Of a DNA stretch of 64,000 nt, positions 1-64,000 are shown piece after piece. Numbering within the stretch: position 1 is the first letter of the stretch; each line of letters opens with the position of its first letter. The notes under the pieces are model-generated. The model had not been told where the DNA came from and did no database searches. It worked only from the letters and a program-made list of their open reading frames with translations. The stretch is from Desulfuromonas sp. CSMB_57 (GTDB taxonomy: Bacteria > Desulfobacterota > Desulfuromonadia > Desulfuromonadales > Syntrophotaleaceae), in assembly GCF_020194955.2 (NCBI RefSeq), contig NZ_JAFCIY020000024.1, positions 1 through 64,000 of the forward strand, in the 5' to 3' direction. Made by a program: the position numbers and the translations under genes.

Positions 1-832
1 CGCCCAGCTGGTGAGCCATGGAGTGAACATAACCGAGGGAGGCGTTGTTGAACGCCATACCGGCCAGATACTGGGCGAAGCACATGGCATCGCGAGCAGC
101 GATGTTGGAGCCCAGCGCAACAGCCGGACGCAGCCACTGAGCGATCAGACGGATGGCTTTTTCAGCGCAGGCGTCGGTGATCGGGGTGGCGATGGTGGAC
201 ACATAGGCTTCCACGGCGTGGGTCAGGGCGTCCATACCGGTAGCAGCGGTCAGTGCGGGCGGCTTGCCGATCATCAGCACGGGGTCGTCAATAGCCACCT
301 GCGGAGTGCAGCGCCAGTCAACGATAGCCATCTTCACGTGGGTATCGGTGTTGGTGATGATGCAGAAACGGGTCATTTCGGAAGCGGTACCCGCGGTGGT
401 GTTGATGGAGATCAACGGGGTCAGAGGTACGCTGCTCTTGTTGATGCCTTCATAGTCGCGGATGTTGCCGCCGCCGGCGCAAACCAGGCCGATACCCTTG
501 CCGCAGTCATGGGAGGAGCCGCCGCCCAGGGAGATGAGGAAGTCACAGCCGTTATCTTTGAAAACCTTCACGCCGTCATGGACGTTTTTGTCAGTCGGGT
601 TGGGCTCGGCGCCGTCATAGATAACGACATCCACGCCGGCTTCCTTCAGGTACCCGCCGATCTTGTCGGCCACGCCCAGCTTTGCCAGGCCGGCGTCGGT
701 AACGATCATGGCTTTTTTAGCGCCCAGTTCTTTGGCTTTGGCGCCGACTTCTTTGGAGCAACCCGGACCGATCAGGGTAACGCTGGGAATGAAAAAGCCG
801 AAAGTGGTATCTGCGAGATTGACAACGGGCAT
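1..832 (-). CDS. Iron-dependent alcohol dehydrogenase (C-terminus cut by window edge)
   Basis: Group III iron-containing alcohol dehydrogenase, resembling 1,3-propanediol and short-chain alcohol dehydrogenases; it should interconvert an alcohol and an aldehyde with NAD(H) in the cytoplasm. About 277 residues are visible, beginning [14 protein letters not shown]. The nucleotide-binding [11 protein letters not shown] loop, the [12 protein letters not shown] segment and the metal-ligand segments [11 protein letters not shown] and [10 protein letters not shown] are present; the C-terminal third lies beyond position 1. The ATG at 832 is preceded by a perfect AGGAGG Shine-Dalgarno sequence. A sigma-54 promoter lies about 215 bp upstream. 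The exact substrate cannot be read from sequence. Confidence 0.93.
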
Positions 833-1046
833 GATAAATCCTCCTCATAAGAACTGTTTGAGTTTTGTACTCACCCACCAATAGGTACTACGACATCTGT
901 GACTCACTTCATAAACTCAATATCCTGTTCCTGCGGTCACCTCCCTTCCGATGGTTACCCTTTGATGAATCCAGCGCTTTACCGTATGGCGCACAGCGTT
1001 GCAAAACACTGTTTATCAAAGCCCTGGCAAGGTAGTCCGTAAAGAT

Positions 1047-1062
1047 AGCAATTTGAATGCCA
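1047..1062 (-). promoter_or_regulatory. Sigma-54 (-24/-12) promoter for the alcohol dehydrogenase
   Basis: On the minus strand the sequence reads TGGCATTCAAATTGCT. It matches the sigma-54 consensus TGGCAC-N5-TTGCW, with the invariant GG and GC dinucleotides at the correct spacing and one mismatch in the -24 block. It faces the dehydrogenase gene starting at 832 and would give a 5' leader of roughly 200 nt. A sigma-54 activator is encoded at 6320-7852. Confidence 0.75.
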
Positions 1063-1289
1063 GTTCCCTTTGGACCCATTCTTCGCCAAAGAAAACATGG
1101 CCAATTTCCTCAAAAAACCGCCCTCAAACCCCGATAACTGCCACAGCCTTCGCCGAAAAGCCCTCTTTATAAAAACAGAACAGAGTTAATTTTTTCCGTA
1201 GACAACATCCTCGGCACACTCATTCCATTCGCCAAAACCACCGTACCAACACTCCGAGACAAGACCCTGCAATCCATTAAGGTGCGTAT

Positions 1290-1331
1290 TGTTACATTTT
1301 GTAGCAGCAGCCCCTGTTACACTTTGACACA
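1290..1331. promoter_or_regulatory. Paired upstream activator sites (TGTTACAnTTTGnAnCA)
   Basis: Two 17-bp direct repeats, TGTTACATTTTGTAGCA at 1290-1306 and TGTTACACTTTGACACA at 1315-1331, are spaced 25 bp start to start. Each has a partial dyad (TGT...CA), and the second fits a TGT-N11-ACA layout like the enhancer sites of NifA/AcoR-type activators. They lie about 230-270 bp upstream of the -24/-12 promoter, a usual distance for a sigma-54 enhancer. Binding by the activator at 6320-7852 is inference. Confidence 0.5.
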
Positions 1332-1934
1332 GCCGACCAACATCAAACTGCGTTCCAGTCAAGGGGATGGAGCCGCTCCTTTTTTGTTGAAAAAACATTG
1401 ATATTATAGTAGGTTTCCCCAGTTCGACAGATCTTCCGGGAGCGCCGTCCAGGCCCTGGTCTCGGGTTGGTTTCAGCCCAAGGAGGTCCATGCCGAAGTC
1501 TCCACCTCGGTTTCGAACAGGGTTTCGAAACAGATTCGGTTTTCAATGACCGACCCGCAAAGGGAATTTTCCAAGTTTGCCGGAGACCAGGCAGGCCGAT
1601 TCACGCCCCCTCACTCCCCGCTTTGCTCCTTGGCCAACTCCGCTTGCGCGGGCAGGAAGGGTTCCCTGCTTTCCAAGGCAGCCGCAGCCCACAACCGAGG
1701 GCCATCACCGCCTCTCATTTCGGCTACGGGATTGAGCATAGCACGGAATTTCTTTTTTGCAGGGCGAGGACGATTTTTTTCTTTTAATACGTCGTTCTAT
1801 ATTTTTCCAAACGGGTCACGCGCTCCCCTTGGCGCGTGCGACCCCCGTCAATCGCCGACCTGACGGTCGTTTGCCGTGCGCACAGCCGCGTCGGCCAAGG
1901 CACGATGGTCAGGCGGCAGGAGGTATAATCCGAG

Positions 1935-3152
1935 ATGCCGCGTTTTGAAGAAGCACGCCAGCTGATCCTCGAACACATTGCCCCACTGGGTATTGAAAAA
2001 GTCATCCTCACCGAAGCCGACAATCGTGTATTGGCTGAGGATATCCTGGCTCCGTGGGACATGCCGCGCTGGACCAATTCGGCCATGGACGGCTATGCCG
2101 TGCGCAGCCAGGATTGCCGGCAGCCGAGCGTGCTGAGGGTGACCGGCTTCCTGCCGGCCGGTGCCCGGTCCGTCGAGGAAGTTGCGCCCGGCTGCGCCAT
2201 CAAGATTATGACCGGCGCCCCCCTGCCTCCGGGTGCCGACGCCGTGGTGCCGGTGGAGGAGACGGAAGCGTCGGCCGACGGGGTGCGCATTATCAACCCG
2301 GTTGCCCAAAATGCCCACGTCCGCTTCATGGGTGAGGATGTGCGCTGCGGCGAATGCATTCTGCCGCGCGGATCCCTGCTGCGGCCCGCAGAGATCGGCA
2401 TGCTGGCCTCCTATGGCAAGGTTTTTGTTCCGGTCTTCAGGCGGGCCCGCATCGCCATTCTGGCGACCGGGGACGAGTTGGCGGAGCTTGGTGAAGTCTT
2501 TAGTGAAGATAAAATCATCAACAGCAACACTTTGGCTCTGCATGCCGCCATCAAGGAAATCGGCGGCATCCCCGATATCCTAGGCATCGCCCTGGATACA
2601 CGGGAAGATCATCTGGAAAAGCTTACCGAAGGGCTCAAGGCCGACGCCCTCATCACCTCGGCCGGAGTCTCCACCGGGGACCGGGATTTCGTCCGACCGG
2701 TGCTTGAAGAACTGGGGGCACGCAACCTTTTCTGCAAGGTCGATATCAAGCCGGGACGGCCGACCTCCTTTGCCGTACGGGACGGCAAACCCATTTTCAG
2801 CCTGCCGGGCAATCCGGTTTCCACCATGATCACCTTCGAGGAATTGGTACGCCCGGCGCTGCTAAAAATGATGGGCCATACGAGAATCATCAAGCCGCTG
2901 TTCGAGGCGACCCTGACCACCAATCTCGACAAAAAACGCCTGGGCGTCCTCAATTTTCAGCGGGTCAGCGTCGAACTGCGCGACGGCCGCTATTTCGCAA
3001 GTTGTGCCGGGGATCAGAATACCGGCATCCTCAAGACCATGGTCCGGGCCGACGCACTGGCCCTGCTGCCTGAAGACAAAGATCGCTTCGCAGCCGGGGA
3101 GACGGTCAGGATCCACTTTTTGAGCCACCAGGCAACCATGCTGGAAGGCTGA
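1935..3152 (+). CDS. moeA: Molybdopterin molybdotransferase MoeA
   Basis: Inserts molybdate into adenylylated molybdopterin in the last step of molybdenum cofactor synthesis; cytoplasmic. The 405 residues match the usual family length. The N-terminal NSAMDGYAV motif is at about residues 48-56. The MoCF-type core follows with ATGDEL near 180, SAGVSTGDRDFV near 240, and KPGRP and SLPGNPVS near 270-290, with the domain IV region at the C-terminus. The ATG at 1935 has AGGAGG at 1918-1923, a slightly long spacing of 11 nt. No other cofactor-synthesis gene is adjacent; it probably serves molybdenum or tungsten enzymes encoded elsewhere. Confidence 0.95.
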   Translation: MPRFEEARQLILEHIAPLGIEKVILTEADNRVLAEDILAPWDMPRWTNSAMDGYAVRSQDCRQPSVLRVTGFLPAGARSVEEVAPGCAIKIMTGAPLPPGADAVVPVEETEASADGVRIINPVAQNAHVRFMGEDVRCGECILPRGSLLRPAEIGMLASYGKVFVPVFRRARIAILATGDELAELGEVFSEDKIINSNTLALHAAIKEIGGIPDILGIALDTREDHLEKLTEGLKADALITSAGVSTGDRDFVRPVLEELGARNLFCKVDIKPGRPTSFAVRDGKPIFSLPGNPVSTMITFEELVRPALLKMMGHTRIIKPLFEATLTTNLDKKRLGVLNFQRVSVELRDGRYFASCAGDQNTGILKTMVRADALALLPEDKDRFAAGETVRIHFLSHQATMLEG

Positions 3153-3164
3153 AGAAAACTTGCT

Positions 3165-3192
3165 TTGACTCCCATGATGCTTTTATTATATT
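3165..3192 (+). promoter_or_regulatory. Sigma-70-type promoter for the second alcohol dehydrogenase
   Basis: TTGACT at 3165-3170 and TATATT at 3187-3192 are separated by 16 bp, just after the moeA stop and about 75-100 bp before the dehydrogenase start. This suggests that gene is not simply read through from moeA and, unlike the dehydrogenase at the window edge, does not rely on sigma-54. Confidence 0.55.
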
Positions 3193-3292
3193 GTAAACAT
3201 TATTGTCCGGGTCAGATGGAGGCTGTGGTCGGCCCCGTTCGCGGGATTTTTCGGCGAGGGGGCTCATGAACGATTTCTGCAAGGAAACCTCG

Positions 3293-4444
3293 GTGAACAT
3301 CAGGAAGTTCGTCACCCCCGAAATCATTTTCGGTCAGGGCGCCTTGAGCCAGATCGGCGAAAGTGCCGCGCGCAGCGGTGCGTCCAAGGTGTTCGTGGTG
3401 ACGGATCGGGGCGTCATGGAAGCCGGCTGGGTCGACCAGGCGCTTCATTACCTGCGGGCGGCCGGCCTGGATTTCGAGATTTTTTCGGACATTACCTCCA
3501 ATCCCAAGGATTTCGAGGTCGCCGAGGGGGTCTCGCACTACCTCCGCTCGGGCTGTGATGCCCTGGTGGTGGTGGGCGGCGGCAGTCCCGCCGACACCGC
3601 CAAAGCCATCGCCATGCTGGCCACCAATGGCGGCACCCTGCGGGATTTCGAAGGCATCAATAAAATCCACCTGCCGCTGCCGCCCATGGTCATCGCCCCC
3701 ACCACTGCCGGTACCGGCTCGGAAGTCAGCCAGTTCGCCATCATCGTCGATCATCAGCGACGCCTGAAGATGTCCATCATCTCCAAGTCACTGATCCCGG
3801 ACATCGCCATCATCGATCCGGAGCTGCTGACCACCAAGTCGCCCCGTTTGGCGGCCGCCACCGGCATGGACGCCCTGTCCCATGCCATCGAATCCTACGT
3901 CTCTCTGGCCGCCACGCCCCTTACCGACATCCACGCCCTCAACGCCATCCGCCTGATTTTCGGCTACCTGCACCGTTGCGTCTTCCATCGCCAGGACCTG
4001 GAAGCCAACACCCACATGGCCATGGCCAGCCTGAATGCCGGCATCGCCTTTTCCAATGCCATTCTCGGTGCCGGCCATGCCATGACCCACCAGGTGGATG
4101 GCCTGCTGGATACCCATCACGGCGAGACCAATGCCATGCTGTTGCCCCATGTCATGGAATTCAACCTTCCCGCCTGCCGTGCAAAATACGAGGAAATCGC
4201 CCGCGCCATGGGGCCGGAGGTGCTGGCGGCCGGGCCGCCCGAAACTCTGGCGGAACGGGCGATCAACGCGGTGCGGCAACTGGCCTGTGACATACGCTTG
4301 GGCAGAAACCTCTCCGCCGTAGGCCTGCAGGCGGAAAGTCTCCGCACCCTGAGCCGGAACGCCCTGAACGACGCCTGCCTGGTCACCAATCCCCGGCATG
4401 CCGATCTCGTCGACATCCAGCGGATTTTCGAAAAAGCCTTTTAG
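3293..4444 (+). CDS. Iron-containing alcohol dehydrogenase
   Basis: A second group III alcohol dehydrogenase, about 383 residues, expected to use NAD(H) and a ferrous (or other divalent) ion. Visible motifs are the GGGSPADTAKA nucleotide loop, TTAGTGSEVSQFA, MDALSHAIESY and GAGHAMTHQVDG, followed by HHGETNAMLLPHV. The last three carry the histidine and glutamate metal-site region. I chose GTG at 3293 (VNIRKFVTPE...) because it gives the usual N-terminus and has AAGGA 8 nt upstream; ATG at 3266 would add nine residues and is also possible. It diverges clearly from the copy at 1-832, so this is not a recent duplication. The kinase/regulator pair follows 45 bp downstream. Confidence 0.93.
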   Translation: MNIRKFVTPEIIFGQGALSQIGESAARSGASKVFVVTDRGVMEAGWVDQALHYLRAAGLDFEIFSDITSNPKDFEVAEGVSHYLRSGCDALVVVGGGSPADTAKAIAMLATNGGTLRDFEGINKIHLPLPPMVIAPTTAGTGSEVSQFAIIVDHQRRLKMSIISKSLIPDIAIIDPELLTTKSPRLAAATGMDALSHAIESYVSLAATPLTDIHALNAIRLIFGYLHRCVFHRQDLEANTHMAMASLNAGIAFSNAILGAGHAMTHQVDGLLDTHHGETNAMLLPHVMEFNLPACRAKYEEIARAMGPEVLAAGPPETLAERAINAVRQLACDIRLGRNLSAVGLQAESLRTLSRNALNDACLVTNPRHADLVDIQRIFEKAF

Positions 4445-4489
4445 AACGGGGATGGCTCCGGCGGCAAGGCAGCCCGAATTGGGACAACC

Positions 4490-6199
4490 ATGCTTGACAA
4501 AAAGACCCTCATCGAAGATCTGACCGGCGTAAATTCCTCCAAGCTCAACTACTATGTAGAGCTGAAGCAACGTAACGCCGAGATTCTCAAACAAAACATC
4601 CGTCTGGAAATCCTGCACCAGCTGTCTCGCGACATCCATCTGGACATGTCCACCGCAGACATGATCGAACGGGCCTACCGGCAATTGCACCAGGCCCTGC
4701 CCTGCGACTTCCTGGGCCTGGCCATGCTCCGGGATCAGAAGCTGCTGCTGCGCGCTGCCATGCCGAAACCGGCCGGTACCCTGCCCAGCGTCCCGTCCGA
4801 ATCCCGCCTCTGGGACACCATCCGCAGCGGCCAGGCCGGGGTCTTGTCGCAACTGCGCGAAACGGATGCCTTTTTCCAGCACAATCCGCAGCTGAATCCG
4901 GGCCTCCAGTCCCTGGCCGTAGCTCCCCTGTTCATCCGTGCCACCGTCAGTGGGCTGTTGCTGGTGGGCAGTAGCCGGCCGGCAGCCTACCAGAAGGCCG
5001 AAGTGGGCTTTTTGCAGCACCTGGCCGATCATTTAACCATCAGCATGCAGAATTCACGGCTCTACAAAGAGGTCTCCCGCGCCCAGCAAGGCTGGGAGGC
5101 CACCTTCAAGGCGGTCACCGACCCCATTTTGCTGCTGGATCCGGACTACAACATCCTCCTTGACAACGGCCGCCGCATTCCCGAAATGTTTGCTCCCGGC
5201 GAGGACCTGCAAAGCAGGGAGTACCACGCCAACAAGTGTTATGCGCGGCTTTACGGTCGCAGCGCGCCCTGTGAAGAATGCCCCATGGCGACGCTGAAAA
5301 CCGACCCGCGGCCCATCTATAAGCGCCTGGAAACCGATTCCGGCCAGGTACTCGATATCGCCTATTATCCGGTCATGGACGAGAATCAGCGCCTGACCGC
5401 CATTACGCACATCATCAAGGATGTCACCCAGAAGACCAACATGGAAGCCAAACTCATGCATTCGGCACGCTTGGCGGCCATCGGCGAAATGGCGGCAGGA
5501 GTGGCCCATGAGCTCAACAGTCCCATGACTGTGATTATCGGTACCGCCCAACTGATTCACCGCGAACTCCATGAAGACGCTGAGCTGCGCGAACCTTTGG
5601 AAGACATCGTCCAGTGCGGTTTGCGCTGCAAGCGCATCATCCAGAATCTGCTGACCTTCTCGCGCCAGGACCATCTGCCCCAGGCGGAAACGGATATCAA
5701 TCAGGAGATCGAGCGGGTGCTGCACCTGATTCATTATCAGATCGACCGCAACCAGATCACCATCAGCAAGCATCTGAGCCCCGATCTGCCGTTCATCATG
5801 GCCAATGGCCGCCAGTTGCAGCAGGTCCTGACCAACCTCTTGATCAACGCCCGGGACGCCCTGGCCGGCATCGAGCGCGACAAGCTCATCGAGGTCCGTT
5901 CCTTTTTGAAAGAGGTGGACGACAAAGTTTGGCTGGTGGTCGCCGTGCGGGACAATGGCGTCGGCATCCCTGCAAAAAATCTGCAACGGGTCTTCACCCC
6001 GTTTTTTACCAGCAAGGAAGAAACCAAGGGCACCGGATTGGGCCTGTCCGTCAGCCTCGGCATCGTCGAGGCCCATGGCGGATCCATCGAGGTGGAAAGC
6101 GTGCATGGCGAGGGCAGCACCTTTGCCCTGCTCCTGCCGCTGGAGCCGCCCAAAAATCTCGCCCCGGTTTCGATCCTGGCGCCGCCGTCATTTTCCTGA
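4490..6199 (+). CDS. Soluble sensor histidine kinase (GAF-PAS-HisKA-HATPase)
   Basis: A 569-residue kinase without membrane segments, so it should sense a cytoplasmic signal. A short coiled coil (about 15-45) leads into a GAF-like domain (50-190), a PAS domain (200-315), a HisKA domain with phospho-accepting H340 in GVAHELNSP, and an HATPase domain with NLLINARDAL near 450, DNGVGIP near 488 and GTGLGLS near 514. The PAS domain carries a C250-x10-C261-x2-C264 cluster, which could bind metal or report redox state. It lies between an alcohol dehydrogenase and a sigma-54 response regulator (120 bp downstream), its likely partner. The start has no strong ribosome site. Confidence 0.9.
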   Translation: MLDKKTLIEDLTGVNSSKLNYYVELKQRNAEILKQNIRLEILHQLSRDIHLDMSTADMIERAYRQLHQALPCDFLGLAMLRDQKLLLRAAMPKPAGTLPSVPSESRLWDTIRSGQAGVLSQLRETDAFFQHNPQLNPGLQSLAVAPLFIRATVSGLLLVGSSRPAAYQKAEVGFLQHLADHLTISMQNSRLYKEVSRAQQGWEATFKAVTDPILLLDPDYNILLDNGRRIPEMFAPGEDLQSREYHANKCYARLYGRSAPCEECPMATLKTDPRPIYKRLETDSGQVLDIAYYPVMDENQRLTAITHIIKDVTQKTNMEAKLMHSARLAAIGEMAAGVAHELNSPMTVIIGTAQLIHRELHEDAELREPLEDIVQCGLRCKRIIQNLLTFSRQDHLPQAETDINQEIERVLHLIHYQIDRNQITISKHLSPDLPFIMANGRQLQQVLTNLLINARDALAGIERDKLIEVRSFLKEVDDKVWLVVAVRDNGVGIPAKNLQRVFTPFFTSKEETKGTGLGLSVSLGIVEAHGGSIEVESVHGEGSTFALLLPLEPPKNLAPVSILAPPSFS

Positions 6200-6319
6200 T
6201 ACATTGGAAACGGGTTAAAACGATGCGCCGAGCGCGACTGATCGGCGGTCTCCAGGGCCTTCCGTTCCAGTGCCACGACGGCCTGTTTTCAGATTCTGTC
6301 CCAAAAAGGTGGTGTTGTC

Positions 6320-7852
6320 TTGAGCAAGGTAAGTGTTCTGATCATCGATGACGAGGAATCCGTCTGCACCTTTTTCCGGCGCCTGCTGACCCGCAAAGGC
6401 TACCGGACGGTGACCGCGGGCAATGAGGCGGAGACCCTGCGGGCCCTGGAGTGCAGCAGCTTCAATGTCGCCATGGTCGATTTGAAGCTGCCCGATACGG
6501 ACGGACTGACCCTGCTGAAACACATCAAGGCCCGCCAGCCGGCCTGCGAAGTCATTATCATGACCGGATTCAGCACCATCAAAACGGCGGTCCGGGCCAT
6601 GCAGTTGGGCGCTTACGAATACCTGGAAAAACCCTTCGACGACATCAAGCTCATTGAAAGCCTGGTGGAGAAGGCCACCGCCCTGAGTTGTGAGGAGAAG
6701 CACGACGACGAGCAGGAGTGGAGCAGCCTGGCCAAATCCATCGGTTTCCAGGTCGGGGCCTCGCCGGAAATGAAACGCCTGACATCCTTGGCCTACAAGA
6801 TTGCCGCCAAGGACATCAGTGTCCTGATCCATGGTGAAACAGGCACCGGCAAGGAGGTCCTGGCCCGTTTCGTCCACGCGGCCTCGCAGCGCCGGGACCA
6901 GATGTTCATCCCCATCAACTGCGGTGCACTATCGGACAACCTGCTGGAATCGGAGCTGTTCGGCCACGAGCGCGGCTCCTTCACCGGCGCCGGCAATCTG
7001 CGCCGCGGCATTTTCGAACTGGCTGACAAGGGAACGCTGTTTCTGGACGAGGTCGGCGAAGCCAGCCTGGCCATCCAGGTAAAACTGCTGCGGGTGCTGG
7101 AAACGGGCGAGTTCATGCGTCTGGGCGGCGAAAAACAGATCCACTGCGATGTTCGGGTGGTTTCCGCCTCCAACGTCGATCTCGAACAGGCCATGCTGCG
7201 CCGCGAATTTCGTGAAGACTTGTTCTACCGCCTGAACGTGGTCAAACTGGAAATCCCGCCCCTGCGCGAACGTCGCGAAGACATTCCGATGCTGGCGCGG
7301 TACTTTGTCAAACAGTTCAACCCAGCCATCAATATGTCCAAGGACATCATCGATCTGCTCTGCGACTATGATTGGCCGGGCAATATCCGCGAGCTGTCCA
7401 ACACCCTGCGCCAGGCGGTGGCCCTGTGCGAGGGCAACGTTATTTTGCCGGAACATTTCTCCGGCAAGCTGGCCGCCGCCAAGCCGCGCCCGCAACGCCT
7501 CGAGGTGCGCAACGATCCGCCGCCGTCACTGGTGACGGAATCACGCCCCTGTTCCCTGGACTCTTTCTGGGAACATTACGCCAACCCGGAATTCCTTGAA
7601 AAGCTTTCCGACGGCGACATCACCCAATTGCTGCACTCCCTGCGGGGCCTGGAAAGCAACCTGCAGAGCGTGATGCGCAAGCGGGGCATTACCTCCATGG
7701 GCACGGAGGCCCTGCGAGACTCGGAGGCCGCCTCGATTCAGCGTACCCTGCACCAATACCGCTGGAACATCACGGAAACGGCTCGCGCCCTCGGCATCGC
7801 CCGTAACACCCTGCACCGGAAAATCAAAAAGTACGGGCTGCAGAATCTCTGA
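6320..7852 (+). CDS. Sigma-54-dependent response regulator (NtrC family)
   Basis: 510 residues with three domains. The receiver (1-120) has phospho-acceptor D54 and K104. The AAA+ activator domain (about 145-385) has Walker A GETGTGKE at 172-179, sigma-54 contact loop GSFTGA at 219-224 and Walker B FLDE at 241-244. The C-terminal Fis-type helix-turn-helix contains ITETARALGIARNTLHRKIKKYG. The contact loop is GSFTGA rather than GAFTGA, a conservative change. A roughly 70-residue linker separates the AAA+ and DNA-binding parts. The start is TTG at 6320 with AGGTGG upstream. With the kinase just before it, it probably drives the sigma-54 promoter at 1047-1062; that link is inference. Confidence 0.93.
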   Translation: MSKVSVLIIDDEESVCTFFRRLLTRKGYRTVTAGNEAETLRALECSSFNVAMVDLKLPDTDGLTLLKHIKARQPACEVIIMTGFSTIKTAVRAMQLGAYEYLEKPFDDIKLIESLVEKATALSCEEKHDDEQEWSSLAKSIGFQVGASPEMKRLTSLAYKIAAKDISVLIHGETGTGKEVLARFVHAASQRRDQMFIPINCGALSDNLLESELFGHERGSFTGAGNLRRGIFELADKGTLFLDEVGEASLAIQVKLLRVLETGEFMRLGGEKQIHCDVRVVSASNVDLEQAMLRREFREDLFYRLNVVKLEIPPLRERREDIPMLARYFVKQFNPAINMSKDIIDLLCDYDWPGNIRELSNTLRQAVALCEGNVILPEHFSGKLAAAKPRPQRLEVRNDPPPSLVTESRPCSLDSFWEHYANPEFLEKLSDGDITQLLHSLRGLESNLQSVMRKRGITSMGTEALRDSEAASIQRTLHQYRWNITETARALGIARNTLHRKIKKYGLQNL

Positions 7853-7895
7853 GCCATGCCGTGCCGATAGGCGGTCCGACTCACAGGAGCGCCCC

Positions 7896-8897
7896 TCAAG
7901 TCCGGTAAAACTGAGAAGGCCCTTCCAGACACTGCCAACCTGCCTCGCCGAACAGCCGGCAACACTCGGCCACGTTCGTACCGCGACCCTCTTCGGTACG
8001 CTCCCGGGTATCCCGGGGATTGGCACCGGCCTCGGCCCAGAACAGATTGGCACCGGCCGCGGCCCCCAGGGTGCAGGGTTCGTGGGTGCAATTGCCCGCC
8101 ACGCTGCGCGGCACGCCGAGGCGCGTTACCGCAACGATCTGGGCCATGCGCATCTCGCTGATCATGCCGTGGCGGGCCAGGGAGGTGCCGGGAATGGCAA
8201 TGCGCCGCGCCGCGCCGCTGAACACCGGCCCTATAGTTGCGGTAAATTGAATCATCTCAGCCAGTTCCTCATTACTGTGCTCCGGGCCGATGGGCTCGAC
8301 ACAGGTGCCGACCTGCAATCCCGCCTCCTGAAAATATCGGATGCTGCGACGCCGCTCCTCCGGCGACAAGCGAGTGTCGATGCCTTCCCGCAATCGCAGG
8401 GCGTGATAGACGCCGGCAAACCCCGCCTCGCGCAGCCGTCGGGCACCGGCTGCCGTCTGATCTCCGACATTGGCGACCAGGGGCGTTGTCGGCAGCAACT
8501 GGCGGCGCAGTTCCGCCGCAATTTCCAGGATGGCAGCCAGCGGCCAGGCGGCCGTAGTCATGACGAAAATGGCATTGGCGCCCTCCGCCTCGAACCGGCG
8601 GGCCTGCGTCACGGCCTGGTCGGCGGTCAGCTCCGTCGCCCGGTCAAAAATGCCATGACAGGCGGCAAAGGAGCAAAACTGGCAATCCTTGGCACAGGGG
8701 CCCAGATTGAGAGCGAACTGGGCGTGGATTTCGGCCCGGTTGCCGGTCAGTTCCTTGGAAACCCGGTTGGCTTCCGCCATGATCTGAAAACTTTCCGGAG
8801 CATCGGGCGGCAGGTCCAGCAGACTGATTAATTCATCCCGATTCAAGCACTCGCCGTCCCGTACCTTCCTCACTATATCTGCAAAGATTCGCGCCAT
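7896..8897 (-). CDS. BioB-like radical SAM protein of unknown substrate
   Basis: 333 residues related to biotin synthase and other BioB-family radical SAM enzymes. The [4Fe-4S] motif is C68-x3-C72-x2-C75 (GPCAKDCQFCSF), followed by a TIM-barrel pattern with NVGD, EPIGPEHSNEE and PGTSLARHG. I do not call it bioB: no biotin gene is nearby, and specificity inside this family (BioB, HydE, PylB, HmdB and others) is hard to read. The ATG at 8897 has AAGGAG 4 nt upstream. It is convergent with the regulator gene and lies downstream of the 8980-9534 gene, with a terminator in between. Confidence 0.8.
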   Translation of the reverse strand: MARIFADIVRKVRDGECLNRDELISLLDLPPDAPESFQIMAEANRVSKELTGNRAEIHAQFALNLGPCAKDCQFCSFAACHGIFDRATELTADQAVTQARRFEAEGANAIFVMTTAAWPLAAILEIAAELRRQLLPTTPLVANVGDQTAAGARRLREAGFAGVYHALRLREGIDTRLSPEERRRSIRYFQEAGLQVGTCVEPIGPEHSNEELAEMIQFTATIGPVFSGAARRIAIPGTSLARHGMISEMRMAQIVAVTRLGVPRSVAGNCTHEPCTLGAAAGANLFWAEAGANPRDTRERTEEGRGTNVAECCRLFGEAGWQCLEGPSQFYRT

Positions 8898-8931
8898 AAC
8901 TCCTTCCCTAACGGGCCAGTTCTGATGGCAG

Positions 8932-8959
8932 AAAAAAGGCCGTTCCAAAAGGAACGGCC
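8932..8959 (-). terminator. Rho-independent terminator after the 8980-9534 gene
   Basis: A perfect 9-bp stem GGCCGTTCC/GGAACGGCC with a 4-nt loop, followed on the minus strand by TTTTTT. It lies directly after the stop of the SLOG-like gene and before the radical SAM gene, so the latter should have its own promoter or depend on read-through. Confidence 0.85.
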
Positions 8960-8979
8960 AGAAAAATCCGGTCACCGTT

Positions 8980-9534
8980 TCAGGCGAAGGACCTTTTGAA
9001 GAGTGCCGCAATCGCCTGGCGGCCGTTCTCCTGCAGAAAACGAGTGCCGGTGCCGGCAAAGTGTTTTTCGCTGATAATCGGCGGCTTCGCTCCCAACGCC
9101 TGCCATTCCGCCTGGGTCCACTTGAACCAGCCATCCTGCTTCTGGTCGAACACATACAGGGTCTTGTTGCATAGTTTGGCGAATTCAGCCCCCCAGCCGG
9201 TTCCGCCCTTGACGGTCTGGTCGGGCAGAATCTCGCCGACAACGAAGATTTCCTGGGCATTGTTGATCTGGTACCAGATGCTCTGCAAAATTTTGCGAAT
9301 CTTCAGGCTGTCGGTGTAACGACGATTCATCAGCCGGGACACATACTCCAGGCTGACATCGCCTTGCTTGAGTTCTTCGTGGTTCAGTACCCGCACGCCT
9401 CTTTGCCGGGTAATGCTGTGGCCGGCAAAGGTAAAATTCACCTCCTCGATGCCGAAACACTCGGCGTTGGCACCGAATTCAGCTTCTGCGCCATTGGCGC
9501 CGCCGCTGAAAAGAATGAAATCCTCCTTGTTCAT
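8980..9534 (-). CDS. Unknown SLOG/Rossmann-like protein
   Basis: 184 residues, no signal peptide or membrane segment. An early glycine-rich FSGGANGAE segment (residues 9-17) and a second glycine/acidic patch GGTGWGAEFA (about 109-118) followed by a hydrophobic strand resemble the nucleotide-binding loops of SLOG-superfamily proteins (DprA/LOG-like). The assignment is fold-level only. The function is unknown; a nucleotide-derivative binding or hydrolysing role is one possibility. The ATG at 9534 has GGAAAGGAGC upstream. It is transcribed alone and ends in a strong terminator. Confidence 0.7.
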   Translation of the reverse strand: MNKEDFILFSGGANGAEAEFGANAECFGIEEVNFTFAGHSITRQRGVRVLNHEELKQGDVSLEYVSRLMNRRYTDSLKIRKILQSIWYQINNAQEIFVVGEILPDQTVKGGTGWGAEFAKLCNKTLYVFDQKQDGWFKWTQAEWQALGAKPPIISEKHFAGTGTRFLQENGRQAIAALFKRSFA

Positions 9535-9990
9535 GCTTGCTCCTTTCCTGGGGCTTGATGGATTGCGGCAACCTTATTGAAATGTGCAAGGGGTACCGAG
9601 GACCGGGTTTTTCCCGGCCGCCAATGCCCTCTGCGGCTGTCGAACTGAAAACCCTCTCCGTATAAATGTACCATGTCGTCGAACCAACGCTGGAACCGGC
9701 ACCCTTCAGAATCCCGAACCTGCTGCCATAACCGCCTGGCCCTGGCTGCTCCATGTTCCTGGTTGCCATACCATAGCAGCACAACACGGCGTTCATCAAC
9801 GACATAAAATGTCTTTTTTCCTTACCGTGCCTGGCAGGGTTCGGGCAGGAGCTTCGTCCGAGATGCCCGGAACCGGCCCCCGGCCGAAGACCAAACCTGT
9901 CGGCCGGCCTTTGACAACAGGCGGAACAAATTTAAACTGTTAGAAATGCGTGGCCGGCTTGGCCGGCACCAGCCAACCGAGGAGGAATCG
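9535..9990. other. Divergent intergenic region before nifU
   Basis: 456 bp between the minus-strand SLOG-like gene and nifU. Apart from the nifU promoter near 9911-9938 I see no gene: the minus-strand frames reaching to about 9805 lack ribosome sites and recognisable sequence. It should also carry the promoter for the SLOG-like gene, which I could not place. Confidence 0.5.
9911..9938 (+). promoter_or_regulatory. Sigma-70-type promoter of nifU-nifS
   Basis: TTGACA at 9911-9916 and TAAACT at 9933-9938 with 16 bp between, about 50 bp before the nifU start. No sigma-54 or NifA-type site is visible, so this nifUS pair looks like a general Fe-S assembly operon rather than a nitrogen-fixation-controlled one. 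Confidence 0.55.
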
Positions 9991-10836
9991 ATGTGGGATT
10001 ATACCGATAAAGTCAAGGACCACTTTCTGAACCCGCGCAACGTCGGCGAGGTTGAAAATCCCGACGGTGTCGGCGAGGTCGGCTCGCTGGCCTGCGGCGA
10101 CGCCCTGCGCCTGACCTTTAAACTGGACGAACAGGGGCGCATCCAGGATATCAAATTCAAGACCTTCGGCTGCGCCAGCGCCATCGCTTCCTCGTCGGCC
10201 CTGACGGAACTGGCCAAGGGGAAAACCCTGGAAGAAGCGGAGAAAATCAGCAATCAGGATTTGGCGGAATTCCTCGGCGGCCTGCCGGAGGAAAAGATGC
10301 ACTGTTCGGTGATGGGCAAGGAAGCCTTGGAGGCGGCCATAGCCAACTACCGGGGTGAGGCGGTGGTGAAGGAAGATTTCGAAATCGTCTGCAAATGCTT
10401 CGGCGTCACCGATCGGGAAATCGAGCGGGTGGCCAGGGAAAACCGCCTCACCACCATCGAGGAAGTGACCGACTACACCAAGGCCGGCGGCGGCTGCCAG
10501 GCCTGCCATCCGAAAATCGCCCACATCCTGGAAGGACTGTGGGGCAAGCAACCGCCCGAACCGGCCGAGCAGCGGGTAGCGGCCGGCAAGAAGCTCTCCA
10601 ACCTGCAGAAAATCCGCCTCATCCAGGAAACTCTGGAGCGAGAAATTTTGCCGCCCATCCGCTCCGACGGCGGCGATCTGGAACTCATCGACATCGACGG
10701 CGACAAGGTGCTGGTGGCGCTGCGCGGCACCTGCTCCTTCTGTCCTCAGTCGAGTTTTACCCTCAAGCACTTCGTCGAGGCCAAGTTGCGTGAATTCGTC
10801 AGCCCCGACCTCGAAGTCGAGGAGGTGAAGCCGTGA
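9991..10836 (+). CDS. nifU: Fe-S cluster assembly scaffold NifU (three-domain)
   Basis: 281 residues with the full NifU layout. The N-terminal IscU-type scaffold has C35, D37, C61 and C105 as cluster ligands. The central [2Fe-2S] Bfd-like domain has C134, C136, C169 and C172. The C-terminal NifU/Nfu domain has C248-x2-C251. It builds Fe-S clusters with sulfur from NifS, encoded immediately downstream with a 4-nt GTGA overlap. The ATG at 9991 has GAGGAGG 6 nt before it; an in-frame upstream start at 9946 lacks a ribosome site. In Desulfuromonadia this pair commonly serves general Fe-S supply; that role here is inference. Confidence 0.96.
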   Translation: MWDYTDKVKDHFLNPRNVGEVENPDGVGEVGSLACGDALRLTFKLDEQGRIQDIKFKTFGCASAIASSSALTELAKGKTLEEAEKISNQDLAEFLGGLPEEKMHCSVMGKEALEAAIANYRGEAVVKEDFEIVCKCFGVTDREIERVARENRLTTIEEVTDYTKAGGGCQACHPKIAHILEGLWGKQPPEPAEQRVAAGKKLSNLQKIRLIQETLEREILPPIRSDGGDLELIDIDGDKVLVALRGTCSFCPQSSFTLKHFVEAKLREFVSPDLEVEEVKP

Positions 10837-12056
10837 AAACCATCTATCTGGACAACAATGCCACCACCCGCACGGCACCGGAAGTGCTCGAGGCCATGCT
10901 GCCCTTTTTTGCCGATCTGTACGGCAATCCTTCGAGCATGCACTTTTTCGGCGGGCAGGTCGCCCGACATCTAAAAACGGCCCGGGAACAGGTCGCGGCC
11001 CTCATCGGCGCCCATCCCTCGGAAATCGTCTTCACCAGTTGCGGCACTGAAAGCGACAACGCCGCCATTATGGGCACCCTCTATTCCTATCCGGAGAAAA
11101 AACACCTGGTCATCTCCCGGGTCGAACATCCGGCGGTACTGAATGTCGCCCATCACTTGCAGGCGCGCGGTTACCGCATTACCGAGCTCAAGGTCGATGG
11201 CCAGGGCCAACTGGATCTGGAAGAACTCCGTCACGTTCTGACGGAAGACACGGCACTGGTCAGCATCATGACAGCCAACAATGAAACGGGGGTTATTTTC
11301 CCCATCGACGAGATCGCCGCCATCGTCAGGGAACGCGGCATCCCCTTCCACACGGATGCCGTACAGGCGGTGGGCAAGATCCCCATGGACATGGGCCGCA
11401 GCCCCATCGACATGCTGTCCCTGTCGGGCCACAAGCTCCACGCCCCCAAGGGGATAGGCGCCCTCTATATCCGCAAAGGCACGCGCTTCGCGCCCTTTGT
11501 GGTCGGCGGCCACCAGGAAGCGGGCCGCCGCGGCGGCACGGAAAACGTGCCCTACATCATCGGACTGGGTCATGCCGCCGAGTTCTGCCTGGCCCATCTC
11601 GAGGAGGAAAACACCCGGGTCCGGGCCCTGCGCGATCGCCTGGAAACCGCGTTGCTGGAGCGCATCCCCAACACCATCGTCAACGGCGACCGGCAGCACC
11701 GGCTGCCCAACACCACCAACCTGAGCTTTGAATATATCGAGGGTGAATCAATCCTCATGCTGCTCAGCGACGAAGGGGTGTGCGCCTCATCGGGTTCGGC
11801 CTGTACCAGCGGCTCCCTGCAGCCGTCCCACGTGCTGCGGGCCATGGGGGTGCCCTTCACCGCCGCCCACGGCTCCATCCGCTTCAGCCTGAGCATTTAC
11901 AACACGGAGGAGGATGTGGATGTGGTCATCGACGTACTGCCGCCCATCATCCAGCGCCTGCGGGATATTTCACCCTTCTGGCAGGATTATGTCGACGGCA
12001 AACCGATGGACGCGTTTCTAACCGGCGGCGACGTCGCCCACCATGTCCACGGCTGA
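10833..12056 (+). CDS. nifS: Cysteine desulfurase NifS
   Basis: Pyridoxal-phosphate enzyme that removes sulfur from cysteine to yield alanine and an enzyme persulfide, delivered to NifU. 407 residues, normal length. The PLP-binding lysine is K201 in LSGHKLHAPKG, and the persulfide cysteine is C324 in SSGSACTSGS; the substrate-side segments VEHPAV and TANNETG are intact. It starts with GTG inside the end of nifU, which implies translational coupling. Confidence 0.96.
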   Translation: MKTIYLDNNATTRTAPEVLEAMLPFFADLYGNPSSMHFFGGQVARHLKTAREQVAALIGAHPSEIVFTSCGTESDNAAIMGTLYSYPEKKHLVISRVEHPAVLNVAHHLQARGYRITELKVDGQGQLDLEELRHVLTEDTALVSIMTANNETGVIFPIDEIAAIVRERGIPFHTDAVQAVGKIPMDMGRSPIDMLSLSGHKLHAPKGIGALYIRKGTRFAPFVVGGHQEAGRRGGTENVPYIIGLGHAAEFCLAHLEEENTRVRALRDRLETALLERIPNTIVNGDRQHRLPNTTNLSFEYIEGESILMLLSDEGVCASSGSACTSGSLQPSHVLRAMGVPFTAAHGSIRFSLSIYNTEEDVDVVIDVLPPIIQRLRDISPFWQDYVDGKPMDAFLTGGDVAHHVHG

Positions 12057-12118
12057 GGGCGCCACAGCGGCCTTGGAACAATTTTTCGGTGCCACTGTGG
12101 CCGGCCTGTCAATATTTC

Positions 12119-12147
12119 TTGACGACATTGTTTTAGAGCATTAGTTT
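12119..12147 (+). promoter_or_regulatory. Possible promoter for the receiver-PilZ gene
   Basis: TTGACG at 12119-12124 and TAGTTT at 12142-12147 with 17 bp between, in an AT-rich patch about 95 bp before the start at 12241. The -10 element is weak. A GCCACAG/CTGTGGC inverted repeat flanks the region upstream. Confidence 0.3.
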
Positions 12148-12240
12148 TAATGGGCTTGCTCATTGCCCCTGCCGGCCTGGTTCCGGTACTGCCGTCCGGT
12201 TGCCAGGCCGGCAGTCGGGCCGGCCCTTTCCGGAGTTTTC

Positions 12241-12996
12241 ATGGCGGCCTATCCCAAAGTACTGATTCATCGTGACCTGGTGCCGATCCTGGCGCCGGAT
12301 GAACATTTTGCTGAAAAGGAGGGATTTGCCCTGCTGGTGGCCTGCAGCGGCCAGGAGGCCTGGAATCTGATTCAGCGTCAACAACCCAATCTTGCCTTCA
12401 TCGACATCGATCAGGAAGAACTTCCCGGTGACGAATGCTGTCGGCGGGTCAACAGTGATCCGCGCCTGCGCGCCATCCCGGTCGTGCTGATCGTGCCGTC
12501 GGGCAACCAGGAAGCCCTCAACCGCTGCCTTAAGGCACGCTGTTCCGACATCCTTTTCAAGCCCTTGACCCGTCACCTGCTGCTGTCCAGCGCCCGGCGC
12601 ATCCTCGGCCTGACCTACCGCTCCTTCCCGCGCGTCGAGGTGCGGTTGACGGCCTGCTACGGCAGCGATCCCAACCGGCTGCAGGAAGGGCCCATCTCCA
12701 ATCTCGGCCCGGGCGGCATGTTCATCCACAGTGCGTCGAAACTGGCCATCGACCAGCCGCTGTTCGTCGAATTTCACCTGCCGAATACCGTCGATCCCAT
12801 CCGCTGTCAGGCCTGCGTCTCCTGGATCAACAGCGCCGAGAACCCGGTCAATCCGCGCCTGCCGACCGGTTTCGGCCTGCAGTTCCTGTCCCTGCGCCTG
12901 CCCGACCTGATGGCGCTCTGCAACCACATCCGCCAACAAAGCCCTGCCCAGGCCCAGGAAGGCACGGATCCAACGGTCCGTCGCGGCAGGGCCTGA
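12241..12996 (+). CDS. Receiver-like plus PilZ domain protein
   Basis: 251 residues. Residues 5-120 form a response-regulator receiver fold with D55 in FIDIDQ and K107 in FKP, although the usual N-terminal acidic pair is not obvious. Residues 125-225 form a PilZ-type domain with R131-x3-R135 (RVEVR) and the segment SNLGPGGMFI at 153-162. The canonical PilZ motif is (D/N)-x-S-x-x-G; here the serine is glycine, so c-di-GMP binding is uncertain. The domain pair is typical of myxobacterial and geobacterial regulators of motility or exopolysaccharide. The ATG at 12241 has CGGAG upstream. Confidence 0.8.
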   Translation: MAAYPKVLIHRDLVPILAPDEHFAEKEGFALLVACSGQEAWNLIQRQQPNLAFIDIDQEELPGDECCRRVNSDPRLRAIPVVLIVPSGNQEALNRCLKARCSDILFKPLTRHLLLSSARRILGLTYRSFPRVEVRLTACYGSDPNRLQEGPISNLGPGGMFIHSASKLAIDQPLFVEFHLPNTVDPIRCQACVSWINSAENPVNPRLPTGFGLQFLSLRLPDLMALCNHIRQQSPAQAQEGTDPTVRRGRA

Positions 12997-13002
12997 TATG
13001 GG

Positions 13003-14247
13003 TTAAGGCTGTGGGGCCAGCTGCCAAATGACCCCGCCGTCGGTGGCCACGTACAGCGCTCCGTCCGGCCCCTGAACCAGGCTGCGCAGGCGTTCCGACG
13101 GGATGCCGGCGACGGTCGTAGTGCCGACCGTCATGCCGGTGGCGTCCAGTTGCAGGAGTTCGATGCGGGCGCCGCGTAAAAAACCGACCGCCAACCGGCC
13201 ATCCCATTCCTGCCAGCCGGCTCCGTTCAGGAAGGTGCAGGGCCCCATGCCTTCCGATTGACCGTCGTTGTTCCAGGATGGACGCATGGCATCCGGGAAC
13301 TTGGCGAGATCGGTCATCGGCGTCGGGGTGCCGTCGGGCTTGTTGGAGATGTACCCGCAATAGTCACTGGCGCAGGCAACACCGGGCTCCGGCTTCGGAT
13401 CCCAGCCGCCGTTGCCGCCGGCAATCAAGGGCGTGACTTCGTCGTTGTGACCGGGACCGTGTTCGCAGGCAAAGGGCTGCCCGGTGGCGGGATGAAAGGC
13501 GATCCCCTGCACGTTGCGATGGCCGTAGGTGAAGATCCGCGGATCGCCGCCGGCCTGAGTCCGATTGCCCGGCGCCGCCGCACCGTGGCCGTCGATGCGC
13601 AATACCTTGCCGCCCAGCCGGCTCAGATCCTGCGGCAGGGGACCGTTGTGGTTGTCCCCCGTGGTCACATAGAGGTAGCCGTCGAAGGGGCTGAAGCGGA
13701 GCCGTCCGCCACTGTGGGCGCCTGAACCGCCCCAGCGGTTGGCCCGGTGCTTGAACGAAATGTCAGTGACGATATCGGTCCGATCGCTGACCGTGGAGTA
13801 GTCGCCGGCGACAGCAAGACGCACCACCCGGTTGGTCTCCGGGCTGCTGGCTTTGGATGGCATGTAGACGTAGAGCAAGCGGTTACGGGCAAAGTCCGGA
13901 TCGACGGCGACGCCGTGCATGCCACTCTGGCCGCGGCAGAAAAAATCGTCGGCCACCACGGCGGCGCCGGGCGCACCGAACAGGCGTTTGATCGAACCGT
14001 CGGCGCGGCGCACGGAAAGTCCCCGGCACTTTTCGGTGAACAGCATGGCGCCGTCGGGGGTGAAGGCCATGTCCCAGGGGTTGCTGAGGCCTGACATAAG
14101 CACCGTGCGGCTCAGCATTGGCGCACCGTTCTTGCCGGCGCCGGGCTCCGCCGAAGAGGCATTCCGGTTACGGTCGCAGCCATTGCCGGTCACAACCAGG
14201 CCGACCGTCAACAGCGCGGTCAACGCCATATTGCATGTTCTGTTCAT
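13003..14247 (-). CDS. PQQ-type aldose sugar dehydrogenase (GSDH family)
   Basis: 414 residues with an N-terminal hydrophobic signal segment (about 7-22) ending near GNGC, so it is exported and perhaps lipid-anchored, although the lipobox is poor. The rest is a beta-propeller of the soluble glucose/aldose sugar dehydrogenase family: LSNPWDMAFTPDG, RLRFSPFDGYLYVTTGDNH, YGHRNVQGIAF and EHGPGHNDEV are the characteristic segments. It would oxidise aldoses in the periplasm using PQQ. No PQQ synthesis genes are in the window, so the cofactor source is unknown and the catalytic role unproven. GAGGAG lies 6 nt before the ATG at 14247. Confidence 0.87.
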   Translation of the reverse strand: MNRTCNMALTALLTVGLVVTGNGCDRNRNASSAEPGAGKNGAPMLSRTVLMSGLSNPWDMAFTPDGAMLFTEKCRGLSVRRADGSIKRLFGAPGAAVVADDFFCRGQSGMHGVAVDPDFARNRLLYVYMPSKASSPETNRVVRLAVAGDYSTVSDRTDIVTDISFKHRANRWGGSGAHSGGRLRFSPFDGYLYVTTGDNHNGPLPQDLSRLGGKVLRIDGHGAAAPGNRTQAGGDPRIFTYGHRNVQGIAFHPATGQPFACEHGPGHNDEVTPLIAGGNGGWDPKPEPGVACASDYCGYISNKPDGTPTPMTDLAKFPDAMRPSWNNDGQSEGMGPCTFLNGAGWQEWDGRLAVGFLRGARIELLQLDATGMTVGTTTVAGIPSERLRSLVQGPDGALYVATDGGVIWQLAPQP

Positions 14248-14334
14248 AGCCGCTCCTCATCGCCAGGTCTATCGAATTAAATCACCCGCCGTTTCCACCA
14301 CTCTCTCACCTTGCAGAGCCCGACCAACGCGGGA

Positions 14335-15060
14335 TCAGCAGGCCAGCACTTCTTTCAACACAACCGCCAGGTTGCGCAGAGCGCCTCCGCCGTCACCGAC
14401 GAAGGTTGAACCGTGCATGACGGCAAGCCGCCGGGGCGCGAGGTCCGCCAGACGCCGCAGAGTGCCTTCCGTTCTGATCGTATAGGGGGTGGAATGGGCC
14501 AAAGGGCCCGCTTCGAAGTGCAGCAGGGTTTCCCTGGCCCTGGCCAGGACATCGGTCGCCGTGACAGGTTCGACATTGCCGTTCTGGAGTAACAAGTCGG
14601 AGCAGAAAAGGGTCGCGCCGGTCTCCTCGAATAACAGACTTGCATCCCAGCCATGGGGCACCTGGGGTGTTTCCAGCAATCGATAACGGTTGCGACCGGT
14701 AACCAGCACCTCCCCTTCACCCAACACCTGCGCCCGGTGCCCGGTGAAGTCGTTGATGTTGATGGTTGCTCCAATAATACCGCAAAGGGCCTGCGCCTGC
14801 GGGGCCAGGGACAGCCATGCATTCAGGGAGCCACACTCATCGGCCTCGAAGTGGCTGAAGCCGATCCAGCGCAGGGTTGCGGGATCGATGATTTTTGCCA
14901 CCGCCGCGCGCACCAGTTCGAACATGCCCTGCATTCCGGTATGGAACAGCAGCGGTTCGTCGTCCCGCACCAGGAACTGGTTGAACTGGAGATCGTACTT
15001 GGCGATATAGGTCGAGATGCGGAAAAGATCGGGCGCGATTTCGTCCACTTGGGTCTTCAT
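14335..15060 (-). CDS. Metallo-beta-lactamase fold protein, ODP (di-iron) type
   Basis: 241 residues resembling the MBL domain of flavodiiron and ODP chemotaxis-type proteins. The metal-site motif is HFEADE, the H-x-E-x-D pattern typical of oxygen-reactive di-iron MBL proteins rather than the H-x-H-x-D of hydrolases. Later segments supply [12 protein letters not shown], the CSDLLLQ aspartate and AVMHGS. No flavodoxin or rubredoxin domain is fused. It may be an oxygen or NO sensor or scavenger; this is inference. ATG at 15060 ([10 protein letters not shown]) with GGGAGG upstream was preferred to the longer frame starting at 15126. Confidence 0.82.
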
Positions 15061-15569
15061 CACGGCCTCCCTGGCAGGAATGCGGTACCACCCATTTACC
15101 CAAGAGAGAAATGGAGTGCCTTGCACAAGGGTAGCACCGTCGCCGGCAAAGGCAAATCCCGGACCATGGTTAGACAGCGTGGTAGGCTATCCTCACAACC
15201 TTCCAGCATCCGCCCCAAACTCGCATATAAACTCATCCCGAAAGTTTTTTCCAGATCGACCTCTTGTGCATGTGGATGAGCCGAATTCTTTTAAACCAAA
15301 GAAAGACAGCCAATGCCAACACTGTGCATAAAAAGCATTTACAAATTAAATTTTTATGTTGACTCCCAAACAAGGACCACCTAATATAGCATTTGTCCAT
15401 ATTCATTATCTTTTAATATATTTTTTAAATTTTCATTTTAGGGTAAATCCCGCCGGGGTTGCGTTCAGAAGGCTTTTCGCTAGTGGTCCCGAGGCTAGCA
15501 TCTACTGCACTCTAAGAATTGCAGGACTTTTGGGCTTTGATTAAGAAAGCAATGAAAGGGGCGTCATTT
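15061..15569. other. AT-rich intergenic region and long 5' leader
   Basis: Base composition falls sharply from about 15330 onward. A promoter at 15359-15387 would give a leader of about 175 nt before the gene at 15570. The leader contains a GC-rich patch with a GCTAG/CTAGC hairpin near 15479-15500. I could not match it to a riboswitch class. No gene is visible. Confidence 0.5.
15359..15387 (+). promoter_or_regulatory. Sigma-70-type promoter of the AT-rich gene pair
   Basis: TTGACT at 15359-15364 and TAATAT at 15382-15387 with an ideal 17-bp spacer, upstream of the two plus-strand genes of the AT-rich islet. Confidence 0.6.
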
Positions 15570-16235
15570 ATGTTTTCAAAAAAAATGTTAATATCTTTAA
15601 AAATTGTCTTTTTTTTCCCCTTGTTTTTTTTATTGCCCTGGTCATTGGCTAACCATGCCATTGCCTGCAATCAGGAATGGTCTTTTCTCATTGCCCAACC
15701 GGTTGCGCAGTGGCCTGACTTCTCAACGGAAAAAACATTTCCCTTACAAGACAGAACTGGCTTGTCTCTTTTTATACCCTCAGATTTTGAAAAAATTTAT
15801 TACATAAATAATCTTTTAATTTTTTCATATCATAATAAAAAAGCAACTATTACAATCGAAACAATCTCCAAAAAGACAATTGATAATTTCCCGGCGGATC
15901 ATTGTATGGAACTAAAGGACATAGCCCATGCAATTTTTACTAAAACCCCAAAAGATGAATTGAAAAATTGCCCAGAGGTATGGCAGTGGGCTATGAAGTC
16001 GAAATTAACCTATTTTCGCAAAAATGTTCCTGTATATGTTGCAAAAAATGGCAACGTAACCGCTTATTACCATTCATCCACCGATCAATATGTCCCATCG
16101 CAAATTGGTAGTCTTGCGGTAATAGTAAATGAAAATGAACCAGAATCTTTTTCTGTAATAAGGACAATTGGATTTGATTTAAATTATTTTTTAAACATTA
16201 TTGGCTCAATAAGAGAACCATCAGGAGGGCATTGA
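15570..16235 (+). CDS. Unknown secreted protein of the AT-rich islet
   Basis: 221 residues, not recognised. The N-terminus (MFSKKMLI then a strongly hydrophobic stretch to about residue 28, ending ANHAIAC) is a good signal peptide with cleavage near residues 26-28. The mature part is lysine-, asparagine- and isoleucine-rich with four cysteines or so, suggesting a periplasmic or surface protein. The gene is far more AT-rich than its neighbours and uses A/T third positions, which suggests acquisition from another source. ATG at 15570 was chosen for AAAGGGG 8 nt upstream; ATG at 15552 would add six residues. The next gene starts 1 nt after its stop. Confidence 0.7.
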   Translation: MFSKKMLISLKIVFFFPLFFLLPWSLANHAIACNQEWSFLIAQPVAQWPDFSTEKTFPLQDRTGLSLFIPSDFEKIYYINNLLIFSYHNKKATITIETISKKTIDNFPADHCMELKDIAHAIFTKTPKDELKNCPEVWQWAMKSKLTYFRKNVPVYVAKNGNVTAYYHSSTDQYVPSQIGSLAVIVNENEPESFSVIRTIGFDLNYFLNIIGSIREPSGGH

Positions 16236-16236
16236 A

Positions 16237-16584
16237 ATGTTGACAGACATTGAAAAGCGTGAGCTGAAGTTCGTTTTGATGAAGGTTTTCGGGGAAAAGG
16301 CGAGGCACTGGGAAATCAATGAAGATTCCGTTCGGATCCTCAGTGAAATGATGGAAAAGGCCAGGACCTGTTCGCAAGCGGTCAATAGCCTTCCAAAGGT
16401 TCCAGGATGGCAACCCGGGTTGGGGTTTATCCCAAGCCAAATTATAGGGGCACTTTACCGCGAAATTCGAAACGGAAAAAACAGTATATTGGAAACCTGC
16501 AATACGGTGCAGTTATCACCCTATGCCGCAGCCTTTGAAATGGCAAGCTTGGGTTTGCCGGTTCATTTTCCCGTCTGCTACTAA
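16237..16584 (+). CDS. Unknown small cytoplasmic protein, partner of the secreted protein
   Basis: 115 residues, not recognised, without signal peptide or membrane segment. It begins MLTDIEKRELKF, is charged and helical in the first 60 residues, and has a glycine-rich middle (PGWQPGLGFIPSQIIGALYREI). It follows the secreted protein by 1 nt, with GAGGG 8 nt before the ATG, so the two are co-transcribed and may act together. A toxin/immunity or effector/chaperone pair is only one possible reading of this layout. Confidence 0.65.
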   Translation: MLTDIEKRELKFVLMKVFGEKARHWEINEDSVRILSEMMEKARTCSQAVNSLPKVPGWQPGLGFIPSQIIGALYREIRNGKNSILETCNTVQLSPYAAAFEMASLGLPVHFPVCY

Positions 16585-16780
16585 GGCCGGCACTGTGATT
16601 ATAGTTGTTTTCTTTCCTCCCTGACAGGTAAATTTTTATTATTAGATTTATACCATTTTTAAAATGCAAGGATATAGCCGTTCAGGACCTGCTTAACCGC
16701 ATTCAGTGGGGTCCTGATTCCGAGACCGGATAAAATGATCGCATGGTACGGTGGAGTATCCTAGGGTTACATGCGTTTAG

Positions 16781-16904
16781 TCGTGTCAAGAAATTCTGAG
16801 AAATTTTGGTTGCCGGCAAGGCGCGCCGCCGCAGGCCTAGCAGAGTTAATCCGAGAAGACGGAACGCAGCCAGCGACCAAAAGGGCCGGAAATTCTTGAC
16901 ACGA
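16781..16904. repeat. MITE-like palindromic repeat, 124 bp
   Basis: Terminal inverted repeats TCGTGTCAAGAA...TTC at 16781-16797 and its complement at 16888-16904, with further internal pairing (TTTTGGTTGC against GCGACCAAAA), make the whole segment foldable into one long imperfect hairpin. It has no open reading frame and lies between the AT-rich islet and the DUF4403 gene. A second inverted repeat, CAGGACC/GGTCCTG, lies at 16683-16716. Size and shape fit a non-autonomous mobile repeat. I see no target duplication. Confidence 0.65.
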
Positions 16905-16970
16905 CCAACCACACGATACACAAGTAGTCAGTATCTCAGGGCTTTGTTTCTCAGCAAACGACCATTCCAT

Positions 16971-18296
16971 TCAATTCAGGATGATACTCGACTCGCCCCG
17001 GGCGACAACCTGGATTGACAACCGATCGTTCAACACCCTTGCCTCGCCCAGGGACAAGGATTTCACGGCACCGGTTAATTTCACATGTTCGACGATTTGC
17101 AGACCGGACAAGGCCGAGGAGGCCTTAAGGCGGGCCTGCTCCAATTGCTCGGCGACAGCGGCATCGAGCTTGGTCTTGATGGTCCTGCGAATCGGACTGC
17201 TGAACAACCAGCTGCCGGCACTGATCAACCATCCCGTCTTTTTGGTATCGAAATCGACATTTTCAAACGTCAGAGTATTGTTCTGCGGGTTGTACACCGG
17301 CTTCGCAAACAGCGTCAGTTCTCCTTTGAAATCCCCGGCCGTGCTCAGTGCCACCACCAAGCGTCCCTCCTCCCCCTTAAGCTTGAAATCCTTTATGGTA
17401 ATTTTCTTGTCGTCACCAAATGTTTGCTCCAACAACACCGGGTTGAGGGCGGTCACGAGATCGGCCAGAAAGATGTTGGTGGCCAGCTGAATGTGAAAAC
17501 TCTTGTCGAAAGCCGTCAGCAGCTGCACCGGCGGCAACGGCTTCACCGCCGTGGCGGCCGGCTTCGGCCCGACAACGATCTCGGCACCGGTCACTACACC
17601 CATGGCCAAACGAATGGCGTTGTTGGCCGTCGACAGGGGACTCATGACGATTTTTTCCGGGGTCAGCTTCAGCCAGGTGCTGAATTCCTGACTGACCTGT
17701 ATCGGGGAGAAGGCATTCCGCCAGAGCGGCGCCACCTTGGCACGCAGTTGAACAGCGTCGTTTATCTTGGCGTCCAGGATCGGCGCCATAAGTCTTTGCA
17801 CCGGCTCCGAGACGCTCTCTACCATGCCTTTCGGTTTCAGGGACAAGGGCCCGAGCTTGAGGGTGTCCACCAGGCTGTCCGACAAACCGGTATAGTACAG
17901 CTCGGTCTTGAGGCGCCAGTCCGGTGTGACCTTCACCCTGGCCTTGAACCTCAACCCGGCCCGGAGCGGGTAGCTTTCATAGAGGGCATTGCTGAAGGTC
18001 AGCTGCACGGGCACCGTGAGATGCACAAAGTCATCCGACGCCGAAACCGCCACCGGGCCATTCCGAAGCACTGCCACGGAGACGCCCAACCCACCCTGCC
18101 CTTTATAGAGATCCTTGGGCAGAGCCTGGTTGATAACGGTAGCGAGCTCGGAGGATGAAGTCTCGACACAGAGGTTGATGGAGGACGGCGGCACGGCGGC
18201 ACAAACCCTCGCCATGCTGCCCAGCAAAAACAGCGAAAGAATGAAAAGCCGTCTAAAAATGCATGTAATATCCATTTTTTTAAGTGAACTTTGCAT
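16971..18296 (-). CDS. DUF4403 family exported protein
   Basis: 441 residues with an N-terminal signal peptide (hydrophobic core in FILSLFLLGSMARVCAA, residues about 15-31). The remainder is a repetitive beta-rich protein of the DUF4403 type: lipid-transfer-like beta domains with ARVKVTPDWRLKTELYYTG, VSQEFSTWLKLTPEKI and a C-terminal KLDAAVAEQLEQARLKA helix. The function is unknown; the fold suggests an envelope role. The ATG at 18296 was chosen because the signal peptide follows it directly. It is transcribed alone on the minus strand. Confidence 0.75.
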   Translation of the reverse strand: MQSSLKKMDITCIFRRLFILSLFLLGSMARVCAAVPPSSINLCVETSSSELATVINQALPKDLYKGQGGLGVSVAVLRNGPVAVSASDDFVHLTVPVQLTFSNALYESYPLRAGLRFKARVKVTPDWRLKTELYYTGLSDSLVDTLKLGPLSLKPKGMVESVSEPVQRLMAPILDAKINDAVQLRAKVAPLWRNAFSPIQVSQEFSTWLKLTPEKIVMSPLSTANNAIRLAMGVVTGAEIVVGPKPAATAVKPLPPVQLLTAFDKSFHIQLATNIFLADLVTALNPVLLEQTFGDDKKITIKDFKLKGEEGRLVVALSTAGDFKGELTLFAKPVYNPQNNTLTFENVDFDTKKTGWLISAGSWLFSSPIRRTIKTKLDAAVAEQLEQARLKASSALSGLQIVEHVKLTGAVKSLSLGEARVLNDRLSIQVVARGESSIILN

Positions 18297-18510
18297 ACCC
18301 CGTAGCTCCCCAATAAGGCTATCCGTGCCGGGCGTCGTAGCGAGCGAGGTCGCACCCGGCCACCCTGCGGATGATGACATACTGCAAAAGCTCCGGCAAA
18401 TCAAGAGGGCATTTCCTAAAGATCTCCTCTGTCCTGGAAAAAATTTTGTGGTATAGTTTAACTACCTCAGACGCAAAAGAGGCATTTGGATGGAAAAGGA
18501 GGAAGACGTT

Positions 18511-18561
18511 ATGACAGTCTCTGATCCGCCGGGCCAAATGGGGGAATTCTTATCCAACTAA
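18511..18561 (+). CDS. Possible 16-residue mini-ORF
   Basis: ATG at 18511 preceded by AAGGAGGA with 7-8 nt spacing, ending in TAA at 18559-18561; peptide MTVSDPPGQMGEFLSN. A TATAGT -10-like box lies about 55 bp upstream and a strong terminator 85 bp downstream, so it could be a self-contained short transcript, or the relic of a gene lost by deletion. No homology can be claimed. Confidence 0.3.
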   Translation: MTVSDPPGQMGEFLSN

Positions 18562-18645
18562 AATTTGCTATCCCATGGATTATTCAGTCCGGATAATCCG
18601 TCACAGATTCCCACGACGGGAAATCACAAAGAGTTGATTCAATGC

Positions 18646-18678
18646 AAAACGCCCCGGAGCATGTTTCCGGGGCGTTTT
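18646..18678. terminator. Bidirectional rho-independent terminator
   Basis: A perfect 13-bp stem AAAACGCCCCGGA/TCCGGGGCGTTTT with a 7-nt loop. T-tracts follow on both strands, so it can end the long minus-strand operon that finishes with rimO and also the short plus-strand unit upstream. Confidence 0.85.
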
Positions 18679-18759
18679 GATTTTGGTGGGGAATTGCGGA
18701 GCGATCCCCTCTCGATCGCGACCGTTCCGCAAAGGGGGCTTTAAAGCCGCCGTTTCCCC

Positions 18760-20130
18760 CTACCCTTCAGCCCCGACCAGCACCTCCCCATCGGAACCAA
18801 CAATCTCACCAATGAGATCATATTCGGACGAGTCGGTAATGCGCAGGGGCACGATGCTGCCGACATCCGCCTGGCCGGCGGTGATGTAGACCTGACCGTC
18901 AACATCGGGCGCCTGCCGAATACTGCGGCCGCTGAGGAGCAATTCCGTTTCTTCGCTGTAACCTTCGACCAGCACTGGCACCACCTGACCGATGAGGGCG
19001 CGGTTGCGGCGGAAGGAGACCCGCTGCTGAGCCTTCATCAGCTTGCGGTAGCGGCTTTGCTTGACTCGCTCCGGTACCTGGTTGGGCAGCACCGCGGCGG
19101 GGGTGCCTTCCTCGCGGGAATAACAGAACACGCCGACCCGATCGAAGTGGCCCTCTTCGACGAAGGCCAGCAGGCGGGCGAACTGCTCTTCCGTCTCGCC
19201 GGGAAAGCCGACGATGAAGGAGGTGCGCAAGGTCAGATCGGGGATTTTATCACGCAGTCGCCCGACCAGGGAGCGGATGGTGGGCTCGTCGACCCGGCGA
19301 TTCATGAGCGCCAGGACGCCGTCGTCGATATGCTGCAAAGGGATGTCGAGATAGCTGCAGATCTTCTCCTCCCTCGCCACCAGTTCCACCAGATCCTCGG
19401 TGACGCCGTCGGGATAGGCGTAGAGCAGCCTGAGCCACTGCAGGCCGTCGATCTTGACCAGTTCCCGCAGCAGGCCTTCAAGGCGCGCGCCGTCGTGGCG
19501 GTCGTTGCCGAAGGCGGTGATGTCCTGGGCGATGAGATTGATCTCCTGGACCCCTTCGTCCACCAATCGCCGCACCTCGGCCACCACCGAGTCGATACTG
19601 CGCGAGCGCAGGGGACCGCGCAGCTGGGGAATGACGCAGTAGGAGCAGAAGTTGCTGCAGCCTTCGGCGATCTTGACGTAGGTGGAGTAGAAGGGCGAGG
19701 ATTTGACCCGTGGCGTGGTGTGGTCGTACAGATACTGGGGCAGGCCGACGGACTGGCGGACCGACTCGCCGCGTTCCAGGGCCTCGATGAGCTCGGTCAG
19801 GCGCGGCACATCGCCGGTGCCGATGAACAGATCGACTTCCGGCAACTCGCCGGCCAGATCGTCCACATAGCGCTGGGGCAGACAGCCGGTGACCACCAGC
19901 AGCCGGCATTGGCCGGTTTTCTTGTGTTCCGCAGCCTCGAGGATGGTTTCAACCGATTCCTCTTTGGCGTCACTGATGAACGCACAGGTATTGACGACAA
20001 TGATTTCCGCTTCGTTTTCCTCGGTGGTGATTTCATAGCGATCCACCGGCAGATAGCCCAGCATCACCTCGGCATCCACCAGGTTCTTGGCACAACCGAG
20101 GCTGATCATGCTTACTTTACGCTTACCCAA
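18760..20130 (-). CDS. rimO: Ribosomal protein S12 methylthiotransferase RimO
   Basis: Radical SAM enzyme that adds a methylthio group to the conserved aspartate of ribosomal protein S12. 456 residues: an N-terminal UPF0004 domain ([26 protein letters not shown]), a radical SAM core with C-x3-C-x2-C (CSNFCSYC, about residue 155), and a C-terminal TRAM domain ending in the LIGEIVG segment. The start is TTG at 20130 with AGGAGG 5 nt upstream, giving [16 protein letters not shown]; no ATG gives a better N-terminus. It is the last gene of the run starting at hldD, 53 bp after yajQ. Confidence 0.96.
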
Positions 20131-20183
20131 TTGACCTCCTGAAAAAACGCCCGTCACCGGGCCGGTAACTTGCTGCCGGCGGC

Positions 20184-20669
20184 TTAGGACCGCATGTTGA
20201 CGAATTGCAGTTCGATGCCGAGATCCTGGCCCTTGAGCAATTGGATGACCTCCTGCAGATCGTCGATCTTCTTGCCCGTCACCCGCACCTGGTCCTCCAT
20301 GATCTGGGCCTGGACCTTGAGTTTGCTGTCTTTGACGAGCTTGACGATATCCTTGCCCTTGTCTTTGGAAATCCCCTGCACGATGCCGACCCGCTGCCGC
20401 ACCGCACCCCCTGAAGCCGGTTCCTTCTTGCCATAATCGAGGCATTTCGGGGACACGTTGCGACGCACCAGCTTGCCCTTGAGCACCTCGATCACCGCAT
20501 CCAGCTTGTAGTCGTCGGCGCCGAGCAAAACGATGGCGTCCTTTTCCAGGTTGATCTCGTTATGGGTACCCTTGAAATCGTAGCGCTGCTCGATCTCCTT
20601 TAAGGCTTGGTTGACGGCATTGTCAATCTCCTGCATATCCACTTTGGAAACAATGTCGAAACTTGGCAT
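20184..20669 (-). CDS. yajQ: YajQ family nucleotide-binding protein
   Basis: 161 residues, complete, matching the YajQ/DUF520 family throughout: [18 protein letters not shown] at the start, RYDFKGT, the [14 protein letters not shown] middle and [15 protein letters not shown] near the end. Family members have two ferredoxin-like domains and have been reported to bind c-di-GMP or nucleic acids; the role here is not evident. It lies between lolA and rimO in the same direction with gaps of about 50-65 bp. Confidence 0.93.
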
Positions 20670-20733
20670 CGATCCTCTCTCCGATGTACTGTGACTATGT
20701 AAAATGGGCTTCCGCCCTTCCCTCTCGCCCGGA

Positions 20734-21483
20734 TCAGAAACCGAAGTCTTCGCGCCCGGGCCGCAGGATTTCGGTGCCGGGCGGCGCCACGAACTTGAAC
20801 AGGGAGTCCGCCGGCCCGCGGTTGAGGCGAATATTGCGAAACCGGATGGTGGTGCGGTTGCCGTCGCCGCCCATCAGGGTCGCGGCACGCACCGGATAGC
20901 GCAACGCCCCGTTCTTGCTCTCCACGGACTGCCGATCGACTTCGAGCAACAGCTTTTCCAGCAGCGCCGACGGCTGGCGCGGCTTCAGCTGCAGCCGATA
21001 GTGCCCCTCGGCGGAGCGTCGCGGCTGGGCCCAGGCAATCTCAAAATGGCGTTCGAGGTTGCCCAGCCCGGTGAGAAACAGCAGGGGATTGTCGCTGGTG
21101 GCCGCGGCGCCGTTCTGGGGCAGCTCCGACTCCATCACCTGCCGGTTCTGGGGCAGGTGAACCCAGACCATACGGCCGTCGGAGATGATCAACTGCGGCT
21201 CCGGACGCCGATATTCCCAACGGAAGCGGGTCAGGCCGGTTTTGCCGCCAAAGCGTACCGCCACCTGGCCGGAGGCGGTCTGCAGCTGGTCCAGAGAACT
21301 CAGGTAGGCCTCCTGTTCGAAATCGCCCTCGAAATCCCGGATCGCCGATGCCCCATTGGCCCGAAACGGGGCTTCCAGAGCCCGGACCACATTGGCCAGG
21401 GGCACTTCGGTGCCGTTGGCCCAGACCGGGCAGACCAACAGCATCAGGCCGCACAGGGCTATCCAGATTGTTTTTTGCATCAT
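20734..21483 (-). CDS. lolA: Outer-membrane lipoprotein carrier LolA
   Basis: 249 residues with a signal peptide (hydrophobic [16 protein letters not shown], residues 6-21). The mature protein shows the LolA pattern: [30 protein letters not shown] with the LPQNRQ strand, and the C-terminal [23 protein letters not shown]. It should ferry lipoproteins across the periplasm. Its ATG shares one base with the cheA stop (TAATG), so it is translationally coupled to a chemotaxis kinase, an unexpected partner. Confidence 0.88.
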
Positions 21484-23339
21484 TATCGCTCCCTGGTCGG
21501 CAAGCCGACCGTACCGGACCCTGCATCGAGCAGGGTCTGAGGTTCGAGTAAAAAGGCGATACGCCCATCGCCGAGTTGCGTCGCCCCGCACAGTCCCGGC
21601 AGCTGATCCAGAGGGTAGCGCAGCGGTTTGATGAACACATCCTGCTGGCCGAGAAGCGCTTCCACCACCAGGCCGAGACGCCGGCCGTGCCGGTTGACGA
21701 CCACCACCGCCGGGTGGCTCGGCCAGTCTGCCGGCCGGCCGAGCAGAACATGGAGACCGATCAAGGGCAATTCCTCTTCCGCCAGGCAAGCCACCCAGCC
21801 GGCCTCGCCCCGCCGCAGCTGCCCGGGATCCGGTTCCAGGGTGCTGAGGATACGGGTGACGGGAAACCCGACCGGCTCACCGCCACAGCTTACCAGCAAC
21901 ACCGGCGCGATGGCAACGGTTCGGGGCAGCACCATGCGCACACAGGTTCCCGCGCCGGGCCGGGACTCCAGTTCCAAGTGCCCCCCCAGTTGTTCCACGC
22001 CCTGCCGGACGGCATCCATTCCAACGCCCCGCCCGGAACTGGCCGTAACCCGGGAGGCGGTGGAAAAACCCGGGCGGCAGACCAGCATCAGGGCTTCCTC
22101 GGGCGACAGACGCGCCGCGTCGGACGCCGTCAGGAAGCCATCGGCCACCGCCCGGCGGCGGATGGCCTCCCGGTCCATGCCGCGGCCGTCATCCGCCACC
22201 TCCAGCAACAACTGGCCGCTCTGGCGTACGGCACGCACCTGGATGGTGCCACTGCTTTCGATGCCGTGATCGATGGCATTGCGCACCGCATGTTCCAAGG
22301 GGACCACGACGGCCTCGAGAATTGCCCGGTCAAGTCGCTCTTCGGTGCCGCTCAACCGCAGGACGATGTGCTTGCCGGCGGCCCGGGCCAGGGACTGGAC
22401 CAGGTGGGGCAAACGCTCGGTAACCGTCGACAGGGCCACCATGCGCGCACTCAGCACCTCCTGGCGCAACTGATCCAGCAACCCGTCGAACTGCTCCAGT
22501 TCCTCTGTCAGCGCCTCCAGGGATCCCTTGCCCAAGGCCGTCCGCAGACCATGCCGCATGGTGACCAGCTCGCCGGTAAGATTAACCAGACGATCCAGCA
22601 GGGCTGCCGACACCCGTACCCGGTTGCCCTCCTGCGCCCTGCCGGGACGGAGGGTAACAGCCGGCGGCGAGGTCAACGCTAATTCGACGTGCAGAGGGCC
22701 GGCAACGTTTACCAAACGCGCGGTCGCCTCCTCGACGGCCAACGGGCAGCGCCAACGCGCCTCCAGTCTGGCCGGCAGCCGGTCTGCCGCCAATTCCTCG
22801 GGCGCCGGCCGGCAGCTCAGCAGGGTGCCGAGCCGCATGAGTTCGTTGACCAGCCAAAGCCAGTGGGACAGGGCCACGGAGCCGGATTCGGCAGGAACCA
22901 CAGTAAGCTCGTACAGGCCGCCCCCGGGCACCAGGCTGCGGCCGGCCGGCGTTGCAGGCTCCGCCGCCGGCCCGCAGTCCAGCGCCTCGCCGGAGCTCTC
23001 CGGCCGACCGGCGGCGATGTCCTCGAGCCGCTTCTCCAGCACAGCCTGTCCCGCCCGCAACTGCTCGATGGCAGCTGCCGGCAGTCGGCCCTCCCGCCGA
23101 AACCGGGCCAGTACATCTTCCAGGCGATGGGCCAGTGCCGCCATCCTGTCGTAGCCCATGGTGGCCGCCATGCCCTTCAGGGAATGCACCGCCCGGAACA
23201 GCGCATTAAGCTCCTCCAGGTTTTGCGGTGTTTCTTCCAGCACCAGCAACTGCCTGGCCATGGCGTTCAGGTGCTCGCCGGCTTCGCTGAGAAACAGCTC
23301 CCGATAACCGGGAGGCAAGGTGAAGGAGGCCGCCGTCAT
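21483..23339 (-). CDS. cheA: Chemotaxis histidine kinase CheA
   Basis: 618 residues. An N-terminal HPt domain has phospho-accepting H52 in AVHSLKGMAA. A variable region follows in place of a clear P2, then a P3 dimerisation helix pair near VSAALLDRLVNLTGELVTMRH, a P4 ATPase with EHAVRNAIDHGIE and the VADDGRGMD and GRGVGMDAVR motifs, and a C-terminal CheW-like P5 domain. The start at 23339 overlaps the cheW stop (ATGA). There is no CheY or CheB/CheR in the cluster, so the response regulator must be encoded elsewhere or the output is not flagellar. Confidence 0.93.
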   Translation of the reverse strand: MTAASFTLPPGYRELFLSEAGEHLNAMARQLLVLEETPQNLEELNALFRAVHSLKGMAATMGYDRMAALAHRLEDVLARFRREGRLPAAAIEQLRAGQAVLEKRLEDIAAGRPESSGEALDCGPAAEPATPAGRSLVPGGGLYELTVVPAESGSVALSHWLWLVNELMRLGTLLSCRPAPEELAADRLPARLEARWRCPLAVEEATARLVNVAGPLHVELALTSPPAVTLRPGRAQEGNRVRVSAALLDRLVNLTGELVTMRHGLRTALGKGSLEALTEELEQFDGLLDQLRQEVLSARMVALSTVTERLPHLVQSLARAAGKHIVLRLSGTEERLDRAILEAVVVPLEHAVRNAIDHGIESSGTIQVRAVRQSGQLLLEVADDGRGMDREAIRRRAVADGFLTASDAARLSPEEALMLVCRPGFSTASRVTASSGRGVGMDAVRQGVEQLGGHLELESRPGAGTCVRMVLPRTVAIAPVLLVSCGGEPVGFPVTRILSTLEPDPGQLRRGEAGWVACLAEEELPLIGLHVLLGRPADWPSHPAVVVVNRHGRRLGLVVEALLGQQDVFIKPLRYPLDQLPGLCGATQLGDGRIAFLLEPQTLLDAGSGTVGLPTRER

Positions 23340-23776
23340 GCGCGCCCTCGCCAGGTGGCGGCGGCCAGGCATTCATCCAGGGACCGGCGCAACCGGGCAA
23401 CATCGAGGAGCACCGCTATGCCGCGGGTGGTGGGGAAGACCCGCCCCTCCCAATTTCCGGCCAGGGTGCCGGCCAGCGGTTGCGCCGCGAGAGTCAGGCT
23501 GCACAGACCGTGTACGGCCCCGACAGCCAGGGCTACCGCGAGCTGCGGTGCGGAGACAACCACCAGGCGCCGGTCATGGACCGTAGGCTGCTCACCGAGC
23601 AGAGTGGCCAGCTCGATGACCGGCAACACTTCTCCCTGAACACTGACGGCACCGATGAAACCCGGTGGGGCCATAGGCAGGGCCTGCACCCGGCGATCCT
23701 GCACGATCTCTCCCAGCTGCCCCAGTTCAAACCCTACCAGGCGCCGGCCGGCACTCAACAGCAGAGCCTGGGACAT
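23336..23776 (-). CDS. CheW-like coupling protein
   Basis: 146 residues, a single CheW domain: an opening strand with VGFELGQLGEIV, ALPMAPPGFIGAVSVQGEVLPVIELATLLG as the recognisable core, and a C-terminal VLLDVARLRRSL. It couples the receptor encoded immediately upstream (2-nt gap) to CheA immediately downstream (4-nt overlap). The order mcp-cheW-cheA suggests a dedicated three-component array. Confidence 0.87.
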   Translation of the reverse strand: MSQALLLSAGRRLVGFELGQLGEIVQDRRVQALPMAPPGFIGAVSVQGEVLPVIELATLLGEQPTVHDRRLVVVSAPQLAVALAVGAVHGLCSLTLAAQPLAGTLAGNWEGRVFPTTRGIAVLLDVARLRRSLDECLAAATWRGRA

Positions 23777-23778
23777 GG

Positions 23779-25053
23779 TCAGGACTGGGGCGCGGCGAGA
23801 CGAAACTGGCTGACCCGATCCATCAGTTCCTCCGCCAAGGCAGTGAGTTCTTGCGCCGACCGGGCCAGTTCCTCCATGGCCCCGGACTGCTGCACCGTGG
23901 CTGCCGAGGCCTGCTGGCTGGCCGCGGCATTTTCCGTCACCACCCGGGCGATTTCCTCGATGACTCCGACCATGGACCCGGCCGCCGCGGTCTGATCCGA
24001 AGACAGGCGGCTGATGGCCAAAGCCCGTTCCTGGGTGGCCAGAGCCGTCTCGATGATTTCCCGGAAGGCATTGCCGGTCTGGTCCACGGCGGCGCGGCCG
24101 GCAGTCATCTCCTGGGCGCGTTCCTTGAGCAGAACCTGCACCTGCTGGCTTTCCTCGCGCAGGGTTTCGATCTGGGCCGTAATCTCCGCCGTAGAACGCT
24201 CGGCGCTGTCCGCCAGCTTGCAGATCTCCTCGGCCACCACGGTAAAACCCCTCCCGTATTCTCCGGCACGGGCCGCTTCGATGGAGGCGTTGAGGGCCAG
24301 CAGGTTGGTTTTCTGGGAAATGTTGGTAATAAACTCGGCGATGCGGCCGATCTTCTGAACCCGGCCGGTAAAGGTCAACATCTGCTGGCTCTGCTGTTCG
24401 ACGCCATCCAGCATGCGCGCCAGCTGTTCCATGGCCTGAGCGACCGTACGGCCGCCGCCCTGGGCGGTGCGGGCCATCTCGTCCGCCGAGACCGCCGTGG
24501 TGCGAGCCGTCTCGGCGACCCGCTCGATGGACGAAGCCAGTTCGCGAATATGCTCGGAGCTGCGCTCGGTCATGGCCGCCTGGGTTTCCGCGCCGTGGCT
24601 GATGAGCTCTACCGCGCCGGCCACCTCGTGGGCGGAAGCGGTCATTTCCTCGGAGGTCGCCGACAACCCGTGGGCCGATTCGGCCACCCTGGTGGAGGAG
24701 GTGCGGATGTAACCGACCAGCTCCCGCAGATTGTCCACGACCCGATTGAGGGATTCGGCCAGTTCCTCCGTTTCGTCCTGAAACCGGTTGTTGGGCAATT
24801 CCACAGTGCGGGACAAGTCGCCGGCACTGAGGCGTCCGGCGGCTTCCTTCAGAACCAGGATGTTGGCTGAAAAGGCCTTGGAAAAGCCCCATCCCAGCAG
24901 CAACCCCACCAGAATGGCGCAAGCCGTGGCCAGGGTCTGTTCCAGATAGGCCGGTACCAGATGCAACTGGGGCAGCAGAATGTTGAGAGCCACCGTGGCG
25001 GCAATCACGATGATGAAACCGATGACGAACTTGTAGGTGATTTCAACGCGCAT
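23779..25053 (-). CDS. Methyl-accepting chemotaxis protein without periplasmic sensor domain
   Basis: 424 residues. Two transmembrane helices (about 8-27 and 40-58) are joined by only about a dozen residues, so there is no periplasmic ligand domain. A HAMP domain follows (about 58-110), then a long signalling coiled coil with the hairpin tip [32 protein letters not shown]. It probably senses membrane or cytoplasmic conditions, or a partner protein. ATG at 25053 with AAGGAG upstream; the longer frame adds an unlikely 47-residue extension. Confidence 0.93.
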
Positions 25054-25139
25054 CGAACAGCTCCTTGGTTGTCGTCCGGATGCCCGCAGTGGCCGACTGG
25101 CGGCCAAGCCGGATCCTCCGTGAACGGCCGGCGCGCTCG

Positions 25140-26138
25140 TCAGCCCGAGCCGTGGCGAAAATGGTTGAATCCGGAGGCTGACGCCTTTCGGCAATGTCCG
25201 GCCGCATCCTGAATCAGAAGCCCCCGGTGCGACGGCTCAACCGTGCCGATGCGGGTCAACGGTACTCCGACCCGGGCGGACAGTTCCGCCAGGGCCTTGC
25301 ACCGCTCTACCGGAACGCTGAACAACAATTCGTAATCCTCGCCGCCGGCCAGGGCCAGATCCAGCAAGGACGGATCCCCGGCCAAGGCCTGGCGGAAGGG
25401 TTCCGACAGCGGCAGGCAGGCTTCCCGGACCACGGCCCCGACCCCCGAGGCCGTCAGGATGTGCCCCAAGTCCGCCAGCAGGCCATCGGAAACATCGATC
25501 ATGGCCGTCGCCAGGCCGGTTTCAGCCAGGGCTCGGCCCAACGCCACCCGGGCGGTCGGATCGTGGTGTCGGGCCGCCAGCATGGGCTGCTGCGGCCGGC
25601 CCGCGGCCAGATGGCGCAGGGCCAGAGCGCTGTCGCCCAGGGTTCCGGACACGACCAGAACATCACCGGCCCGGGCACCGGCCCGGCGCACCATCTGCTC
25701 GGGGGCCACGGATCCTTCAGCGGTGACGCTGATGAGTAGAGGCCCGGAAGAGCGACAGGTGTCGCCGCCGATGAGAACCGTATCGTATTCCCGGGCCGCC
25801 TCCAGAAAACCCTCGATGAACTGTTCCAGATCCGCCACCTCCATGGCGGCGGGAATGCCCAGGCCCAGGTAAAGGTGCCGCGGTTGGCCGCCCATGGCAG
25901 CGACATCGCTGACATTGACGGTGACGCTCTTGCGCCCCAGGGTCCGCATATCGCTCCAGGCCAGCTGAAAGTGCACCCCTTCGATGAGCAGGTCGGTGGT
26001 GGTCAGCAACAGATGACCTGCAGGCACCGTCACGGCCGCGCAATCGTCACCGATGCCGCAGCGTACCGATGCTTCGCTGCGGGCCGCGGCCCGAATCCGC
26101 TCGATAAAACCGAATTCCCCCAGTTCCGCCAGTTTCAT
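25140..26138 (-). CDS. thiL: Thiamine-monophosphate kinase ThiL
   Basis: 332 residues, full length. It phosphorylates thiamine monophosphate to thiamine pyrophosphate with ATP. Motifs: GEFGFIERI at the start, GIGDDCAAV, the [11 protein letters not shown] metal/ATP region, [18 protein letters not shown], and the later [14 protein letters not shown] and GGEDYELLF. The ATG at 26138 overlaps the lon stop by 4 nt (ATGA). The preceding lon and following mcp have no known link to thiamine. Confidence 0.96.
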
Positions 26139-28537
26139 GGTGCGGGCTCCAGTGCCGCCGACAGCACCTGATCCATGCTCTCGACCAGCTCGATGTGCAC
26201 CTTGCGGCGCAAAGCGGCGGGAATTTCGGCCAGATCGGCCTGGTTGCGACGCGGCAGCAGCACGCAACGCAGGCGCATCCGCACCGCGGCCAACAGCTTC
26301 TCCTTGATGCCGCCGACCGGCAGCACCCGGCCGCGCAGGGTAATTTCACCGGTCATGGCCACCCGACCATCGACCGGCCGTCGGGTCAAGGCGGAAATCA
26401 GGGCGGTGGCCATGGTCACCCCGGCGCTCGGTCCATCCTTGGGAATCGCCCCGGCCGGCACGTGGATGTGGATATCGCGCTGCTGGTAGAAGGCCGGATC
26501 GATACCCAACTCCAGGGCATGAGAGCGGGCGTAGGACAGGGCGGCCTGAGCGCTCTCCTTCATCACGTCGCCGAGTTGGCCGGTCAGGTGCAGCTGGCCG
26601 CTGCCCGGCATGGTGCCGACTTCGATGGTCAAGGTCTCGCCCCCGGCTTCAGTCCAGGCCAAACCGGTCGCCACCCCGATCTGCGGTGCCTCCGGCAGGA
26701 CGTCGGCATAGTGGCGCGGCGGCCCGAGATAGCCGGCAATCTGCGCCTTGCCCAGTTGCACCGGCCGACTGTCGCCCTCGGCGACCCGACGGGCGACCTG
26801 GCGGCAGATGCGGCCCAGTTCCCGCTCCAGATTGCGCAAGCCGGCTTCTGCCGTATAGTCGCTGATGATGGCTGCCAGGGCGTTGTCGGACAGGCTCAAG
26901 CACTCCTCGGCCAGACCGCAGTCCTGCCTTTGCCGGGGCAGCAAAAAGCGCCGGGCGATGGCCAGCTTTTCCTCGCTGGTGTAACCGGCCAGGCGGATCA
27001 CCTCCAGGCGATCCTTGAGCGCAGCCGGAATCGGGTCGAGGACATTGGCGGTGGCGATGAACATGACCCGGGAAAGATCGAAGGGCAAATGGATGTAATG
27101 ATCGGAAAAGGCGTGATTCTGTTCCGGATCGAGCAGTTCCAGCAGGGCGGCGGAGGGATCGCCGCGGAAATCGGCGCCGCCGACCTTGTCCAGTTCATCC
27201 AGCATGAAAACCGGATTGGCGGTCCCGGCCTGCTTCATGCCCTGGATGATGCGGCCCGGCAGGGCGCCGACATAGGTGCGACGATGGCCGCGGATCTCGG
27301 CTTCGTCCCGCACTCCGCCCAGGGAAATCCGGACGAAGGTGCGTCCCAGGGCGCGGGCGATGGAGCGACCGAGGCTGGTCTTGCCGACCCCCGGCGGCCC
27401 GACGAAGCATAGCACCGGACCTTTTGCCTGCTGCTTCAGCTTGCGCACCGCAAGAAATTCGAGGATCCGTTCCTTGACCCGCTCCAGATCGTGATGATCC
27501 TCATCGAGGATGCGCCGGGCCTCCGCCAGATCGAGACTGTCGCGGGTGGTCCGACTCCAGGGCAAATCCACCAGCCAGTCCAGATAGGTCCGCAGCATGG
27601 AATATTCCGCCGCTTCGGCGGGCATCTGTTCCAGCCGCCGCAACTGCTTGTCCACCTCCTGCCGGGCTTCGTCCGGCAGCCGAGCCTCATCGAGGCGCGC
27701 CTGCAACTCCCGCAGATCGTCGAGCTTGGCGTCGTTCTCCCCCAGTTCGGACTGGATGGCCCGCAACTGCTCGCGCAGGTAGTACTCCCGCTGGGATTTG
27801 CCCATCTCCTCCCGGGCCTGATGCTGAATGCGCTGCTGTACCAGGAGCAGGTCCAGTTCCCGCATGAGCAGCGTCTGCACCTGGTGCAAACGCTCCAGGG
27901 GATCGATCACCTCCAGCAATTCCTGAACCTGAGGCACACCGAGACCCATGTTGCAGGCCGCCAGATCGGCCAGGGTTCCGGGTTCCGCCACATTCTCGAT
28001 GGCCGTCAGGGCATCGTCGGACAGCACCCGTCCCAGATCCTGCATTTCAGCCAGTTGCTCGCGCACTGCGCGCATCAACGCCTGCACTTCCGTGGTGGGT
28101 TCGGAGCCCGGCGCCGCAAGGGCCACAGGCGTCACCTGCACCCGGAAACAGGGATCGGTAGCCAGGAAGCGTTGCAGGCGGGCCCTGGCCAGACCCTGCA
28201 CCAGAATCTTGCTGCGGCCATCGGGCAGCTTGACCAGCCGCATGATCATGCCCACGGTTCCGACCCGGAAGAGATCTCCGACCTCGGGATCGTCCTCCCC
28301 CGCTTCCTTCTGGGCGACGAGAAAAACCAGCCGATCCCCTTCCAGGGCTTCATCGACGGCCGTCTGCGAGCGCCGGCGGCCAATCACCAGGGGCAAAATC
28401 ATGTGCGGGAAGACCACCGCGTCCTGAACCGGCAGCAGCGGCAACTCGGTCGGCAGCGGCAAGTCCCGGGCCAGGGGATCCAAGGGGTTCTCCGGGCCCG
28501 GAAAGGGAATGGATGATCTCTGGCGTGGCAATTTCAT
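26135..28537 (-). CDS. lon: ATP-dependent protease Lon
   Basis: About 800 residues with the LonA layout. The N-terminal substrate-binding domain begins near [19 protein letters not shown]. The AAA+ module has Walker [14 protein letters not shown] and Walker [12 protein letters not shown]. The C-terminal protease domain has the catalytic serine in PKDGPSAGV and the lysine in [11 protein letters not shown] used ATG at 28537 (MKLPRQRS) because GGGAG lies 10 nt upstream and hits the nearer ATG at 28546 with no spacing. It begins 5 nt after the NRDE gene and overlaps thiL at its end. Confidence 0.97.
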
Positions 28538-28542
28538 ACCGG

Positions 28543-29316
28543 TCATTCTCCCTGTCGCGGCTGGAGGGCAAAGACATACCGCGCTTCACCCGCACACTCC
28601 CCCTTGGCGTCGAAGCGCCGTTCCACAAAACGGACCCGCCCGTCGCGGCCCATCAACAGCACCGTCGAACACCGGGTACCGTAGTCGCCGCCTGGCACGA
28701 AAATGGAGGAAAATCGCCGTTCCCGGTCCCCATCGAGGCCGGTTTTCGGCAGTTGCTCCTTCGGCGGCTGCCAGCGGTCGGACAGCAAGGCCCAAAAGTC
28801 CTCGGGTCGCGGTTCGGGCCTGGCCAGCAGCGGGGCGAGCAGGTCCTTGGCCCGCTGGACCTTGCTCCAGGGGGTATCGAGCAGATGGTTGCTGAGACCG
28901 TATATCCCGGGCGCGAGCAGGCGCGGTGCACCATCCCGGTTGGAGCAATAGCCCAACTGGCGCCCATCGCCCGCCAGCAGGTTGAAACCGGCAAACTGCA
29001 TGCCATGCCGGGCGACGCCGGCCAGGTAATCCGCCGGCGAGGCCTTGCCGCGCAAAAAAGCGCTCACCAACCCGCCCCGCGACGGACCGCCAGGCGCGGC
29101 CGCCTCCCGTACATTGCTCAAAGCAGCGAAACGACCGCAGCGGGTCACCCCGAGCCAGGTTCCCCCAGCCTGCAGATCGCGCCCGGCCAGGATGTGCGGT
29201 TCCCGGGGCCAGAAGGCGGCCGCAGCGGCAGGCCGCTGAAAGCTTTCGTCACGGTTGGCCGCCAGCACCAGGGAAAAGTCCGGATGCTGCCGCCAAGCCA
29301 GGACAATCAGGCACAT
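28543..29316 (-). CDS. NRDE/TANGO2 family protein
   Basis: 257 residues of the NRDE (Ser/Thr-rich, TANGO2-like) family, with MCLIVLAW at the start and the family signature ANRDES at residues 19-24; the later [18 protein letters not shown] and [12 protein letters not shown] segments are also characteristic. The N-terminal Cys2 suggests an Ntn-hydrolase-like fold, and the enzymatic role is unknown. It overlaps the methyltransferase gene by 10 nt and precedes lon by 5 nt. Confidence 0.88.
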
Positions 29317-29885
29317 GCCGGATCATCCAGAGGCCGGCGCGCGACAATCCCGGCCAGGCTGCCGCCCCGATGGGACTGCTCCAGACCTTCTTCATGCAGC
29401 AGCACCTGCCAGCCGGCAAACATTTGCAGCAACTCCCCGGGGGCCAGGGCGAAGGCGGGATTGCCGGGCCCGCCGGGAAAGGGGCCGGCCAGGCTGAAGG
29501 TGCGCAGGATGGCGACACCGCCGGGACGGACCGCCTGCCGCAAGGCCGGCAGCAGGGAGCGCTGCAGGTAGAAAAACTGCATCACGACATCATAGCCACT
29601 GCCGGGCAGGCGGCAGGTCCGCTCCAGATCCATCTGTCGCAGGGCGATGTTCAGATGTCTGCTGCGCGCGACCTCCAGCACCTGCGCCAGGGCTTCGACA
29701 GAATCGTCCACGGCGGTGACGTCATACCCCCGCTCAGCCATGAACAGCGCATTGCGTCCCCGGCCGCAGGCCACGTCAAGCGCCCGTCCCGGTGGCAGCA
29801 GGGGCAGGGCCCGGCGCAGCCAAGCGTCGGCAGAGAGGGGCTGGTCCGCCCGTTGCTGCCAGATGTTGTTCCATTTATCGGGCAT
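29307..29885 (-). CDS. Class I SAM-dependent methyltransferase (TehB-like)
   Basis: 192 residues. SAM-binding motif I is LDVACGRGRNALFMAERGYDV (split here: DVACGRGRNA at about 46-55), with the acidic strand end VTAVDDS, then YDVVMQFFYLQRSLLP and the PGGVAILRTF strand. It is most like TehB/UbiG-type small-molecule methyltransferases; the substrate is unknown. ATG at 29885 (MPDKWNNIW) has GGAAGGCGG upstream and was preferred to a TTG at 29915. Confidence 0.85.
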   Translation of the reverse strand: MPDKWNNIWQQRADQPLSADAWLRRALPLLPPGRALDVACGRGRNALFMAERGYDVTAVDDSVEALAQVLEVARSRHLNIALRQMDLERTCRLPGSGYDVVMQFFYLQRSLLPALRQAVRPGGVAILRTFSLAGPFPGGPGNPAFALAPGELLQMFAGWQVLLHEEGLEQSHRGGSLAGIVARRPLDDPACA

Positions 29886-29954
29886 CTGCCGTCCGCCTTC
29901 CGGATCTCTTTCCAAGCCCTGCCGCCTCCAGGTCCGCAGCCGGCCTTCGGCCGC

Positions 29955-30899
29955 TCAGCGTTGCTGCAGCCATGCCATGTATCGCGCCACGCCCTCCTCG
30001 ACGGGCAAAAAGGGATCGGTGTAACCCGCCGCCCGCAAGCGGCTCACATCGGCTTCGGTAAAGCTCTGGTAGCGCCCCTTGAGATGTTCGGGGAAGGGAA
30101 TGTAGCGCAGTTCGCCCTCGTCGTGAGCGGCCAGCACCGCGCGGGCGACATCGTTGAAAGGCTGGCTGCGACCGGTGCCGACATTGAACAGGCCCGATAC
30201 CTCGGGGTGATCGAGGAACCACAGGTTGACCTTTACCACGTCGTCCACATAGACGAAGTCCCGCCGTTGCTCGCCGTCGCCATAGCCGTCACAGCCTTCG
30301 AAGAGCTTGACCACCCCTTCGGTCAACAACTGGTTGCGCATGTGAAAAGCGACGCTGGCCATGCTGCCCTTGTGCTGCTCACGCGGTCCGTAGACATTGA
30401 AGTAGCGAAAACCGGCCACCTGGCTGCAGGCTTTCGGCATCAACCGGCGAACATACTGATCGAACAGGGCTTTGGAATAGCCGTAGACGTTCAGCGGTCG
30501 ATCGAATTCCGGTTCTTCGCGAAACACCTGGCCGCCGCCATAGGTCGCCGCGCTGGAGGCATAGATGAAGGGAATCCGGCGCGTCAGACAGTAATGCAGC
30601 AGATCCTTGGAATAGCCGTAGTTGTTGGCCATCATGTAACGGCCGTCCCATTCCGTGGTGGTGGAGCAGGCGCCCTGATGCAGAATCGCTTCGACCCCGC
30701 CGAACTCGTCGCCGGAACGGACCCGCTGCAGAAACTCGTCCTTGTCCAGATAGTCCGCAATACGGGCATCGGCCAAATTGGCGAATTTGGTTCCGTCCTG
30801 CAGATCGTCCACCACCAGGATGTCGGTACGCCCTCTGGCATTGAGGGCCTGAAGAATATTGCCGCCGATAAAACCGGCGCCACCGGTTACGATAATCAT
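29955..30899 (-). CDS. hldD: ADP-L-glycero-D-manno-heptose 6-epimerase
   Basis: 314 residues. It epimerises ADP-D-glycero- to ADP-L-glycero-D-manno-heptose for the lipopolysaccharide inner core. The NADP-binding GGAGFIGGN loop is at 6-14, catalytic SSAATYG and YGYSK near 115-140, [20 protein letters not shown], and [13 protein letters not shown] at 30899 has AGAGGAGGA about 10 nt upstream. It heads the minus-strand run; no other heptose genes are in the window. Its presence indicates a Gram-negative outer membrane. Confidence 0.96.
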
Positions 30900-31124
30900 G
30901 GCCTTGATCCTCCTCTGCGGATTGTGCCGGAGCCACTCCCTGCAACGGCCCGATCCTTCGTCTTCTAGCATGCCGCAGGCTTGCCTGCAAGCCAAACCCG
31001 AATTATTCATGCAGACTTCTGCGACAACCGTGCCTGCCACGCCATCCCAAGCCGTGCTTGGCCTGATCTGACCCACATGGGCCGGTTGCGCGTCGCAGCC
31101 TCAGAAACAGCGTGGGTGGGACCG

Positions 31125-33680
31125 TCAGCCTTCCGCCGGCAACCCGGCTGGAAAAACGTCCTCCGAGCCGGCGAGAAAGGCCTCCAGCCGCCGCAGAGCC
31201 TCGAGCGTCGGCGCCGCCACCAACGGCACCTCGGGCAGGGAGCGCAGAAACATGCGCCCATAGCCTTTTTTCACCACCCGTGCATCAAGGATCAGCACCA
31301 CGCCGCGATCGGCACGATGGCGGATCAGGCGGCCGAAGCCCTGTTTGAACTTGATGACCGCCTGCGGCACGGTGTAGGCCATGAAGGGATCGCCGCCGCG
31401 GGCGGCGATGGCCTCGGCGCGGGCCGCCAAAACCGGTTCTGTCGGCACCTTGAAGGGCAGGCGGGTGATGATCACCTGCTCCAGGGCACGGCCGGGCACA
31501 TCCACCCCTTCCCAGAAGGAATCGGTGGCAAACAGCACGCTGGCCGGATCGGCGGCGAATTTCTTCAACAGGCCGTGGCGATTTTCCTCGCCCTGGCGCA
31601 GGCAGGGATAACCCCGGGCGCCGAGGATCGGGGCCAGTTGCCCATGGACCTGGTGCAGCAGACCGTAGGCGGTGAACAGCACAAAGGAACGGCCGCCCGC
31701 CGCCAGCACTGCCTGCTCGGTCAGATCACGCACCATCTCCGGATAGCCGGCGCGCCCCGGCTCCGGGATGTCCGTCGGCACCACCAGCAGCGCCTGCCGA
31801 GCGAAATCAAAGGGGGAGTGAAGCAGCAGTTCGTGCATCCGACCCGGCTCGATGCGATCCAGGCCGACCCGACCGGCCAGATAGGCGAAGGACTCGCCGA
31901 CGGTCAGGGTGGCGCTGGTGAGTACCACGCTGCGAAAGCGATCATAGAGTCCCTCTTTGAGTTCGCCGGCCACCTCCAGAGGTGCGGTACAGAGCCGGGT
32001 GAGCAGCCCGCGACCGCGGCCGATGCGGGCCTCCCCCACCTCGAACCAGGCGCAGGTACCTTCATCCTCGTGGATGAAGAGCGCCAGATCGGCACCGATA
32101 CCGGCCAAACGGCCGATAAGGCCGCGCAAATCCGTCAGGGGCGAGGCCAATTTTTCAGCCACCGCCTCAGGCGCACGTTCGCAGTCCAGCAGCAGGGCCT
32201 GCAGCGCCCCGGCCAGCTCGCCGATGCCGGCGGTCAGGCGGCGCAGCCGCTCCACGGCGCTCTGCCAGAATTCTCCGGCCCGCAAATCCGGCACCACCCG
32301 CAGCCGCAGGTCTTCCCGGCCGGCCTTCCGGCCGAGATGTTCGAGCAGCTCCTGGCCCAGGCTTTCCAGCAGTTGTGGGGCCTGATCGAACAGCTGCTGG
32401 CGAAGGACCAGGGTCGTTTCCAGGCGCTCGTAGAGGCGCCGGTACAAGACATCTTCGCTGTCGGGCAACTCCTTGGCCAGCAGGGCCAGCAACCGCGGCA
32501 AGGCGCCTTTGTCCGGCTTGCGCGGATGGCGCAGCTTGCCGAGCAGGCGGCCGAAGGTAAAGCGGCTGACCTGGGTGGCGAAGTAATGGGTGGCAACGTC
32601 TTCCAGGTGATGGGCCTCGTCGAGAATCACCCGATCGAAGGGCGGCAGCACGGCGGCGGCCGTATAGTTGTCCGTCTGCCGGCGCAATGCCAGATCCGAC
32701 AGCAACAGGGCATGGTTGACCACCAGCAGGTCGGCCTGGGCGGCATGGCGCCGGGCCTTGTGGAAAAAGCAGGCGCTGTAATGGGGACAGCGCACCCGGG
32801 CACACTGGTCGACCTCGCACTGCACCTCTTCCCAGACTTCCCGCCGCGGCGGCACCGGCAGGTCCTCGCGCGAGCCGACCTGGCTGCGTGCGCCCCATTC
32901 CAGCAAGGCAGCGAGTTCGGCGTTGAGTTCGGGATCGAACAGGTCCGGCTCCAGCCGCGCTCCCTCGGCGCGCCGGTGACAAAAATAGTTGTTCCGACCC
33001 TTGACCAGAACCGCCCGGAACTTGAGACCGGTGGCACGCTGCAGGAAGGGCAGATCCTTGCGGATCAGCTGCTCCTGGAGGTTGATGGTGTTGGTCGATA
33101 CCACCAGCCGTTCTTCGTTGGCCAGGGCCCAGAGAATGGCCGGCACCAGATAGGCCAGGCTCTTGCCGGTGCCGGTGCCGGCCTCGATGACCGTCACCCG
33201 ATCACCATTCAGGGCTTCGCCCACCGCCAGGGCCATGCGCAGCTGCTCGGGACGCTCCTCGTAGCCGGGGAGGGTGCGGGCGACCACTCCCGTGGGGCCG
33301 AGAATGGCGGCGATGGCCTGGGGTTCAAGGTGCTGCGCCCGGCGCGGAGAGAAGGGCTCCACCACCCTATACACACTTTCCACAGGGTTATCCACAATCA
33401 GAAAGCCGACGCCCTGGGCGCCGAGCCGGCCGGCAATATCCAAATCGGCGGCGGAGGGCCGTAACCGGCCGCCGGGATGATTGTGAATCACCACGTCGCC
33501 GTAACGGCACTCCTGCAGAATGGCGGGCACCGCCTGCTCATTGCCCCGCGCCAGCACCCGCGCCTCGACGACACGCAGATCGGCATCGGTGCGGCCGAGA
33601 AAAAAAACCTCCTGACCGCCGGCTTCGGCGATGGCCTGACGCAGAAAAGCGGCAGCCCGGGCTGTAAAACTCTGGTCCAT
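31125..33680 (-). CDS. DinG/XPD-type helicase with N-terminal RadC-like JAMM domain
   Basis: 851 residues. Residues 1-115 form a JAB/MPN-type domain with the RadC-like metal motif: E24, H66-N-H68-P, S76 and D79. From about 150 onward it is a superfamily 2 helicase of the DinG/XPD class: Walker A EAGTGTGKS at 166-174, STNTINLQEQL, an Fe-S cysteine cluster (NNYFC and CEVDQC, VRC, SAC), DEAH in ILDEAHHLEDV, and the late TDSFWEGVDVPG and GRLIRHRADRGV motifs. It should unwind DNA 5' to 3'. Gram-positive DinG carries an exonuclease domain at this place; here a JAMM domain replaces it. ATG at 33680 has AGGA upstream. Confidence 0.9.
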   Translation of the reverse strand: MDQSFTARAAAFLRQAIAEAGGQEVFFLGRTDADLRVVEARVLARGNEQAVPAILQECRYGDVVIHNHPGGRLRPSAADLDIAGRLGAQGVGFLIVDNPVESVYRVVEPFSPRRAQHLEPQAIAAILGPTGVVARTLPGYEERPEQLRMALAVGEALNGDRVTVIEAGTGTGKSLAYLVPAILWALANEERLVVSTNTINLQEQLIRKDLPFLQRATGLKFRAVLVKGRNNYFCHRRAEGARLEPDLFDPELNAELAALLEWGARSQVGSREDLPVPPRREVWEEVQCEVDQCARVRCPHYSACFFHKARRHAAQADLLVVNHALLLSDLALRRQTDNYTAAAVLPPFDRVILDEAHHLEDVATHYFATQVSRFTFGRLLGKLRHPRKPDKGALPRLLALLAKELPDSEDVLYRRLYERLETTLVLRQQLFDQAPQLLESLGQELLEHLGRKAGREDLRLRVVPDLRAGEFWQSAVERLRRLTAGIGELAGALQALLLDCERAPEAVAEKLASPLTDLRGLIGRLAGIGADLALFIHEDEGTCAWFEVGEARIGRGRGLLTRLCTAPLEVAGELKEGLYDRFRSVVLTSATLTVGESFAYLAGRVGLDRIEPGRMHELLLHSPFDFARQALLVVPTDIPEPGRAGYPEMVRDLTEQAVLAAGGRSFVLFTAYGLLHQVHGQLAPILGARGYPCLRQGEENRHGLLKKFAADPASVLFATDSFWEGVDVPGRALEQVIITRLPFKVPTEPVLAARAEAIAARGGDPFMAYTVPQAVIKFKQGFGRLIRHRADRGVVLILDARVVKKGYGRMFLRSLPEVPLVAAPTLEALRRLEAFLAGSEDVFPAGLPAEG

Positions 33681-33852
33681 GGATGATCCTGTCGGCAAGG
33701 CAGGCTATTATAAGTGAGACGGGAGCGGAAGGAAAGTTATCCCGTACCCTTCGCGGCACGCCTTCTGGGTCACCATGGCCTTGGCCGAGGCTTGACGCCC
33801 AGGCAGGCGACAGCTAGAATCCGTCGACCGTCACCCGATCCGGAGGATTGCC

Positions 33853-34263
33853 GTGTACAGCCTGAAAGTCATGGAGCACTTCTGCAACCCACGCAACGTC
33901 GGCTACCTGGAGGAGGCCAGCGTCGCCGTCCAGTATGGCGACCCGGCCTGTGGCGACTGTCTGTTGATTTTCCTGCGGGTGGAAGGAAACGTGATTCGGG
34001 ATATGAAATACAAGGTCCTCGGTTGCGCCGCCGCCATCGCCACCGCTTCGGTGACCAGCGAACTGGCCATCGGCCGCACCATCGAAGCGGCCCTGCAACT
34101 CACCGAAGAGCAGGTGGCGGAAGCTCTGGACGGCCTGCCGCCCGGCAAGATGCACTGTTCCAACCTGGCGGTGGGCGCCTTGCGCGCCGCGTTGCGGGTC
34201 TATCTGAGCCGGCAGGAAGAGGCCGAGGTGGTGATTCGCCGCTCCGAAGCCGACACCCGGTAA
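33853..34263 (+). CDS. Stand-alone IscU/NifU-N type Fe-S scaffold
   Basis: 136 residues, only the scaffold domain: C33-G-D35 (PACGDC), C58 in VLGCAAAIA and C102 in GKMHCSNLA are the cluster ligands, with extra C36. It is similar to the N-terminal third of the NifU at 9991 but lacks the ferredoxin and Nfu domains. The start is GTG with GGAGG 5 nt upstream. It is divergent from the helicase gene, which is itself an Fe-S protein, and has no desulfurase next to it. Confidence 0.88.
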   Translation: MYSLKVMEHFCNPRNVGYLEEASVAVQYGDPACGDCLLIFLRVEGNVIRDMKYKVLGCAAAIATASVTSELAIGRTIEAALQLTEEQVAEALDGLPPGKMHCSNLAVGALRAALRVYLSRQEEAEVVIRRSEADTR

Positions 34264-34299
34264 ATCAGTTCCCTGCCGGATCACCGGTCCGCATGCCTC

Positions 34300-35742
34300 T
34301 CACCCCTTGACCACCGCCAGCGGCCGCAGGCGTGCCACCACCCGGCCGATGCCGGCCTGTTGCACCACTCCCACCACCTCGGCGACGTCCTTGTAAGCTT
34401 CGGAAATTTCCTCGGCCACGGTATCGCGCCCGGCGGCCCGCAGCACAATGCCCCGGGCTGCCAGTTCCGTGAAGATGTTGCGGCCGCGGGCCAGGTGCTT
34501 GGCGGCATGGCGGGACAGCACCCGGCCGGCCCCATGACAGGTGGAACCGAAGGTTTCCGCGTAGGCCGCCGCGGTACCAAGCAGGACGTAGGAATAGCGC
34601 CCCATGTCGCCGGGGATGAGCACCGGTTGACCGATGGCCCGATAGGCGGCCGGCACTTCCGGATGACCGGGCGGGAAGGCCCGCGTCGCCCCCTTGCGAT
34701 GCACGCACAGGCGCCGCATGGCACCGGCCACCTGGTGCTGCTCCCACTTGGCGATATTGTGGCAGACATCGTAAATGACCGACAGCTGCAGGGCCCCGGC
34801 ACTGCGGCCAAGCACCTGCTCGAAGGATTCGCGCACCCAGGCCGTGATCAGCTGCCGGTTGGCAAAGGCGAAGTTGGCGGCACAGGCCATGGCCGCCAGA
34901 TACTGGCGGCCCTCCGGACTGGACAGGGGCGCACAGCACAGCTGTCGATCGGGCAGGCTGATACCGTACTTGGCCGCGGCTCGCAGCATGACACGCAGGT
35001 AGTCGTCACATACCTGGTAGCCGAGTCCGCGGCTGCCGGTATGAATGGTGACCGTGACCTGCCCGGGAAACAACCCCAGGACCTCGGCCGCGGGCCCGTC
35101 GATGATGGTGTCGACGACCTGGACTTCCAGGAAATGGTTGCCGGAACCCAGGGTGCCGAGCTGATCGCGGCCGCGCTCCAGGGCCCGCTCCGACAGCAGG
35201 TCGGGATCGGCGCCTTCAATGCATCCGCCCTGCTCGATATGCCGGAGATCCTCCTCCCGGCCCAAACCGCGGCGCACCACCCAGGCGGCTCCTTCGCGCA
35301 GCACCTTGTGCTCTTCGGCCACGGTCAGGCGCAGATCGCGGCGATGGGAACCGACCCCCGACGGGACGTTGCGCAGCAAGGTATCGGCCAGTTCCGTCAG
35401 GCGCGGCCGAATGTCGGCCACCTCCAGCTGCGAGCGCAGCAGGCGCACGCCGCAGTTGATATCGTAACCTACCCCCCCGGGGGAAACCACCCCCTGGTCC
35501 GCATCGAAGGCGGCGACACCGCCGATGGGAAATCCGTATCCCCAATGGATGTCGGGCATGCCCAGGGACGGCCCGACGATGCCCGGCAGCATGGCAACGT
35601 TGCGTACCTGCTCCAAGGCCTGCTCACGGCGCAGCACTTCCATCATGGCGGCACTGGCGTACACCAAGCCTTCGGTCCGCATGGCGCCTTCCCGAGGGAT
35701 GCGCCAGCGGCAGGCATCAATCTGCTGAACCGGAACGCTCAT
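34300..35742 (-). CDS. rtcB: RNA-splicing ligase RtcB
   Basis: 480 residues. It joins RNA 2',3'-cyclic phosphate or 3'-phosphate ends to 5'-OH ends with GTP and manganese. Visible: GGVGYDINCGVRLL (metal cysteine), GTLGSGNHFLEV, VTIHTGSRGLGYQV, VIYDVCHNIAKWE, and the guanylate-accepting histidine in STCHGAGRVLSRHAA. ATG at 35742 (MSVPVQQIDA) was chosen over the 30-codon extension. It follows archease by 37 bp, the classic pairing. There is no RtcR gene nearby. Confidence 0.96.
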   Translation of the reverse strand: MSVPVQQIDACRWRIPREGAMRTEGLVYASAAMMEVLRREQALEQVRNVAMLPGIVGPSLGMPDIHWGYGFPIGGVAAFDADQGVVSPGGVGYDINCGVRLLRSQLEVADIRPRLTELADTLLRNVPSGVGSHRRDLRLTVAEEHKVLREGAAWVVRRGLGREEDLRHIEQGGCIEGADPDLLSERALERGRDQLGTLGSGNHFLEVQVVDTIIDGPAAEVLGLFPGQVTVTIHTGSRGLGYQVCDDYLRVMLRAAAKYGISLPDRQLCCAPLSSPEGRQYLAAMACAANFAFANRQLITAWVRESFEQVLGRSAGALQLSVIYDVCHNIAKWEQHQVAGAMRRLCVHRKGATRAFPPGHPEVPAAYRAIGQPVLIPGDMGRYSYVLLGTAAAYAETFGSTCHGAGRVLSRHAAKHLARGRNIFTELAARGIVLRAAGRDTVAEEISEAYKDVAEVVGVVQQAGIGRVVARLRPLAVVKG

Positions 35743-35779
35743 GGCCTCTTGTCTCCCGAATGCCTGCGGCCGCCGGAGG

Positions 35780-36268
35780 TCACAGGTCGAGGTAGACCCG
35801 CGCGAGCCATCCCTGCCGGGTCCGCCGCACACAGAGCTGATGGTAGGTGACCGCCTTGACCTCGCGCTGCGGACGGTCCTGTTGATCCGTCATGCCGCGC
35901 ACCGCAATCCGGCCGCGCAGGCTGCCATCCTCCACCTTTTCCAGCAAAATAGCCTGTGGCCACCTGCCGCGACCCTGCACCAAGTGCAGCACTTCGTTCA
36001 GCCACCAAACCAGCAACTCTTCCAGATCGTCGCAATCCAGTTCCATGGGCACGACCTGTTCCACCGCGCCCGGGCCCGGACCGCCCCCCAGTACCGCCAG
36101 CAGGCCGCGCGCCGCCTGGACGAACAACGCCTCCCGGCTGGCCGCCGTCGCTTCGATGCCCATGTCGGCGGTATGTTCCAGCAACCGGAAACCGTCTCGG
36201 TCCGGTGGCCGATCCCCACCGACCGCAGACCCGTCACATTCGCCGGGCTGCCGATCCGAAGCGGCCAT
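35780..36268 (-). CDS. Archease, RtcB activator
   Basis: 162 residues. Archease speeds guanylation of RtcB and allows multiple turnover. Conserved parts: FRLLEHTADMGIEA (residues about 27-40) with the metal-binding aspartate, DLEELLVWWLNEVL, and KAVTYHQLCV with conserved lysine and histidine near the C-terminus. The first 25 residues are a poorly conserved tail. It starts 3 nt after the zinc-ribbon gene stop and precedes rtcB. Confidence 0.92.
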   Translation of the reverse strand: MAASDRQPGECDGSAVGGDRPPDRDGFRLLEHTADMGIEATAASREALFVQAARGLLAVLGGGPGPGAVEQVVPMELDCDDLEELLVWWLNEVLHLVQGRGRWPQAILLEKVEDGSLRGRIAVRGMTDQQDRPQREVKAVTYHQLCVRRTRQGWLARVYLDL

Positions 36269-36271
36269 GTC

Positions 36272-36790
36272 TCATACCTCGCGCTGCCAACAGACCCGGC
36301 AGATGGCATGCTTGTCGTCCCAGGCGATATCCAGTTCGCCCTGATGGGCTTTGTTCATGGCCCGACCCAGGTGCTCGGCCAGTTTTTCCTCCGTGGTCTC
36401 GATGATCAGTGCTTCCCCCTCCCGCTCCATGCGCATGATCCGCTCCAACGGATTCTTGGCCATGGCCTTGCTCTCTTCATTCTGCAGCAGATTACGGATT
36501 TCCTCCTCGTGGCGCCAGAGATACTCTCCACGCAAGGTGACATAGCCTTCCGGATAACGATCCTCCATCTTGCGGCAGGCCGGACAGGTCACCTTGCGGA
36601 CTTCGGCATCCCTGGCCAGCACCTCATATTCAGCCGCGTCCCGATACCAGCGTTTTTTGCGGTAAATCGCCTGGCACCCTGCGCAGACCGCCGGTTCCGG
36701 CAACCCTTCGCCCTGCAGATAGGGATCGGAACTGGTTTCGGCCCGCCCTCGTTTATCGCTGATACCAAATTTTCTGGAGTCTTTTTGCAT
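36272..36790 (-). CDS. BCAM0308-type zinc-ribbon protein (NMD3-like annotation)
   Basis: 172 residues. Two CxxC knuckles (C-A-G-C at about 36-39 and C-P-A-C at about 69-72) probably form one zinc ribbon, and the following RYPEGYVTLRGEYL and a helical, charged C-terminal half resemble the BCAM0308 family. That family is often labelled a protein affecting ribosome stability and mRNA decay because of similarity to NMD3. The role is unproven. Its place as first gene of an archease-rtcB operon supports an RNA-related job. AAGGGGG lies 6 nt before the ATG. Confidence 0.75.
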   Translation of the reverse strand: MQKDSRKFGISDKRGRAETSSDPYLQGEGLPEPAVCAGCQAIYRKKRWYRDAAEYEVLARDAEVRKVTCPACRKMEDRYPEGYVTLRGEYLWRHEEEIRNLLQNEESKAMAKNPLERIMRMEREGEALIIETTEEKLAEHLGRAMNKAHQGELDIAWDDKHAICRVCWQREV

Positions 36791-36829
36791 AGTTGCCCCC
36801 TTGAAAAAGAGTATTGCGGCTCTTCTTCC

Positions 36830-36838
36830 AGTATAGCA
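36830..36838 (-). promoter_or_regulatory. Extended -10 promoter of the RNA-repair operon
   Basis: On the minus strand TGCTATACT, an extended -10 element (TGn plus TATACT), lies about 40 bp before the zinc-ribbon gene. No good -35 and no sigma-54 site is visible, so control differs from the sigma-54/RtcR arrangement known for E. coli rtcBA. Confidence 0.35.
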
Positions 36839-36876
36839 TCCCGCATGGGCTTGTATAGAAAACGACGGGGCAAGGT

Positions 36877-37137
36877 TTATGGGGCGGGATTTGGATCCTG
36901 GTCCTGCTCCTCACGACGCTGGCGCTCCAGCTCGCGGCGGGTCAGTATAAAAAGGTTGCGGAATCCGGCAGCGATGCCGAAAAAGAGAAACAAGAGCGTC
37001 ATCCACGGGGCCGTGCCGAGTCGGCGATCCAGGTAGTACCCCATGGCCAGGCCGATGAGAGAGGCGGCAACCATACTGATGCCGAGACCGGACAAAAAAC
37101 CGATGGAGCGAATCAGGCGCGGGCGATCTTCAGGCAT
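36877..37137 (-). CDS. AtpZ/AtpI-like small membrane protein
   Basis: 86 residues with two transmembrane helices (about 11-32 and 45-62) and the AtpZ pattern GLGISMVAASLIGLAMGYYLDRRLGTAPWMTLLFLFFGIAAGF, here within residues 15-59, followed by a basic tail. Such proteins are normally encoded just ahead of atp operons and help ATP synthase assembly or magnesium uptake. No ATP synthase gene is nearby, so this is an orphan copy or the operon is split in this lineage. The start at 37137 has GGATGG upstream. Confidence 0.8.
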   Translation of the reverse strand: MPEDRPRLIRSIGFLSGLGISMVAASLIGLAMGYYLDRRLGTAPWMTLLFLFFGIAAGFRNLFILTRRELERQRREEQDQDPNPAP

Positions 37138-37165
37138 GGCAACCATCCCGATGGCAAACACAAGG

Positions 37166-38131
37166 CTACATGAAAAGACGCACGAAGTGACCGAACAACT
37201 GCTCGTCGACATCGGCCACGACCGTTTCCCGCATGAACTTCAGGGCCTCGAAGGTGCTGCGCCGGGTATGATAGGGGCGATTCGACGTCAGGGCTTCATA
37301 GATATCCGCCAAGCGGCAGATGCGGGCGTAGGGATGGATGTCCGGGCCGGTCATGCCATAGGGATAACCGCTGCCATTATCCCGCTCATGATGTTGCAAC
37401 ACGATGGTGCGCACCTCGTCGGTCAGCATGTGACTTTCCTCCAGCAACCGGAAACCGTCTTCGACATGCCGATTCATGATTTGCCGTTCCGCCGCCGTCA
37501 ACGCCCCGGGCTTGTTGAGAATTTCGAGGGGTACCAGGCATTTGCCCAGATCGTGCAGAAAAAAGCCGGCTCCCAGGCGGTGCAGATCGTGCTGCGGGTC
37601 CTCGCCGAAAAAAAGACGGGCCAGGGCCAGGGCAAAAATGCCGACATTGGTCGAATGGACATAGGTGGCATGGTCGAAGGAGGTCAGCCGCACCAGATGT
37701 CGGGCGGCCTCGTCGCTGGCCACGATGAGTTCCACCGTCGGCGCAATGATTTCGCTGGCCTGACTGACGAAGGCCGCCCGCGGTTCCTCGCAGATACGGC
37801 GCAGAACCTCGCGGCAGGCCACCTGCACCGCCTGGGCCTTGGCGGCGGCGGAGATGGATGGATCGCGAATCAGACGCGTCAGGGACTCCTTGAGGAAACG
37901 GCTGTAGGATGTCGCCGCCTCGCGACGGATATACAGAACCTCCGTACCGAACTGCTTCAGGCGAATTCGGCTGTCGCCATCAAATTCATGGCCCTGGGCG
38001 GCAAACAGCACATATTCCCCGCCCTGCAGGCGTCGAAACAAATCACAGGGGCAGGAACCGCCCAGAAACAGGGAATCGACATCGATGGGCAGCAGGTTGG
38101 CCGCTTCGACCTCGGCAAGCAATACCGTCAA
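37166..38131 (-). CDS. HD-GYP domain phosphodiesterase
   Basis: About 321 residues. The N-terminal 110 residues resemble a DUF3391-like or degenerate PilZ-like sensing module (LLPIDVDSLFLG, LQGGEYVLFAAQG). The C-terminal 200 residues form an HD-GYP domain with FLHDLGKC, the HVEDGFRLLEE histidine, QHHERDNGSGYP and ADIYEALTSNRPY. It should degrade c-di-GMP. Start choice: TTG at 38131 has a perfect AGGAGG 8 nt upstream, whereas the ATG at 38167 has none; both are in frame. Gene order places it ahead of atpZ with a 28-bp gap. Confidence 0.88.
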   Translation of the reverse strand: MTVLLAEVEAANLLPIDVDSLFLGGSCPCDLFRRLQGGEYVLFAAQGHEFDGDSRIRLKQFGTEVLYIRREAATSYSRFLKESLTRLIRDPSISAAAKAQAVQVACREVLRRICEEPRAAFVSQASEIIAPTVELIVASDEAARHLVRLTSFDHATYVHSTNVGIFALALARLFFGEDPQHDLHRLGAGFFLHDLGKCLVPLEILNKPGALTAAERQIMNRHVEDGFRLLEESHMLTDEVRTIVLQHHERDNGSGYPYGMTGPDIHPYARICRLADIYEALTSNRPYHTRRSTFEALKFMRETVVADVDEQLFGHFVRLFM

Positions 38132-38187
38132 TCCTTGTCCCTCCTGTCCCCTGCCATCTGCCCGCATGAGGCGCCAAGCCGTTCCGG

Positions 38188-39492
38188 TCAGGAATTCAGA
38201 TAGGTCGTAATGTTGGCCGCGATGGTCTGGAATATACGCGTGAATTCCTGCTCGTCCCGCTCCAGAAGGGTGATGCGGAAACCCTGTTCCGGGGTGCAGA
38301 AGGACGACAGGGGCACCACGCAAATACCGGTGGACGCCAGGAGATAATAAACGAATCGCTTGTCCAGGGAAATCCCCGGCTGGTTGACCAACCCCTCGAC
38401 CAGGTTGCGCACGTCCTCATTGGCAATGGGCAGGGTCTGCCGGTGGGTAAGCAGTTCGCGGTTGATCACCACACTCATGTAAAAGGCACCGTTGGTGCGG
38501 TTGGCCTTGATGCCCGGCACCTCCTTGAGAACCTCGTAGGCGATGTTCGAGGCCCGTTCGTAACGGGCTTTGCGTTCCTCCAGGTAGGCCCGGTATTCCG
38601 GATGGGCCAGCAGACGGGGAATGGCCTTCTGCGGCAAAGTGGTGGAGCAGACTTCGACCATCTTGGCGTTCAGTATGCTTTGCACATAGCGCTGGAACAT
38701 GGGGTCCTTGTCGGCGTTGTAGACCTCCATCCAGCCGCAGCGTGCCCCCGGCCAGGGAACTTCCTTGCTGATGCCGCGCAGTGCCATGCCGGGAACATCG
38801 CCGATGATATCGCTCAGGGGTTTGGTCGACTGGCCGTTGAACACCAGGTTATGATACACCTCATCGCAGATGACGAACAGGTCGTATTCCTTGGCGATGG
38901 CGATCATCTCCCGCAGAATGCGCTCCGGATAGACCGCTCCGGTGGGATTGTCGGGATTGATGATCAGGATGCCGGCGATGGCTGGATTGTATTTAACCGA
39001 CAGACGCAGATCATCCAAATCGGGGTACCAGTGATTATCCGGGTCGAGGCGATAGGAGATAGGGCGGGTGCCGGCATGGGCCGCTTCGGCCGAGGAATGG
39101 GTGGAATAGGTCGGCGACGGTCCGATAACCCGGGATTCCCGGCGCAGGAAACCGTACACCTTCTGGATGGCGTCGCCGAGACCGTTGAAAAACAGGATAT
39201 CGTCGGGACGAATCTGGGCTTTGCCGCGCAGGTTGGTCTGCTCTGCCAGGAATTCGCGGGTTTCCAGCACCCCGCGGGTCGGGCAATAGCCGTAGGTACA
39301 ATCCTCCATGACCAGATCGGCTACCACTTTTTTGATCCAGCGCGGAATTTTTTCTCCCTTGGCAATGGGATCACCGATATTTTCCATGTTGGTCTTGATA
39401 CCCATCCGCTGCAGGGTATCGGCAATCTCGACGATAGCCCGTATTTCGTAGGTCAATTCTCCGGCGCCGATGTGTACGATGTCGTTGCGCAT
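38188..39492 (-). CDS. Class I/II aminotransferase (AlaA-like)
   Basis: 434 residues of the fold-type I PLP aminotransferases, resembling the alanine/aspartate transaminase group: YCPTRGVLETREFLAEQ, the INPDNPTGAVYP segment binding the cofactor phosphate side, ICDEVYHNL, and the PLP lysine in RGISKEVPWPGARCGW. GAFYMSV and a C-terminal GFRITLLERDEQEF follow. ATG at 39492 (MRNDIVHIG) has AGGGAGAAGG just upstream. Expression is probably controlled by the leader ORF and terminator upstream. The amino-acid substrate cannot be fixed from sequence. Confidence 0.9.
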   Translation of the reverse strand: MRNDIVHIGAGELTYEIRAIVEIADTLQRMGIKTNMENIGDPIAKGEKIPRWIKKVVADLVMEDCTYGYCPTRGVLETREFLAEQTNLRGKAQIRPDDILFFNGLGDAIQKVYGFLRRESRVIGPSPTYSTHSSAEAAHAGTRPISYRLDPDNHWYPDLDDLRLSVKYNPAIAGILIINPDNPTGAVYPERILREMIAIAKEYDLFVICDEVYHNLVFNGQSTKPLSDIIGDVPGMALRGISKEVPWPGARCGWMEVYNADKDPMFQRYVQSILNAKMVEVCSTTLPQKAIPRLLAHPEYRAYLEERKARYERASNIAYEVLKEVPGIKANRTNGAFYMSVVINRELLTHRQTLPIANEDVRNLVEGLVNQPGISLDKRFVYYLLASTGICVVPLSSFCTPEQGFRITLLERDEQEFTRIFQTIAANITTYLNS

Positions 39493-39540
39493 GCCCTTCT
39501 CCCTACCCTTCCCCGTTGATCCGCCACTGGCCTGGCCGGC

Positions 39541-39577
39541 CAAAAAAGAAAAAAGCCACGGGCAACAAGCCCATGGC
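39541..39577 (-). terminator. Terminator inside the aminotransferase 5' leader (attenuator)
   Basis: Minus-strand stem GCCATGGGC/GCCCGTGGC (9 bp, one G-T pair) with a 5-nt loop, followed by TTTTTTCTTTTTT. It lies 49 bp upstream of the aminotransferase start and downstream of the leader ORF. No other minus-strand gene lies upstream before the divergent mrcA, so it must act on the leader transcript. Confidence 0.75.
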
Positions 39578-39603
39578 CTCACTGCTGATGCCCGAACCGG
39601 TCT

Positions 39604-39705
39604 TCAGGCGGCAAGACGATGAGCCCCGGGGCGGCTTACGGCCGCTGCGCGGCGAGCTCGCCGCGGGCTTGCTGCACACCTGGTGCCCTGCTGGCTGGGT
39701 TGCAT
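39604..39705 (-). CDS. Putative leader peptide, 33 residues, Ala/Arg-rich
   Basis: ATG at 39705 has a perfect AGGAGG 5 nt upstream. The 33 residues begin MQPSQQGTRC and end GAHRLAA, with about 10 alanines and 7 arginines. A strong palindrome (CGCGGCGAGCTCGCCGCG) lies inside the ORF and the terminator begins 27 bp after its stop. The layout of leader ORF, internal hairpin and terminator resembles amino-acid attenuators. Alanine richness would suit an alanine transaminase, but high GC alone also enriches Ala and Arg codons. Confidence 0.5.
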   Translation of the reverse strand: MQPSQQGTRCAASPRRARRAAAVSRPGAHRLAA

Positions 39706-39731
39706 AACTACCTCCTGAAGACAGATGGATC

Positions 39732-39760
39732 TGGTTAGCACAGGTACAGGCCAAAGTCAA
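39732..39760 (-). promoter_or_regulatory. Promoter for the leader/aminotransferase transcript
   Basis: TTGACT (39760-39755) followed after about 15-17 bp by TGTGCTAAC-type sequence on the minus strand, about 30 bp before the leader ORF start. The -35 is good, the -10 is poor but has extended-type TGTG. Confidence 0.4.
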
Positions 39761-39843
39761 TATCCTCGGCAAGCCCTCTGTTCCTATGGGGGATTTTGTG
39801 GTATAAACAGCCCCATTCTGGAAGGGAGCCTGAGTTTACTACT

Positions 39844-42231
39844 ATGAACAGCAAACAAATCATCCCCATTATTCTCTGGTCTCTGGCCGGTCTGCTGGTG
39901 ACCGGCTGTGCCCTGCTGCTGGCCGGTTATCTGTGGGTGGCCGCCAGCCTGCCCAAGGTGGACACCCTGGCCGACTATCATCCACCCATCGTCACCCAAG
40001 TGTTCGCCGACGACGGAACGGTGCTCGCCGAATTCGCCCAGGAGCGGCGCATCCTGGTACCGGTCAACAGCATGCCCGAGCTGCTACTGCAGTCCTTCGT
40101 CGCTGCGGAAGACGCCAATTTCTATCGGCATCCCGGCATCGATTTGCTCTCCATTCTGCGCGCCGCCATGAAAAATATCCTGGCCGGCGGTATCCGGCAG
40201 GGCGGCAGCACCATTACCCAGCAGGTCGCCAAAAGCCTGCTGCTGACCCCCGAACGCAAATTTTCCCGCAAGTTCAAAGAGGCCATCCTGGCCTGGCGCA
40301 TCGAGAAGAAACTGGCCAAGGAGGATATTCTCTACCTGTACCTGAACCAGATCTACCTCGGGCACGGCGCCTACGGTGTGCAGGCGGCGGCGGAAAACTA
40401 TTTCGGCAAAAATGTCAACCAGTTGACCCTGGCGGAGTGCGCCATGCTCGGCGGCCTGCCCCAGGCTCCCAGCCGCTATTCGCCCTACCGCAATTATCCG
40501 GCCGCCAAGGAACGCCAGCGCTACGTCTTGGCCCGGATGGTCAAGGAAGGGTTTATCACGGAGGAAATGGCCGCCGCCGCGGATCGGGAGACCATCAAGA
40601 TTCAGCCGCGCCCGGCCCGCCAAGTGGCCGGCTCCGATTATTTTACCGAGCAGGTGCGCCGCTATATCGAAGAACGCTACGGCGCGCAGGCCCTGACCTA
40701 CGGCGGACTCAAAGTCTACACCACCATGAATGTCGAAATGCAGCAGGCGGCCCAGGAGGCGGTGCAGTCCAATCTGCGCCGCCACGACCGCCGCTGGGGA
40801 TTTCGCGGCCCGCTGCGCACCCTCAGCGCCGGGGAACAAAACATCTTTGTGGCTCGCCAGGAAGCCACCATCGAGCAACCGCCGGCGCCGGGCAGCCTGA
40901 TCGAAGGGGTACTGACCGGCCAGGAGCAGAATCGCCTGCTGGTGCGGGTCGGCCGTTTTACCGGCAGCATTCCCCTGTCCTCCCGCGATTGGCTCGGCCA
41001 GTTGACCGTCGTGCCGCGAGGCCAGCCGGCCCAAACCCAGCGCGGCCGGGGCCGCCTGCAGATGCCGGTCGGCTCGGTGCTGCTGTTGCGGGTCAGCAAG
41101 GTGGAAGGGCAGCATCTGGTTTTGGCTCTGGAACAGGTTCCCGAAGCCCAAGCGGCTCTGGTAGCCCTGGATCCGAACAACGGCCAGGTCAAGGCCATGG
41201 TGGGCGGCTACGATTTTCGGCACAGCCAGTTCAATCGAGCCATTCAGGCGCGGCGATTGCCGGGTTCCGCCTTTAAACCGCTCATCTACGCCGCGGCGTT
41301 GGACAAGGGCTATACTCCGGCGACCATCGTCATGGACACTCCCGTCAGTTTTCCGGGGGGCGGCCGGGAATGGAGCCCGAAAAATTATGACGGCACCTTC
41401 CGTGGTCCTTTGACCGTGCGCCAGGCTCTGACCCACTCCAACAATGTGGTAACGGTCAAAATGCTGCAGGATATCGGGGTCCGGTATGCCATCGGCTATG
41501 CGCGTAAACTGGGCATCCAGTCGCCCCTGAACAACGACCTCACCTTGGCCCTGGGGTCCTCGGCGGTATCGCCGCTGGAGTTGGCGACCGCCTATTGCGC
41601 TTTTGCCAATGGCGGGGTACGGGTCAATCCCGTTTATGTCACCAAGGTGGTGGATCGCACCGGCCGGGTGCTGGAATCCATCGATCCGGCTGATTTTCCC
41701 GGTGGTCCCGGCCGCGATCAACAATGGATCCGGCTGTCTCCGGAACGGGTCATCTCGCCGGAAACCGCCTTTCTCATCACCAACCTGATGGAAAGCGTCG
41801 TCCAGGAGGGAACCGGTCAAATCGCCAAATCCCTGGCCCGGCCGGTGGCGGCCAAGACCGGCACCACCAACGACCTCAAGGATGCCTGGTTCGTTGGCTT
41901 TACCCCGCAATTGGTGGCCCTGTCCTGGGTCGGTTACGATCAGGAACGCTCCCTGGGATATGGCGAAACGGGTGCCCGGGCCGCGGCGCCGGCGTGGTTG
42001 GATTTCATGCAGAGGGCCGTGCGCCATATGGCTCCACAGTCCTTCCATATCCCGGACAGCATCGAATTTCGGCCCATCGACCGGGCCAGCGGACTGCTCG
42101 CGCCCGAGGATCGGGCCGATGTCACCATCGAAGCCTTTGCTCCGGGCACGGCACCGACCCGTTTTGCCGACCAGGTCGAGCAGCCACGGAGCATGGATTT
42201 CTATCAACTGGATCTGGAAGAGGAAAACTGA
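39844..42231 (+). CDS. mrcA: Class A penicillin-binding protein (PBP1A-type)
   Basis: 795 residues. An N-terminal membrane anchor (about 6-28) is followed by a glycosyltransferase family 51 domain with EDANFYRHPGID, RQGGSTITQQVAKS and LYLNQIYLGHGAYGV. The transpeptidase domain has the SxxK serine in PGSAFKPLIYAA, the SNN motif in THSNNVV and KTGT in AAKTGTTND. It polymerises and crosslinks peptidoglycan. An OB-like insertion between the domains (about 330-440) is usual for PBP1A. ATG at 39844 gives the proper membrane anchor; no close ribosome site is seen. A TATAAA box lies at 39802-39807. Confidence 0.95.
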   Translation: MNSKQIIPIILWSLAGLLVTGCALLLAGYLWVAASLPKVDTLADYHPPIVTQVFADDGTVLAEFAQERRILVPVNSMPELLLQSFVAAEDANFYRHPGIDLLSILRAAMKNILAGGIRQGGSTITQQVAKSLLLTPERKFSRKFKEAILAWRIEKKLAKEDILYLYLNQIYLGHGAYGVQAAAENYFGKNVNQLTLAECAMLGGLPQAPSRYSPYRNYPAAKERQRYVLARMVKEGFITEEMAAAADRETIKIQPRPARQVAGSDYFTEQVRRYIEERYGAQALTYGGLKVYTTMNVEMQQAAQEAVQSNLRRHDRRWGFRGPLRTLSAGEQNIFVARQEATIEQPPAPGSLIEGVLTGQEQNRLLVRVGRFTGSIPLSSRDWLGQLTVVPRGQPAQTQRGRGRLQMPVGSVLLLRVSKVEGQHLVLALEQVPEAQAALVALDPNNGQVKAMVGGYDFRHSQFNRAIQARRLPGSAFKPLIYAAALDKGYTPATIVMDTPVSFPGGGREWSPKNYDGTFRGPLTVRQALTHSNNVVTVKMLQDIGVRYAIGYARKLGIQSPLNNDLTLALGSSAVSPLELATAYCAFANGGVRVNPVYVTKVVDRTGRVLESIDPADFPGGPGRDQQWIRLSPERVISPETAFLITNLMESVVQEGTGQIAKSLARPVAAKTGTTNDLKDAWFVGFTPQLVALSWVGYDQERSLGYGETGARAAAPAWLDFMQRAVRHMAPQSFHIPDSIEFRPIDRASGLLAPEDRADVTIEAFAPGTAPTRFADQVEQPRSMDFYQLDLEEEN

Positions 42232-42240
42232 GGGAATCCG

Positions 42241-42882
42241 TCAGGCGACGCCCGTGCGGGGACACAGGGCCAGCACCGGACAAGAATGGCAGGCAGGACG
42301 GGAGGCGCGGCAGATCGCGCGGCCATGGTGAATCAGCAGATGGCTGGCCATGGTCCAGCGCTCGGTCGGCAGCCGAGGGCAAAGGTCCTGCTCGATACGC
42401 ACCGGATCCGTTTGCTTGGTCCACCCCAAACGCCACGATACCCGCCGCACATGGGTATCGACGGCCAGACCGGGCACGGAAAAGGCGTTGCCCAGAACCA
42501 CATTGGCGGTCTTGCGCCCGACTCCCGGCAGTGCCACCAGATCCTCCATCCGCTCCGGGACCTGACCGGCATGCCGCTGCAGCAGGGCCGCGGCACAGGC
42601 AATCAGATTCGCCGCCTTGTTGCGGAAAAATCCGGTGCTGCGAATCAGGTTTTCCAACTCCCCTTGGTCGGCGCCGGCCATGGCGTCCGGGTTGGGAAAG
42701 CGCTGAAACAGCGGACCGGTCACCAGATTCACCTGGCGATCGGTACATTGCGCCGACAGGATGGTGGCCACCAGCAATTGCCATGGCCCGTCAAAGTGCA
42801 GGGCACAGCGAGCCTCGGGATAGGTATCTGCAAGAATCTCCAGCACCCGGATCATCTGCCTCGTAGTCGCCTTCTCAGGCAC
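42241..42882 (-). CDS. nth: Endonuclease III
   Basis: 213 residues. DNA glycosylase/AP lyase for oxidised pyrimidines. Helix-hairpin-helix LPGVGRKTANVV carries catalytic K124, D142 lies in VDTHVRR, and the [4Fe-4S] ligands C191-x6-C198-x2-C201-x5-C207 match the canonical spacing exactly. The start is GTG at 42882 with GGAGGT upstream. It is convergent with mrcA (9-bp gap). Three DnaA-box-like sequences lie just upstream. Confidence 0.97.
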   Translation of the reverse strand: MPEKATTRQMIRVLEILADTYPEARCALHFDGPWQLLVATILSAQCTDRQVNLVTGPLFQRFPNPDAMAGADQGELENLIRSTGFFRNKAANLIACAAALLQRHAGQVPERMEDLVALPGVGRKTANVVLGNAFSVPGLAVDTHVRRVSWRLGWTKQTDPVRIEQDLCPRLPTERWTMASHLLIHHGRAICRASRPACHSCPVLALCPRTGVA

Positions 42883-42906
42883 GGTTCACCTCCGCCTAAA
42901 ACCGGG

Positions 42907-42936
42907 TTATCCACTTTTTCCACAGAGTTATCCACA
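42907..42936. promoter_or_regulatory. Cluster of three DnaA-box-like sites
   Basis: TTATCCACT (42907-42915), TTTTCCACA (42916-42924) and a perfect TTATCCACA (42928-42936), all in the same orientation within 30 bp, in the 136-bp gap upstream of nth. It is about 11 kb from dnaA. It could titrate DnaA or regulate nth. Confidence 0.55.
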
Positions 42937-43018
42937 AACCGCCCAACTCCCTTGGCGACGGGAGATAGCAGTCCATGGCGGGAGTCGAAGACAACCGGCG
43001 AGAGCCTCCCAAAGACCC

Positions 43019-43759
43019 TCAGTGGCAACCCGGAACGATTTCCATGGATCGACGGCCGATGAGAGGCGAGCGGGCATAGTTGCGGGGATCGAACAGCCGC
43101 AAGGTGTACAGCAGGGGCAGATGGGTTGAAGCACAGCGAGCCTGGCGTCCGCGATAGATGCGAACATCGATGATCTGCAATTGTCCGCCCAGATAGGCCC
43201 GGTCCGGGGCCCAAAGGGGCCAGGAAGCCGGAAAGGTGGCCGGCCAGAAGGGGCGCCGGGCCAAGCGCAACACGGTACCGCCAACGGGCAGAGAGGCACC
43301 GCCCCAGCGGCGGTCGCCAAAATCCCCCAGGATCAGAAGGGGGCAACCGCTGCTGAACCGACCCAGCAATTGCGGGTCCTGCAGGGCCAAGAGCTGTCGG
43401 CGCCGCTCCACGGCGCTGCCCCGGCATTGAACATTGCACAGGTGCAGCAACCGACCCGCTACATGGGCGTCGGCACGAAGAAAGGCTCCCCCCTCGCGGG
43501 CCACAATCTGCAGATCGTTGAGGGGATAGTAGGACAGGAAGGCGGTGCCTCCGGCCGCAAAGGGCCCGTAACGGTACATGGCCAGCCGCTCCGCCAGGCA
43601 AGCCAGCTGCTGGTCGCCGGCGTCGCATTCGGCCTCCTGAAGCGCCAGGATGTCGGGTGCGGCACGACTCACCACCTCCAGCACGCGGTGCGGTTCAATC
43701 TTGCCATCGACGCCCTGCCAACGGTGCAGGTTGTAGGTCATTACACGGATGGCGTACAT
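43019..43759 (-). CDS. Endonuclease/exonuclease/phosphatase family protein
   Basis: 246 residues of the EEP fold: MTYNLHRWQG with the metal asparagine, LALQEAE with the glutamate, LILGDFGD for the usual GDFN (asparagine replaced by glycine), DRAYLGG and the terminal ASTHLPLL histidine. The altered GDF motif leaves activity uncertain. The substrate could be nucleic acid or a phosphoester. GGAGG lies just before ATG 43759; gpsA ends 28 bp upstream in the same direction. Confidence 0.82.
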   Translation of the reverse strand: MYAIRVMTYNLHRWQGVDGKIEPHRVLEVVSRAAPDILALQEAECDAGDQQLACLAERLAMYRYGPFAAGGTAFLSYYPLNDLQIVAREGGAFLRADAHVAGRLLHLCNVQCRGSAVERRRQLLALQDPQLLGRFSSGCPLLILGDFGDRRWGGASLPVGGTVLRLARRPFWPATFPASWPLWAPDRAYLGGQLQIIDVRIYRGRQARCASTHLPLLYTLRLFDPRNYARSPLIGRRSMEIVPGCH

Positions 43760-43787
43760 GGCGCCTCCGGTGCCGGCATGCGTCCGG

Positions 43788-44789
43788 TCAGTCCTGTTCC
43801 GCCTTTAACTGGCGGTTCATGAGATCCAGAACCGCCGACCGCGGCGGTTTTGCTTCGTAAAGAATCCGGTACATCTCGTTGATAATCGGCGTTTCCACTC
43901 CCAGCTTCGCCGCCAACTGATAGGCCGACAGGGCGGTTTTCAGGCCCTCGGCAACCACGCGCATGCCGGAGAGAACATCCTCCAACTTACGACCGCGCCC
44001 CAATTCCAGGCCGACGGTGCGATTGCGGGACAGGTCGCCGGTGCAGGTCAGCACCAGATCGCCCATGCCGGACAAACCATGAAAGGTCTTTTCCTGGGCG
44101 CCCATGGCGACACCGATACGGGTCATCTCCACCAGCCCGCGACTGATCAGGGCCGCCCGGGCATTGTAGCCGTAACCCAGCCCATCGCAGATGCCTGCCG
44201 CCACGGCAATGACGTTTTTCAGGGCCCCGCCCAACTCGACGCCGATGACGTCGCCGCTGCGATAGACCCGGAAGTAGTGGCAGCTAAATAGCTCCTGCAC
44301 TTGGCGCGCCACCGCTTCATCAGCCGCCGCCACGGTTACGGCCGTCGGCATCTCCGCGGCTACCTCCCTGGCAAAGGTCGGGCCTGACAGGAAGGCCAGG
44401 CAACGGAATTTTTCCGCCGGAAGAATTTCCCGCAGAACTTCGGACATGGGCAGCAGAGAGTCGTTCTCAATTCCCTTGGCGGCCGAAACCAGAATGGTGC
44501 CCGGTGCGATGTGAGGTTCGGCCTGGCGTACCACATGGCGCATGACCTGCGACGGAGCCACCAGCACCAGCAATTCCTTGCCGGAAGTCACCTCGGCCAC
44601 GTCATGAGTAAAATCAAGCTTGTCGTCCAGAGTGAAACCGGACAGGTAGAGATCGTTCTTGCGGTTTTGCCGCATGCGCTCGACCAGATCCGCCTCATAG
44701 GCCCACAGGGTCACGGCATGACCCTTTTTGGCCAGCAAGTCGGCCAGGGTCGTTCCCCAGGCCCCCGCCCCAATGACTCCGATTTTCAT
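43788..44789 (-). CDS. gpsA: Glycerol-3-phosphate dehydrogenase [NAD(P)+]
   Basis: 333 residues. It reduces dihydroxyacetone phosphate to sn-glycerol 3-phosphate for phospholipid synthesis. The N-terminal GAGAWGTTLADLLA nucleotide loop is at 7-20; SAAKGIEN, LSGPTFAREVA and the ALKNVIAVAAGICDGLGYGYNARAAL catalytic lysine region (split as ALKNVIAVAAG and GYNARAAL) are intact, with GLSGMGDLVLTC and SRNRTVGLELG later. ATG at 44789 has GGGAGGA upstream; the longer frame has no ribosome site. Confidence 0.96.
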   Translation of the reverse strand: MKIGVIGAGAWGTTLADLLAKKGHAVTLWAYEADLVERMRQNRKNDLYLSGFTLDDKLDFTHDVAEVTSGKELLVLVAPSQVMRHVVRQAEPHIAPGTILVSAAKGIENDSLLPMSEVLREILPAEKFRCLAFLSGPTFAREVAAEMPTAVTVAAADEAVARQVQELFSCHYFRVYRSGDVIGVELGGALKNVIAVAAGICDGLGYGYNARAALISRGLVEMTRIGVAMGAQEKTFHGLSGMGDLVLTCTGDLSRNRTVGLELGRGRKLEDVLSGMRVVAEGLKTALSAYQLAAKLGVETPIINEMYRILYEAKPPRSAVLDLMNRQLKAEQD

Positions 44790-45052
44790 GCATCCTCCCG
44801 ATGTGGAAATCAGCCTCCCGCCGAAAACAATAACGCACCGACTGGCAGCCGTTTTGCGAACCGATGGGGCCCCAACCCAAACCATTGACAGGAACAGCTT
44901 TTGAACGAGGTTCCTTTTTCCCGTGGGACCATCAAGATCCCGCCGGCAACGGTCACCCTGCCAACAGCCGGCCCGGTGTCATGCCGGGCATTATAAAAGA
45001 AGGCCGGTTAAAAACCTAGCGGCAAAAACCTCGGATCGTTCAGAACCACGGG

Positions 45053-47572
45053 TCAGATCTGGTCGTCTCCGTCCGGCTCGATCTCTTCGGCCGACAATTC
45101 TTCATCGACCTCCTCCGGCACATCATCCACGCCGTTTTCCTCATCCTTTTCCGCCAGCTTGGCCACGGCGACGATGCGTTCCCCGCTTTCCAGCACCATC
45201 AGCCGCACCCCTTGGGTATTGCGTCCGATAATGGACAGGTCGGCCACCCGGGTGCGCAACACCTTGCCGCCATCGGTAATGAACATCAAATCGTAGTCAT
45301 CGTTGATGAGCTTGATATCCACCACCTTGCCGTTACGATCCGATGTCTTGATGGTGATGATGCCCTTACCGCCGCGCCCCTGCTGGCGATACTCCTCCAA
45401 GGAGGTTCGTTTGCCATAGCCGTTTTCGGTGACCGTCACCAAGGTCGCAGCCGTGGTATCGGAAACCACTTCCATACCGATAACTTCATCTCCGGCCTCC
45501 AGCTGCATGCCGCGCACACCGCGCGAAGTGCGGCCCATGGGCCGCGCTTCGGCCTCGGAGAAGCGGATGGCCTGGCCGTTGCGGCTGGCCAGCAGCAGAT
45601 CCATGCTGCCGTCGGTGAGTCGGGTGGATACCAGCCGATCACCCTCGTCGATGGTCAGGGCGATGATGCCGCCGGCCCGAGGATTGGCATAAGCCATGAG
45701 ATCGGTTTTCTTGACGATGCCGTTCTTGGTGGCGGTAACAATGAATTTTCCCTCGCTGAAATCCTTCACTGCCAGGATGCTGGTGACCGTTTCGCCGCTG
45801 GCCAGTTGCAGCAGGTTGACAATCGCCTTGCCGCGCGCAGCCCGTCCGCCCTGGGGGATTTCGTGGACCTTGAGCCAATACACCTTGCCGGCATCGGTAA
45901 ACACCAGGATATAGGCATGGGTCGAAGCCACGAACAGCTGTTCGACGAAATCCTCCTCCTTCGGCCGCATGCCGGTGACCCCCTTGCCGCCGCGGCGTTG
46001 GGCCCGGTAGAGGGAAACCGCGTTGCGCTTGATATAGCCGGCATGGGAGACGGTCACCACCATGTCCTCATCCACGATGAGGTCTTCGAGGGACAATTCG
46101 CCGACCTGACCGATGATTTCCGTGCGCCGCGGATTGGCGAACCGCTCCCGGATATCCAGCAACTCCTGCTTGATGATGTTGAAAATCTCGACCTCGCTGG
46201 CCAGGATTTCCTTGAGGCGCTCGATGAGGGCCAGGATGTCCCGGTATTCGGCCAGGATCTTCTCACGCTCCATGCCGGTCAGGCGGTGGAGGCGCAACTC
46301 CAGGATTGCCTGGGCCTGTCGCTCGGAAAAACCGAAGCGGGCAATGAGCGCCTCCTTGGCCTCGCGCGGATTGGCGGCCCCTTTGATGATGGCAATGACC
46401 TCGTCGAGGTTATCCAGGGCGATCTTGAATCCTTCCAGGATATGGGCCCGCTCCTCGGCCTTGCGCAGTTCGAAGATACAGCGCCGGATGACCACGTCCT
46501 TGCGGTGATCCAGAAAGCGGTCCAATACCTCACGCAGGGTCAATACCCGGGGTTGACCATTGACGATGGCCAGCATGATGATGCCGAAGGAACTCTGCAT
46601 CGGTGTCATCTTGTAAAGCTGGTTGATGGTCACCTGAGGAATGGTTTCCTTTTTCAGTTCCACCACCACGCGGATACCGTCGCGGTCCGACTCGTCGCGC
46701 AGATCGGAGATCCCTTCCAACTTCCGATCCTTGACCAACTCGGCGATTTTTTCGATGAGGCGGGCCTTGTTGACCTGGTAGGGAATTTCCGTCACCACGA
46801 TGCGTTCCCGTCCGGTCCGGCGATCCTTTTCGACCAATACCCGGGCCCGCATCTGGATGATGCCGCGCCCGGTTTCATAAGCCTGGCGAATGCCTTCCCG
46901 GCCGAGAATAAAGCCTGCAGTGGGAAAATCAGGACCCGGAATGAGAGCCATCAGTTCATCGATATGAATGGTCGGGTCATCGATGATGGCAACCAGCGCA
47001 TCGATGACTTCGCCAAGGTTGTGCGGCGGGATCTTGGTGGCCATGCCGACGGCAATCCCCTCCGAGCCGTTGACCAGCAAATTTGGAAACTTGGCGGGCA
47101 GAACCAGGGGTTCCTGCAAGGAATCGTCATAATTGGGCCCGAAATCCACCGTTTCCTTATCCAGATCCGCCAGCAATTCATGGGCCAGGCGCGCCATTCG
47201 GATTTCGGTATAACGCATGGCGGCGGCACTGTCTCCATCCAGCGAACCGAAATTGCCCTGGCCGTCCACCAATGGATAGCGCATGGAAAAATCCTGGGCC
47301 AGACGGACGATGGTGTCGTACACGGCGGTATCGCCATGGGGATGAAACTTACCGATGACATCGCCGACCACACGCGCCGATTTTTTGTAGGGTTTGTTGT
47401 AATCGTTGCCCAGTTCGTGCATGGCATACAGAACCCGGCGATGCACCGGCTTGAGCCCGTCCCGGACATCCGGCAAGGCGCGGCCGATGATTACGCTCAT
47501 GGCGTAATCCATATAGGATTTGCGTAGTTCGTCCTCAATGTTGACAGGTATTTTGTTCTGTTCCGAAAGCAT
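45053..47572 (-). CDS. gyrA: DNA gyrase subunit A
   Basis: 839 residues. Breakage-reunion subunit with catalytic Y121 in [11 protein letters not shown], the quinolone-determining region [10 protein letters not shown] (threonine at the E. coli Ser83 position, aspartate at Asp87), and a C-terminal six-bladed beta-pinwheel starting near residue 510, whose GyrA-box is visible as QRRGGKGV. The tail is acidic. It follows gyrB by 63 bp in the order recF-gyrB-gyrA, as in Geobacter-type chromosomes. Confidence 0.98.
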
Positions 47573-47635
47573 GAATAAATCCTCCGCGGGTCCGCGGTCC
47601 CGCTATATTTTCCACCAGCGGCCCAAAGGGCAGGG

Positions 47636-50032
<2,397 letters not shown>

Positions 50033-50043
50033 CTAAAATCACA

Positions 50044-51138
50044 TTAATTATCACGCAGCACGCCATTCTCAACATGGAAGATGCGCAACTCCTTCAATCC
50101 TTCAAGGCGCAGCAACCCGATTTCCGTCGCAGTGACAAAAACCTGGCTGGTTCTGTCTTGGAGAAATTGAAAGAAAAAAGCCTGGCGATGCTGGTCCAGT
50201 TCACTAGTCATATCGTCCAGTAACAGCAGAGGACTTCTGCCGCAAGCGGCTTCAAGATCCAGAACTTGGGCGGTTTTGAAGGCCAGCATGAAGGAGCGCT
50301 GCTGACCTTGGGACCCATATTGCGCCAGCGGCCGCTCGTTGACCAGAAAAATCGGATCATCGCGGTGGGGACCTGCCAAGGATACGCCGTACTGTGTTTC
50401 ACGGGTGCGAAGTTGCTGCATGTCCCGGCGTAGTCCATCCTCGTAGGATTCCTGAGAATGGCCTTCGATCGGATAGATGAGATCCGCCGTTTCGAGACCG
50501 TTGGCAATATGTCGGTAGGCGTCCTTCAGCCTGGGCACCAGGCGTTGAAGATAGCGATGGCGATCAAAACGGATCCTGGCCCCGGTTTTTATGAATTCTT
50601 CGTTCCAACTATCCAATACCGTTGTTGAAACTTGGGCGATGTTTTTCAATAAAGCATTGCGCTGCTTCAGGCAACGCTGAAAAGCACGAGCCCGATCGAG
50701 AAACAACGGATCGGTTTGGCAAATGGCCCGGTCGAGCATAGCCCTTCGCCCCGCAGGACTGCCTTTGACAATGCCCACTTCTTCGGGGGAAAACAAAACC
50801 GATGAATAACGGGAAAAAATAGCTCCGGCGTGTTCAGGTATTTTGCCGTCGAGAAGTATGGTTTTCGTTTCCCGCCCCAGTGTCAATTCCAACCTGGTGA
50901 GCATATCCTGACAAAAAAATTCACCATGTATCCTGCTGCGTAATTCGCATGGACCGATCATCTCCATATTGCCGACCCTGCGAAAACTTTTCAAATGCCC
51001 CAACAGATAGATGGCTTCCAGCGTATTGGTTTTTCCTTGAGCATTGTCTCCCAAAAAAATGTTGAATCCCGGTGAAACTCCAATATCTGCTCCAGCAATA
51101 TTTCTAAAGTTGAATAATTTTAGTCTTTTTAAATACAT
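50044..51138 (-). CDS. recF: DNA replication and repair protein RecF
   Basis: 364 residues. An SMC-like ATPase that loads RecA at gaps. Walker A GDNAQGKTNTLEAI at about 35-48, signature region near SQGQQRSFMLAFK, Walker B LLLLDDMTSELD. The Walker A form G-x-N-x-x-GKTN is typical of RecF. ATG at 51138 (MYLKRLKLFNF) was preferred over a start 7 codons upstream. It starts 27 bp after dnaN. Confidence 0.96.
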   Translation of the reverse strand: MYLKRLKLFNFRNIAGADIGVSPGFNIFLGDNAQGKTNTLEAIYLLGHLKSFRRVGNMEMIGPCELRSRIHGEFFCQDMLTRLELTLGRETKTILLDGKIPEHAGAIFSRYSSVLFSPEEVGIVKGSPAGRRAMLDRAICQTDPLFLDRARAFQRCLKQRNALLKNIAQVSTTVLDSWNEEFIKTGARIRFDRHRYLQRLVPRLKDAYRHIANGLETADLIYPIEGHSQESYEDGLRRDMQQLRTRETQYGVSLAGPHRDDPIFLVNERPLAQYGSQGQQRSFMLAFKTAQVLDLEAACGRSPLLLLDDMTSELDQHRQAFFFQFLQDRTSQVFVTATEIGLLRLEGLKELRIFHVENGVLRDN

Positions 51139-51165
51139 AAATACAGCCTTTGGCTGCAATTTTCG

Positions 51166-52284
51166 TCATAATCTCATGGGCATAATCACTGCCAGGTATT
51201 CATTATCTGAAACTGATTTTATTAAACCGGGAGACAACTGATCCTTCACCGAAAAACAGATTTTTTCACTATCCAAGGAAGAGAGAATATCAATCAGATA
51301 GCGAGCATTAAAACCAATGGAAACATCTTCCCCATCATACTCTGCGGATAAATCTTCACGTGCATCGCCTAAATCCGGATTTGAAGATGATAATTCTAAA
51401 AAGTCGGTCTTAAAATCGATTTTAACGCCTTTAGATTTCTCGCTGGATAAAATAGACATTCTCCGTAAAGCATGTAAAAAATTATTTCTATCTATGATAG
51501 AATTTAAATTATTGTTTTTAGGAATCACCCTATTGTAATCCGGGAATTCTCCGTCAACAATTCTCATAATTATTATGGAATTATTTTTTTTCAAAACAGC
51601 ATTATTGTCCATAAATCCAAGATGTATTGGACCATCTGCTTCATCGGCCATTTTCCTGAGCTCTATAACTCCTTTTTTAGGAAAAATGACACCCTTTTCC
51701 AGATTTTCTGCGGCTATTCCTTCGAAAGGAGTATCCTTTAAAGAAAGACGGTGACCGTCTGTGGCAACAAAACGAATTTTTTTGGTGCCATCTTCTTCAA
51801 TTATTTTTATAAAAATACCGTTCAGATTATATTTTGTTTCATCTGTCGACATTGAAAATACGGTCTTTTCAATAAGTTCTTTTATCTTATGACTTTCTAT
51901 AACAATAAAATCATCTTCTTCAATACTTGGGAAAAACGGAAATTCATCTGCTGAAAGACCGACGATATTAAAGATCGATTTACCACATCGAATTTCAATC
52001 CAACTATTGTCTTTGGCTGTAAAAAAAATTTCGCTTTCAGGAAGCTCCTTAATGATTTCGAACAGTTTTTTTGCAGGTACGGTTATGCGGCCGGGTTTGG
52101 TTACCGAAGCCGGATAGGTTGCCTGCATGCCGACTTCTAAGTCCGTTGCAGTTATTTGCAGATGGCTTCCATCCGCATGCAGCAGGACATTTGATAAAAT
52201 AGGTATGGTATTTTTTTTCTCGACAATTCCCTGAACTCGTGAAAGACCTTTAAGAAATATTTCCTTCTCAATGGAAAAGTGCAT
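51166..52284 (-). CDS. dnaN: DNA polymerase III beta clamp
   Basis: 372 residues, the normal length. Sliding clamp with three repeated domains. Conserved pieces are VVEKKNTIPILSNVLL-like VEKKNTIPILSN, ATDLEVGM, RFVATDGHRLSL and the C-terminal EYLAVIMPMRL. The gene is unusually AT-rich: sampled 60-bp blocks range from about 22 to 57 percent GC, mostly 25-37, whereas flanking gyrB is well above 50 percent. Many third codon positions are A or T. The protein is intact, so it is functional. Confidence 0.97.
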   Translation of the reverse strand: MHFSIEKEIFLKGLSRVQGIVEKKNTIPILSNVLLHADGSHLQITATDLEVGMQATYPASVTKPGRITVPAKKLFEIIKELPESEIFFTAKDNSWIEIRCGKSIFNIVGLSADEFPFFPSIEEDDFIVIESHKIKELIEKTVFSMSTDETKYNLNGIFIKIIEEDGTKKIRFVATDGHRLSLKDTPFEGIAAENLEKGVIFPKKGVIELRKMADEADGPIHLGFMDNNAVLKKNNSIIIMRIVDGEFPDYNRVIPKNNNLNSIIDRNNFLHALRRMSILSSEKSKGVKIDFKTDFLELSSSNPDLGDAREDLSAEYDGEDVSIGFNARYLIDILSSLDSEKICFSVKDQLSPGLIKSVSDNEYLAVIMPMRL

Positions 52285-52632
52285 TTTCCCCCCCTGTTAA
52301 CAGGAATCTTTTTCTATTAGGTTTTTAGATCTTTTATAGCAGTAATAGTAATGCCTGTGAATTTGTGGATATATTAAAAAATTTGTTAAAAATTATATAC
52401 TTCCATCCGGTCTAGAAGGGCAGATATGGTTGTTGGCAAAATTGGTCGATTTGTGGATATCCGTGTTCGGTGCTCCAGACAGGCTATTTATTACCGGTTT
52501 CTGCACAGGTTGCCCTTAGGCTCGATCCTGATCAAATCAGGTTGATAAAAACCCAGGGGCGCTCTGTTTTTGTCAACTTTGCGATTGGCGCGTATGGGAT
52601 GATTCGGTATTTTTTTGATCCGCTGGATCCAA
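52285..52632. other. dnaA-dnaN intergenic region
   Basis: AT-rich, no gene. It has two near-consensus DnaA boxes TGTGGATAT (52364-52372 and 52452-52460, one mismatch each), a highly AT-rich stretch between them (about 52370-52400) and a palindrome CCTGAT-CAA-ATCAGG at 52527-52541. It must hold the dnaN promoter and may contribute to origin function. Confidence 0.55.
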
Positions 52633-54000
52633 TCAGCCTGAGAGGTCTTTTTTGAGGCTGGTTATTGTGGTTCGCAATTGAAAGTCGTCCTCCATGTTTT
52701 TCTCTATTTTCTTGATGGCATGAATGATGGTTGAATGGTCCTTGCCTCCGAATCTCTCGCCAATTTCCGGGTATGAACAGGAGGTCAGTTGTCGTGAGAG
52801 GTACATGGCAATCTGTCTGGGCAATACCAAGGCCTTCATTCTTTTGGCCGACTTCAGGTCGGAAACCTTGACCGAAAAATGGGTGGCGACCAGTTTCTGG
52901 ATCTCTTCGACGGTCAACTCCCGACGCTTCTCAACCATGATGTCCTTGAGGACTTCTTGGGCCATGGCCAGGGTAATAGGCGTTGCGGTCAGACTGGCGA
53001 AGGCTCCGATTCGAATCAGATATCCCTCCAGTTCCCGAATGTTGCTGCTGACGGCGCTGGCTAGAAACATTGCCACTTCTCGGGGAAGATCTATGCCGTT
53101 TTGCTCCGCTTTCATGCGCAGGATGGCTTGTTTGGTTTCCATATCCGGCGCTTGAATGTCCGCAATCAGGCCCCATTCAAATCTGGAACGGAGGCGCTCT
53201 TCGAGACCGGGTATTTCCTTGGGGAACTTGTCCGAGGTCACAACAATTTGTTTATGTGAATCATACAATGCGTTGAAGGTATGGAAAAACTCTTCCTGTG
53301 TGCGTTCCTTTCCAGCAATAAATTGAACATCGTCGATTAAAAGAACATCCATCGATCTGAACTTGTTTCTGAATTCATCCATCTTTGCATAGCGCAAGGA
53401 ATTTATCAGTTCATTCATAAATTTTTCTGAAGTATAGTAACAAACCTTCATTTCAGGGTTGTTTTTCAGAATCGCATTGCCGATGGCGTTGACCAGGTGG
53501 GTTTTTCCTAAACCTACCCCGCCATAGATAAACAGCGGGTTATATGTGGTTGCCGGGTTGTTGGCGACGGCCATGGCTGCGGCACTGGCAAATTGATTGG
53601 ACGAACCGAGAACAAATGATTCGAAGGTATACCGAATATTCAAATTTATGACATTGTTTCTCTGTGGGTCGGGATTCCCGGCAGGAGGTGCTGCGGTAAC
53701 TTGAGGTGCGGTCTTCTGCAATTCCTCTTCTTTTCTGCGCGGCACCACTGTTTTTGACACTTCTTTCTTGATCGACAGGCGTAATTGATAAGGGATGCCG
53801 GCGATGTTCGACATGCATTCCTGGATCGCCCGATAATAATGGTTCTTTACCCAATCCAGGACGAAGCGGTTGGGGACCTCCAGATGCACGCATTCGTCAC
53901 TTACGCCGGCAAAATGGATCGGTTTGATCCAAGTGGAGAAATGCTGCGGCGTCAGGGTTTGTTCAAGGTGCGCCAAGGTTTTTTGCCAGAGAGGATCCAT
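52633..54000 (-). CDS. dnaA: Chromosomal replication initiator DnaA
   Basis: 455 residues. Domain I begins MDPLWQKTLAHLEQ. A short linker (about 85-125) leads to the AAA+ domain III with Walker A GGVGLGKTHLVNAI and Walker B VLLIDDVQF. Domain IV has the DnaA signature with GERFGGKDHSTIIHAIKKIE. ATG at 54000 lacks a clear ribosome site, but upstream in-frame options are worse. It is divergent from rpmH across the probable origin. Confidence 0.98.
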   Translation of the reverse strand: MDPLWQKTLAHLEQTLTPQHFSTWIKPIHFAGVSDECVHLEVPNRFVLDWVKNHYYRAIQECMSNIAGIPYQLRLSIKKEVSKTVVPRRKEEELQKTAPQVTAAPPAGNPDPQRNNVINLNIRYTFESFVLGSSNQFASAAAMAVANNPATTYNPLFIYGGVGLGKTHLVNAIGNAILKNNPEMKVCYYTSEKFMNELINSLRYAKMDEFRNKFRSMDVLLIDDVQFIAGKERTQEEFFHTFNALYDSHKQIVVTSDKFPKEIPGLEERLRSRFEWGLIADIQAPDMETKQAILRMKAEQNGIDLPREVAMFLASAVSSNIRELEGYLIRIGAFASLTATPITLAMAQEVLKDIMVEKRRELTVEEIQKLVATHFSVKVSDLKSAKRMKALVLPRQIAMYLSRQLTSCSYPEIGERFGGKDHSTIIHAIKKIEKNMEDDFQLRTTITSLKKDLSG

Positions 54001-54336
54001 GGATTCAGTTGCTGTTGAAATTGTTGTGGAATTTCTGCGGGAAAGGGCCGCGGAGCTTATCCACAAGTTTGTCGACAGATGTGGATAAGCCTGATTTGCC
54101 TGATTCGACGGGTATTTTGCGACTTGAAAACATTAAAAATCAACGCCTAAAAACTAGCAGAGGCTGGCGACCTTTGCAAGGTTTTTTTAGTTTCTCGCGG
54201 CTGCGGCCGAGGGCTTTGCCACCCCGGGGGTACAAGATTATTGCTTGACAAGTTTTGGGCAACGTGTTTAATAATGCGTTTCGCTGAAAATCACTAGGAA
54301 AATGGCTGAGAATCCAACTTCCGGGAGTTGTGGAAA
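54001..54336. other. oriC: Probable replication origin region (dnaA-rpmH intergenic)
   Basis: Two perfect DnaA boxes face each other: TTATCCACA at 54057-54065 and TGTGGATAA at 54080-54088. The transcription direction of the housekeeping genes flips exactly here (dnaA, dnaN, recF and gyr leftward; rpmH to parB rightward), as at a bidirectional origin. An AT-richer run follows at 54110-54155. The small number of boxes means the functional origin may extend into the dnaA-dnaN gap. Confidence 0.6.
54245..54274 (+). promoter_or_regulatory. rpmH-rnpA promoter
   Basis: TTGACA at 54245-54250 and TAATAA at 54269-54274, 18 bp apart, about 60 bp before rpmH. Confidence 0.6.
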
Positions 54337-54489
54337 ATGTCCAAACGTACTTATCAACCGAGTCGTATCCGTCGCAAGAGAACCCATGGCTTTCGTGCCC
54401 GCATGCAAAACAAAAACGGCCAGGCGGTCATCCGTCGTCGTCGCGCCAGAGGGCGTAAGCGCCTGGTGGTAACCATACCGAGCAAGTAA
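54337..54489 (+). CDS. rpmH: 50S ribosomal protein L34
   Basis: 50 residues, complete: [19 protein letters not shown] at the start (first part [10 protein letters not shown]), [16 protein letters not shown] in the second half. A rather long L34, as often in deltaproteobacteria. It is in the standard rpmH-rnpA-yidD-yidC order. Confidence 0.97.
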
Positions 54490-54494
54490 ACGGA

Positions 54495-54872
54495 ATGGAT
54501 GACCCTTCTGGAAACGGTTCGGGTAACAGGTTTCCCAGGTCTTGTCGCATTTCTCATCGACGAGATTTCCAGGCAGCGCGTAACGGCGGTAGGCGGCGGC
54601 ACACGCCGCATTTCATCGTTTATGTATTAAAACAGCAGAATGGCCCCGCCAGGTTGGGTATCACTGCCAGCCGCAAGGTCGGCGGGGCTGTTCAGCGTAA
54701 CCGCATCAAAAGATTGTTGCGCGAATTTTTTCGTCTCCATCGCAACAGCTTTGCCGACGGCCAGGTGATTTCGATTGTGGCGAAACAGGGTGCCGGCGAG
54801 CTTTGCTATGCCCAAGTGCGTGATGAACTGGGGTGCCTTATTTCTTCCCGCTTGTCAGGCCAAACGTCATGA
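54495..54872 (+). CDS. rnpA: Ribonuclease P protein component
   Basis: 125 residues. Protein cofactor of RNase P for tRNA 5' maturation. The RNR signature [13 protein letters not shown] lies at about 68-80, preceded by [13 protein letters not shown]. The first 20 residues (serine/glycine/arginine-rich) are not conserved; the ATG at 54495 follows the rpmH stop by 5 nt. It ends in a 4-nt overlap with yidD. Confidence 0.95.
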
Positions 54873-55078
54873 TTGATACAATCTTGATTGGTTTGGTTCG
54901 CGGTTACCAGAGGTTTATTTCACCTCTCATGGTCCCTTCCTGCCGTTTCCATCCTTCCTGTTCAGAATATGCCCGCCAGGCTATCATCAAGTACGGAGTC
55001 ATCAAGGGGCTGCTGAAGATCTTCGGGCGTCTTGGGCGCTGCCATCCTTTTCATCCCGGGGGTTATGACCCTGTTTAA
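54869..55078 (+). CDS. yidD: Membrane protein insertion efficiency factor YidD
   Basis: 69 residues with the conserved [23 protein letters not shown] block, shown by ISP...[10 protein letters not shown] at 18-35 with its cysteines, and the terminal [14 protein letters not shown]. An amphipathic helix at the N-terminus. ATG at 54869 overlaps the rnpA stop (ATGA). Assists YidC, encoded next. Confidence 0.95.
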
Positions 55079-55118
55079 GAGGTTTTTACAGGGATCCGGA
55101 ATCTGACGGAGTATTTCC

Positions 55119-56741
55119 ATGGAAAATAAAAACGTTCTTCTGGCTCTTGTGCTGATGGTCATGGTGTGGGCCGGATTCAATCTTTTTCAGTCTCCTTCTT
55201 CCGCCCCCTCCTCTCCCGAGGTGACCCCGGCCACAGCGATTTCTCAAGTATCCGATGCGGCGCCCGTCGCAGCGAGCGCTCCGGCTGCCGCGTTTGACCC
55301 GGCTCCCGATACGGCGGCGGTCATTCGTGATATCGTGGTTGAAACGGATAAATTTCAAGCGGTGTTTTCCACCGCCGGGGCGAACCTTAAGTCCCTGCAA
55401 TTGAAAGGTTTTAGAGAGAGCCGTGAGGCCGGTTCTGGTCCTGTGTCGCTGGTCGATCCCGATTTGGGACAACCCACCCTGAATCTGCACGGCCAAGGCG
55501 ATTGGCAGTTCAGCGAGGGATTGCGCTTCACCACCAACCTTGCCGAAGACGTGCTGCGGGTGGGCACCGGCGACGAGGCGCAACTGGTTTTTTCCGCCCG
55601 CGGTCCGGATGGCAGCGTGGTGGAAAAGATTTTCTCCTTTGCCGGGGACCGGTACGATTTTGGACTGCAGGTCCGGATCCACAACAGTTCGGAGCAGGAA
55701 CGCCAGGGCCAAATTGTGTTGACTTTGGAGCAACCCTGGGATGAACAACATGCCGAGCAGGCCGGCCGCAGTTTCGTCGGACCCAGTATGCTGATTGAAG
55801 GCAAGGTCAAAAAGTTCAAGGACAAGGAACTCCAGCAAGGGCCGGTTCGGATCGACAATGGCGTCGCCTGGACCGCTTTTGAGGATAAATATTTTATTGC
55901 TTCTTTAATACCGCTGGAGCGCAACGGCGAACAGGTCGTGCTGGAAATGGTCGATAACCGCATCGCCAATCGACTTTTGTCGTCCGGTTTTTCTTTGGCC
56001 CCCGGGAAATCTCGCGAGTTTTCCTACCAGGTTTTTTTTGGGCCGAAGGATCTCGAGGTTTTGGGGAAAGTTGGACATGACTTGGAAAAGGCCGTTAATT
56101 TCGGTTTCTTCAATATTTTGGCGAAGCCTCTGTTGGCCGTCTTGAAATTTTTTCACGGCAACCTGATTCGTAACTACGGTTTTGCGATTATCATGCTGAC
56201 CGCTTTGATTAAACTGATTTTCTGGCCCCTGACACATAAAAGTTATAAGTCCATGCGGGACATGCAGAAACTGCAACCGGAAATGCAGGCCTTGCGTGAA
56301 AAGTTCAAAGATGACAAGGAACGCATGAATCGGGAAATTATGGAGCTTTATCGCAGCAAGCGGGTCAATCCCATGGGTGGGTGTCTGCCGATGTTCGTGC
56401 AGATTCCGGTGTTTTTCGCCCTGTATCGGGTGTTGCTCGAGGCTATTGAACTGCGCCATGAACCTTTCATGTTCTGGATTGCCGATTTATCCGCCAAAGA
56501 TCCCTATTACATCACCCCTATAATCATGGGGGGGACCATGTTTTTGCAGCAAAAAATGAGTCCCAGCACCATGGATCCCCAACAGGCGAAAATTTTCATG
56601 TTTTTGCCCCTGGTATTTACCTTTATGTTTTTGAATTTTCCTTCGGGGTTGGTTATTTACTGGCTGGTCAATAATGTTCTGACCATTTTGCAGCAATGGT
56701 ACATCAACCGCGGCGGCAAGAAAGCAGTTGCTGCCTCCTGA
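55119..56741 (+). CDS. yidC: Membrane protein insertase YidC
   Basis: 540 residues, Gram-negative type. First membrane helix at about 5-22, an alanine/proline-rich linker, a large periplasmic beta domain (about 65-330), then the conserved core from NYGFAIIMLTALIKLIFWPLT, with the charged coiled loop KLQPEMQALREKFKDD, GGCLPMFVQIPVFFALY and further helices up to FPSGLVIYWLVNN. It inserts and folds inner-membrane proteins. Confidence 0.97.
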   Translation: MENKNVLLALVLMVMVWAGFNLFQSPSSAPSSPEVTPATAISQVSDAAPVAASAPAAAFDPAPDTAAVIRDIVVETDKFQAVFSTAGANLKSLQLKGFRESREAGSGPVSLVDPDLGQPTLNLHGQGDWQFSEGLRFTTNLAEDVLRVGTGDEAQLVFSARGPDGSVVEKIFSFAGDRYDFGLQVRIHNSSEQERQGQIVLTLEQPWDEQHAEQAGRSFVGPSMLIEGKVKKFKDKELQQGPVRIDNGVAWTAFEDKYFIASLIPLERNGEQVVLEMVDNRIANRLLSSGFSLAPGKSREFSYQVFFGPKDLEVLGKVGHDLEKAVNFGFFNILAKPLLAVLKFFHGNLIRNYGFAIIMLTALIKLIFWPLTHKSYKSMRDMQKLQPEMQALREKFKDDKERMNREIMELYRSKRVNPMGGCLPMFVQIPVFFALYRVLLEAIELRHEPFMFWIADLSAKDPYYITPIIMGGTMFLQQKMSPSTMDPQQAKIFMFLPLVFTFMFLNFPSGLVIYWLVNNVLTILQQWYINRGGKKAVAAS

Positions 56742-56780
56742 TAATTTTGGGTCATTCCCTTTTCTTCACAAGCGCTGCCT

Positions 56781-58157
56781 ATGAGCCTGCCCTTTGCCGA
56801 ACATGACACGATAGTGGCCCCGGTTACGCCGCCTGGAGAAGGCGGCGTTGCTATTATCAGGCTGTCCGGTGGCCAATCTGAATCCTTGCTTGGGCATATT
56901 TTTCGTCCCGCCGGCAAACGCAAGGCCCTGTCCTCCCATCAGCTCTATTACGGGCATATCGTCAATACCACGGGAGAACCAGTTGACGAGGTGATGGCGG
57001 TGTTGATGAAAGGACCGCGTTCCTACACCCGACAGGATGTGGCAGAAATCCACTGCCATGGCGGCAATCTCGTGGTACGCCAGATTCTGGATCTGCTGGT
57101 GGGCGCCGGTGCGCGGCTTGCGCAACCGGGAGAATTCACCCTGCGGGCCTTTCTCAATGGCCGCATCGATCTGACCCGCGCTGAAGCGGTGATAGATGTG
57201 ATTCGGGCTCGGTCCGAGGCCGCCTGCCATCAGGCTCTGGCTCAAATGGACGGGAGTTTGTATCGGCGACTGACCCACTTCAGGGAGGGCCTGGTGCATC
57301 TGTTGGCCGAAGTTGAAGCGGGGATCGACTTTCCCGAGGAGGATCTGTTGCTGGCTGACGGTCCGCGATTGGCGGCCCAGGCCATGGATATTGTTGGTGA
57401 CATGGAGGCCTTGCTGGCTTCCTTTGACGCCGGCCGGATTCTTCGTGAAGGGCTCAATATCCTTATCTTTGGCCGGCCCAATGTGGGCAAAAGCTCGCTG
57501 ATGAATGCCCTGCTAGGTGAGGCACGCACCATAGTCACCGATATTCCCGGCACTACGCGTGATACCATTGAGGAGAATCTGGTCCTCGGCGGCCTTCCCT
57601 TGCGGTTGGTGGATACGGCCGGAGTTCGAGCCACCTCCGATCCTGTTGAAACCGAAGGGGTTCGACGCGCCAGGGCCAAGCTGGCCGGAGCTGATTTAGT
57701 GTTGCTGGTCGTTGATGGCAGTGCTCCGCTTACTGACGATGACCGCATGGCTCTGGATTTCTGTTCCGACCGAGAAATCTTGCTGGTGATCAACAAATGC
57801 GATCGCCCTGCCATTCCCCTTCCCGAGGATTTTGCAGGCTTGCCGGCGGTTCACATTTCGGTGCATGACAATCTGGGCCTGGATGCCTTGCAAGAGCAGA
57901 TACTGCAACGCTTCGGTGCTTGCGGGGATCAGGGTCGCGAAACTGCCATGCTCAGCGATCGTCGCCACCGTCAGGCCCTGTTGCGCGCTCACGGCAAAGT
58001 TCAGGATTTCATCGCGGCCATCAGGATGGCAGTATCCGCGGATTGTGCAGCGCTGGAGCTTCGGCAGGCGCTTGTGGCTCTGGGTGAAATTACCGGGGAG
58101 ACCACCCCGGAGGACGTTCTGGAACTGATTTTTTCCCGCTTTTGTATTGGTAAATAG
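56781..58157 (+). CDS. mnmE: tRNA modification GTPase MnmE
   Basis: 458 residues. With MnmG it forms (carboxymethyl)aminomethyl-uridine at the tRNA wobble position. N-terminal folate-binding domain (DTIVAPVTPPGEGGVAIIRLSG beginning DTIVAP), helical domain, inserted G domain with GRPNVGKSSLMNALL, DIPGTTRD, DTAGVR and NKCD, and the C-terminal FCIGK with its conserved cysteine. It starts 39 bp after yidC. Confidence 0.97.
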   Translation: MSLPFAEHDTIVAPVTPPGEGGVAIIRLSGGQSESLLGHIFRPAGKRKALSSHQLYYGHIVNTTGEPVDEVMAVLMKGPRSYTRQDVAEIHCHGGNLVVRQILDLLVGAGARLAQPGEFTLRAFLNGRIDLTRAEAVIDVIRARSEAACHQALAQMDGSLYRRLTHFREGLVHLLAEVEAGIDFPEEDLLLADGPRLAAQAMDIVGDMEALLASFDAGRILREGLNILIFGRPNVGKSSLMNALLGEARTIVTDIPGTTRDTIEENLVLGGLPLRLVDTAGVRATSDPVETEGVRRARAKLAGADLVLLVVDGSAPLTDDDRMALDFCSDREILLVINKCDRPAIPLPEDFAGLPAVHISVHDNLGLDALQEQILQRFGACGDQGRETAMLSDRRHRQALLRAHGKVQDFIAAIRMAVSADCAALELRQALVALGEITGETTPEDVLELIFSRFCIGK

Positions 58158-58320
58158 TCCCATATTAATTTATACGGGGTGGGTTCATTTTCAATATATA
58201 CCCAATGATAGATTATCAATGATTGTTTGGTGCCAATACAAATTCTTATCAATAGCGGATCTTCTTATTAAAAATTTAAAAATATAAAATTGACACGAAA
58301 TATTTGGCGACGTTGCTTTG

Positions 58321-58336
58321 TGTTTCACGTGAAACG
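58321..58336. promoter_or_regulatory. parS: parS centromere site
   Basis: TGTTTCACGTGAAACG, 15 of 16 matches to the parS consensus TGTTTCACGTGAAACA, in an AT-rich 219-bp gap between mnmE and mnmG and about 2.9 kb before parA. ParB from 61989-62840 should bind and spread from here. Confidence 0.9.
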
Positions 58337-58376
58337 TGGTGCCGATAGGGGCCCGTGTTGAATGCCAGGAAAAACC

Positions 58377-60236
58377 ATGTCTACCTATGGAAAAAAATAT
58401 CAGGTCATTGTTGTCGGGGCAGGGCATGCCGGATGCGAGGCGGCTCTGGCTGCCGCACGGATGGGCTGTTCAACCTTGCTGTTGACTCTGAGTTTGGAAA
58501 ACGTCGCGCAGATGTCTTGCAACCCGGCCATAGGGGGTTTGGCGAAAGGTCACTTGGTAAGGGAGATTGACGCCCTGGGTGGCGAAATGGCGCGTATCAC
58601 AGATGCGGCCGGAATTCAGTTTCGAATTCTGAATACCAAGAAGGGGCCGGCGGTGCGTGCCTCCCGGGCACAGGCAGATCGCCGTCTCTACCAGTGGCGG
58701 ATGAAACAGTCTCTGGAAGGCCAAGAAAGATTGGATATCAAACAAGGTGCGGTGGTCCGATTGTTGCTCGACGGCACTCGGGTTGAGGGGGTGGTAACTC
58801 GGGAGGGTCTGCATTTTAAGGCCCCGTCGGTGGTTCTCACAACGGGCACCTTTATGCGCGGTTTGATCCATGTGGGGTTGAAGCACTATCCCGGCGGTCG
58901 AGCAGGGGAGCCGCCTTCGGAGGGATTGTCCGATCAGTTGCGAGTGCTGGGTTTGCGGGTTGGCCGCCTCAAAACCGGGACCCCGGCTCGCCTGGATGGA
59001 CGGACCATCGATTATGGCGGCTTGGAACCCCAGTACGGAGACGATTCTCCGCGTCCTTTTTCTCTGGATACCGAACGGATTACCAATCGCCAGGTGCCGT
59101 GTTACCTGACGGGCACTAATCCCCGCACCCATGACCTGATTCGGGGCGGACTGGATCGATCGCCCTTGTTTCAGGGGGTGATAGAGGGTGTCGGTCCGCG
59201 CTATTGCCCCTCCATCGAGGACAAGGTCAATCGTTTCCCGGAAAAGGATTCGCATCAGGTTTTTCTTGAACCGGAAGGCTTGGGAACCACGGAGGTCTAT
59301 CCCAACGGGGTATCGACTTCCCTGCCTGCGGAAGTTCAACAGGCTTTTCTGCGGACCATACCTGGGTTGGAGCGGGTGGAATTGACCAGGCCGGGCTATG
59401 CCATTGAATACGATTATGTGGACCCCATCGACTTGCAGCCGACTTTGGAGACCAAGGCTATTACGGGTCTGTACCATGCCGGCCAGATCAACGGCACCTC
59501 CGGATATGAAGAGGCCGCGGCTCAGGGGCTTTTGGCTGGGATTAACGCCGCCAATCGGGTCCTTGAGAAAGCGCCCTTGATTCTGCGCCGGGATCAGGCC
59601 TATATGGGGGTGATGATAGACGATTTGGTTACCTTGGGGACTCGGGAGCCCTATCGCATGTTTACCTCGCGAGCCGAATACCGATTGCTGCTCAGGGAGG
59701 ATAACGCCGATCTGCGGCTGACGCCCATCGGCTACCAATTAAGCCTGATCGGTCCCGAGCGATGGAGTCGGTACCAGGCCAAAGTCGAAGAAATGGAGAG
59801 GGGGCTCCATGAACTGCGCACCCGACGAGTCGCTCCCGGGGAATCGGAGGCCGTCGAAGGATTGGGTTTGGGGAGTCTGAAAAATGCCCTGACCCTGGAG
59901 GTGTTGCTGCGGCGTCCTGAATTGACGCTCGACGACCTTTTGTTCTTGTCCCCACCGCTGACGGCTCTTTCCCGGGAGGCCAAGGAGCAGTTGGAGGTCG
60001 CCGTAAAATACGAAGGTTATATTCAGCGACAATTGGAAGAAGTTGAAAGATTTCGTCGCACCGAGGAGGTTCCTTTTCCGAAAGATTTTGATTTTGGAAA
60101 AGTGTCAGGGTTGTCCGCCGAGGTTCGCGAGAAGTTGATGCGGGTACAACCGGTCAATCTGGGGCAGGCCGCCCGTATCCCCGGAGTGACACCAGCGGCG
60201 GTCGCCATTCTGTCCGTGCTGCTGCGAAGGGGCTGA
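58377..60236 (+). CDS. mnmG: tRNA uridine-5-carboxymethylaminomethyl modification enzyme MnmG
   Basis: 619 residues. FAD-binding [17 protein letters not shown] at about 16-32, [42 protein letters not shown], and the C-terminal [17 protein letters not shown] at 58377 (MSTYGKKYQ) has AGGAAA 7 nt upstream; ATG at 58362 would add five residues. The start lies 41 bp after parS, so ParB loading could affect its transcription. Confidence 0.97.
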
Positions 60237-60237
60237 A

Positions 60238-60891
60238 ATGGCAGCCATCGAAAATCTGAAAAAAGCCTTGGCGACAATGGGTCTGTCGGTTCCGGAGGAG
60301 GCACTGTCGGACCTGGTTTGGCTTTTGGAAGAGTTGTTGCGTTGGAACAAAAAAATCAACCTGACGGCCATTACAGAGCCTGCCGAGGCCCTGGAAAAGC
60401 ATCTGTTGGATTCTCTGACGCCCTTGCCCTGGCTGTCGGGTGTTGAGCGCCTGCTGGATATGGGTTCCGGAGCCGGATTCCCCGGCTTGCCCCTGAAGTT
60501 GGCCCGTCCCGATTTGAAGGTGGTCTCCCTGGACAGCCATCAGAAAAAAATCGGTTTCCAGCAGCATGTGGTCCGGTGTCTGAAGCTGAATGACTTTACC
60601 GCCAAGGCGTGGCGTCTTGAAGATGCCGCAGGAATCGCCACAATGGCAGGCCAGTTTGATGTGGCAGTGGCCCGTGCCTTGACGGCGCTCGATCGCTTGA
60701 TGGATATGTCCAGACCATTTTTGGCCAAGAACGGTCTCCTGCTTGCCATGAAAGGCAGTGAGGGTGAAGCCGAGTTGCAGCAGGCGGCTTCGAAAATTGA
60801 AAAGGAAGGTTGGCGCGTTGAGCGATTGATCAAGCTGCGCCTGCCGCACTCCGGCGCAGCCAGAACCCTGATCTGGTTGCGAGGCTCCTAG
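60238..60891 (+). CDS. rsmG: 16S rRNA (guanine527-N7)-methyltransferase RsmG
   Basis: 217 residues. GidB family: EELLRWNKKINLTAI, HLLDSLTPLPWL, SAM-binding LLDMGSGAGFPGLPLKLARP (core DMGSGAGFPG at about 80-89), and ARALTALDRL. It methylates G527 of 16S rRNA. It starts 1 nt after the mnmG stop. Confidence 0.96.
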   Translation: MAAIENLKKALATMGLSVPEEALSDLVWLLEELLRWNKKINLTAITEPAEALEKHLLDSLTPLPWLSGVERLLDMGSGAGFPGLPLKLARPDLKVVSLDSHQKKIGFQQHVVRCLKLNDFTAKAWRLEDAAGIATMAGQFDVAVARALTALDRLMDMSRPFLAKNGLLLAMKGSEGEAELQQAASKIEKEGWRVERLIKLRLPHSGAARTLIWLRGS

Positions 60892-61222
60892 TGGGCCCGC
60901 CAAATCCCCCTAGTTGACCCGCTCCACCGCTAACCACTCTTTCAGTTCGGCTCTGTCGGGCCGTGTCAATACCAGACCACGTTATGCAACAAAGCCTTAT
61001 CCCGTCCGACCCGTTGGGAAAAGGCTTTGGTCTGATATGGCAAGTATGTTAGTCTCCAAGAAAAACACAGCCGGTTTCAGTGTTGTTGATGTTGAATTGG
61101 GTTAAACCATAAGAAAAACAAGTGGTTGAGGTTTTTTTGGCGGGGCCGGATCAATTCGTAAGCCTTGCCTGATCGCCGAAAATGGCCATCCGGGTCAAGG
61201 TCGCACGAGGAGGTGGTGGAAA
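60892..61222. other. rsmG-parA intergenic region with a nested hairpin
   Basis: 331 bp with no gene I can support; the 63-codon frame at 60914 has no ribosome site. It contains nested inverted repeats: CAGACC (60973-60978) with GGTCTG (61029-61034), enclosing CAAAGCCTT (60990-60998) with AAGGCTTTG (61021-61029 region) and TCCC/GGGA at the tip. There is no T-tract, so it is not an obvious terminator. The parA promoter should lie near 61085-61150. Confidence 0.5.
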
Positions 61223-61987
61223 ATGGCGCAAATTATAGCCATTGCCAATCAAAAAGGGGGGGTAGGAAAAACGACCACGGCCATCAACCTGGCCGCATCC
61301 CTGGCGGTGGCGGAAAAACGCGTGTTGCTGGTGGATCTGGATCCCCAGGGAAACAGCAGCAGTGGCCTCGGCATCAGCCGCGACAGCCTGACTCGAACCA
61401 CTTATCATGCCCTCCTCAGACAGGCAACCGCTGACGAAATCGTCTTGCCGGGGCCATTGCAATACCTGGAGGTGATGCCGGCCAACACCGATTTGATCGG
61501 CGCCGAAATTGAATTGATTGCCGAAGATGGCCGCGAAAGGCGCCTCAAGTCAGCCTTGCAGGAGTTGCGGAGCCGTTATGATTTTATTCTCATCGATTGC
61601 CCGCCTTCTTTGGGGTTACTGACCGTCAATGCCCTGACCGCGGCGAACTCCGTACTGGTGCCCCTCCAGTGTGAATATTACGCCATGGAGGGTTTGACCC
61701 AGTTGACCCGCACCATCAAATTGATCCAGCAGGACTTGAACCCTTCCTTGAGTCTGCGCGGCATCCTGTTGACTATGTTCGATCGTCGCAACAATCTTTC
61801 CCACCAGGTAAGCGAAGAGATCCTGCGGCATTTTCCCGGCCGAGTATTCAAGACCGTCATTCCGCGAAACGTGCGGCTGTCCGAGGCGCCAAGCCACGGC
61901 TTGCCGGCCGTTCTGTACGATATTTCCTCCCGCGGAGCGGAGGCCTACCTGGATCTCGCCCGGGAAATTCTCAGCGCAGGTGGTTGA
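61223..61987 (+). CDS. parA: Chromosome partitioning ATPase ParA (Soj)
   Basis: 254 residues, short chromosomal type without an N-terminal helix-turn-helix. Deviant Walker A KGGVGKTT at 11-18, [29 protein letters not shown] and the C-terminal [15 protein letters not shown]. It drives origin segregation with ParB and parS. GAGGAGGTGG lies before the ATG. parB starts 1 nt after its stop. Confidence 0.97.
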
Positions 61988-61988
61988 C

Positions 61989-62840
61989 ATGGTAAAACGT
62001 TCCGTTCTCGGCAAAGGCGTCGGCGCCCTGCTGGATTCCGCCATAAAGGACGATCCTCCCCGTTTTTTTCTCTGTCCCATCGAGGAATTGCGCCCCCATC
62101 ATAACCAGCCGCGCAAGCGTTTCGACGACGGCAAGTTGGCCGAACTGGTCGCTTCCATCCAGTCTCGTGGCATAATCCAGCCCCTTGTGGTGCGACGGCT
62201 GGAGGATCATTACCAGATCATCGCCGGGGAGCGGCGCTGGCGGGCCGCCCAGCGCGCCGGCCTGAAAAAGGTGCCGGTGGTGATTCAGGAAGCCACCGAG
62301 GACGCGGCCGTAGAAATGGCTCTCATCGAAAACATTCAGCGGGAGAATCTCAACCCCATCGAGGAGGCCGCAGCCTACCAGAGCCTGATTCGGGCTTTCG
62401 ATTTAACCCAGGAGGATGTGGCTGCCCGGGTCGGAAAGGATCGATCCACCATCACCAATTCCCTCCGCCTGCTGCGACTGCCCGAGGATGTCCGAGAGGA
62501 TTTGATCGGCGGAATTCTTTCCATGGGCCATGCCAGGGCGTTGCTGGCCCTGGAGCAGGAACCTTTGCTGCAACAGGCACGCAAACAGATTGTTGCCAAG
62601 GCATTGTCGGTGCGCCAAACGGAAGCCTTGGTCAAAAAACTGAAGCAGGTCGGCATGCAGCCGTTGTCACCAAGGAAACAGGTCGACCCGGATCTGCTGG
62701 CCCTGGCCGATGACCTCAAACGGGCACTGGGGACCCAGGTGAAGATTACCAGCAAGCGACGTGGCGGGCGCATCGAAATCAGTTACTATTCCGCAGAAGA
62801 TCTGGATCGCTTGTTACAGAAGCTGGGCATCAATCCCTGA
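61989..62840 (+). CDS. parB: Chromosome partitioning protein ParB (Spo0J)
   Basis: 283 residues. It begins MVKRSVLGKGVGALL. The CTPase/ParB-N box is at about 85-100 (AGERRWRAAQRAGL) and ALIENIQRENLNPIEEA at about 115-130. The helix-turn-helix that reads parS covers TQEDVAARVGKDRSTITNSLRLL. A C-terminal dimerisation domain follows. ATG at 61989 with AGGTGG upstream was preferred to GTG at 61980. Confidence 0.97.
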   Translation: MVKRSVLGKGVGALLDSAIKDDPPRFFLCPIEELRPHHNQPRKRFDDGKLAELVASIQSRGIIQPLVVRRLEDHYQIIAGERRWRAAQRAGLKKVPVVIQEATEDAAVEMALIENIQRENLNPIEEAAAYQSLIRAFDLTQEDVAARVGKDRSTITNSLRLLRLPEDVREDLIGGILSMGHARALLALEQEPLLQQARKQIVAKALSVRQTEALVKKLKQVGMQPLSPRKQVDPDLLALADDLKRALGTQVKITSKRRGGRIEISYYSAEDLDRLLQKLGINP

Positions 62841-62982
62841 TTAGCGGACAATTCATTAGAAGATAACAAATTCAAATAGTTGTCGATTTGGTGGAGCGCT
62901 GTTACGGTTTTCTGCTGGCTAAATTTCGTATCCCGGCCGCCCCTGTTTCCCGGCCCACCAAACCTTGATCCCGGCGGTTTCT

Positions 62983-64000
62983 GTGAGAACTGCAGCCAAA
63001 GGGCCATTTCAGCCCACCCCCAGGACCATTCTGCATCTGGATCTGGACGCCTTTTATGCCAGCGTCGAACAGCTGGATCGACCTGAACTGCGTGGCAAAC
63101 CGGTTCTGGTCGGCGGTCGAAACGGCCGGGGTGTCGTCTGTGCCTGCTCCTACGAGGCCCGGAGTTATGGCGTGCGTTCGGCCATGCCTGTCAGTCAGGC
63201 GTTGCGATTGTGTCCAGCCGCAATTCTGCTGCCGGTACGCATGGCTCGCTACCAGGAGCTATCCAGACATGTTTTTGACATTTTTTCCCACTATACCGAT
63301 CTGATTGAACCTCTGTCCGTGGACGAAGCCTTTTTGGATGTGACGGGCAGTCGCCGACTATTTGGGGACGGTCGGTGCATTGCGGAACAAATTCGGGCCG
63401 CAGTGCGCAGTGAAACAGGGCTGGCGGTAAGCGCCGGGGTAGCCGCCAATAAGTTCCTGGCCAAACTGGCCAGCGAACAGGCCAAACCGGATGGATTATT
63501 CGTAGTGCCGGAAGATCCGGATGACTTTCTGTTGGGATTGCCCCTGCAGCGCCTGTGGGGCGTGGGGCCGGTGCTGTTGCGGCAGCTGAACCGACAAGGA
63601 TTGACCACTGTTGCCGATTTGAGAAGGCTGGCGCGGCCGACCTTGGAGCGCCTGTATGGCGCCACCGGGGGAAAACTGTACGATCTGGCTCGGGGGTGGG
63701 ACAACAGACCGGTGGAGAGAGGGCATGCGGTCAAGTCCGTCGGCTGCGAAGATACTTTTGAGCGGGATTTGGTAGACCGGGACGATTTGCGACATGTTCT
63801 GCTGGATTTGAGCGATCGGGTGGCGGCGCGCCTGCGCCATAAAGGCTTGGTCGGTCGCACCCTGACCATCAAGGTGCGCTACGCGGACTTCTCCACCGTG
63901 ACCCGATCCACCACCAGCGCTGAAGCCGTGGATCATGGCCCATGCCTCTTTCGAGGCGCCCTGGAATTGCTGCATAAGACTGAAGCCGGCCGGCGTCCGG
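62983..64000 (+). CDS. dinB: DNA polymerase IV (C-terminus beyond window)
   Basis: Y-family translesion polymerase, 339 residues visible and still open at the window end. HLDLDAFYASVEQ carries the first catalytic aspartate, SYEARSYGVRSAMP is the finger segment, SVDEAFLDVTG holds the catalytic D-E pair, and SAGVAANKFLAKLASEQAKPDG plus WGVGP (helix-hairpin-helix) are typical. The little-finger domain is cut. The start is uncertain: GTG at 62983 gives a 17-residue N-tail before HLDLD; no clear ribosome site is present. Confidence 0.93.
   Translation, partial: MRTAAKGPFQPTPRTILHLDLDAFYASVEQLDRPELRGKPVLVGGRNGRGVVCACSYEARSYGVRSAMPVSQALRLCPAAILLPVRMARYQELSRHVFDIFSHYTDLIEPLSVDEAFLDVTGSRRLFGDGRCIAEQIRAAVRSETGLAVSAGVAANKFLAKLASEQAKPDGLFVVPEDPDDFLLGLPLQRLWGVGPVLLRQLNRQGLTTVADLRRLARPTLERLYGATGGKLYDLARGWDNRPVERGHAVKSVGCEDTFERDLVDRDDLRHVLLDLSDRVAARLRHKGLVGRTLTIKVRYADFSTVTRSTTSAEAVDHGPCLFRGALELLHKTEAGRRP

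Follow-up and report, generated by a model that had tools for sequence, protein, structure and literature searches.

The window, a stretch of 64,000 nucleotides from Desulfuromonas sp. CSMB_57, carries on its minus strand a chromosomal gene for RadC-like DinG. The open reading frame is intact, with its likely start at the ATG at 33680 (the mechanical start is the TTG at 33698) and its stop codon ending at 31125, and a scaffold gene lies next to it in divergent orientation. The features are as follows:

31125..33680, minus strand: RadC-like DinG, 851 aa, a JAMM/RadC N-terminal domain fused to an XPD/DinG-type Fe-S DNA helicase
33351..33680, minus strand: RadC-clade JAMM/MPN domain, residues 1-110 (PF04002 above cut-off, conservation, fold match to 2QLC and to JAMM1/Rpn11)
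33276..33350, minus strand: variable linker, residues 111-135 (column entropy)
31125..33275, minus strand: helicase MD1 / Fe-S / Arch / MD2, residues 136-851
33853..34263, plus strand: NifU_N/IscU-like scaffold gene, divergent from the helicase gene (PF01592, 128.7 bits; a neighbour only)

The original prediction, that a RadC-type JAMM domain and a complete DinG-type Fe-S helicase share one reading frame, is borne out by the intact reading frame, the Pfam matches and a full set of metal ligands. Within the first 120 residues, where a profile match had been anticipated, residues 8-87 match the Pfam RadC family PF04002 above its curated cut-off of 22.1 bits (24.2 bits with the whole protein, 31.1 bits with the domain alone); PF04002 is also matched by 103 of 104 aligned homologous domains. 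The metal-site motif E24...H66-N-H68-P-x6-S76-x2-D79 is present as first described, and the protein thereby combines the family match with the HNHP-x6-S-x2-D signature of the RadC clade. Each of E24, H66, N67, H68, S76 and D79 is kept in 120 of the 121 aligned sequences, which come from many phyla, and P69 and P75 are invariant in all 121; because homologues from so many phyla retain the ligands, the motif is not a product of chance. The conserved glutamate, two histidines and aspartate form a putative metal centre of the kind that characterizes RadC-like DinG. When the JAMM domain was used as a profile, RadC (2QLC) came up at 5e-7, whereas AfJAMM reached no better than about 0.2, so that the domain groups with RadC by sequence. 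The linker that follows is more variable (mean column entropy of 2.6 bits, versus 1.7 in the JAMM domain).

One homologue (L050:1459-3912) is a fusion with an intact helicase in which the five metal-site positions are occupied by G/R/R/E/E, and its JAMM region gives no Pfam RadC match. Judged from its sequence, this protein can be regarded as a natural ligand-less control, and its existence means that one lineage or more may use the domain non-catalytically.

Structure prediction points in the same direction. AlphaFold2 models reached a mean pLDDT and pTM of 90.7 and 0.86 for the full-length protein (70 homologues) and of 88.1 and 0.80 for the N-terminal domain alone (104 homologues). In Foldseek searches, E. 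coli DinG (6FWR) was the best solved structure for the whole protein, and the JAMM domain alone retrieved RadC 2QLC first, followed by CSN5 and Rpn11; with a second structural aligner, Rpn11, PfJAMM1 and 2QLC were tied at a Z of about 9. The predicted fold, the positions of its strands and its structural neighbours are all consistent with a JAMM site.

The helicase part is complete and has the hallmarks of the XPD/DinG Fe-S family: Walker A (K173) and Walker B motifs, DEAH at 354-357, a Helicase_C_2 match at 9.6e-44 and four Fe-S cysteines (C234, C293, C298 and C304), with the Pfam domains running, after RadC, from DEAD/ResIII/DEAD_2 to Helicase_C_2. A sequence search of solved structures retrieves DinG of E. 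coli and of S. aureus first and XPD after them. Among NCBIfam models, YoaA scores best (579 bits, below the equivalog cut-off of 680 bits) and DinG models come next; a predicted helix at 825-836 corresponds to the C-terminal alpha7 helix in MD2 that marks the YoaA-like helicase of RadC-like DinG. No second Helicase_C_2 match occurs in the genome, and the fusion is the only XPD/DinG-family helicase found there. Cysteines 234, 298 and 304 are invariant in the homologue alignment. The position of C293 is a serine in three Calditrichota/KSB1 homologues (L095, L098 and L105), which suggests a 3-Cys-plus-Ser or otherwise altered cluster in those proteins.

The architecture is not new. According to the original prediction, known DinG variants carry either no extra domain or an exonuclease at this end, a premise that the literature contradicts: RadC fusions to DinG/RAD3-like helicases were mentioned by Iyer et al. 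2017, who cite their own 2011 paper (PMC5512222), and Cheng 2025 gives the name "RadC-like DinG" to one of ten DinG subgroups, describes it as highly conserved and gives Desulfuromonas soudanensis as an example species (PMC11981726). In that review, Zn2+ is modelled at the E/H/H/D site, JAMM metalloproteases are the fold neighbours, and a DALI comparison finds the RadC-like domain without similarity to nucleases; it adds that there is as yet no research on RadC-like DinG and that no activity has been shown for any member (PMC11981726). What the present analysis contributes is an apparent single origin, the ligand-less homologue and a correction concerning HolC.

RadC-like DinG is an old and widespread protein. 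The fusion gene is present in 38 of 40 relatives, and a scan of GTDB representatives, many of which are metagenome-assembled genomes in which single odd placements need care, recovered fusions from Desulfuromonadales, Geobacteraceae, Planctomycetota (including Brocadia and Jettenia), Calditrichota, KSB1, Acidobacteriota, Hydrogenedentota, Dadabacteria and others. In a quickly computed tree of the helicase part only, which had E. coli DinG as its root and took in 23 JAMM-less DinG/YoaA-type helicases (E. coli DinG and YoaA included), all 36 fusions fell on one side of a branch with a support of 100. On this tree the JAMM-helicase combination appears to have arisen once; the fusions were found with a domain-containing query, and losses are possibly under-sampled.

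The surroundings of the gene are less constant. It is flanked here by genes for an HldD-like epimerase and RtcB, and no conserved operon partner was found, the neighbours differing from lineage to lineage (in Hydrogenedentota, for instance, a PGI-family gene). The suggestion that the adjacent IscU-type scaffold serves the Fe-S cluster is not supported, as the scaffold is one of four NifU_N genes in the genome and is a neighbour of the helicase gene chiefly among relatives: an IscU-like gene lies near the helicase in eight near-relative loci and in only 3 of 77 other scanned cross-phylum loci. In 11 KSB1/Calditrichota-group loci (L095, L098, L099, L101-L103, L105-L107, L109 and L117), a gene for an RMMBL-type metallo-beta-lactamase sits just upstream on the same strand and is possibly co-transcribed with the fusion gene. 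A separate full-length RadC is encoded elsewhere in the genome (G000:C58:18330-18689), so the fusion does not replace RadC. With regard to LexA/SOS control, a trait of YoaA, neither the E. coli-type SOS box, which has no match just upstream, nor a second pattern, of the Geobacter LexA type, occurs in the window at counts above chance level. A role as a defence system was also considered and rejected; the only models matched by the whole protein are DinG-type ones, which recognize its helicase, and the isolated JAMM domain matches none.

Taken as a whole, the protein is very probably a JAMM hydrolase-type module mounted on a YoaA-like Fe-S helicase. By analogy with YoaA and DinG, the helicase would move 5'-3' on single-stranded DNA and would open forks or similar structures under replication stress. 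The JAMM domain is expected to bind Zn2+ and may, as a hydrolase attached to the helicase, process whatever unwinding lays bare, in which case hydrolysis would be coupled to the 5'-3' opening of forks under stress. What RadC-clade JAMM domains do is a question of long standing. Iyer et al. 2017 argued for nucleic-acid processing from positional equivalence to nucleases (PMC5512222), and the nuclease proposal was repeated for the RadC clade in a 2012 paper from the same group (PMC3482391). We tentatively propose that the JAMM domain has zinc-dependent hydrolase activity, either as a DNA nuclease or as a peptidase for proteins on DNA, and that its cutting is coupled to the unwinding by the attached helicase. 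As to its substrate, nucleic acid may be slightly favoured over peptide, because the domain is a compact member of the RadC clade (HNHP) and is placed like the exonuclease or endonuclease domains of other DinGs.

Against this reading stand the reportedly normal DNA-damage sensitivity of E. coli radC mutants (cited in PMC11981726) and the lack of similarity to nucleases in the review's DALI comparison. The fold neighbours of the JAMM domain are mostly peptidases, many of them JAMM peptidases with a Z of about 9, and together with the presence of all JAMM catalytic residues, including E24 and S76, they speak for a peptidase or isopeptidase trimming proteins that the helicase encounters, be they DNA-protein crosslinks, proteins of the replisome or a ubiquitin-like modifier. 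Such an activity is somewhat unlikely, given that RadC-clade JABs are said to be without the groove for the ubiquitin tail (PMC5512222), that 103 model residues align to a 133-residue stretch of Rpn11, leaving the domain without Rpn11's extra segments, and that the one prokaryotic E2 family searched gave no match, in a search that had no positive control; ThiF-type E1-like proteins are present. A mainly structural or sensing domain, one that binds metal without hydrolysis and serves to position DNA or a protein partner, would fit L050, which retains the domain with all its ligands lost. Several MPN-domain proteins are likewise non-catalytic. We nevertheless consider this role unlikely, since the retention of the ligands and the catalytic glutamate across phyla in all homologues but one goes beyond a purely structural need. 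If the coupled zinc hydrolase that we propose is correct, a member of the RadC clade would acquire a defined activity, and a fusion of apparently single origin with strictly kept ligands, together with its ligand-less homologue, offers a good system for distinguishing nuclease, peptidase and sensor.

HolC, the clamp-loader subunit chi, bears on a further alternative, in which the fusion protein is the equivalent of YoaA and acts through chi. Cheng 2025 states, as a supporting observation and not a defining feature, that organisms with RadC-like DinG lack HolC (PMC11981726). This absence does not extend to the present genome, which has HolC at G000:C60:60206-60610 (99.4 bits; cut-off 25.4) and in this respect displays a trait of YoaA. 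A match was obtained in 19 of the 21 genomes searched, namely this one and 18 of 20 relatives, with two of the 21 (G009 and G012) giving no helicase match. A search of 24 more distantly related fusion carriers from the same class, the same phylum and other phyla, 14 high-quality genomes among them, found no HolC, and among the genomes tested its co-occurrence with the fusion is restricted to the window's order. The review should be corrected on this point, but the correction does not in itself support a partnership with HolC. Although the helicase is nearest to the YoaA model and HolC is present in this genome and most of the relatives, the R619-T620 pair that YoaA requires for HolC binding (PMC8378479) has no counterpart in the aligned C-termini of the fusion proteins, and with the distant carriers lacking a detectable HolC we regard an action through chi as quite improbable.

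Compared with known systems, the protein shares with the RadC-like DinG subgroup the N-terminal RadC-like domain with its E, H, H, D site and the YoaA-like helicase with its C-terminal alpha7 helix, and differs in that HolC is found here and in most relatives searched, whereas the review describes it as absent (PMC11981726). With E. coli YoaA it has in common the helicase core, the Fe-S cysteines and the extra C-terminal helix, but YoaA is without a JAMM domain and its HolC-binding residues are not found here. ExoDinG (S. aureus DinG, 8ZEF/9II8) likewise bears an extra enzymatic-type N-terminal domain on the same helicase, although this is a 3'-5' exonuclease domain where RadC-like DinG has JAMM. 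Stand-alone RadC (2QLC and the genome's own copy) shows the same HNHP JAMM motif and fold, whereas the genome's own RadC is a separate 244-aa protein that has an N-terminal extension and no helicase.
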